A stretch of 32,140 bases of DNA. Source: Desulfobacterales bacterium (GTDB taxonomy: Bacteria > Desulfobacterota > Desulfobacteria > Desulfobacterales > C00003060). The notes under the pieces were generated by a model that was given only the letters and a program-made list of their open reading frames with translations, did not search any database and was not told where the DNA came from. The translations under genes and the position numbers were made by a program. Location of the stretch: positions 1-32,140 of the forward strand of contig JAGMBW010000020.1 in NCBI GenBank assembly GCA_023129535.1, written 5' to 3'. Below, piece by piece: positions 1-32,140 of the stretch (its first letter is position 1; every line of letters starts with the position of its first letter).

Positions 1-29
1 CGCTGGTTCGAGTCCAGCACGGCCCACCA
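1..29 (+). tRNA. 3' end of a tRNA, probably tRNA-Lys (cut by window edge)
   Basis: The first 29 bases are the T arm (stem GCTGG/CCAGC at 2-6 and 14-18 with a TTCGAGT loop), the 3' acceptor strand ACGGCCC, discriminator A and an encoded CCA at 27-29. The implied 5' acceptor strand is GGGCCGT, which fits bacterial tRNA-Lys. The anticodon lies outside the window, so the identity is inferred only. The next tRNA begins 2 bases later, so both are probably cut from one transcript. Confidence 0.75.
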
Positions 30-31
30 GA

Positions 32-109
32 GTCCCCATCGTCTAGCCAGGTCCAGGACACCGGCCTTTCACGCCGGCAGCACCGGTTCAAATCCGGTTG
101 GGGACGCCA
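32..109 (+). tRNA. tRNA-Glu (anticodon UUC)
   Basis: A complete cloverleaf can be drawn. Acceptor strands GTCCCCA (32-38) and TGGGGAC (99-105) pair, followed by discriminator G and encoded CCA (107-109). The anticodon stem CCGGC/GCCGG encloses the loop CTTTCAC, giving anticodon TTC at 68-70, which reads GAA/GAG codons. The T arm is ACCGG-TTCAAAT-CCGGT. It lies directly behind another tRNA and ahead of a terminator, so it is the last gene of a tRNA operon. Confidence 0.97.
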
Positions 110-118
110 TGCGATTTC

Positions 119-150
119 AAGGGGTTACACTAATGAGTAGCCCCTTTTTC
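119..150 (+). terminator. Rho-independent terminator of the tRNA operon
   Basis: The stem AAGGGGTTAC (119-128) pairs with GTAGCCCCTT (137-146, with one G-T pair) around an 8-base loop and runs into TTTTT. It lies 10 bases after the tRNA-Glu CCA and separates the tRNA operon from the convergent rarA gene. Confidence 0.85.
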
Positions 151-179
151 ATTTGTGACCTGGCTTTTTTGCGCTGGCC

Positions 180-1526
180 TTAAATTTGAGCTTTGAACAT
201 TGCCTCTCGAATCTTGCGCCACTTCATAAGCCTTTCCTTGATGATCTTCTCATAGCCCCTGTCTGTAGGCTCGTAGTAAACCTGGCCCCTGAGCTTTTCG
301 GGCAAATATTCCTGAGGCACATAGGCATTCTCAAAGTCATGGGCATACTTGTAATCTTTGGCGTAGCCAAGATCCTTCATCAATCTTGTTGGAGCGTTTC
401 GAATATGAAGGGGCACTGGAAGGGTGCCGGTCTGGTTAATCGTTTGTTTCACCCTGCCGTGACCTGCATAAAGGGCATTGCTCTTCGGGGCCGTGGCAAG
501 ATAAACAGCGGCCTGGGCCAGGGCCAGATCACCTTCCGGAAGCCCAACAAATTGAAATGCCTGCACGGCAGACACAGCCACAGAGAGTGCTCTGGGATCG
601 GCATTTCCCACGTCTTCAGAGGCAAACCTGACCATGCGCCGGGCAATATAAAGCGGATCTTCGCCGGCATCAAGCATGCGACCAAGCCAGTAAAGGGCGG
701 CATCCGGGTTGCTTCCCCGCAGGCTCTTGTGAAAGGCCGAAATGAGGTTGTAGTGCTCTTCGCCGTGCTTGTCGTACTGAAGGGCTTTCATCTGGAAGGC
801 TGTTTCAATCACGGCACGAGTGATCTTTCTTTCCTTCACATTCTTTTCCCGCACGAGGAATGCGGCCGCCTCCAGATTGTTCAGGGCTGTGCGGGCATCG
901 CCGTTCGCTGACCAGATGATATGTTCCAGGGCATCTGGATGAACCTGCAATGAGAGTGCTCCCAGGCCCTTTTCCTTGTCGGTTATGGCCCGCCTTACGA
1001 TGATCGATAATTCCTCATCAGAAAATGGTTGAAGTACCATGATGCGCGCCCTTGACAGGAGCGGGGAAATCACTTCAAAGGAGGGATTCTCGGTCGTTGC
1101 GCCAATTAGCGTGATCAGACCACTTTCCACGTGTGGCAGAAAGGCATCCTGCTGGGCCTTGTTAAAGCGATGGATCTCATCTACAAAAAGGAGTGTCTTT
1201 TTTTGATGGTAGTGTCGTTGCGCCCTCGCCTTATCAACGACAGCCCTGATCTCTTTTACCCCGGAAAGCACGGCAGAGAAGGTTTCAAAGTGAGAGTCTG
1301 TCTCGCCGGCCATGATACGGGCCAGGGTTGTCTTACCCGAACCCGGCGGTCCCCAGAAAATCACCGAAAATAGCCTGTCCTCTTCTATGGTCCGACGCAG
1401 CAAACTGTCCTTACCAAGGAGATGGGTTTGACCCACAAAGGCCTCGAGCGTCTTCGGTCGCATCCTGTCTGCCAGAGGACGTGACGCATCTTCTATTTCC
1501 TTTTCGGCTTGATCAAAGAGATCCAT
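180..1526 (-). CDS. rarA: Replication-associated recombination protein A (RarA/MgsA family AAA+ ATPase)
   Basis: This 448-residue protein has the full RarA layout. A conserved N-terminal MDLFD is followed by Walker [10 protein letters not shown] (about 59-67), Walker B LLFVDEIH (112-119), sensor 1 GATTENPSF (142-150) and a likely arginine finger in LLSRAR. The C-terminal half carries the tetramerisation region with the family signature around [15 protein letters not shown]. RarA acts at stalled replication forks with SSB and is a relative of eukaryotic WRNIP1. Length matches the family (about 430-450). The ATG start fits the conserved N terminus, although no clear Shine-Dalgarno site precedes it. 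It is a single gene, convergent with the tRNA operon and divergent from the KAP NTPase gene. Confidence 0.95.
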
Positions 1527-1547
1527 GTCTTGAACCGCAAAAGCGAG

Positions 1548-1603
1548 CGCTAACCCCGCAGGTTCTGCCTGACGGCAGTGCTTCGCGGGCTGCGGGGTTA
1601 GCG
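1548..1603. repeat. Palindromic intergenic element
   Basis: A perfect 13-bp inverted repeat, CGCTAACCCCGCA (1548-1560) and TGCGGGGTTAGCG (1591-1603), encloses a 30-base spacer that holds a smaller hairpin (CTGCC-TGAC-GGCAG). It lies upstream of rarA, in the gap before the accessory block. The inner CTGCCTG-CGGCAG core resembles the middle of the larger palindromic element at 8136-8290. It is probably a REP- or MITE-like element. Confidence 0.7.
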
Positions 1604-1723
1604 AGCGAATGTGCCTGTTTTTGATTTTTTTTGAGCAGGAGCGGTTTTTGGCTATGAGTCCATCTGAGATACGTTATGAAAACTTATGACTGTCGAGTAA
1701 AACACACCAAAGGAAAAAAGCGG

Positions 1724-1792
1724 TTGAAATTTTTATATTTATATCATATCATAACTTTATTGAAAAGTGCAGTGGCAAGCTTTTTGCACTTT
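1724..1792 (+). promoter_or_regulatory. Candidate promoter and 5' leader hairpin of the KAP NTPase gene
   Basis: TTGAAA (1724-1729) and TATCAT (1747-1752) are separated by exactly 17 bases in an AT-rich stretch, which fits a sigma-70-type promoter. The leader then holds an 8-bp inverted repeat, AAAGTGCA (1764-1771) and TGCACTTT (1785-1792), that could form an RNA hairpin or an operator. The ribosome site before the ATG at 1816 is weak (GGAA about 9-12 bases away). The role is inferred from sequence only. Confidence 0.45.
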
Positions 1793-1815
1793 GAGCCGAC
1801 TTGGAATGATACTCC

Positions 1816-3126
1816 ATGAAAATAGACCAGCCGTTTGTTTTTGAAGATTATCTGCCCAAAGCAGCAGACATGCCCCTCCTCTTTGATCCCTTATTGGACA
1901 TTCTGGGCCATATCGAATCCCTTGCCTCAAACAATGGCAATCAGGGCTGCCTCATAGGAATCATGGGGGACTGGGGTGCGGGAAAGACCTCAATTCTCCG
2001 CGCGGTGGCGGACTATTTCGGAAAAGCTCGCGGGTGGCCCACCATCTTTTTTGAGGCCTGGAAATACCAGGATGACGAGCAGCCCATCCTTCCGCTCTTG
2101 TCCAGGCTGCAGGATGTGACAAGAGGCCAGGTGAAAAAGGGATTGAGGACCGTGCTTCGCTCCCTTGGCGCAGCCGCTTTGGTCACCAGCGATGCTATGC
2201 TCAAGATGGCCACCAGATCCTCAATGGGTCAAGAAATCGGAGTAAAAGAGATCAAACAGGCTTTCAAGGTCGTCGGGCAAGTCAATATTGAGTATTATTC
2301 GCGCTATGAAAATATTTTCACAAAGCTTGAAAAGCTGGCTGAAGACATTACTGCCAGCTATAGACCCCAGATCTCAGAACCATGGAAAGAATTCCTTAAA
2401 TGGAAAAAAGACGCTTATCCACGTTCCCTCCCGTCTGAACCCCATCTTATTATCATCGTAGATGACCTGGATCGACTCCTCCCTGATCGTGCCATTGGCC
2501 TCCTTGAATCTATCCGATTTTTCCTCATGCTTCCCAGGACCATCGTCATTTTGGGGATCAACGATCACGTTCTGGGAAGGGCAATCGAAATAAGATATCG
2601 AGATCCTAAAAACGACAAACCTTATTTTTCAGGAACAGAATTCATGGAAAAGCTCTTTCAATGGAGTGTGGAGCTTCCAAGCATCTCGTATCAGGCCCAT
2701 ATGGCTGATATCCATTTTGCTGATGTGAAGACGTTGCTGGAAGGAGAACTACCCAAAAAGACAGATTCTCTCGTCGCCTCCCTTGATCCCCTGACCCACA
2801 GAAAGTGGATTCGCACTGCCAATCGCTGGGAATGCTATCTTCTTCAGCGGGAATCAAAAGACACAATGTCTCAGCTAGAATCCCTGTGGCTGGCTATCTT
2901 TCACGAATGCTTTCCAGAGGCAGAAGGCTTTTTGAGGAGATTCCCGGAAATCAATACCGATTTCATGAACCAGCACCTGAAATCAGAACACGAGGCACAA
3001 GAGACTGTCTCCAAGGCTACAGAGCTTGCTTGTAAGGACCGGACCTTTTTTCACTTTCCTGAAAGGAACTTTCGTGCCATCTCAGAGGCATGGAGGGGAC
3101 TGGCAAGAGAGGAAGTTGAGCTATGA
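1816..3126 (+). CDS. KAP-family P-loop NTPase
   Basis: This 436-residue protein has the KAP NTPase hallmarks. These are Walker A GDWGAGKTS (51-59), the FEAWKY strand (79-84) that follows it in this family, Walker B LIIIVDDLDR (211-220), then GIND (247-250) and EFMEKLFQWSVELP (275-288). KAP NTPases include animal Kidins220 and the plasmid phage-exclusion protein PifA. Many bacterial members have membrane helices between Walker A and B, but here the insert (about 100-170) shows no clear membrane span, so the protein is probably cytosolic. Its stop overlaps the start of the next gene (ATGA), so the two are translationally coupled. Convergent with them is a CHAT/STAND/TPR gene, and this context suggests a conflict-system NTPase. 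Substrate and trigger are unknown. Confidence 0.85.
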   Translation: MKIDQPFVFEDYLPKAADMPLLFDPLLDILGHIESLASNNGNQGCLIGIMGDWGAGKTSILRAVADYFGKARGWPTIFFEAWKYQDDEQPILPLLSRLQDVTRGQVKKGLRTVLRSLGAAALVTSDAMLKMATRSSMGQEIGVKEIKQAFKVVGQVNIEYYSRYENIFTKLEKLAEDITASYRPQISEPWKEFLKWKKDAYPRSLPSEPHLIIIVDDLDRLLPDRAIGLLESIRFFLMLPRTIVILGINDHVLGRAIEIRYRDPKNDKPYFSGTEFMEKLFQWSVELPSISYQAHMADIHFADVKTLLEGELPKKTDSLVASLDPLTHRKWIRTANRWECYLLQRESKDTMSQLESLWLAIFHECFPEAEGFLRRFPEINTDFMNQHLKSEHEAQETVSKATELACKDRTFFHFPERNFRAISEAWRGLAREEVEL

Positions 3127-4163
3127 TTAGAAGTTATATGGACTATGCACAAAAAGCGCATATCTATTTCCAGACTCCTCCTTTGCGCAGCGAGGCCTTC
3201 GATTTCCTGGAAGGACGTCTTCGCGAGCTCGTGCTGAAAAAAAAGGCCGACGGAGGAGCCTCTCTTCTAAGCAATCTTAAACGGTTCCTGGAAAATAGGC
3301 CAAGCCTGTCAATCAGGCGTGTGGACGAAGGCTTACGTCAGGAGGCGGAAGACTTTTTCATCCGGAATATAGACTCACTCTTGAAGCTCTCTGCCCTGGC
3401 CGGGGACCCTTGGGAGCGCTTCCATACCCTCTATCTCATTGCTCGTTTCCTGCCTCAACTGGAGGAGAAAAAGGTCGGCATCAAGAGCAGCCATCTGATC
3501 CAGGGGTACCTGCTTTTCATCCATACCCTTTCTCATCCGGAACTCTACCTGAAGGATGTGGATGGCAAGGAAGATAAGGCCTGTTTTGTGCTGGCTGCAA
3601 AAGGGCTATACCGCTGGGATGGCAAAGGGATTCTTCAAAAATGGAACACGGCCCCTGATCTCTTGAAGAGCATTACAGGAGGAATTGCTTCAGATGCAAA
3701 GAGACCTTATGAGCCTATTATGCATCATGCAAAAAGGATTTGTGAAACACTAATAGATGAGAAAAAGCAGAATGAAGAAGATCTCCTGTTCATGTTCTTC
3801 ACGTCTGGAATCCTTTCAGCCGTTCGATTGAGACTTCTCAAGGAGAAGAAAAAAGACCTCCTGTATGAAATATGGACCAAAAAGCAAGAGGAAATACTTG
3901 AAAGCTTGAGAGGGTATCATATGCTGCTCTTTTCAGATGAGCCCTCTGTGCTGGGGGCATTGGAGGCCTTTGTTTCCAGCAGGCTGGGTGAGGCGTGGTT
4001 TTATGAAGATCCAGACTTTAGATCCGGTGTAAGGCGGACTGAGGCGGTAAGCTCCCATCAGGATTTTTTTCAAAGCTCTATGTCTTCTGGTAAGGAATCC
4101 TTTCCCGAGGAGGACCTGGCCATCATACGCAGGCTTTCAAGAACCGGACCCAGTTCCTCCTGA
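3123..4163 (+). CDS. Unrecognised protein coupled to the KAP NTPase
   Basis: I do not recognise this 346-residue protein. It is predicted soluble and mostly helical, rich in Lys, Glu, Leu and Arg, with no signal peptide, membrane span or metal-binding Cys cluster. The ATG at 3123 overlaps the KAP stop codon and AGAGGAAG lies about 10 bases upstream, so the start is well supported. The tight coupling suggests that it works with the KAP NTPase, perhaps as a sensor, adaptor or effector. Its last 94 bp are antisense to the 3' end of the CHAT/STAND/TPR gene. The final residues, about 316-346, are Ser-rich and low in complexity and are encoded entirely within the overlap. Real coding use is supported by the long open frame and the coupling, not by homology. 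Confidence 0.75.
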   Translation: MIRSYMDYAQKAHIYFQTPPLRSEAFDFLEGRLRELVLKKKADGGASLLSNLKRFLENRPSLSIRRVDEGLRQEAEDFFIRNIDSLLKLSALAGDPWERFHTLYLIARFLPQLEEKKVGIKSSHLIQGYLLFIHTLSHPELYLKDVDGKEDKACFVLAAKGLYRWDGKGILQKWNTAPDLLKSITGGIASDAKRPYEPIMHHAKRICETLIDEKKQNEEDLLFMFFTSGILSAVRLRLLKEKKKDLLYEIWTKKQEEILESLRGYHMLLFSDEPSVLGALEAFVSSRLGEAWFYEDPDFRSGVRRTEAVSSHQDFFQSSMSSGKESFPEEDLAIIRRLSRTGPSSS

Positions 4164-7100
4164 TATTGCCGAATGATATTGCGGCAATTGTAAAACTCTT
4201 GTCCCTCCAATTCAGTTTTTAGCTTTTCTGCCAGTTCAAGGAGGCGAGATGCCTGAACCATCCAGAACCCCATGTTCGGGTCTGATCGGAGAAATTCAAG
4301 AAGCCTTACCCCTGCACACAGGTCCTTCGCTGCCTCAGCCCCACGCCCTGTCTTTGCGTACAGCTCAGAAAACCAAACGCAAAGGCGTAGTTCATCTCTC
4401 TTGCTTCCAAGTTCTCTCCAGAGATTTTGTGCCTTCTTGAGGTATGACATGGCCTGATCCAGTTCACCCTTGGCCTCATAGACCAATCCCAGATTGCTGT
4501 ATGAGGTGGCAACATTCGGGTGCGTCTCACCAAATAGCTCCTTGACAAGCTCCAGGGCCTTCTTGAGGTATGCGATGGCCTGATCCAGTTCGCCCTTGGC
4601 CTGATAGACCGATCCCAGATTGTTGTATGATCTGGCAACATCCGGGTGCGTCTCACCAAATAGCTCCTTGACAAGTGACAGGGCCTTCTCGTGGTATGAA
4701 ATGGCCTGATCCAGTTCGCCCTTGTGATGATAGACCCCTCCCAGATTGTTGTATGACGTGGCGACATGCGGGTGCCTCTCACCAGATAGCCCCTTCCAAA
4801 GCTCCAGGGCCTTCTTGAGGTATGCGATGGCCTGATCCAGTTCGCCCTTGTGATGATAGACCGATCCCAGATTGTTGTATGAGGCGGCAACATCCGGGTG
4901 CCTTTCACCAAACAGCCCCTTCCTCAGCTTCAGGGCCTTCTTGAGGTATGCGATGGCCTGATCCAGATCACCCTTGGCATGATAGACCGATCCCAGATTG
5001 TTGTATGAGGCGGCAACATCCGGGTGCCTTTCACCAAACAGCCCCTTCCTCAGCTTCAGGGCCTTCTCGTGGTATAAGATGGCCTGATCCAGATCACCCT
5101 TGTGATGATAGACCCCTCCCAGATTGTTGTATGACGTGGCGACATCCGGGTGCCTCTCACCAGATAGCCCCTTCCAAAGCTCCAGGGCCTTCTTGAGGTA
5201 TGCGATGGCCTGATCCAGATCACCCCTGGCCTGATAGACCGATCCCAGATTGTTGTATGAGGCGGCAACATCCGGGTGCCTTTCACCAAACAGCCCCTTC
5301 CTCAGCTCCAGGGCCTTCTCGTGGTATAAGATGGCCTGATCCAGATCACCCTTGGTCTCATAGACCAATCCCAGATTGTTGTATGAGGCGGCAACATCCG
5401 GGTGCCTTTCACCAAACAGCCCCTTCCTCAGCTTCAGGGCCTTCTTGAGGTATAAGATGGCCTGATCCAGATCACCCTTGGCATGATAGACCCCTCCCAG
5501 ATTGTTGTATGACGTGGCGACATCCGGGTGCCTCTCACCAGATAGCCCCTTCCAAAGCTCCAGGGCCTTCTTGAGGTATGCGATGGCCTGATCCAGATCA
5601 CCCCTGGCCTGATAGACCGATCCCAGATTGTTGTATGACGTGGCGACATGCGGGTGCCTCTCACCAGATAGCCCCTTCCAAAGCTCCAGGGCCTTCTCGT
5701 GGTATAAGATGGCCTGATCCAGATCACCCTTGGTCTCATAGACCAATCCCAGATTGTTGTATGAGGCGGCAACATCCGGGTGCCTTTCACCAAACAGCCC
5801 CTTCCTCAGCTCCAGGGCCTTCTTGTGGTACGAGATGGACAGGTCAATTCCTCCTCGCTCCTTTAGAAAAACCCCAATGCGGGATGCGGCCCCGGCGATC
5901 TTTTCTTTTAGCTCCTTTCTCTGCTCATCACTAAACGAGGGTAAAGAAAGGGAATCTTGCAGAACTTCTATCCGGTTAAACTCATCAGCCAGTCCTTGAG
6001 GTTCAAAGGGCAAAAGGTCTCCTGCCATGTCGAGCCGGTCTTTTTCTAAAAGTGGGCAAGTCTGGCCGAAAACGAAACGGAAAATGGGATGCAGCCTCAT
6101 AAGGGAACCCCATTGTGAAATGAGCCTGAGCCTTCTCACCAGGAGGTCGATCATGTCGGCATCTTTTACAATGAGGTCCAAAAGCTCGCGGGACATGGGG
6201 TGCTTCAGGGCAAAGAGACGGCCAAAGGCCAAGGGAGACTCCTCCAGATAGGGCTTGTAAAAGTCTAAGACCTCCTTGAGGGACCGCTGGTCCACAGCAG
6301 ACTCGGGCTGTGCTGATGGATTTTTGAGGAGCAAATCTGTGGCCAAAGGGTGCCATCCCAGAGCATTCTCTATAAAAGCATCTTGCTCCTTCAACTGTTT
6401 TTGCTCTTTCTCGGTCAATTGGCCAAGAAAGAATCGCTTTTCTGCCATATCATAAGTACCAATTTCCACCACAGGTTCGAGGGAGCGCCGGGTATCCAGA
6501 TAGGGAATGAGCCTGCTGGTGATGATGAGCCGGCCTACCCAGTCCGGCCCACTCAAGACCCGCAACATCTCTCGTATTTCCTGGTCCTTCACGAGGCCCC
6601 ATTCATCCTGAAAAACCTCAAAATTGTCCAGGATCAGCAACCAGGAAATACCGCCCAGGGCCTGGTTGAGGCGCTTCCAGAAGAGAGAGAATGCCTTGCT
6701 CGTTTTGATTTTCTCAGCCTTTTCACCGTCAATAATCTCGTGGTCTTCAAATATGGACAGAATCCGGTCTCGAATTCCCTGGATGCTTGCATCTCCGGTT
6801 TCCTTTAGGGCCTTCATATCCAGGGCCACCACATGGGCAAACTCCGGACGGAGAAATCGGGCCAGGTAATCGGCCATAAAGCTCTTGCCTGCCCCGCCAA
6901 TACCGTGAAGGACAATGACCTTTCGATCCTCGGCCAGGTGCTGGGTAATCTCCCTTAAGGGCCGGTACCGATACACATACACCCTGGTTGTTTCAAGGGT
7001 GCTCAGGTCCCGGAAGACCTTTTCTCCTTCCACTGGTTTTGGGATTTCAGTGGGAGGGAGGAATAGGTCTTCACCCTTTAAATCAGCTCGAGTAAAGAGG

Positions 7101-8059
7101 ACCGGCTTCCACCATTCTCTTACCTTTAGCCGGGCCATATCCAGAAGAGGGGAGAGGGATCGGCCTTTAAACAGAAATTCATAGATAGATCGGGCCGCGT
7201 GAATGGCATCTTGATCGAGCACGCTCGCCTGGTTGGCAAGGACTACCGGTATCCCCGTCTTATAAATAAACATGGCAAGGGAAGGATGAAAGAAGGTTCC
7301 GCTCTGGGTGTGGCAGGCATTGAGGATCACGGCCTGGACCCCCAAGTCACCAAACAGAAACCTGATATCTTCATGGTTTGTCTCATGGCTGCGGCTAAAG
7401 TCAGCTTCATCTTCCAAGATCAAGAGCCCGCCCGGGCCACCGTGACCGATGAAATGGATTACATCGTACCGGGCCTTGATCATTCTGGCGCGGATCTCCG
7501 GCACTGAAGCCCTCAGGCAGACGTCTATTTTGACCAGCCCTTTCTGCACGAAGTCATCCAGTGCGCGGTAGAGATTTTCCAGCTCACGGAGGGGATCTAA
7601 TGGGGCCTTCTCATAGGCTTCCACCGGCAGGGAAAGGATGACAAGGATACGGTATGGCGGCGAAGAGGGCCTGCCCCCTGGTCGATGGCCGGGGAGTGTC
7701 CTGGCAAAGGAGATGTTTCCCATACCCCCCAAAAAGCTCTGGCCGGGAGGCTTCATGAGCTCCCACGGGACCTCGTGGATGATCTCTTCCGATGATTTGA
7801 TGGAAAAGGTCAGGTGCTTTTGTTTGAGGCCGGAGAGTATCTCACGGACCATCCCCTCCCGGCTAAGGGAGTTGAAGACCGAGCGGAAGATGGCCTCGCC
7901 AAAAGGGGCAAGGTGACCAGGAGGGAGCTCTTTTTTCTTCATGTGTTCGGACCAGAAGGGTTCGGGAAAGGCATAGTCAGCAGGAGTGTCCTCCTGAATG
8001 GAAGATCGAAATCTACCAGCCCCTTCTTTCCAGATATGTACGGTTACAATCTCCGGCAT
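4070..8059 (-). CDS. CHAT protease - STAND (NB-ARC-like) NTPase - TPR protein
   Basis: This 1329-residue protein has three parts. Residues about 1-335 form a CHAT (caspase/HetF-associated) peptidase domain with the PWEL motif (98-101), catalytic His206 in IHFIGHGG and Cys249 in VILNACH. Residues about 345-680 form a STAND NTPase with Walker A GIGGAGKS (386-393), Walker B LLILDN (474-479), IITSR (512-516), the GWHPLA motif (568-573) that matches the GLPL motif of NB-ARC, then a winged-helix-like stretch. Residues about 736-1225 are 42-residue TPR units, and 1226-1329 form a helical tail. Known STAND proteins are switched on by ligand binding to the repeats, so the inferred model is a sensor that releases a caspase-like protease, as in NLR inflammasomes or TPR-CHAT of Craspase. 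The start at 8059 has AGAAGGA 8 bases upstream. Confidence 0.93.
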   Translation of the reverse strand: MPEIVTVHIWKEGAGRFRSSIQEDTPADYAFPEPFWSEHMKKKELPPGHLAPFGEAIFRSVFNSLSREGMVREILSGLKQKHLTFSIKSSEEIIHEVPWELMKPPGQSFLGGMGNISFARTLPGHRPGGRPSSPPYRILVILSLPVEAYEKAPLDPLRELENLYRALDDFVQKGLVKIDVCLRASVPEIRARMIKARYDVIHFIGHGGPGGLLILEDEADFSRSHETNHEDIRFLFGDLGVQAVILNACHTQSGTFFHPSLAMFIYKTGIPVVLANQASVLDQDAIHAARSIYEFLFKGRSLSPLLDMARLKVREWWKPVLFTRADLKGEDLFLPPTEIPKPVEGEKVFRDLSTLETTRVYVYRYRPLREITQHLAEDRKVIVLHGIGGAGKSFMADYLARFLRPEFAHVVALDMKALKETGDASIQGIRDRILSIFEDHEIIDGEKAEKIKTSKAFSLFWKRLNQALGGISWLLILDNFEVFQDEWGLVKDQEIREMLRVLSGPDWVGRLIITSRLIPYLDTRRSLEPVVEIGTYDMAEKRFFLGQLTEKEQKQLKEQDAFIENALGWHPLATDLLLKNPSAQPESAVDQRSLKEVLDFYKPYLEESPLAFGRLFALKHPMSRELLDLIVKDADMIDLLVRRLRLISQWGSLMRLHPIFRFVFGQTCPLLEKDRLDMAGDLLPFEPQGLADEFNRIEVLQDSLSLPSFSDEQRKELKEKIAGAASRIGVFLKERGGIDLSISYHKKALELRKGLFGERHPDVAASYNNLGLVYETKGDLDQAILYHEKALELWKGLSGERHPHVATSYNNLGSVYQARGDLDQAIAYLKKALELWKGLSGERHPDVATSYNNLGGVYHAKGDLDQAILYLKKALKLRKGLFGERHPDVAASYNNLGLVYETKGDLDQAILYHEKALELRKGLFGERHPDVAASYNNLGSVYQARGDLDQAIAYLKKALELWKGLSGERHPDVATSYNNLGGVYHHKGDLDQAILYHEKALKLRKGLFGERHPDVAASYNNLGSVYHAKGDLDQAIAYLKKALKLRKGLFGERHPDVAASYNNLGSVYHHKGELDQAIAYLKKALELWKGLSGERHPHVATSYNNLGGVYHHKGELDQAISYHEKALSLVKELFGETHPDVARSYNNLGSVYQAKGELDQAIAYLKKALELVKELFGETHPNVATSYSNLGLVYEAKGELDQAMSYLKKAQNLWRELGSKRDELRLCVWFSELYAKTGRGAEAAKDLCAGVRLLEFLRSDPNMGFWMVQASRLLELAEKLKTELEGQEFYNCRNIIRQYQEELGPVLESLRMMARSSSGKDSLPEDIEL
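4487..5854 (-). repeat. In-frame tandem array of 126-bp TPR units
   Basis: Ten head-to-tail 126-bp units (4487-5746) plus a partial first unit encode 42-residue TPR repeats with the core LDQAI-x-Y-x2-KAL, HPxVA and SYNNLG. The units mix two cassettes, WKGLSGERHP...VATSY and RKGLFGERHP...VAASY. The C-terminal units (VKELFGETHP) are more diverged. Units at 5495-5620 and 5117-5242 appear identical at the DNA level, 378 bp (three units) apart, so a three-unit block was recently duplicated or converted. The long open frames on both strands here are by-products of the repeat. Confidence 0.95.
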
Positions 8060-8135
8060 GTATTGTTCCTTCTTCTGGCCACGGTTTATTAAGACTTACA
8101 TTTCTCAGTTGATCGTATTAATTTCTTTTTAATTA

Positions 8136-8290
8136 TGATGAACTCGTAAAAAGTCCCAAAGTTCGTCACTCCGGCGAAAGCCGGAGTCCAGCCTGCCTGT
8201 CGGCAGACAGGAACCTATTGGAAAAACTGGATTCCGGCTTTCGCCGGAATGACGGCAAAAGGGAATTCTTGACTTTTTACGAGTTCATCA
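8136..8290. mobile_element. MITE-like palindromic element
   Basis: Perfect 20-bp terminal inverted repeats, TGATGAACTCGTAAAAAGTC (8136-8155) and its complement (8271-8290), bound a 155-bp element. A second internal inverted pair carries CTCCGGCGAAAGCCGGAG-type hairpins (about 8168-8194 and 8227-8253, two mismatches). The centre is CCTGCCTGTCGGCAGACAGG. It contains no open frame of note, so any movement would need a transposase in trans. I could not identify a clear target-site duplication. The whole element can fold into one long hairpin upstream of the CHAT gene. Confidence 0.75.
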
Positions 8291-8486
8291 ATCATGACAT
8301 AAAAACATCTAAAATGGTGCAAAAAATCACCACTTCGCTTCAAATTATTTCTAGATCATTACTCCGAACATTTCTTTCTAAAATGCTTCGTACTATGGAA
8401 TTAGAACGGAAAGCCCTCTCTGGTAAGTGCAAACCAACGGTTCCTTTTGCTTGATCTCATTGTCCCTTTGTAATAATAGAAAGTTT

Positions 8487-8524
8487 CTCTGCGTACTTTG
8501 CGTCTCTGCGGTGAACTATTACCT
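8487..8524. repeat. Short intergenic repeat (CTTTGCGTCTCTGCGGTGA type)
   Basis: The stretch holds CTTTGCGTCTCTGCGGTGA preceded by CTCTGCGTA. I recall this wording from intergenic regions of many unrelated bacterial genomes, but its function is unknown to me. It ends 57 bases before the ndk start. Confidence 0.4.
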
Positions 8525-8581
8525 CCCTTTTTGTTAGGGAATTTGCCGTATCTTCAAGAAATTGCCAGAAAGGTTAAGCTT

Positions 8582-9004
8582 ATGAAAGAAAGAACTTTGT
8601 CGATCATTAAACCGGACGCTGTTGGAAAGGGCCTCATCGGCGAGATGATCAAGCGGTTTGAGCAGGCAGGTTTTAAGATTGTTGCCATGAAAATGGTTCA
8701 CATGTCCAAGAAAGAGGCAGAAGGCTTCTACGCTGTGCACAAGGAGCGCCCCTTTTTTGAGAGCGTGACCCGGTTTATGTCCTCGGGGCCTTCGGTGGTG
8801 ATGGTCCTTGAAGCAGACAATGTGATTGCCAGAAACCGTGAGCTGATGGGGGCTACCAACTACAAAGAGGCAGCCGAAGGCACCATACGTCGTGAATTCG
8901 CCACGGACATTGAAAAGAATGTGGTCCACGGATCTGACGCGCCTGAGACCGCGGCATTTGAGATTGGCTACTTCTTCAATGCCCTTGAGTTGGTTGGGGT
9001 ATGA
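8582..9004 (+). CDS. ndk: Nucleoside diphosphate kinase
   Basis: This 140-residue enzyme transfers the gamma phosphate from ATP to nucleoside diphosphates through a phosphohistidine. The sequence has the N-terminal [13 protein letters not shown], the FMSSGP segment (65-70), [11 protein letters not shown] (83-93) and the active-site His116 in [10 protein letters not shown]. Length is standard (137-143). The open frame extends upstream to 8498, but the family N terminus begins at the ATG at 8582, with a weak AGAAAGG site before it. In the MGATN segment the family usually has Pro next, whereas Tyr is found here. It is probably cotranscribed with the TolC gene 25 bp downstream. Confidence 0.96.
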
Positions 9005-9029
9005 GGAAACGAGGGTCTGACGGAGGGAG

Positions 9030-10385
9030 ATGATGAGAAATAAAATGAGGGCAAGCTGGTTACGTGTATTTGCGCTGTTTTTTTTTGTTGCAGCCGTGGT
9101 GATGGTGGTTGCCGTGGCACGGCAGGCTGTAGCCCAGGAGGGGGCGCCTTTATTGACTCTCAAAGAGAGTATCGAGATGGGCCTGGAGCGCAACCCGGGT
9201 ATGCAAGTGGCCCGGGAGGAAATCGAGGCTGCGCGAGAGCGCCACAAAGAGGCGAGAACCGGCTTTCTGCCGTCATTGAGCGCCCGGTATAGCTACACCC
9301 GGCCAAGCGAGGTTCCCTATGCCGTGATTGCAGGCAATCGTTTTGATTTTGCCGATAGAGATCAGTATCGTTTGACCGGCACCATCGAACAGCCCTTGTT
9401 TACCGGTTTTGCCACCCTGTCCAATTACCAGTTAGCCAGGCTGGGTCTGGGTGTGGCCAGGATCCAACTGGCCCGTGCCCGGATTGACCTCATCCTGGAG
9501 GTGAAGGAGGCATATTATGGCATCTTGAGTGCGGACAAGATCCACGAGGTAGCCGTACAGGCCGTGGAACAGTTGCAAGCACAACTGGAGGTGGCAAAAA
9601 ACTTCTACGAGGTGGGTATGAGCCCCAAGATCGAGGTGCTCGAGGCGGAGGTCCGGTTGGCAGAGGCCAGGCAGGAACTCATCCGGGCTGAAAACGACGT
9701 AAGGCTGGTCAAGGCCCGCTTCAACACCATCTTGCGTCGGTCCATTGACTTAGACGTGGTGCCGGCAGACACCCTGTCCGACCGGCCCTATGAGAAACCC
9801 TATGAGTCTTGCCTGGAGACATCGCTGCAAAAGCGGCCAGAGCTCATAGAGGCGGAGAAAAATGTCCTTAGCGCCGAAAAGGAGGTCACTCTGACCAAAA
9901 GTGCCTATTACCCCAAAGTGACCCTCTCGGGTAACTACTATCGGGCTGGTGACGATGCGTCTCTGAGTGGGAGCGATTTTGTGGACCGGGAAAAGTGGGA
10001 TATTATGGCCGTAGCCACCATGACCTTTTTCGAGTGGGGCAAGACACGGTATGCTATCAAACGGCAGCAGGCTCGATTGCGCCAGGCTAAAGAGGTCCTG
10101 GAGCAGATCAAAGACGCTGTACGTCTGGAGGTGAAGACCAATTACCTGAATCTGCAAGCCGCAGAGAAAAATATCTGGGTGGCCAGAAAGAGCGTTGAAT
10201 CAGCAGAGGAGAATTTCCGGATCAGCAAGGAGCGCTACCGGGAACAGGTGGCCACGGCCACGGAAGTCCTGGATGCCCAGACCAGATTAACCGGAGCCAG
10301 AACCAACTACACCAACGCCCTGGTAGAATTCAACGTGGGCCGGGCTCGCCTGATTCGAGCCATGGGGCTTGAATCTGATAGTTAA
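9030..10385 (+). CDS. TolC-family outer membrane efflux/secretion channel
   Basis: This 451-residue protein has a Sec signal peptide (hydrophobic core about 13-30, probable cleavage AVA|Q after residue 35). The two tandem outer-membrane-efflux halves of the TolC fold follow, rich in long helices with heptad Ala/Leu/Glu/Arg patterns (for example about 155-235 and 345-440). The trimer would form a beta-barrel and periplasmic helical tunnel serving a pump or type I exporter. No membrane-fusion protein or pump gene is adjacent, so the partner must be elsewhere. GGAGGG lies just before the ATG at 9030. The last 56 bp overlap the 3' end of purL on the other strand, with no terminator visible between them. 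Confidence 0.92.
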   Translation: MMRNKMRASWLRVFALFFFVAAVVMVVAVARQAVAQEGAPLLTLKESIEMGLERNPGMQVAREEIEAARERHKEARTGFLPSLSARYSYTRPSEVPYAVIAGNRFDFADRDQYRLTGTIEQPLFTGFATLSNYQLARLGLGVARIQLARARIDLILEVKEAYYGILSADKIHEVAVQAVEQLQAQLEVAKNFYEVGMSPKIEVLEAEVRLAEARQELIRAENDVRLVKARFNTILRRSIDLDVVPADTLSDRPYEKPYESCLETSLQKRPELIEAEKNVLSAEKEVTLTKSAYYPKVTLSGNYYRAGDDASLSGSDFVDREKWDIMAVATMTFFEWGKTRYAIKRQQARLRQAKEVLEQIKDAVRLEVKTNYLNLQAAEKNIWVARKSVESAEENFRISKERYREQVATATEVLDAQTRLTGARTNYTNALVEFNVGRARLIRAMGLESDS

Positions 10386-13371
10386 GGCGTTTCCAGGCCG
10401 CTTTGAGCTCAGAGACCGACACGCGGACAACGGGCTTCCCTTTTATGCCCTTGATTAGAAGATCGGGCTTGCTTGTGACCGTCCCGATACAGGCCAGTGG
10501 GAAGTTAGCCATGACAGACTCAAAGGATGAACGATTCGTTGGATCAATGGTTAGGATGAACCGGCCCGGTGTCTCTGAATAGAGGATGACATGATCTTTT
10601 TCTGCGTCCGCCACAGGGACCGCAGACAGGTCAATGGTCATGCCCAGACCGCCGGCCATAGCTACCATGGCAAGATGAACCCCCAGGCCTCCGCGATAGA
10701 CGCCGTGGCATGATGCGACCAGCCCCTCCTGGATGGCCCGGCTCAGGGCACGATAACCTTTCATGCACGAGTCCGGTTCCAGTCTCGGGACCTGGAGCCC
10801 TATATAACCAAAATGTTCATAATACTCCGATGCGCCCAGCTCATTCCTGGTTTCACCCATTACATACACAAGATCTCCGGCAACCTTGGCATCCATGGTG
10901 ACGCACCGCGTGACGTCTGAAACCACACTCGTGCACGTGAACTGCAAGGTGGGAAGGGCAGAGATTTTGTGGGTCTCCCCGTATCGCCCTCTGAGATGTC
11001 CGTCCACGTACATGCTGTCTTTTCCAGAAAGGAGTGGAATCTCATATGCCCGGCAGACATCCCGAAGTGCCCAGTTCGCCCTCACCAGTTGGGCTGCCTT
11101 ATACTTGCCATCAGGGTTGCCTTTCGGGTCATACTGCACCGAAGGCCAGCAAAAGTTGTCCACACCCCCGATATGATCCGGCTCTCCACCCACGGCCACG
11201 ACACGGCGCACGGCTTCATCGATGGTACAGGCCACCATGTGGTAGGTGTCGATCTCGGAATAGGCAGGGAGCAGCGCCTGGGCTGCAGCGAGCCCCTGGA
11301 GCGAGTCGAGCACAGGCCGGATGACAACCGCATCGGTGTTTACGTCTCGATCTTTTCCAACAAGGGGTTTGATGACGCTTGTGCCTTGCACCTCATGGTC
11401 GTATTGCCGAATGATCCATTCCTTTGAACAGATGTTGGGACGGGAAACAATATCAAGGAGCAGGTCTGATGCATCGTCTGGCCCGGCGAGCACTGGCTCA
11501 AAAAGGCCTCGCATCTCCGGAGGCGTCCATTCGGCTTCAAAGGTCCACTGAGGAAATTGCGAGGTGAGCAAATCAAGGTCCACGTATGCGCATGTTTGGC
11601 CATCGCAAGTGATGTGGAGTTTCCCGGAGTCTGTATAGCGACCAATGACCGTGCTTTCCACCGCGTGCTTTGTGGAAAGGGCCATGAATCGTTCGCGATG
11701 TTCGGGCCTGATGGCAACCGTCATCCGTTCCTGAGATTCAGAGACCCAGATTTCCCACTGGTCGAGCCCCTCGTATTTTAGAGGAACTTTGTCAAGCTCA
11801 ACCATACACCCCTTGCTGAAACGGGCAGATTCTCCAATGGATGACGAAAGTCCGCCCCCACCATTGTCCGTGATAAATGCAATGAGGCCCTCATCCCGCG
11901 CCTCCAGGAGGAAATCGTGCATCTTTTTTTGTGTGTAAGGGTCCCCTATCTGCACGTGTCCGGCTGGAGTATGGGCCGAGAAGCTCTCGGAAGCCGCAGT
12001 GACACCGTGGATACCGTCCTTTCCAACGCGGCCGCCACACATGACGATCAGGTCACCGGCAGAAGTGGTCTTTCCCTCGCAGGGGATTCCTTTGACCACG
12101 GCAGGCATTATGCCGACAGCAGTGACAAAGACGAGGCACTTTCCAAGGTAACCATCGTGAAACCAGACCTGCCCGAAAGGGGTGGGGATGCCGCTCTTGT
12201 TCCCGCCATCTCGCACCCCTTCGATGATGCCATCCAGCAACCGTTTGGGATGAAGATGGGGTTTGAGCTCCCCCTGGTACTCTCTGGACCCCACACAATA
12301 TCCATACATACCCATGATCAGCCTGGAGCCTTTGCCGGTGCCCATAGGGTCTCGATAGACCCCCACAATCCCGGTGATGGCCCCGCCATAGGCCTCCATA
12401 TTGGACGGGGAATTATGGGTCTCACCCGTGATGACGTAGTAGTAGTCATCGTTAAAGCGGCCCACACCTGCATTGTCCCAGAGGACTGAAATAACCCATG
12501 GTTTTTTCTTCTTGATAGTCAGGGTGGGAGCCTCGATGCAGGTAGCAAAGAGGTCGTCCACATCCTTGCTCTCCCCTGTTGCCAGGTCACGGTAGTGGAA
12601 CAGGCCCCTGAAGGTGTTGTGGTTGCAGTGATCGCTCCTCGCCTGGGAGATGTATTCCAGTTCCACATCCGTAGGTGCCGAAAGCCGGACAACCTGACGC
12701 TGGGAAAGGACATCCTCTCTGAGAAAGTACGCACGTATTGTTGGGATATCATTCGGGTTCAAAGCGAGGTTGCGTTCCTTGCTGATGTGCGCCAGTGCCT
12801 CATCGGTATCAATGGCAACAGCAGTGACTGTGGGTTTGTGATCCAGCTCCATCCTGGGTATAATGATCCCTACACCCGTTGCCGGGTCCCAGTCGTTTCG
12901 GGAAAAGACCTTCGACTGCTGGATGATGTTATTGGCAAGGATCTCTCGCACGACCCGGTCCGCATCATTGAAAGAGAGATTGCCACCCTTCAGACAGTAC
13001 CGTTTTGAGGTGTAGATCCCCTCGTGAGGTTTTATACGGATACCAAGGAGATCCTCCATGACTTCTGCGGCCGTGCTTCCGGGGTTGTCCCGTACCCCGG
13101 GCCGGTAACCGACCCAGAGTATCCAGTCGAAATCGATATGAAGCGGTTTGTAAGAAGAAATCTGGGTGACAGGATTGGTAAAGATTTCCTTCTGGATGGC
13201 TTCAAGCTGGTCCGCTGTCAGCTCCACATCGATGGTCAATATGTTAACCGTGCTAACCGACTCGATATTGAATCCAAAATAGTCGTTCGCCTTCCTGCAA
13301 ACACCAGCCCCTTCAGCGTCAAAAAGATCAGGTTTAAGAGTGATTTCCAGACGGGCAGGCCCGCCTGCCAT
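10330..13371 (-). CDS. purL: Phosphoribosylformylglycinamidine synthase, PurS-PurL fusion without glutaminase
   Basis: This protein converts FGAR, glutamine-derived ammonia and ATP to FGAM in purine synthesis. The first 90 or so residues (RLEITLKPD onward) look like a fused PurS domain. Two AIR-synthase-like halves follow, with DHCNHNTF, GETHNSPSNMEAYGG, GGRVGKDGIHG, DNGGGGLSSS and, later, GGLGVHLA. There is no C-terminal class I glutaminase, so a separate PurQ is expected. About 1013 residues are longer than Bacillus PurL and shorter than the E. coli fusion. The frame is open to an ATG at 13425. I prefer 13371 because the domain begins just after it and AAGGG lies upstream, though rather far. 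The C-terminal 17 or so residues run antisense into the TolC gene. Confidence 0.93.
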   Translation of the reverse strand: MAGGPARLEITLKPDLFDAEGAGVCRKANDYFGFNIESVSTVNILTIDVELTADQLEAIQKEIFTNPVTQISSYKPLHIDFDWILWVGYRPGVRDNPGSTAAEVMEDLLGIRIKPHEGIYTSKRYCLKGGNLSFNDADRVVREILANNIIQQSKVFSRNDWDPATGVGIIIPRMELDHKPTVTAVAIDTDEALAHISKERNLALNPNDIPTIRAYFLREDVLSQRQVVRLSAPTDVELEYISQARSDHCNHNTFRGLFHYRDLATGESKDVDDLFATCIEAPTLTIKKKKPWVISVLWDNAGVGRFNDDYYYVITGETHNSPSNMEAYGGAITGIVGVYRDPMGTGKGSRLIMGMYGYCVGSREYQGELKPHLHPKRLLDGIIEGVRDGGNKSGIPTPFGQVWFHDGYLGKCLVFVTAVGIMPAVVKGIPCEGKTTSAGDLIVMCGGRVGKDGIHGVTAASESFSAHTPAGHVQIGDPYTQKKMHDFLLEARDEGLIAFITDNGGGGLSSSIGESARFSKGCMVELDKVPLKYEGLDQWEIWVSESQERMTVAIRPEHRERFMALSTKHAVESTVIGRYTDSGKLHITCDGQTCAYVDLDLLTSQFPQWTFEAEWTPPEMRGLFEPVLAGPDDASDLLLDIVSRPNICSKEWIIRQYDHEVQGTSVIKPLVGKDRDVNTDAVVIRPVLDSLQGLAAAQALLPAYSEIDTYHMVACTIDEAVRRVVAVGGEPDHIGGVDNFCWPSVQYDPKGNPDGKYKAAQLVRANWALRDVCRAYEIPLLSGKDSMYVDGHLRGRYGETHKISALPTLQFTCTSVVSDVTRCVTMDAKVAGDLVYVMGETRNELGASEYYEHFGYIGLQVPRLEPDSCMKGYRALSRAIQEGLVASCHGVYRGGLGVHLAMVAMAGGLGMTIDLSAVPVADAEKDHVILYSETPGRFILTIDPTNRSSFESVMANFPLACIGTVTSKPDLLIKGIKGKPVVRVSVSELKAAWKRLNYQIQAPWLESGEPGPR

Positions 13372-13478
13372 CGCTTGAGCGAGACCCTTATTGAAGTGAG
13401 CTGACTGGCAATAGCGGGCAGGCATGAAAAACGTCTATCAGAAATCGAATCAGGTGTCAAAAGAAGTTGTAGAGCTGC

Positions 13479-13985
13479 TCACGGACGTTGATTCAGGGTA
13501 TATTCAGCAAGCAGGCTTTCCTTCAAATAGCCGCTTTGAGGGTCCGAGAAGAATTCCTTAATAAGCTTCAGACTTTCCTGCCTCATGACATGAGATATGA
13601 CAGTGATTTCCATATCTCTGTAAAAAGGGTTGAGCCCTTTTAGGTCTAAGTTCGTTCCGCCTCCCATGACATCTTCATAGGCATACACGATATGTCTTAT
13701 GCCATTCAAGATGAGCGCTGCGTAGCACATGAGGCAGGGTTCCAGCGTTGAAAAAAGAGATACCTTTTCTCTATCGATCTTTTCGTCCAGATCAACCAGG
13801 CTCCTCAACGCCAACATTTCGGCATGGTCCAGCTCGTTTTGATTGTGTAGCCCACTGTGGCGACGCGCTCCGGTGACAAGCACTCTGTTTTCATACACCA
13901 TCACACAGCCCACCGGGAACTCTCCCACGCTGTGTGCCTTGTGTGCCTCTTCAAGGGCCTTTGACATAAAGACTTCGTAATTCAT
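13479..13985 (-). CDS. Zinc-dependent nucleoside deaminase (CDA/TadA-like)
   Basis: This 168-residue protein has the deaminase zinc site: His54 and catalytic Glu56 in DHAEM, and Cys84 and Cys87 in EPCLMC. GEFPVGCVMV (21-30) is the usual substrate-side strand. The fold covers TadA, guanine deaminase and cytosine deaminase. The C-terminal part (GGTNLDLKGLNPF and beyond) does not look like a typical TadA tail, so substrate is left open. The frame is open to 14177, but that part is unlike protein. The ATG at 13985 has CGGAGAAG 10 or so bases upstream and starts right at the domain. It is transcribed toward purL, 107 bp away, and is divergent from the dsr operon. Confidence 0.85.
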   Translation of the reverse strand: MNYEVFMSKALEEAHKAHSVGEFPVGCVMVYENRVLVTGARRHSGLHNQNELDHAEMLALRSLVDLDEKIDREKVSLFSTLEPCLMCYAALILNGIRHIVYAYEDVMGGGTNLDLKGLNPFYRDMEITVISHVMRQESLKLIKEFFSDPQSGYLKESLLAEYTLNQRP

Positions 13986-14171
13986 TTTCAATTTTCTTCT
14001 CCGATATGCTGAACTTTGAACCGCAAAAAATCTACCACGAAAACACCAAAAGGGAAAAGCACGAAATGCCTTTTGTTGGGTTTTCTTCGGTATGCAAAAC
14101 GGTGTTACTCCAAAGTCCGGAGTGAGCTTTACATAGCGTTGAACCAACAAAGCATAAGGTAACTCTGAACG

Positions 14172-14220
14172 GTTCACCCCGTTAAATAGGGTTCCCCTCG
14201 GGAAATTTAACAGGGTGAAC
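14172..14220. repeat. Inverted repeat with TGAAC-type short repeats
   Basis: GTTCACCCCGTTAAAT (14172-14187) pairs with ATTTAACAGGGTGAAC (14205-14220) with one mismatch, leaving a 17-base loop. It is flanked by AACTCTGAAC and by CTCTGAACCTGTGAAC, the same short motif found at 31918-31970. It lies 63 bases upstream of the dsr promoter and could be a repeat element or an operator. Confidence 0.6.
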
Positions 14221-14282
14221 TCTGAACCTGTGAACGCCTATATTTTTTGTAAAGCTGGGCCTGGAAACGGTTGTTTTTTGTC

Positions 14283-14311
14283 TTGACAAGCAAGATCATT
14301 TTGTGTATGGA
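14283..14311 (+). promoter_or_regulatory. Candidate sigma-70 promoter of the dsr operon
   Basis: A perfect -35 box TTGACA (14283-14288) is followed after 17 bases by TATGGA (14306-14311). The start site would be near 14318, giving a leader of about 60 bases to the first gene at 14377. This is the best promoter match that I see in the window, and it stands at the head of the sulfite-reduction electron-transfer operon. Confidence 0.65.
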
Positions 14312-14376
14312 CAATTACGATTGTTTGTGTCCCTTTTGAAATCGGGTTCGTGTCGGAACCGTAAGGACCAGCCTCT

Positions 14377-14946
14377 ATGGACCTAAAAAATCTCTTACTA
14401 CGAAAAAAATCTCCCATAGTAAAAAAGTGGTGTGAGGTGGTGCTGCGGACTTACCCTGAAGGGGGTCAGGCCTTTTTAAAGAAAAAAGATCGATTTGGGA
14501 ATCCGGTGGGTCATACCATTGCTGAGGGGATAGAGTCTATATTTGACGAACTCCTGCAAGGAACCAAATCTGACAAGATTCCGCTCTTTTTTGACAATAT
14601 CCTGAGGCTGAGGGCTGTTCAGGACTTTTCACCATCGAAGGCCGTCGGTTTTGTGTTTGGATTAAAGAAAGTGATCAGAAAGGAGCTGGGAAGTAAGCTC
14701 CTAAAAGATGGAACTTCTGAAGAATGGGCAGCATTTGAGTCTGAGATCGATGGCATGGGCCTGCTTTGCTTTGACATTTATACGCAGTGCCGAGAAAAGA
14801 TTTTTGATATCAGGATCAAGGCGCTAAGGAATCAGTCGCACAGATTATTGAAAATGGCAGGTGTGGCATATGATCTCCCTGAGGATTATGAGCTCTCCGA
14901 AGAAGATCGGGATCTGAAAAAAGCCCATGCAAATAAAAGCCATTAA
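14377..14946 (+). CDS. RsbRD N-terminal-domain protein heading the dsr operon
   Basis: This 189-residue soluble helical protein resembles the RsbRD_N domain, the sensory N-terminal part of the RsbR-type co-antagonists of RsbT (features: WCEVVLRTYP near the start, DNILRLRAVQDFSPSKAVGF in the middle). The STAS domain of full-length RsbR is absent. From family knowledge, genes with this domain often stand directly before dsrM in sulfate reducers, but their role is not known to me. It may be a sensor or assembly factor for the Dsr complex. TAAGGA precedes the ATG by 9 bases. It is followed by dsrM after 34 bp. Confidence 0.8.
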   Translation: MDLKNLLLRKKSPIVKKWCEVVLRTYPEGGQAFLKKKDRFGNPVGHTIAEGIESIFDELLQGTKSDKIPLFFDNILRLRAVQDFSPSKAVGFVFGLKKVIRKELGSKLLKDGTSEEWAAFESEIDGMGLLCFDIYTQCREKIFDIRIKALRNQSHRLLKMAGVAYDLPEDYELSEEDRDLKKAHANKSH

Positions 14947-14980
14947 CGAACAACCTCAAATGGATGAGAGGGAATAATAA

Positions 14981-16018
14981 ATGAATGTCATACTGAGTCT
15001 CATAGTTTCTTCCGTGGCAGTTTTCGGGCTCGTTGTGATTGCTTTCGTGGGCGTGTGGGGGGCACACCTTGAGTGGCTTTTTGGGGTGGTCATTCCGTAC
15101 CTCGCTGTGATTACATTCTTTGTAGGGATGATCTACCGGGTGGTGCAATGGGGTAAATGCGCGATGCCATTTCGCATCCCTTCTACGTGTGGCCAGCAAA
15201 AAACTCTGCCCTGGCTCAAGAGAACTTATGTAGACAAATTAGACAACCCGGTTGGCACTGTCGCCGTTGTCGGCCGGATGATCTTAGAGGTCCTTTGTTT
15301 TCGGTCCCTGTTCAGGAATACAAGGCTTGAATTCGGGAATGGGCAGGAGATCAAATACAAATCGGCCAAGTGGCTGTGGTTTGGATCGATCGTGTTTCAT
15401 TATACCTTCCTCATCGTTTTACTCAGGCACCTCAGGTTTTTTACCGAGCCGATGCCCTTCTTTGTCCCTATCATTGAAAAAGTGGATGGGTTTTTCCAGT
15501 TATATGTGCCCACTCTTTATCAAAGCGGCTTGTTGCTTGGGGCTGCTGCGACGTTTCTTCTGCTGAGAAGAGTGATCGATGGCAAGATGCGCTATATATC
15601 TCTTCCTGCCGACTACTTTCCGTTGTTTCTGATCCTTGGTCTGGCCACGACAGGCGTCCTGATGCGCTATGTGCTCAAGGCGGACGTCGTGAGCATCAAG
15701 GAGTTGACTATGGGATTGGTTTCTTTCCGGCCCGTGGTTCCGGAAGGGATCAGCGTCCTATTTTACATCCATATCTTTCTTGTGAGCGTGTTCTTTGCCT
15801 ACTTTCCCTTTAGCAAGCTAACCCACATGGCGGGTGTGTTTCTCAGCCCGACGAGAAACGTGTCTAATAATAGTCGAATCGTCAGGCACATCAATCCCTG
15901 GAATTACCCTGTCAAGGTTCATACGTATGCGGCGTATGAAGACGAATTCAGAGAAAAGATGATAGATGCTGGATTGCCAGTCGAAAAAGGGGCACCAGAG
16001 CCAGCCAAGCCAGAATAA
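14981..16018 (+). CDS. dsrM: DsrM, membrane cytochrome b subunit of DsrMKJOP
   Basis: This 345-residue membrane protein belongs to the NarI-like cytochrome b family. It has two N-terminal helices (about 1-24, 32-52), a cytoplasmic-type linker (about 60-125) and four more helices (about 133-150, 180-198, 212-232, 254-276). His residues in the helices (for example in IVFHYTFLIVLLRH and FYIHIFLV) would bind two b haems. It exchanges electrons with menaquinone and passes them to DsrK. The C-terminal tail is hydrophilic and Pro/Ala/Glu-rich. GAGAGGGA lies before the ATG, and dsrK follows after 41 bp. Confidence 0.95.
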   Translation: MNVILSLIVSSVAVFGLVVIAFVGVWGAHLEWLFGVVIPYLAVITFFVGMIYRVVQWGKCAMPFRIPSTCGQQKTLPWLKRTYVDKLDNPVGTVAVVGRMILEVLCFRSLFRNTRLEFGNGQEIKYKSAKWLWFGSIVFHYTFLIVLLRHLRFFTEPMPFFVPIIEKVDGFFQLYVPTLYQSGLLLGAAATFLLLRRVIDGKMRYISLPADYFPLFLILGLATTGVLMRYVLKADVVSIKELTMGLVSFRPVVPEGISVLFYIHIFLVSVFFAYFPFSKLTHMAGVFLSPTRNVSNNSRIVRHINPWNYPVKVHTYAAYEDEFREKMIDAGLPVEKGAPEPAKPE

Positions 16019-16059
16019 CAGAATAACGAACAAACCTCCAACCTCCAAAAGGAGTGATC

Positions 16060-17727
16060 ATGGAAGAACCATTAAAACAAGCAGACGTAATGAAAGGAAC
16101 CAGAAAAGAAGAGGTATTAGACATCGATCACAGCCCTTCTTTGTTTAAAAGGGGTTGGATGAAGACCCCTGTTGACATCAGGCCGTCTATGCATTGCTTT
16201 GCCGGCGAGCCAGCACGCCTCAAGGTGGTTGACTTTCCGAACCCAAGGGTATGGTCAGCAATGGATGAGGACTGGAAGCTGCCCACGAACTGGAAAGAGA
16301 TCGTCATGGATGCATTTAAGGTTCGGCTCGACAGGTTCCGCACCTTTAAGCTCTTTATGGATATCTGCGTAAGATGCGGCGCGTGCGCTGACAAATGCCA
16401 GTTTTTCATCGGCTCTGCAGATCCGAAAAATATGCCTGTTCTGAGGGCAGAGCTTTTTCGATCGGTATATCGGAAGAATTTCACAACAGCGGGAAAGCTT
16501 TTGGGGCCCATCGCCGGGGCAAGAGACCTCACAATAGATGTGCTCAAAGAATGGTGGTATTATTTGTACCAGTGCAGTGAATGCAGGCGCTGTTCGGTTT
16601 TCTGCCCTTATGGGATTGATATGGCTGAGATTACCATCATCGGCAGGGAACTGACCAATCTGATAGGTCTGAACATCGACTGGATCGCAGCCCCTGTGGC
16701 GTTTTGTTACAAGACGGGCAACCACCTCGGCATTCAGCCTCATGCATACAAGAGTATGCTGGAGTTCTTCCAGGATGAGATAGAAATCGTAACCGGGGTG
16801 CGGGTGGAACCGAGTTACAATAGAAAAGGGGCTGAGATCCTCTTTATTACGCCTTCTGGCGATGTCTTTGCCGATCCTGGAACCTGGACGTGCATGGGTT
16901 ATATGATACTTTTCCATTATTTGGAAAGCCTCGGACTTGACATCACCTGGAGCACGTACGCCTCTGAGGGCGGAAATTTTGGTTTGTTTACGTCCCATGA
17001 GATGATGAAGAGGCTGAACTCAAAGATGTATGCCGAGGCCAAACGATTAGGGGTGAAGTGGATCCTTGGCGGGGAATGCGGCCACATGTGGCGGGTGGTC
17101 AATCAGTATATGGGCACCATGAACCTCGATCTTGCAGAGGGAAGTAACCTGGAGGAACCTGTTTCTCCGATTACGGGCACGAAATTCGAGAACACAAAAT
17201 CGACGAAGATGGTTCATATCTGCGAATTTACTGCAGACCTTATCAAGCATAATAAACTGAAATTAGATCCGAGTAGAAATGATAACCTGAAAGTAACCTT
17301 CCATGACTCGTGTAATCCTGCCAGGGCCATGGGGCTCTTAGAGGAGCCGCGGTATGTCATCAAGAATGTGTGCAATAATTTTTATGAGATGCCGCCCACG
17401 ACCATCAGGGAGCAGACCTTCTGCTGTGGAGGTGGGTCCGGGTTGAATGCAGGCGAAGATGTCGAACTCAGGATGAGAGGGGGTCTTCCCAGGGCCAATG
17501 CCGTGAAGTTCGTTCACGAGAAATACGGGGTCAACATGCTTTCGTGTATTTGCGCCATTGACAGGGCCGTGTTCCCAGATCTCATGAGATACTGGGTGCC
17601 CGGGGTTGAGGTTACCGGCGTTCATGAGATGGTTGCAAATGCCATGGTGTTAGAGGGAGAAAAGGAGAAGACAGTAAATTTGCGCAATGAACCCCTTGCA
17701 GGAACGGAGGAGAGTGAAGATGTATGA
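16060..17727 (+). CDS. dsrK: DsrK, HdrD-like catalytic iron-sulfur subunit
   Basis: This 555-residue cytoplasmic subunit resembles HdrD of heterodisulfide reductase. Two ferredoxin motifs are present: C103-x2-C106-x2-C109-x3-C113 and C172-x2-C175-x2-C178-x3-C182. The C-terminal half has CCG-type motifs (GGECGHMW, HDSCNPAR, CCGGGSGLN, CICAID) that would hold the noncubane cluster of the active site. Its accepted substrate is the DsrC trisulfide made by DsrAB, or oxidised DsrC. The longer frame begins with GTG at 16054, but AAAGGAG (16048-16054) places the ribosome on the ATG at 16060. The stop overlaps the start of dsrJ by 8 bp. Confidence 0.97.
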   Translation: MEEPLKQADVMKGTRKEEVLDIDHSPSLFKRGWMKTPVDIRPSMHCFAGEPARLKVVDFPNPRVWSAMDEDWKLPTNWKEIVMDAFKVRLDRFRTFKLFMDICVRCGACADKCQFFIGSADPKNMPVLRAELFRSVYRKNFTTAGKLLGPIAGARDLTIDVLKEWWYYLYQCSECRRCSVFCPYGIDMAEITIIGRELTNLIGLNIDWIAAPVAFCYKTGNHLGIQPHAYKSMLEFFQDEIEIVTGVRVEPSYNRKGAEILFITPSGDVFADPGTWTCMGYMILFHYLESLGLDITWSTYASEGGNFGLFTSHEMMKRLNSKMYAEAKRLGVKWILGGECGHMWRVVNQYMGTMNLDLAEGSNLEEPVSPITGTKFENTKSTKMVHICEFTADLIKHNKLKLDPSRNDNLKVTFHDSCNPARAMGLLEEPRYVIKNVCNNFYEMPPTTIREQTFCCGGGSGLNAGEDVELRMRGGLPRANAVKFVHEKYGVNMLSCICAIDRAVFPDLMRYWVPGVEVTGVHEMVANAMVLEGEKEKTVNLRNEPLAGTEESEDV

Positions 17728-18115
17728 CGGAGGTAAAATCATTGCCGGCATTATCATAGGTCTCGCTTTGTTGACATTCCCGATTTGGTATACGAGCGGA
17801 AGGGCTGCTCCAAAACCAGAAGTGAAGCTCCCTGTCAAGGAGAAGGAGTGCGTGCAGCCGGGACCGTACATGAAGAAAAAGCACATGCAGGTGCTGGACC
17901 TGTGGAGAGATTCGGTCGTCCGCGTACAGCAGAGGTCTTATGTTGCTTTCAATGGCAAAGAGTACGATATGAGCCTTCAAAACACGTGCATGAGTGCGGA
18001 CTGTCATGCGAAAAAGAGCGAGTTTTGCGACCGGTGTCACAATTATACGGGTGTCGTACCGTACTGTTGGGATTGCCATATTCCACCTAAGGAGAAGCCA
18101 GAGGAGAAGCACTGA
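17720..18115 (+). CDS. dsrJ: DsrJ, periplasmic trihaem cytochrome c
   Basis: This 131-residue protein has an N-terminal membrane anchor (about 7-25) and three haem c sites: C90-x4-C95-H96, C103-x2-C106-H107 and C116-x2-C119-H120. Cys44 is the only cysteine outside the haem motifs and lies where the distal Cys ligand of the unusual His/Cys haem is found in this family. Length is typical. The ATG at 17720 is chosen because GGAGG lies 9 bases upstream and the anchor starts at once; the frame open from 17687 is overlap with dsrK. The stop and the dsrO start share a base (TGATG). Confidence 0.95.
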   Translation: MYDGGKIIAGIIIGLALLTFPIWYTSGRAAPKPEVKLPVKEKECVQPGPYMKKKHMQVLDLWRDSVVRVQQRSYVAFNGKEYDMSLQNTCMSADCHAKKSEFCDRCHNYTGVVPYCWDCHIPPKEKPEEKH

Positions 18116-19005
18116 TGGGCGTCAACAGAAGAAAGTTCTTAAAGATCGCTGGAGTTTCCACGTTGGGCGTGGCGGCCAAGCCTGCCGCAGATGCCCTTGC
18201 AATCGAGTGGCTGGACAAAAAGTTAGGGGGGTTCACCGTCCCCGAAACACTCTACCATTTGTTTCACAAGCCGGAGGGGTTTACGCCTGGAGAGGCCCTG
18301 ATAGCCAAACGATGGGCCATGGTCGTGAATATGAAGCAGATGGATGAGGAGATAGCACAGGCATGCATAGATGCGTGCCACCGGGTTCACAATGTGCCTG
18401 AGATTGACAATCCAAAGCACGAGATTAAGTGGATGTGGCATGACGACTATGAGCACGTCTTCCCGGGCCAGCAACATGAACACATAGACGAGAATTCGAA
18501 AAAGCTACCCTTTCTCGTCATGTGCAACCACTGCTACAACCCTCCTTGCTGTAGGGTGTGTCCCACGAAGGCAACATTTAAGAGAAAGTCAGATGGTATT
18601 GTAATGATGGACATGCACCGGTGTATTGGGTGCCGGTTTTGTATGGCAGCGTGTCCTTTTGGAGCCAGGAGCTTCAACTGGATAATCCCCTGGCCCCGGG
18701 CAGAGGAGGGGGGCCTGGTGCGGGGCTTTGAAGGTAAAGAGCCGCCAACCCCCGAATATCCTACAAGGGTAAAGGGTGTGGTGGAAAAGTGCAATTTTTG
18801 CGCAGAACGGCTTGCCAAAGGCAAAATTCCAGCGTGCGTGGAGGCTTGCCAGGAACTCTGTAAGAAGAAGGGCAAAGAGCCGGCACTGGTATTTGGGGAT
18901 CTGGAAGACCCTGACTCAGAAGTGAGGCAAGTGTTACGTTCCAATTACACCATTCGGCGCAAACCAGAGCTTGGATCGAATCCAAACGTCTATTATATTG
19001 TGTGA
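18115..19005 (+). CDS. dsrO: DsrO, periplasmic iron-sulfur subunit with Tat signal
   Basis: This 296-residue protein has a twin-arginine signal (NRRKFLKIAG, 4-13), so it is exported folded. Ferredoxin-like Cys groups include C137-x2-C140-x4-C145 with C149, C170-x2-C173-x2-C176-x3-C180, and C226-x2-C229 with C241 and C245. A further pair, C84 and C88, is in the N-terminal part. It carries electrons between DsrJ and DsrP on the outer face of the membrane. It is translationally coupled to dsrJ, and dsrP starts 8 bp after the stop. Confidence 0.95.
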   Translation: MGVNRRKFLKIAGVSTLGVAAKPAADALAIEWLDKKLGGFTVPETLYHLFHKPEGFTPGEALIAKRWAMVVNMKQMDEEIAQACIDACHRVHNVPEIDNPKHEIKWMWHDDYEHVFPGQQHEHIDENSKKLPFLVMCNHCYNPPCCRVCPTKATFKRKSDGIVMMDMHRCIGCRFCMAACPFGARSFNWIIPWPRAEEGGLVRGFEGKEPPTPEYPTRVKGVVEKCNFCAERLAKGKIPACVEACQELCKKKGKEPALVFGDLEDPDSEVRQVLRSNYTIRRKPELGSNPNVYYIV

Positions 19006-19013
19006 GGTGGGCT

Positions 19014-20174
19014 ATGCTTGAGAAGGCATTCGTTGGAGGTCGGAAATACTGGATATTGATTGCATGTTTGCTCGGTCTCATTGGACTGGGCTTTATTATG
19101 TGGCTCTGGCAGTTTCGTGTTGGCCTGGGCATCACGGGTATGAGCAGGGACGTTTCATGGGGTTTTTATATAGGCCAGTTTACGTACCTTGTTGGTGTGG
19201 CAGCCGCAGGAGTTATGGTTGTGCTGCCATACTATCTCCATCACTATAAAGCCTTTGGCCGGATTACCATCCTGGCAGAGTTTATGGCTATTGGCGCTGT
19301 GACCATGTGTTTGTTGTTTATTTTAGTAGACCTTGGCAATCCGGTTCGGATGATTAATGTGCTGTTGCATCCGACACCCAGGTCGGTCCTTTTCTGGGAC
19401 ATGATAGTCCTGAACGGGTATCTCTTTCTTAATATTTTTATTGGGTGGAATGTGCTGATGGGAGAGCGTAAAGGCTCACCCCCTCCTAAGTGGATCAAGC
19501 CTTTCATATATCTTTCTATCCCCTGGGCGATCAGCATCCACACGGTTACAGCATATCTTTACGCGGGTCTTCCCGGGAGAGGTTTCTGGCTTACCGCAAT
19601 TATGGCTCCTCGTTTTCTCTCTTCAGCATTTTGTGCCGGGCCTGCCCTTTTGCTCCTTCTTTGTCTTATCGTAAGAAAGACGACGAAATTCGACCCCGGC
19701 AAGGAGCAGATTCGAACGCTCGGCAGCATTATCACTTATGCCCTTATTTTGAATGTGTTTTTCTTTGTGTGCGAACTTTTTACTGTCTTCTACAGTCAAA
19801 TACCAGGCCACATGCATCATTTCCATTACCTCTTCTTCGGCCATGAAGGGCACGCAAATCAACTTGTCCCTCTGATGTGGCTCGCTTTTGCATGTATGAC
19901 GGCAGCTATTATCCTCCTGGTTCCCCCTGTCACACGCAAGAATGAGGGTATTTTGACAGTGGCTTGCGTGTTGGTATTAATTGGAACGTGGATAGATAAA
20001 GGATTTGGTCTGGTTGTGGGAGGGTTTGTACCGAATCCTTTAGAGCGAATAACTGAGTATTGGCCGACAACACCTGAGGTGTTAATCACCCTGGGAGTGT
20101 GGGCAACCGGGTTCCTGGTAATCAGTCTGCTTTACAAGGTGGCCACCTCAGTGAAGGTGGAGGTAGGAGCATGA
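19014..20174 (+). CDS. dsrP: DsrP, NrfD-family membrane subunit
   Basis: This 386-residue integral membrane protein has about ten hydrophobic spans and NrfD features, including DLGNPVRM near the end of the third helix and HPTPRSVLFWD after it. It would exchange electrons between menaquinone and DsrO, perhaps with ion movement as in related NrfD subunits. An in-frame GTG at 19002 overlaps the dsrO end, but GAGGTGGG sits before the ATG at 19014, so that start is preferred. It is the last gene of the operon and is followed 36 bp later by a strong terminator. Confidence 0.95.
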   Translation: MLEKAFVGGRKYWILIACLLGLIGLGFIMWLWQFRVGLGITGMSRDVSWGFYIGQFTYLVGVAAAGVMVVLPYYLHHYKAFGRITILAEFMAIGAVTMCLLFILVDLGNPVRMINVLLHPTPRSVLFWDMIVLNGYLFLNIFIGWNVLMGERKGSPPPKWIKPFIYLSIPWAISIHTVTAYLYAGLPGRGFWLTAIMAPRFLSSAFCAGPALLLLLCLIVRKTTKFDPGKEQIRTLGSIITYALILNVFFFVCELFTVFYSQIPGHMHHFHYLFFGHEGHANQLVPLMWLAFACMTAAIILLVPPVTRKNEGILTVACVLVLIGTWIDKGFGLVVGGFVPNPLERITEYWPTTPEVLITLGVWATGFLVISLLYKVATSVKVEVGA

Positions 20175-20210
20175 TGGCTTAAGCTTAGAGACCGCCTGCA
20201 AACCGTTTGG

Positions 20211-20257
20211 AAAATAAAAAAGGGTTCGTTGCATGTCTGACGAACCCTTTTTATTTT
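20211..20257 (+). terminator. Terminator of the dsr operon (probably bidirectional)
   Basis: AAAAAGGGTTCGT (20217-20229) and ACGAACCCTTTTT (20240-20252) form a 13-bp perfect stem around a 10-base loop. It is flanked by A-rich sequence on the left and TTATTTT on the right, so a U-rich tail exists on both strands. It is 36 bp after dsrP and could also stop transcripts from the facing qrc strand. Confidence 0.9.
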
Positions 20258-20289
20258 GGCTTTGTACTTCCTTGACACTGGCCGTTGCT

Positions 20290-20441
20290 GTCATTGCGAG
20301 GAGCGAAGCGACGTGGCAATCCGACCCAAAGGGTCGTCACGAACGAAGTGAAGTGATCTCCTTATTGGTGGGGATTGCTTCACCCGCATGCTGCGGGTTC
20401 GCAACGGCTTCGCCGGATTGCTTCGCTCTGCTCGCAATGAC
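20290..20441. repeat. GTCATTGCGAG-type palindromic element
   Basis: GTCATTGCGAG (20290-20300) and CTCGCAATGAC (20431-20441) are perfect ends of a 152-bp element. Inside are GCGAAGCGACGTGGCAATCC on the left and GGATTGCTTCGC on the right, plus the small palindrome GACCCAAAGGGTC. I recall sequences of this wording as multi-copy intergenic repeats in many proteobacterial and other genomes. No open frame of its own is credible. Confidence 0.75.
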
Positions 20442-20534
20442 TGAACCGGGACTTATTGAGAACTTACTTTCTAAGGTGTGTGATGTCCAGATCAGGATGG
20501 GTATTTGATGAAAGGGATGGGCAGATAGATATCT

Positions 20535-20720
20535 TTAGTGATAACCTGGCGCTGACCTTCCGGCAACCTTGTAAGCGGTAGAGGCTGCTATAACAATGTT
20601 CAATACTTCCCATATAGCGACAGCTATCCAGCTTTCCAACACATGAAAGACGAGACCTCCACCAACGATTGCAGGCACACCAAAAATGATTATGATTCCC
20701 ATCATTCTAAAAATATCCAT
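20535..20720 (-). CDS. Small membrane protein, last gene of the qrc strand
   Basis: This 61-residue protein has two hydrophobic spans (about 6-26 and 32-49) and a short basic tail. AGGGGAA lies 7 bases before the ATG at 20720; the frame open to 20726 would start with TTG and is less likely. I do not recognise a family. It follows the 52-residue gene of the same strand after 186 bp of short tandem repeats. It could be a small accessory subunit of the Qrc complex or an unrelated membrane peptide. Coding is supported by the ribosome site and the regular membrane pattern. Confidence 0.6.
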   Translation of the reverse strand: MDIFRMMGIIIIFGVPAIVGGGLVFHVLESWIAVAIWEVLNIVIAASTAYKVAGRSAPGYH

Positions 20721-20734
20721 ATTCAAATTCCCCT

Positions 20735-20906
20735 GTTGTGTTTGTTGTGTCTGTCGGGTCTGTTGTGTTTGTTGTGTCTGTTGCGTTCATATTAACCGAA
20801 CGAACTCCATAGACCCAATAAACCCAACAAACCCTACAAACTCAATAGACCCAATAAACTCAATGAACCCAATAAACTCAATAAACCCAATAAACTCAAC
20901 GAACCG
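20735..20906. repeat. Inverted arrays of 9-bp tandem units
   Basis: The left arm (20735-20788) is six units like GTTGTGTTT/GTTGTGTCT. The right arm (about 20798-20906) is some eleven units like AATAAACCC/AATAAACTC. The arms are partly complementary, so a long imperfect hairpin can form between the two small genes. Because the unit is 9 bp, reading frames stay open through it on both strands; the Cys-rich frame at 20686-20910 is such a by-product. Confidence 0.85.
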
Positions 20907-21065
20907 TTAATGCTCGTGTTGACCCTTCTTGCACAACCAGTCAAAAAATGCTCGAATGCCGCAATAGTGCAACGCTATGACCAGGAGTCCCATAACGGCA
21001 TAAAGGGTGCCCATAAATACAAAGTGGCTTGCATCGCTGACCCAGTCAAAAATAAATGGAAACAT
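20907..21065 (-). CDS. 52-residue membrane protein directly after qrcD
   Basis: This short gene (52 residues, MFPFIFDWVSDASHF... to ...KKGQHEH) has AGGAAGGA 9 or so bases before its ATG and begins 24 bp after the qrcD stop. It has one clear membrane helix (about 16-34) followed by an amphipathic segment and a His-rich end. It is not in the usual ORF length range and is easily missed. Its place in the qrc operon suggests a small subunit or assembly factor of Qrc. I do not recognise the family. Confidence 0.7.
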   Translation of the reverse strand: MFPFIFDWVSDASHFVFMGTLYAVMGLLVIALHYCGIRAFFDWLCKKGQHEH

Positions 21066-21089
21066 GGCAAAAGTTCCTTCCTACCTAAC

Positions 21090-22322
21090 TTAAAGTGGAT
21101 TTAGCTCTTTCTCTTGTGGAAAGATTGGCAAATACCGGTACGAAATCGATATCACAATGGCACTCAGCCAGACCCACATCAGTGTGCTCGCCCACTCCGC
21201 CCAGTTTGGATGATAGCTGAAGAATTTGTCAAATGACATGACCGGCACTGCCAACGTCTGTACACTCATAATCCATCGATTCATAAAGATTCCTGCGCAA
21301 TTCAAAAGGCATGCAAGGATTAACAGAGGTTGATTCTGCCGCGCTCTGGTAGACAGAAGGATAATGCATGGGATAATGCCTAAGATTCCAACCTCTGTTA
21401 TTAACACCCACCAGCCATACGGCTGATTGGCGTAGAAACTGCCGGCAGGAGCTCCCACGCTTGGGGCAAGGCTGACTCCCCAAGAGATCGTGTCTATTAT
21501 CTTCAAGACCAGATAACCACCTAAGAGCCAGCCTGAAATCTTGGCAAGAATGTCAATGACATTTCTTTTGACCAACTGCTTTTTCGCAAATGTTTCCGTG
21601 ATCCGTGTAATGAGGATAGTAAAGCAGGGACCACAGGCCATGGCGGAAAGAATAAATAGGAAAAAAGTCCAGGGCCAGACCAGAAAGCCTTCCCGATAAG
21701 CAAAAGGCCTGCCATAAAGCACGCTGGGCACACCGCCCAGGGAACCCTGATGAAAGAAGGAAAGAAAGACACCGATTGCCGCAATAGCGGGCATCGCTTC
21801 ATGAAGATGATGTGCAAAGGAACGGGGGAATCCAAACTTGTTGATCTCTCGATTTTCCAGAACCAGAGGAAGGTACTCAATCAACAGGACAGTAAAATAG
21901 CACGAGATACAGAAGGCCACCTCTGTCAGCATGGAATGGACATTCGCATGCCAGAAAATATGCCAACCTCTCAATGGTTGACCGATATCTACAGCAAGGA
22001 TGCCCAGGGCCGCGGCATAGCACATTACGCCGATAACCGTAGCAAAATTGACGATATTTTTAAGCTCATCTATTTTAATAATATACCTTAGAAAGGCCGT
22101 AAAAAAGGCACCTCCACCAAGGGCAATAATACCCAGATCTGCGGCAATCCACAGACCGAACGGATAATTGTTGTTAAGATATGTCTGGTTCAAGGCAAGG
22201 CCCCAGCACACAAGATAGGCGATAACCCCTATCAAAAAAGGGATCTGCAAGATGCCGATCCACACAAGAAAAAGTCCAAAGGGACACCGTTTAACACCCT
22301 TTGGTATTAGTGCAGAATCCAT
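21090..22322 (-). CDS. qrcD: QrcD, NrfD-family menaquinone-reactive membrane subunit
   Basis: This 410-residue protein has about ten membrane spans and NrfD features (DIGQPLRGWHIFWHAN, residues about 112-127, matches the DLGxPxR motif region). In Qrc it is the menaquinone reductase subunit that takes electrons from QrcC. AAAAGGAG lies 7 bases before the ATG. The gene follows qrcC after 37 bp. It resembles DsrP in the facing operon by family, but they are not close copies. Confidence 0.92.
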   Translation of the reverse strand: MDSALIPKGVKRCPFGLFLVWIGILQIPFLIGVIAYLVCWGLALNQTYLNNNYPFGLWIAADLGIIALGGGAFFTAFLRYIIKIDELKNIVNFATVIGVMCYAAALGILAVDIGQPLRGWHIFWHANVHSMLTEVAFCISCYFTVLLIEYLPLVLENREINKFGFPRSFAHHLHEAMPAIAAIGVFLSFFHQGSLGGVPSVLYGRPFAYREGFLVWPWTFFLFILSAMACGPCFTILITRITETFAKKQLVKRNVIDILAKISGWLLGGYLVLKIIDTISWGVSLAPSVGAPAGSFYANQPYGWWVLITEVGILGIIPCIILLSTRARQNQPLLILACLLNCAGIFMNRWIMSVQTLAVPVMSFDKFFSYHPNWAEWASTLMWVWLSAIVISISYRYLPIFPQEKELNPL

Positions 22323-22359
22323 GTCAAGTCTCCTTTTGAAACCAGTGATGGGTTAACGG

Positions 22360-23175
22360 TCAGGCGTGGGTTACAGGCTTTCCTTCCTCGCCCAAATACA
22401 CGTCGGCTGCCTTCTGGACCCAGTCCTTTGTTGAAACATAGTATACCTTGGGATTGGTACCGAGTTTTTCCAGGAGCCGGAAGGCAATCTTTTTCTTTTT
22501 ACCTTCCTCAACTAACTTATGAACCTTGTGCTCCGGGTTTTTCAAATCCCCAAACGTAATCGCCCCTGCAGGGCAGGCCTGGGTGCAAGCTGTTTGATAT
22601 TCATCCTCGCGAATCTCGCGTCGTCCTTCTGAGTAGGTCTTGTTCCTGGCCCGCTGAAGCCGATGGTGGCAAAAGGTGCATTTTTCTACCACACCCCGCA
22701 TTCGAGGTGACACATCAGGGCTCAGGTACTTTTCCATCCCTTTTGGCCAGCTTGGATCCCACCAGTTAAACACACGCGCATGGTAAGGACAGGCAGCCAT
22801 GCAATACCGGCATCCAAAACAGCGGGTGTAAATCTGACTTACAATACCGGTCTCATGATCATAATCAGTAGCGCATGCAGGGCATACCGATACACACGGT
22901 GTATGATGGTGATGGCCGTGGCCCTCGCAGTGCATACACGGCCTGGGAATATAACAGACATCAGTGTCTGGAAAGGAACGACCGTTGGTGATCTTGTAAA
23001 CCCGCATCCAGAAGTTACTGACCAGTTTGTTTGTTTCGTCTTTCCTGAAGGATATGTTGTTCTCAGCCATGCACGCCACCATGCAAGCGCCACAGCCTGT
23101 GCATTTGTCCAGATCAATCACCATACCGTACTTGTAAGTCTTCTTACCTGGTCTGTGTCCGTGTTCCTCTTTCAT
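22360..23175 (-). CDS. qrcC: QrcC, periplasmic iron-sulfur subunit
   Basis: This 271-residue protein has four ferredoxin-like Cys groups: C25-x2-C28-x2-C31-x3-C35, C80-x2-C83-x10-C94-x3-C98, C119-x2-C122-x2-C125-x3-C129 and the C-terminal group with KCTFCHHRLQ and ACTQACPAG. No signal peptide is seen, which fits co-export with the Tat-borne QrcB. The second group has an unusual His-rich stretch (HGHHHH, 86-91) between its second and third Cys. In DsrO the same spacing is only 4. AAGGGG lies before the ATG. It passes electrons from QrcA/QrcB to QrcD. Confidence 0.92.
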   Translation of the reverse strand: MKEEHGHRPGKKTYKYGMVIDLDKCTGCGACMVACMAENNISFRKDETNKLVSNFWMRVYKITNGRSFPDTDVCYIPRPCMHCEGHGHHHHTPCVSVCPACATDYDHETGIVSQIYTRCFGCRYCMAACPYHARVFNWWDPSWPKGMEKYLSPDVSPRMRGVVEKCTFCHHRLQRARNKTYSEGRREIREDEYQTACTQACPAGAITFGDLKNPEHKVHKLVEEGKKKKIAFRLLEKLGTNPKVYYVSTKDWVQKAADVYLGEEGKPVTHA

Positions 23176-23195
23176 GGTTACCCCTTGTTGAATAA

Positions 23196-23308
23196 CGTTA
23201 GGGAGTAATGGAGTGTTGGAGTACCGGAGTACGACGTACTAAAACTGCCTCTAACCCATTACTCCACCACTCCATTGCTCCAATACTCCAATTGGGGCGA
23301 AGCCCCAA
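23196..23308. repeat. Inverted arrays of 8-bp tandem units between qrcB and qrcC
   Basis: The left arm (about 23207-23233) is four units of GGAGTxxx (GGAGTAAT, GGAGTGTT, GGAGTACC, GGAGTACG). The right arm (about 23260-23291) is four units of ACTCCAxx. They are complementary and can form a hairpin. A separate tight hairpin, TTGGGGC-GAA-GCCCCAA (23292-23308), stands 5 bases after the qrcB stop on the coding strand. These lie inside an operon gap and may shape transcript stability or processing. Confidence 0.8.
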
Positions 23309-23313
23309 CGTTC

Positions 23314-25611
23314 TTAAACCCTGGTCAGTTTAGCCCGAATGCCCCAGGTAGCAGAGAGGCCGGAAATCGGGTCTTCCGTTACCCCCATCAGGCTGTTTGT
23401 ATTCACACCCTTGCCTGCCAGATAGTCGTCATACGCCGTATGACCAAGACCCTTCGGGATAGCTATCACCCCTGGCATGATCCCCTCAAAAAGGTGCACA
23501 AGCACCCTCGCTTTTCCTCTTGGTGTTTCGAGCATGGTATCCTGACCCTCGGAAAGACGATATTTGGCAGCCGTTTTGGGATTGACCTCTATGAAAAGAT
23601 CATTCTTTTTCAGCTCCGTTTCTTCCAGGGTCTTCATACAAAATGGCGGGTTCCCGACTGCCCCGTTTGCCAGCCGCGTCAATTCTACAGGTATCAAGAT
23701 CAAGGGATAGGTAGCCGGGTTCCCCTCTGGCTGAGCCGGCTCATAGTGGGGAAGACACTGCAGATCTTTATTTATTTTCATGCCCGCCTGCTCAAAGGCC
23801 GTAATATAGAACTCAAACTTACCAGACGCCGTGGCAAAAGCGTTTTCCCATACGGGAGGAGTGTAGTCGGCCTCTTCTATATAGCCTGCTTCTTCCAGGG
23901 TGTCCCATTTGTCTCCAATCGTCTCTTTCAACACAGTTTCATAATCTTCCCACGGGAAGGCATCGCCGACTACCCCGCCCAAGCGTTTTGCAATGGTCAA
24001 AATGACATCCCCTGCATGCCTTGTATCAAACTGAGGCGATACCACTGGCCTGACCAGGCCGAGTATCGGAACTTGTAAACCGGTGGGTGTGGGAGCGTCT
24101 TCCCAGCGCTCTAAATAGTGGGGGTTGGGCAAAATGAGGTCTGCATGATATGCGGTTTCGTCCATAAGGGTGGAAAAACTTACCACAAAAGGAATGCGGT
24201 CGAAGGCCCTGGCCACTGCTGCAGAGTCAAGAGTGGTATAATATGGATCGGCCTCGTGTACAAGGAGGGCCTCGATCAGACAGGCCTTGTGCCCGTTGAC
24301 AATTTGAGGCCATCTCTCCGGCAGATACCTTGTAAAGGGATAGCGACTGCCGCCCGCGCCATCTATGCGAGGCATGCCAGAACCGGTCCGGGCGATGTGA
24401 TCCTGGTCCACCTTCGGCCATGTCTCGGTGGCCACCTCCGGAAGGGTCGAGACACCACCTATCTTGTTGATATTCCCTACAAGGGCGTTAAGGGCATGTA
24501 CTGCCATGCACTCATAAAGGCTTCCGGATGTAGTTCCCTTGCCGCGGCCCCAAACCGCTATGGGGCGATCAGCCTTTGCAAAGGCCGTGGCAAGCCTGAC
24601 AATCTTTTTGGCTGAAAGCCCTGTGATCCTGGATACGGCGTTTGGTGAATATTTTTTTAAGACCAAACGCTTGAAACCGATGTGTCTCCTGCCGCTATCG
24701 TCTGTCCAATCTTCAAACCCAAAGGTGTGGTTTTCTACAAAGTCAGTGTGGTATAATGATTTTTTTATGATAACATGAGCCAGCCCGAGAGCGAGAGCCC
24801 CCTCTGTTCCGGGATTTATGGGATACCACTGGTCAGCTTTGGCAGCCGTATTCGACAGCCGCGGCTCAATCTGAACCAACGTAGCCCGTTCTTTCAAATT
24901 GCCGGATCGCCATATACTGTGTGCTTTGATCACACGCACGGTTGATCCCCAGCCTTCTATAAGCCCGCATCCAAAACTCAGGATATACTTTGCATGCTCC
25001 AGGTCATAGGCCACAGAGGCCGCGGCCCCCTGCATGAGACTCATGGCCAACTCGTAGGTATCATCACATGAAGCTGTGCGGATAAAATTCGGCGAGCCGT
25101 ACGCCTTCAGAAAACGGCTAAATAACTGTGGCACAGTTCCGCGATCCGAACCGAGAATGCAGGCGACGGTATGAGATTTGCCCTTGCGGCGCAAATCGGA
25201 AAGTTTTTGGACCACGTCGCCGATTGCCTTTTCCCAGGAGATATTTTCCCAATGTCCTGAACCCCGTTTTCCCACGCGTCTTAAGGGACCGGGGACACGC
25301 CAGGGACCGTACAGTAGCTGCAGATCTGCTGCCGTTTGAATCGATATGCCGCCATCATTGACCGGGTATCCTTTTCTTCCTTCGATCTTTGTGGCGCGGT
25401 CTCCAACCTTTCTAAGCGTGATACCAGAACCGCAATGTTTGGATACCGTATTGACATGAGTAACTTCTCCGGTACGAGGGACCGGCGTCCACGGCCAGTT
25501 CTGCGTCCAGATGGAAAAATCATCTGTTAGCTTCCACGGTAAGGGCGACAGCGTGATGCCGGCACCAGCCCCAAGTGAAAACTGTATAAATCCTCTTCTG
25601 TCCAGTTTCAT
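23314..25611 (-). CDS. qrcB: QrcB, molybdopterin-oxidoreductase-like subunit with Tat signal
   Basis: This 765-residue protein has a Tat signal (DRRGFIQFSLGAG, 4-16) and the fold of the DMSO-reductase family: N-terminal segment, nucleotide-binding-like middle (WGRGKGTTSGS, VGNINKIGG) and the C-terminal beta-barrel domain. The N-terminal four-Cys cluster motif of active family members is missing: only one Cys (SKHCGSG, about 60) is left. This agrees with QrcB, which is described as lacking molybdenum and serving a structural or electron-relay role. AAGGGGAAGG precedes the ATG. A 135-bp gap with repeats separates it from qrcA. Confidence 0.92.
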   Translation of the reverse strand: MKLDRRGFIQFSLGAGAGITLSPLPWKLTDDFSIWTQNWPWTPVPRTGEVTHVNTVSKHCGSGITLRKVGDRATKIEGRKGYPVNDGGISIQTAADLQLLYGPWRVPGPLRRVGKRGSGHWENISWEKAIGDVVQKLSDLRRKGKSHTVACILGSDRGTVPQLFSRFLKAYGSPNFIRTASCDDTYELAMSLMQGAAASVAYDLEHAKYILSFGCGLIEGWGSTVRVIKAHSIWRSGNLKERATLVQIEPRLSNTAAKADQWYPINPGTEGALALGLAHVIIKKSLYHTDFVENHTFGFEDWTDDSGRRHIGFKRLVLKKYSPNAVSRITGLSAKKIVRLATAFAKADRPIAVWGRGKGTTSGSLYECMAVHALNALVGNINKIGGVSTLPEVATETWPKVDQDHIARTGSGMPRIDGAGGSRYPFTRYLPERWPQIVNGHKACLIEALLVHEADPYYTTLDSAAVARAFDRIPFVVSFSTLMDETAYHADLILPNPHYLERWEDAPTPTGLQVPILGLVRPVVSPQFDTRHAGDVILTIAKRLGGVVGDAFPWEDYETVLKETIGDKWDTLEEAGYIEEADYTPPVWENAFATASGKFEFYITAFEQAGMKINKDLQCLPHYEPAQPEGNPATYPLILIPVELTRLANGAVGNPPFCMKTLEETELKKNDLFIEVNPKTAAKYRLSEGQDTMLETPRGKARVLVHLFEGIMPGVIAIPKGLGHTAYDDYLAGKGVNTNSLMGVTEDPISGLSATWGIRAKLTRV

Positions 25612-25629
25612 ACGCCTTCCCCTTAAATT

Positions 25630-25744
25630 AAGTGCCTAAAGTTATAAGTGCCTAAAGTGCCTAAAGTTGATGAGTGAAAAAACCTTTCATTTTTGCTTTG
25701 AACTTTAGCTCACTTTAGTCACTTTAGTCACTTTAGCGCACTTT
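25630..25744. repeat. Inverted arrays of 9-bp tandem units between qrcA and qrcB
   Basis: The left arm (25630-25668) has three copies of AGTGCCTAA and related AAAGT words. The right arm (25702-25744) has four copies of CTTTAGTCA-type units ending in CTTT. The arms are partly complementary and bracket about 33 AT-rich bases. It fills nearly the whole gap between the two genes, the same build as the arrays at 20735-20906 and 23196-23308 but with a different unit. Confidence 0.85.
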
Positions 25745-25746
25745 CT

Positions 25747-26478
25747 TTATTTGTGGCACACAAAGCAGGCATTGCTGGTGCCCCTTTTCTCGTGACAGTC
25801 TCCGCAGTCATCCATCTTCATCCGGGCGGGGCGATCCATCTTCATCCGAGCGGAATCATCCATCTTCATCCAATCCCAGGCGTTCTTCCCCATGCCTGCA
25901 ATGTTCCAGCCCCATATATCGCGACTATAGCCGGTAAGGATATTACACTGGTAAGGTCTTGTGTGATCCGAATCCCCTATGCGTCCGTGACAGGCAGCGC
26001 ATTCCAGCTCTGCCATTTTGATATGGGCTGCATGAGAGAAAAAGACACAGTCTGGCTGGCTGGCATATGTAAGCCACGGGATCTCTTTTCCGGGCTCAAC
26101 ATATTTCTCAATGAGTTTCGCCTCCTCAGGATTTTCTCCCATCGCCTCTTCGTGACATTCGGCGCAGTTTTCGAGCTTAGGAATACCTGAAAAGCTTCCG
26201 TCCTCGCGGAAAAAATGGCAGCTTTCGCACCCTTCATCCACCGCTTCCTGATGAACGCTATGGCTGAAATCAATAGGCTGGTGTTTCTCACAATAGATGA
26301 TTTTCGGAAAGATCACCCAGCCGATAAAGAGGGATACCACAAAGCCTACTCCGAATAGAACAATCGGTATGAGAAATCGCCAGGTGACCGGTTCAAGCTG
26401 TTCAGGAGCCGCCGCATGTTCTGCGGTTTCCTGTTCGCCTTCAGCCACGGTTTTTTCTTTTTCTTCTGTTGTGCTCAT
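25747..26478 (-). CDS. qrcA: QrcA, membrane-anchored multihaem cytochrome c
   Basis: This 243-residue protein has a Glu/Ala-rich cytoplasmic N terminus, one membrane helix (about 33-55) and a periplasmic domain with five CxxCH motifs (CESCH, CAECH, CAACH, CGDCH, CFVCH). Distal His ligands appear in FSHSVH and FSHAAH as in class III cytochromes. QrcA of Desulfovibrio is described as six-haem, so the sixth site may be noncanonical (CEKH directly after the helix) or absent. QrcA receives electrons from periplasmic cytochrome c3. GGAG lies before the ATG. An 8-residue segment (MKMDxxxR) is repeated three times before the fourth haem site. Confidence 0.88.
   Translation of the reverse strand: MSTTEEKEKTVAEGEQETAEHAAAPEQLEPVTWRFLIPIVLFGVGFVVSLFIGWVIFPKIIYCEKHQPIDFSHSVHQEAVDEGCESCHFFREDGSFSGIPKLENCAECHEEAMGENPEEAKLIEKYVEPGKEIPWLTYASQPDCVFFSHAAHIKMAELECAACHGRIGDSDHTRPYQCNILTGYSRDIWGWNIAGMGKNAWDWMKMDDSARMKMDRPARMKMDDCGDCHEKRGTSNACFVCHK
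25807..25878 (-). repeat. In-frame 24-bp tandem triplication in qrcA
   Basis: Three 24-bp copies around ATCCATCTTCATCC encode MKMDDSAR, MKMDRPAR and MKMDDCGD in a row, the last one running into the CGDCH haem motif. This looks like slipped-strand duplication. Copy number may vary among relatives. Confidence 0.8.
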
Positions 26479-26554
26479 GGGAACTCCAAATCGTCAGGTT
26501 TAGAGAGATTAGGTTGAAATTTGGTATGCCCTTAAAGAAAGCAGCGTGCTTTGT

Positions 26555-26583
26555 CCCTTATCCAAAAGTGCTGATTTTGTCAA
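26555..26583 (-). promoter_or_regulatory. Candidate promoter of qrcABCD
   Basis: On the - strand TTGACA (26578-26583) is followed after 17 bases by TAAGGG, or after 15 by GATAAG, about 80-100 bases upstream of qrcA. The -35 is perfect and the -10 weak. It would let qrcABCD be transcribed separately from the upstream membrane-protein gene. The gap 26479-26619 also contains an AT-only hairpin with a T-rich tail just upstream of this site on the coding strand. Confidence 0.4.
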
Positions 26584-26619
26584 GGAAAAATAACAAAAAC
26601 AACATAAAACGTAAGCCTT

Positions 26620-27060
26620 TTATGTGCGGGGCGGGATACCGTGGGGAAGCTGCGGGAGTTTTTGGGTCAGAAGAAGATAAAAGACAGCTTGCGTGAATTC
26701 AATGACAAACCCCAGGGCATAGAGCGTAGCATGTTTGTAAAAGAGGAACTGCCACGCAAACAGGGCTGCGGTGAGCACGAAAGAGATCTGAAGTATTTTC
26801 GCATAGAGCCGTGTTTCAGCCGGCCTTCGCGCTGCTGTAAAGGCAAGATATGCCCTGGTGCCCGGCACACTGACCGCTAAAGAAAACCAGAACTTCTCTG
26901 TGGGGAAAAACTCCGTTGGCCAATCGTAGCGAGCGAAGGCCTTGTTTACGACAAGGATAGGCCAGTCGGCATCCACCAAAAAAACGACCGTCACGGCCAC
27001 ATAAATAATGGCCATCAATTCGAACGACCACCGGACGACCTTTGGATTGACTATTTTCAA
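26620..27060 (-). CDS. Four-helix membrane protein of unknown function upstream of qrcA
   Basis: This 146-residue protein shows about four membrane spans (about 12-30, 56-76, 87-107, 110-130) and a basic N terminus. I do not recognise the family. The frame begins with TTG at 27060 with no near ribosome site (GGAG is 21 bases away). An in-frame ATG at 27012 would drop 16 residues and is the alternative. The start region has a 13-bp direct repeat (GATTGACTATTTT). It ends 141 bp before qrcA and may belong to the same transcript, but a promoter candidate lies between. Confidence 0.65.
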   Translation of the reverse strand: MKIVNPKVVRWSFELMAIIYVAVTVVFLVDADWPILVVNKAFARYDWPTEFFPTEKFWFSLAVSVPGTRAYLAFTAARRPAETRLYAKILQISFVLTAALFAWQFLFYKHATLYALGFVIEFTQAVFYLLLTQKLPQLPHGIPPRT

Positions 27061-27096
27061 TTGAAGATTGACTATTTTAGTCTCCTAATTCAGTAT

Positions 27097-27849
27097 TCAA
27101 TCCGCCAAAGACCTGACCATTTTTTCAAGGATGTCCCTTTTGAGGACATCAAGGTCTTCGCGTTTAATACGCGCCCCTTTCATGCCTCCGTTTAGTGCAA
27201 TTTCAGACAGATAGCCATGTCCGTCCTCTGTGACCAGCAGGTCAATATGGGCGTAGGGGAACTTCCCCCTTTCCATCACGCTGTGGCACAGGGCAAGGTG
27301 GTCTTTAGTGAGGGTGTACGGCCTGCTGGTTCCGCCTACTGTGAGGTTCATTCTGAAGTTATCCTGATTTCTGCGGCTATAAGCTTCGCAATAGTCTCCT
27401 GCCATAATGACGCGCACGTCGGTGTACGTCTCAAGAAATGGTTGCAACACAAAAGGGTATAAACTGGCGTTGGACGAAACATGGTTATACACAACTTCCA
27501 CACTCTCCCATCGATGGACCCCGAACCCGCATTGCAGGTTGTCCTCTTTTGTGACGACCGTTCCGATGCCGTGCTGATTATAGGCATTGATGGCATGCAT
27601 GATGTCTACGCGCCTGGCGATGGTAAGTGTGTAAGGGATCATCCATCGCCGAAAGACAAGGGCCTGGGCCACTTTGGAATGGCCCAGGGTTTGGGACAGG
27701 GCAGAGGGGAAGAACCGAACCCCCCTTTCCAGAAGGTCGATGAACGCGCGGTGCTTCAGGTTCTTAAAACTGAGCATCCCTATAAAGCAGTCGCCTGCCT
27801 TTAGCTCATCATATCGGTCTCTTAGGTCCCGGTTCGTTCGGATAATCAT
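27097..27849 (-). CDS. ATP-grasp (RimK-like) ligase-type protein
   Basis: This 250-residue protein has ATP-grasp features: a nucleotide-binding region (about 75-140, with VVTKEDNLQCGFGV), the strand LQPFLE (about 135) and the C-terminal metal site YLSEIALNGG. The family joins a carboxylate to an amine or thiol via acyl phosphate, but the substrates cannot be read from the sequence. The ATG at 27849 has GGAAAA upstream; the longer frame begins with TTG at 27873. It overlaps the 3' end of ddl by 41 bp, so it is coupled to it and could act in wall precursor or peptide ligation. Confidence 0.7.
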   Translation of the reverse strand: MIIRTNRDLRDRYDELKAGDCFIGMLSFKNLKHRAFIDLLERGVRFFPSALSQTLGHSKVAQALVFRRWMIPYTLTIARRVDIMHAINAYNQHGIGTVVTKEDNLQCGFGVHRWESVEVVYNHVSSNASLYPFVLQPFLETYTDVRVIMAGDYCEAYSRRNQDNFRMNLTVGGTSRPYTLTKDHLALCHSVMERGKFPYAHIDLLVTEDGHGYLSEIALNGGMKGARIKREDLDVLKRDILEKMVRSLAD

Positions 27850-28780
27850 GCCTGTTTTCCAATGCAAGCTCAATTAGCCTATCCAGAAGCTGGCTGAAGG
27901 AGATCCCGGCCGTCCTTGCGGCCAGGGGGAAGAGACTCACGGGCGTCATGCCCGGGATGGTATTGGTTTCCAGCACATAAACGGTTTCATTATGAATGAT
28001 CATATCCGTCCGGCTATAGCCAAAACAGCACAGCGCTCGATGGGCAGTGGCAGCACAGGATTGAGCGATGTCTGAGAACGCCTTGTTAATGAGGGCGGGA
28101 CAGATCTCGCGGGTAGCGCCCTCCCTGTACTTAGCCCCATAATCAAAGAATGTATACCCGGCTTCAGGAATAATCTCCACAATAGGGAGCAGTTGCAGGT
28201 CATCATTTCCAAGAACCCCTCCTGTGATTTCAGTTCCTTCCACGTAAGCTTCCAGGATTACGTCGGGGCCATATTCAAAGGCCATGTCAAGGGCATCTGG
28301 TAACCCCTCCATGGTATGGACGATATTGGTGCCAATACTCGATCCGCCATACCGTGGTTTAACAATTAGCGGAAACCCCGGTTCACTGGCCAGGGCCTTT
28401 GCATCGTAGCTTTGTCCGGTACTGAGAACCTTAAAGGGGGGCACAGGGAGTCCCGCCTCTTTATAAAGACGTTTGGAGGTCCATTTATCCATAGCCAGGG
28501 CGCTTCCCAGCACGCCCGAGCCCTGATATGGGATACGGAGAAGATCGAGAAGACCCTGGACCGTCCCGTCCTCCCCATAAGGCCCGTGCAGCACAATGAA
28601 TGCCACATCAATGCTGGATGCATCAGCCACGAGTTTTCCAAGGTCAACGGCCGGGTCGTAGCGTATAACGTTATACTGAGCCCTGTCGAGGGCTTCGTAT
28701 ACCTGGTTCCCACTTTTGATGGAAACCTCACGTTCAGAGGAAATACCACCTGAAAGCAAGGCTACCTTTAATCTCTTCAT
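27809..28780 (-). CDS. ddl: D-alanine--D-alanine ligase
   Basis: This 323-residue ATP-grasp enzyme makes the D-Ala-D-Ala dipeptide of peptidoglycan. The motifs are SGGISSEREVS at the N terminus, HGPYGEDGTVQG (about 65-76), VKPRYGGSSIG, EAYVEGTEITGGVLG and the metal site ETNTIPGMTPVS. Length is typical (300-370). The start overlaps the stop of the upstream membrane-protein gene (TAATG), so translation is coupled. No other mur gene is adjacent. Confidence 0.96.
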   Translation of the reverse strand: MKRLKVALLSGGISSEREVSIKSGNQVYEALDRAQYNVIRYDPAVDLGKLVADASSIDVAFIVLHGPYGEDGTVQGLLDLLRIPYQGSGVLGSALAMDKWTSKRLYKEAGLPVPPFKVLSTGQSYDAKALASEPGFPLIVKPRYGGSSIGTNIVHTMEGLPDALDMAFEYGPDVILEAYVEGTEITGGVLGNDDLQLLPIVEIIPEAGYTFFDYGAKYREGATREICPALINKAFSDIAQSCAATAHRALCCFGYSRTDMIIHNETVYVLETNTIPGMTPVSLFPLAARTAGISFSQLLDRLIELALENRHDYPNEPGPKRPI

Positions 28781-29271
28781 TAACCCATAATTTGCTTTTT
28801 TAACTTGAGGTATTCGTCCATGGTAATCAAATCTTCCTTGAGGAGTTGGGCCAGTTTGCTCACTTCCTCGGCACGAGCGATCGCAGGATCCACAAGCTGC
28901 CTGGGAGCATCAGGAGCCGAATAATCGATAGCCAGTGGTCCCTGGGGCTGTCCGAGTTTAAGACTTGCAAGGCCTCCAAACAGCGTTACTTCTACGGTGC
29001 GTCCCTGGAAAACAGGGTCCTTGAGAGCATCTGTCAATTTTTTGCCCCGCTTTTTTATAAAATACCACCAGAGGGCCCATGATCCAATGATGGCAACGCC
29101 CACACCGGCCAGGATCCATGGCAGGTAGTTGATGACAGTCCTGAAAAAGATCATGAGGGCACCGAGACCGAGGATCAATAGAACGTGAAGAATAAGGATA
29201 AAATAGGCCAACAGGATGCCCCTGAAAGGAGTTTCGTGTGACTGCGACAAATTGTGAACTTTATTCATCAT
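28780..29271 (-). CDS. Two-helix membrane protein with SHOCT-like C-terminal segment
   Basis: This 163-residue protein has two membrane helices (about 18-43 and 49-70), a basic stop (KKRGKK) and a soluble part ending in AQLLKEDLITMDEYLKLKKQIM, a SHOCT-type short helical motif seen at the end of many oligomerising bacterial proteins. Function is not known. AGGGTGG precedes the ATG at 29271. It overlaps the stop of the glycosylase gene by 11 bp and the start of ddl by 3 bp. Confidence 0.7.
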   Translation of the reverse strand: MMNKVHNLSQSHETPFRGILLAYFILILHVLLILGLGALMIFFRTVINYLPWILAGVGVAIIGSWALWWYFIKKRGKKLTDALKDPVFQGRTVEVTLFGGLASLKLGQPQGPLAIDYSAPDAPRQLVDPAIARAEEVSKLAQLLKEDLITMDEYLKLKKQIMG

Positions 29272-29920
29272 TGTTCCACCCTCTGGCGGGACACTCCGTA
29301 CACTTTGGATTTGTCTTCAGGCAAAATGTGTTCCCGACGTGGACCAGGAGTGCATGGTACTCGTTGAACATCGGAGCGTCAGGCTCCAGACAATCCATAA
29401 AAAGGCTTTGGACCTCATCGTAAGGGGTCTCTTCAGGGATGAGATTGTGCCTGAAAAGGATTCGTACGGTATAGGCATCTACAACAAAGGTTGGTTTGTT
29501 TCCAGCATAAAGTAGAATGCTGTCGGCGGTCTCTGGTCCAATCCCGTTGATGGACAGCAATTTGGTTCGTAAGGTGTGAACATCTTCGGAAAGAAGGCGG
29601 GCAAGGTCACCAGCGCTTTCCTGAAAAAGGAAATGAACAAAATGTTTCAACCGCGTGGCCTTTATGTTGTAATACCCCGCGGGTCTGATCACCATTTCTA
29701 AATCTTCGACGGGCAAATGATAGAGGGCGTGGGGTGACAGGAGACCTTTTGCCTTCAGGTTGCTCACGGCTTTTTTTACATTTCGCCAGGCTGTATTTTG
29801 GGTAAGTATGGCGCCAACAGCGACCTCAAAGGGAGAATCTCCTGGCCACCAGTGACGGGGGCTGAAGGCCTTGTACAGTCTACTGTACAGGTCCAGCAAA
29901 ATGGTTTTCTTATCAAACAT
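29261..29920 (-). CDS. HhH-GPD DNA glycosylase (endonuclease III / MagIII-like)
   Basis: This 219-residue base-excision repair protein has the helix-hairpin-helix LLSINGIGPETA (121-132) and catalytic Asp148 in VVDAYT. The position of the endonuclease III lyase Lys is Glu130 (GIGPE versus GVGRK), so it is probably a monofunctional glycosylase. ILTQNTAWRNV (38-48) is like the 3-methyladenine glycosylase III group. The C-terminal cluster motif is partial: C200-x6-C207-x2-C210 but no fourth Cys before the stop. No strong ribosome site; it starts 6 bases after the upstream stop and is probably coupled. Confidence 0.85.
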   Translation of the reverse strand: MFDKKTILLDLYSRLYKAFSPRHWWPGDSPFEVAVGAILTQNTAWRNVKKAVSNLKAKGLLSPHALYHLPVEDLEMVIRPAGYYNIKATRLKHFVHFLFQESAGDLARLLSEDVHTLRTKLLSINGIGPETADSILLYAGNKPTFVVDAYTVRILFRHNLIPEETPYDEVQSLFMDCLEPDAPMFNEYHALLVHVGNTFCLKTNPKCTECPARGWNNDE

Positions 29921-29926
29921 GAGGGA

Positions 29927-30295
29927 TCAGGAACCCAAGCGCTCCACCAGCTTTTTCTCATAATGTTGAGCCTGTTCCAGACTGGTATTGGTTCCGCGCA
30001 ACTCGTTGAGCTTCATGATAAGGAAATTTAGCTTCTTTATGTGACGATACTTAGCCTTCATATCTTCCATCCCGGCCAGAAGGTCTTCGGCCCTGGTGAT
30101 TTCCTTTCTAAGGGCTATCTCCGGAGGCAGGTAGCCAGCGTTCTTTAAGATCTTATAGGCAATCCTGAGGTCTTCTGGTATGTGGGAATCGTCTTCGAGC
30201 TTAAGGGGCTGGCCTGCTCCGGGCAGGTCATCGAATACTCCTTCCCGCATGGCCTGATTGATACGCCTCTCAGCAATTCTCTGAAAACAGATCAT
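29927..30295 (-). CDS. DUF1992 / DnaJC28-like conserved protein
   Basis: This 122-residue protein shows the DUF1992 core: AERRINQAMREGVFDDLPGAGQPL, then LRIAYKILKNAGYLPPE, followed by a helical tail. The domain occurs in bacterial YhdN-type proteins and in animal DNAJC28; its biochemical role is not established. The frame is open to 30421, but that part lies over the HD-GYP gene and is not like the family. The ATG at 30295 is chosen from the family N terminus, although its ribosome site is weak. Confidence 0.85.
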   Translation of the reverse strand: MICFQRIAERRINQAMREGVFDDLPGAGQPLKLEDDSHIPEDLRIAYKILKNAGYLPPEIALRKEITRAEDLLAGMEDMKAKYRHIKKLNFLIMKLNELRGTNTSLEQAQHYEKKLVERLGS

Positions 30296-30320
30296 AATCT
30301 TATAAAATCGCGTAGCAATT

Positions 30321-31862
30321 TTATATCTTGTACAGTTCTTTATCAATAAACAGGTTGACGATATCTTTGTCGAGTCGCCCGGCCTTTGCTTCGGCCTTAA
30401 GGATTTCACCAGCCCTCTCACGGGTCATGGCACGGCGGTATGGGCGGTCTATAGCCGTCAATGCATCAAAGATGTCTACAACGGCTAAGATGCGAGACTG
30501 CATAGGAATTTCGTCACCTTTTAGCCCTTTGGGATAGCCGGTTCCATCAAGCATCTCATGGTGCGAAGCTGCAAAGAAGGGGATATTCTTTAAGGTTTTC
30601 GTAAAGGGAATATTTTTTACAATATTGTAGGTCAGTTCCACATGGTTTTGGATACCCTTGTATTCCTCGGCTGTCAGGTTGCCCTTTCTCACCGAAAGGC
30701 ATTCCATCTCTTTCTCAGATATGTAGGGGATCGTGTTTCCGGCAATGTCCTCATAGGTCCTGGATGCTATAGCCTGAAGGGTTGCAAGGTCATCGTCTGA
30801 GAGAAAATTAGACCTGTTTACCTTTTGGGTAAAGCTCAGGTTTTCTTCTATTTCCTGTACCACTTTCCTGATTTCCTGGCTTATGGTGTCATCGGACCGG
30901 TCCTTGTTGCCTTCGGACACAGAGCCTCCCCTGGCCCAGACGTCCCTGGCATACCTGTCTTGATAAATATGGCTTATCTTTAGGGCCTTGATCAGCTCAA
31001 AGCGATTGACGATAGTTTCCATCGCCTCGTCGCTCAGTCGATTTTCTTTGTCTAAGATGCGCTCAGGGACGCCAATTTTACCCATATCATGAAGCCAGGC
31101 CGCATAAGAAAGCTCTTCCAGCTCCTCTGGAGTGAAGAACACATCGGCAAAGGGGCCCGTGACCTCAGTACTGATGGCTTTGGCAACGGCCCCGGAATAA
31201 GCTGCCACGCGTTTGGAGTGACCCGCGGTGTGAGGGCTTCGAGCATCAATGGCCGACGCAGAATAGCGAATCACGGCTTCAAACAAGGCCTTAATGTCAG
31301 ATATCAATTTGGCATTTCGGATTGCCACAGCCGCCTGTGAGGCCAGGGACATGACAAGGTGTTCGACTGATTCAGGGAATACAGCGACTGCCCGTGTTTC
31401 GTCCATGGCATTGATCACCTGGAGCACACCCAGGATCTCACCCTCCCTGTCCCTCATGGGGACAACGAGCATGGACCTTGTCAGATAGTCGTTGCGCAGA
31501 TCAAAGGCTGGATTGAACCTGTACGGTACCGTCTCCGGCAAACTGTAAACGTTCTCTATGTTAACGATCTCTCCTGTAATGGCTACGTAGCCCGCAATAC
31601 TCTGTTTTGATAGGGGAAGAGGATAAGGTTTGAACCCTGGCGGAGGATCAGGACGGCGACTAAGGGTTTCGTTCTGAGCCACGTGAAAGAAAAGCCTATC
31701 CTTGTCAACTATATATAGACTCCCGGCATCTGCGTGCGTAAATCCCCTGGCCTCACGGACAATCAACTCCAGGAGCTTTCCGAGATTGATTTCGCTGGAA
31801 AGGGCAATCCCGATCTGATTCAGCTTTTCAATCTGTTTTTGTAAGACAAGGTCTTCCGGCAA
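30321..31862 (-). CDS. GAF - HD-GYP protein (cyclic-di-GMP phosphodiesterase candidate)
   Basis: Numbering here follows the longer frame from 31880. A GAF sensor domain covers about 30-190. The HD-GYP part has HTAGHSKRV (217-225), the metal pair His264-Asp265 in LHDMGKIG, the GYP signature HHEMLDGTGYPKGLKG (440-455) and DIFDALTAIDRPYR (469-482). The key metal residues are present, so hydrolysis of c-di-GMP or a similar dinucleotide is likely. Between the HD and GYP parts lies an extra 110 or so residues, rich in charged residues. The start is chosen as TTG at 31862 because AGAGGG lies 5-6 bases upstream; a TTG at 31880 has no such site. No ATG is near. Confidence 0.87.
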   Translation of the reverse strand: MPEDLVLQKQIEKLNQIGIALSSEINLGKLLELIVREARGFTHADAGSLYIVDKDRLFFHVAQNETLSRRPDPPPGFKPYPLPLSKQSIAGYVAITGEIVNIENVYSLPETVPYRFNPAFDLRNDYLTRSMLVVPMRDREGEILGVLQVINAMDETRAVAVFPESVEHLVMSLASQAAVAIRNAKLISDIKALFEAVIRYSASAIDARSPHTAGHSKRVAAYSGAVAKAISTEVTGPFADVFFTPEELEELSYAAWLHDMGKIGVPERILDKENRLSDEAMETIVNRFELIKALKISHIYQDRYARDVWARGGSVSEGNKDRSDDTISQEIRKVVQEIEENLSFTQKVNRSNFLSDDDLATLQAIASRTYEDIAGNTIPYISEKEMECLSVRKGNLTAEEYKGIQNHVELTYNIVKNIPFTKTLKNIPFFAASHHEMLDGTGYPKGLKGDEIPMQSRILAVVDIFDALTAIDRPYRRAMTRERAGEILKAEAKAGRLDKDIVNLFIDKELYKI

Positions 31863-31917
31863 TTTTTCCCTCTGTAACAAAGAAAACCCAACAAACTGCT
31901 AGATCCCACGAATCACC

Positions 31918-31970
31918 GGTTCAGAGTTTCGGTGAACTCTGAACCCTGAACCTCTGAACCCGTGAACCGT
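31918..31970. repeat. TGAAC-type short tandem repeat with hairpin
   Basis: GGTTCAGAGTT (31918-31928) pairs with AACTCTGAACC (31935-31945). It continues as CCTGAACC, TCTGAACC and CGTGAACC words. The same 7-8 base motif flanks the inverted repeat at 14172-14220. It lies upstream of the HD-GYP gene and may be part of its leader or only a repeat element. Confidence 0.75.
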
Positions 31971-32015
31971 TACTATTGCCTAAATTGAGCGATTCTTTGC
32001 CAAAGATACTGTAGC

Positions 32016-32033
32016 CGCAGGCTTTAGCCTGCG
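32016..32033. repeat. CGCAGGC palindrome
   Basis: CGCAGGC-TTTA-GCCTGCG is a perfect 7-bp stem with a 4-base loop inside GTAGCCGCAGGCTTTAGCC, a wording I recall from gaps of many genomes. The remaining bases to 32140 show no gene that I can support; all - strand frames there close quickly or are incomplete at the window edge. Confidence 0.6.
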
Positions 32034-32140
32034 TTTATTAAAACCAGCCCGCCCTGGCGCGACAGAAGTGGGGCAATGTCACAGAGTCAAAAACCCGGTC
32101 TGGGCCATGGTTGGGTGAATGTGAAGTTGCCCCAACCAAC

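Follow-up and report, generated by a model that had tools for sequence, protein, structure and literature searches.

Related repeats in other genomes

Short tandem arrays are usually read as products of slippage, and short palindromes as repeats of the REP type. The arms of eukaryotic Foldback elements are tandem arrays of short units, the STRR of cyanobacteria are short tandem heptamer repeats, and CRISPR arrays consist of direct repeats of 21–48 bp with unique spacers and cas genes.

In the literature, the repeats of Galileo, a Foldback-type element, are described as extra transposase-binding sites, with “independent TIR dynamism” (PMC3573991); REP and BIME repeats are mosaic intergenic palindromes, often in 3′ regions (PMC3733652; see also PMC3116915 and PMC2817692); the TAACTGA repeats of Beggiatoaceae are direct repeats of a single unit, inverted in one case among 170 sets (PMC4679880); BrickBuilt of Porphyromonas gingivalis is a MITE with a minisatellite of one 23-nt unit in 19 copies (PMC4596501); and the repeats of Borgs are perfect direct repeats with longer units and rapid turnover, about half of them coding (PMC9879509).

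The window, i.e., the whole stretch of 32,140 nucleotides of a sulfate-reducing Desulfobacterales bacterium analysed here, contains a respiratory operon, that of the Qrc complex, with repeats in several of its gaps. Each element comprises a run of units of 7–9 bp (rarely 10 bp), a loop, and a run of the complementary unit, the copy number of which can differ from that of the first run. By analogy, the architecture recalls a blend of eukaryotic Foldback elements and the intergenic mosaics of bacterial BIMEs. Foldback-type elements (Drosophila Foldback and Galileo) have internally repetitive inverted arms around a variable middle, as have the 79 inverted pairs described below, and the number of their tandem repeats shifts independently in each arm; here, the lengths of the two arms are barely correlated (r 0.12) and orthologous elements differ in single arms. 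In contrast to eukaryotic Foldback elements, those described here are bacterial, have units of only 7–9 bp and a total length of ~60–400 bp, and belong to many unrelated families per genome; at the few empty sites inspected by eye there was no sign of a target-site duplication, and no transposase was tied to them in a search for Y1_Tnp. With BIME, REP and REPIN sequences, they have in common that they are intergenic, palindromic, high in copy number and joined into mosaics with other short modules, whereas REPs are single palindromes of 20–40 bp with a GTAG or CGTC foot. TAACTGA and STRR repeats also consist of short tandem units, mostly intergenic and at many places, but neither forms many unit families of complementary arrays that face each other. 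BrickBuilt, too, is intergenic, bacterial and MITE-like and contains tandem repeats, but its array lies in the body rather than in facing arms. Borg repeats also turn over fast and differ between close relatives, but belong to archaeal extrachromosomal elements and lack inverted arms. Units of 7–9 bp in facing arms do not fit a CRISPR-like array. A search of the open-licence literature found no description of such inverted tandem-array elements, and one on tandem or inverted repeats in Desulfobacterota found nothing on the subject.

We propose, with a probability of about one half, that the elements in the three filled gaps described below belong to a set of foldback-like intergenic repeats that are non-autonomous, largely selfish and spread over the genome.

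The qrc operon and its filled gaps

In a profile search, the products of all four genes of the operon exceeded the NCBIfam cut-offs for QrcA, QrcB, QrcC and QrcD. Gap 1 lies between two small open reading frames downstream of qrcD, gap 2 is the qrcB/qrcC junction and gap 3 is the qrcA/qrcB junction. The qrcC/qrcD gap (22323–22359) is without an element in this genome, whereas one is present there in congeners. The features are:

25747–26478, minus strand: qrcA, multihaem cytochrome c subunit (NF041781, 250 bits, cut-off 180)
23314–25611, minus strand: qrcB, molybdopterin-binding-like subunit (NF041783, 521.6 bits, cut-off 440)
22360–23175, minus strand: qrcC, iron-sulfur subunit (NF041782, 435.8 bits, cut-off 400)
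21090–22322, minus strand: qrcD, membrane subunit (NF041784, 603.7 bits, cut-off 570)
20734–20786, plus strand: gap 1 left arm, tandem array of ~6 units of 9 bp (TGTTGTGTY), pairing with the right arm in the predicted fold
20791 (approximate) to 20905, plus strand: gap 1 right arm, the longer of the two, ~12 units of 9 bp (AACYCAATA)
23197–23232, plus strand: gap 2 left arm, tandem array of TGGAGTRN units, period 8
23256–23292, plus strand: gap 2 right arm, tandem array of NYACTCCA units, period 8
~23294–23310, no strand assigned: GGGGCTTCGCCCC hairpin, separate from the gap 2 arms, beside the outer end of the GGAGT arm and predicted to fold alone
25630–25667, plus strand: gap 3 left arm, tandem array of AAGTGCCTA units, period 9
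25702–25744, plus strand: gap 3 right arm, tandem array of ACTTTAGTC units, period 9
~31908–31970, no strand assigned: a fourth inverted array, shorter than the others and of the GGTTCA/TGAACC family, arms of 23 nt, 83% complementary, tandem period 7–8

The last of these lies outside the region 20735–25744 to which the sequence-only reading refers. That reading had described arrays of one build, an arm of 8–9 bp tandem units and a facing, partly complementary arm, at 20735–20906, 23196–23308 and 25630–25744 (gaps 1, 2 and 3). When the arrays were re-located, both the coordinates and the common build proved correct: aligned in inverted orientation, the two arms score 19, 17 and 20.5, respectively, vs 2, 3 and 3 in direct orientation. 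The complementarity is above chance, as in each gap all of 500 dinucleotide-shuffled right arms fell short of the observed inverted score; among 246 other arrays of the genome, 4, 18 and 0, respectively, did so. In gap 2, positions 23202–23223 and 23260–23281 are 91% complementary.

For the 8-bp unit of gap 2, TGGAGTRN is a better description than the earlier GGAGTxxx: consecutive GGAGT cores are separated by R-N-T in 90 of 93 units of one strand and in 91 of 99 of the other. A spacer asymmetry, with GTT on the left and GAT on the right, was noted in 19 GGAGT elements; in a larger count it was weaker (left vs right, GTT 12 vs 9 and GAT 11 vs 25). The arms within one GGAGT element are no closer to each other than arms across elements (n = 19, permutation p 0.99), i.e., the complementarity of the arms resides at the level of the unit family, not base by base. 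The expectation, under direct copying of one arm from the other, that an element's own arms match best was thus not borne out, and at this scale arm-templated repair is unsupported.

All three gaps are predicted to fold strongly as RNA, with z values of −4.7 (gap 1, 20735–20883 only), −6.5 and −5.9 on the transcribed strand and −7.0, −7.5 and −7.3 on the opposite strand. Such intercistronic hairpins could have been selected as elements of the mRNA that set gene dosage within operons through transcript stabilisation, trimming or attenuation, and the strength of the folds is consistent with this. On the other side, a search for intrinsic terminators gave no match within gaps 2 or 3 and one weak match overlapping the edge of gap 1, with 14 matches in the region vs 7.4 expected. 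The sole Rfam match in the window is a tRNA at 32–106, with none at the arrays.

A genome-wide set of inverted arrays

The sample of this organism's own genome comprised 531 kb (~18% of the genome) and is partly biased: 359,791 bp are stretches from contigs with GGAGT hits, together with the window, and 171,629 bp are stretches picked by contig number. Across the genome, a pattern of three GGAGT units had 123 forward and 112 reverse matches, vs 4 and 1 for the reversed control. The GGAGT-chosen part held 252 arrays, vs 3 in a Markov null, and the part picked by contig number held 72, vs none. Among 147 neighbouring pairs of arrays, 71 were inverted at a score of at least 10, as were 6% of random pairs; 11 were direct, as were 8% of random pairs. 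In all, 79 distinct inverted pairs were found across many unit families, which removes the possibility that the qrc gaps are alone in the genome and bears out the earlier impression that the architecture repeats while the sequence differs. Many unit families coexist in one genome and several recur at many places. Beyond the genus, the GATTGNY family extends to further genera of its phylum, with 14 of 395 genomes positive when this organism's own is counted. Within the genus, array density ranges from 0.1 to 7 per 10 kb among the sampled stretches; a congener, G007, has one array in 90 kb.

The arrays could have been generated locally, with replication slippage building an array at its site and snap-back template switching copying it as an inverted arm; families found at several sites would then reflect preferences of polymerase and hairpin extension, and no mobile unit would be needed. 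Consistent with this, the period is nearly always 7–9 bp whatever the unit, and units are imperfect, as in old slippage arrays. It is doubtful, although possible, that this is how the set arose: GGAGT, with its constrained R-N-T spacer, occurs at many unrelated places, families such as GATTGNY cross genera, and arms no closer to their own partners than to foreign ones would be unexpected after arm-templated copying, unless the copying were old.

Position between genes and polarity

Genes outside the qrc operon were called with a crude codon model (383 genes in 531 kb) that put some starts wrong, e.g. that of qrcC, so that the following distances and classes are approximate. By type of gap, 73 inverted clusters comprised 54 in tandem gaps, 5 in convergent gaps, 2 in divergent gaps, 6 called coding and 6 at edges; an earlier version of the caller gave 61, 5, 2, 2 and 3, respectively. 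Inverted elements are under-represented in divergent gaps (p 0.009). In tandem gaps, the element starts a median of 8 nt past the stop codon and ends a median of 19.5 nt ahead of the next start. This siting, past a stop codon and ahead of the ribosome-binding site that follows, and the scarcity in divergent gaps would also suit elements selected in the mRNA.

Across the 79 distinct pairs, the G-rich arm comes first in 70 and the C-rich arm in 4, and 5 are mixed. In the GGAGT-chosen sample the left arm has more G than C in 69 of 70, whereas the contig-number sample has 6 rows of each polarity, partly from one CATTTAT left arm counted thrice. A universal rule of G first was dropped in view of the 4 C-left and 5 mixed elements; the polarity is a strong tendency with exceptions, counted over copies that, within a family, depend on each other.

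Primary sites of Rho have a spacing similar to the 7–9 nt periods of these arrays. Because the G-rich arm leads, either strand has a 3′ arm that is rich in C and poor in G, so that every passing transcript would carry a stretch resembling a Rho-loading site. The polarity and the spacing agree with a signal of this kind, but the C-rich arm is predicted to be paired within the hairpin, elements lie within operons such as qrc that need read-through, and a C-left family (CATTTAT) exists; we therefore regard a Rho- or strand-related signal as highly improbable.

The same gap in related genomes

The sequence-only reading had proposed comparing units at the same gap in relatives. Where flanks are 70–90% identical between congeners, the gap holds a different family, the same family, or nothing. 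The qrcB/qrcC gap has GGAGT in this organism's genome, GTCGAGT in G005 and G015, GGAAT in G017, and is empty in G011. Likewise, L120:6150–6257 has GGAGT here and GTTGAGT in G005 and G015, and L120:11048–11470 has GGAGT here, GGAAT in G015, GTTGAGT in G017 and none in G011. The element at L120:8231–8431 is a conserved ortholog common to this genome and G017, with a GGAGT element retained at the same gap in G000 and G017. A clean empty site is seen opposite L120:2344–2582 (239 nt), where the genes of G015 and G006 abut as TAATG or TGATG. Differences of one unit, confined to a single arm, distinguish G005 from G015 and G006 from G017; such gain and loss of tandem units in single arms would also be expected of local generation.

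Within the qrc operon, L036 and L042 have three junctions without a detectable element (gaps of 22–60 nt), and the four junctions of G011 (gaps of 34–77 nt) hold only a short mini-version of the gap 1 family, in one gap. Where the own-genome gap is filled, the relative also has an element in 12 of 40 comparisons, and where it is empty, in 2 of 26 (p 0.035), with the own-window junctions set by hand; the comparisons are not independent, the empty gaps are mostly short, and the strict detector misses degenerate arms, including the GTCGAGT element of G005 that is obvious by eye. For these reasons, the idea that certain gaps are hot spots is not relied on. An automatic split of the 12 cases filled on both sides gave 3 of the same family and 9 different, with borderline decisions (GTTGAGT vs GGAGT, at exactly 0.50, the same; GGAAT vs GGAGT, at 0.49, different); by eye, 2 are the same, 2 are related 8-bp families and 8 are clearly different.

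Retention of the element in G000 and G017 is what selection on the mRNA would predict, whereas relatives that also have the operon are without elements, or have other families, at one or more of its junctions, a relative was filled in so few comparisons and then mostly by another family (as the strict detector sees them), and G007 has a single array in 90 kb. Selection for such elements is thus improbable as the explanation of the set. The earlier suggestion that hairpins set the mRNA levels of the subunits fares poorly as a conserved function: L036, L042 and G011 are without elements at several qrc junctions, and the elements stand beside other genes genome-wide. Judged from these sequence comparisons, the absence of detectable elements from one or more qrc junctions of several congeners makes a conserved role in subunit dosage unlikely; the predicted hairpins may have an incidental effect on the mRNA.

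Copies, modules and transposases

Of 41 element cores with 25 or more unmasked bases, 8 had a second copy elsewhere in the ~18% sample, as did 1 of 70 and 4 of 71 flanks, vs 40 of 174 random intergenic 45-mers; the bodies of the three qrc elements had none in that sample. Dispersed copies of the kind expected of a MITE were seen for those 8 cores, and also for composite and for GGAAT elements: common loops are present in three composites of GGAGT+AGGC (L111, L126 and L166) and in four GGAAT elements from three genomes. Copies of this minority can be nested or joined with other short dispersed modules, and recurrent modules adjoin GGAGT and GGAAT arms; the GGGGCTTCGCCCC hairpin also flanks other GGAGT elements, in this genome and in congeners. 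At the few empty sites read by eye, where flanks are 10–30% diverged and boundaries uncertain, no target-site duplication was evident.

Intergenic, palindromic, mosaic and numerous elements recall REPs and BIMEs, and could be REP- or REPIN-type repeats mobilised by a RAYT (TnpA-REP, Y1 family) transposase. Of the 22 genomes in the genus, 20 have genes for Y1_Tnp, the only transposase family searched, and this organism's own has 3. However, no inverted array borders any of these three (near one of them lies a lone tandem array), the number of Y1 genes is not significantly correlated with that of GGAGT (Spearman 0.36, p 0.10), and GTAG and CGTC feet lie within 12 nt of an arm in 5 and 3 of 67 elements, vs ~4.6 expected for each. 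Mobilisation by RAYT is therefore very unlikely.

The uniqueness of 33 of 41 cores, and of most flanks, in the sample would fit local generation, against which the composite elements with common loops stand. The same families at many unrelated places, and the few composite copies with common loops, point to dispersal of families rather than fresh slippage at each site. Of the earlier proposal that some replication or slippage process makes such arrays, the genome-wide architecture, the many units and the different units at the same gap bear out a general array-making process; fresh slippage at each site does not agree with recurring families and composites.

Under the reading as foldback-like repeats, whole elements or arms would be copied into new intercistronic gaps by some factor, and the tandem units would either be repeated binding sites of that factor or arise incidentally from slippage within the arms. 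The elements would persist since gaps between a stop codon and a ribosome-binding site tolerate insertions, whereas divergent promoter regions do not. The RNA hairpins would mostly be passengers, which may locally protect or cut the qrc mRNA but would not be kept for that. Several observations sit poorly with it: because second copies are rare, most elements have only their arm units in common, which is less than a mobile cassette predicts; the few empty sites read by eye showed no target-site duplication; the search for Y1_Tnp tied no transposase to the elements; and the strong G-first polarity is not accounted for. A more specific version, which we offer only tentatively and hold to be doubtful, is a bacterial foldback-like mobile class with an inherited place of insertion (stop codon to ribosome-binding site), tandem arrays that can be swapped for those of another unit family, and a strand-specific process by which the G-rich array almost always ends up on the 5′ side of its C-rich counterpart.

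Implications

The hairpin-shaped repeats with tandem-array arms between genes are genome-wide, change fast and can differ in unit at the same place among related species. They unite the tandem array and the palindrome in one element, with many families per genome that change between species whose genes are 70–90% identical. They allow a direct question, namely whether tandem arrays within inverted arms are recognition sites of mobile-element enzymes or products of replication error, and also raise the question of why intercistronic gaps of bacterial operons accept such arrays. They further advise caution, in that hairpins in the operons of uncultured sulfate reducers should not be taken to be regulators.

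Facing arrays in the gaps of the qrc operon

The window derives from the 2.90 Mb genome (230 contigs) of a Desulfobacterales relative, in which qrcA, qrcB, qrcC and qrcD each score above their own NCBIfam cut-off. As the sequence-only reading had claimed, three gaps of the operon share one build, a tandem array on the left faced by a complementary array on the right. The complementarity exceeds chance: in each gap, 0 of 500 dinucleotide shuffles matched the observed score. The hairpins predicted for these gaps have z-scores of -4.7 to -7.5 on both strands, and no Rfam family was matched at any of the three.

Inverted arrays in the window
20735-20906, last qrc gap (gap 1): inverted alignment score 19; 149 bases folded
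23196-23308, qrcB/qrcC gap (gap 2): score 17; an additional GGGGCTTCGCCCC hairpin
25630-25744, qrcA/qrcB gap (gap 3): score 20.5
31908-31970, near the right end, beyond the range of the three gaps: fourth inverted array, GGTTCA/TGAACC family

Other repeats in the window
4431-5838, minus strand: 126-bp unit, about 11 copies, within a 1329-aa reading frame; repeat protein with 42-aa units
8136-8290: two nested inverted repeats, one perfect (20 nt, 100%) placed around one near-perfect (28 nt, 93%); may be a further dispersed palindrome of the CCGGAATGACG type
20282-20449: CATTGCGAGGAG and CTGCTCGCAATG as an inverted repeat; in congeners, array elements have related GCTTCGCTCGCAATGAC pieces in their loops and flanks
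32030-32110: module with GGTCTGGGCCAGGG and CCCGCCCTGGCGCGACAG, also in the qrc gaps of L041, L031 and G005; dispersed and intergenic across the genus, frequently within or adjoining array elements

Here and below, G handles are congener genomes and L handles sampled stretches, L031 and L041 being the qrc loci of G017 and G005, respectively.

Abundance, shape and position in the genome

The triple GGAGT pattern (three-base spacing) occurs 123 times forward and 112 times in reverse; its reversed control gave 4 and 1. A detector for periods of 6-10 bp found 252 arrays in a first sample of 359,791 bp, made up of stretches picked for GGAGT matches on their contigs plus the window, versus 3 in a Markov null; in a second sample, of contigs taken by number, there were 72 in 171,629 bp (null 0). 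E. coli K-12, for comparison, gave 1 in 50 kb. Periods of 7, 8 and 9 account for 249/252 and 66/72 arrays, respectively. The first sample has 147 pairs of neighbouring arrays, of which 71 were inverted at a score of at least 10 (random-pair expectation 6%) and 11 direct (expectation 8%); at score 11, the second sample had 14 inverted of 30, and 8 direct. Paired inverted arrays occur throughout the genome, 79 distinct ones over both samples. Unit families of the arrays include GGAGTRNT, GGAATNNT, GATTGNY, GCGCATA, GTTGAGTN and AGGCNNA, and also GGTTCAN, TTGRGTTTA, GGTTGAGCC, CTAAAGTGNN, TCAGTGR and CATTTAT.

The 79 pairs have median arms of 37 and 36 nt around a median loop of 33 nt, with an arm-length correlation of just 0.12; in 70 of them the G-rich arm leads, in 4 the C-rich one, and 5 are mixed. 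Arms of the same GGAGT element (n = 19) are no more similar than arms of different elements. Elements may be nested, with AGGC arms inside GGAGT arms in three stretches (L111, L126, L166) and GTTCCG/CAACCCG arms enclosed by GGAGT arms in a fourth, L120. Recurrent short modules adjoining the arms include GGGGCTTCGCCCCAATT, GTTCGCTTCGCTCACAATT and GTAACCGTTCAC.

According to a crude gene caller, on which these classes and distances rest, 54 of 73 inverted clusters lie in tandem gaps, 5 in convergent and 2 in divergent gaps, 6 in called coding sequence and 6 at edges. Divergent gaps are under-represented (p 0.009) relative to gaps of at least 80 nt (165 tandem, 21 convergent, 34 divergent). Elements in tandem gaps begin a median of 8 nt past the stop codon and end 19.5 nt ahead of the next start.

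The same gaps in relatives

The qrcA/B gap holds the AGTGCCTAA family here, a decayed form of it in L033 and L035, and a different heptamer pair in L031; in L034, L036, L039 and L042 it is 27-48 nt long and no element was found. In the qrcB/C gap, our genome and L038 have GGAGT, L041 and G015 have GTCGAGT, and G017 has GGAAT; L033 to L036 and L042 have a gap of 22-37 nt. One proposal of the sequence-only reading was that the hairpins could set different mRNA levels for subunits; these comparisons do not support a conserved role of that kind in qrc, since some relatives carry the operon without detectable elements at one or more junctions.

At qrcC/D, neither our genome nor G011 has an element, whereas G006 and G017 carry GGAGT and G005 carries GTCGAGT. 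In the last gap, the 9-bp family of the window is kept, shorter, in L034, L035 and L041. Separately, L038 carries one element in both its qrcB/C gap (8253-8567) and its qrcC/D gap (9363-9515), in opposite orientation and with ends TAGACTTTCACATATTAAATTTCAC: another, MITE-like repeat inside the operon.

In a second syntenic region, L120, three of the gaps hold GGAGT here but GTTGAGT, GGAAT or GATTG elements in genomes whose flanks are 82-90% identical; one GGAGT element is common to our genome and G017, and where our genome has a gap of 239 nt, the stop codon abuts the next start codon in G015 and G006. Comparable orthologous elements have different numbers of units in just one of the two arms. 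A module ending AAATTCCGARACR is retained on the same side of the gap despite different array families (qrcB/C in G005, G015 and G017; qrcC/D in G005, G006 and G017), which would fit array exchange within an inherited insertion.

Load across the genus, order and phylum

In the searched set, the GGAGT family is present in 16/21 congeners and in 4/38 of the order's other genomes. Per 10 kb of sampled sequence, array density is 0.11 in G007, 0.8 in G012, 1.8 in G006 and G020, 2.3 in G011, 3.5 in G003 and 5.7-7.3 in G015, G017 and G005. G007 (L272-L276) is almost array-free, at 1 array in 90 kb; some other congeners have 5 to 7 per 10 kb. Other Desulfobacterales gave 106 arrays in 1.01 Mb, neighbouring pairs being inverted in 14 of 26 cases and direct in 3. 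The GATTG family occurs in 14/395 genomes of the phylum, our own counted; at 11 loci from such genomes, 3 of 21 pairs are inverted and 15 direct, therefore these arrays are mostly direct.

Origin of the elements

The array pairs may disperse to new gaps. This is supported because constrained units recur, composite copies have common loops, and gaps are filled or empty between genomes; it is weakened because only 8/41 element cores recur within the sample of our genome, a proportion no higher than that of random intergenic pieces (40/174). Slippage with template switching could instead make arrays at the site, which accounts for the unique loops but leaves the shared units unaccounted for.

Galileo and Foldback have the same build as these elements. 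REP/BIME sequences are alike in place and mosaic nature, but their tag is missing here; TAACTGA and Borg repeats are direct, unlike the facing arrays; and BrickBuilt is a MITE containing an internal minisatellite. As far as the descriptions consulted go, none of these systems has tandem arrays that face each other and also come in many unit families within one bacterial genome. We put at roughly one in two the probability that the pairs are a foldback-like, largely selfish element system.
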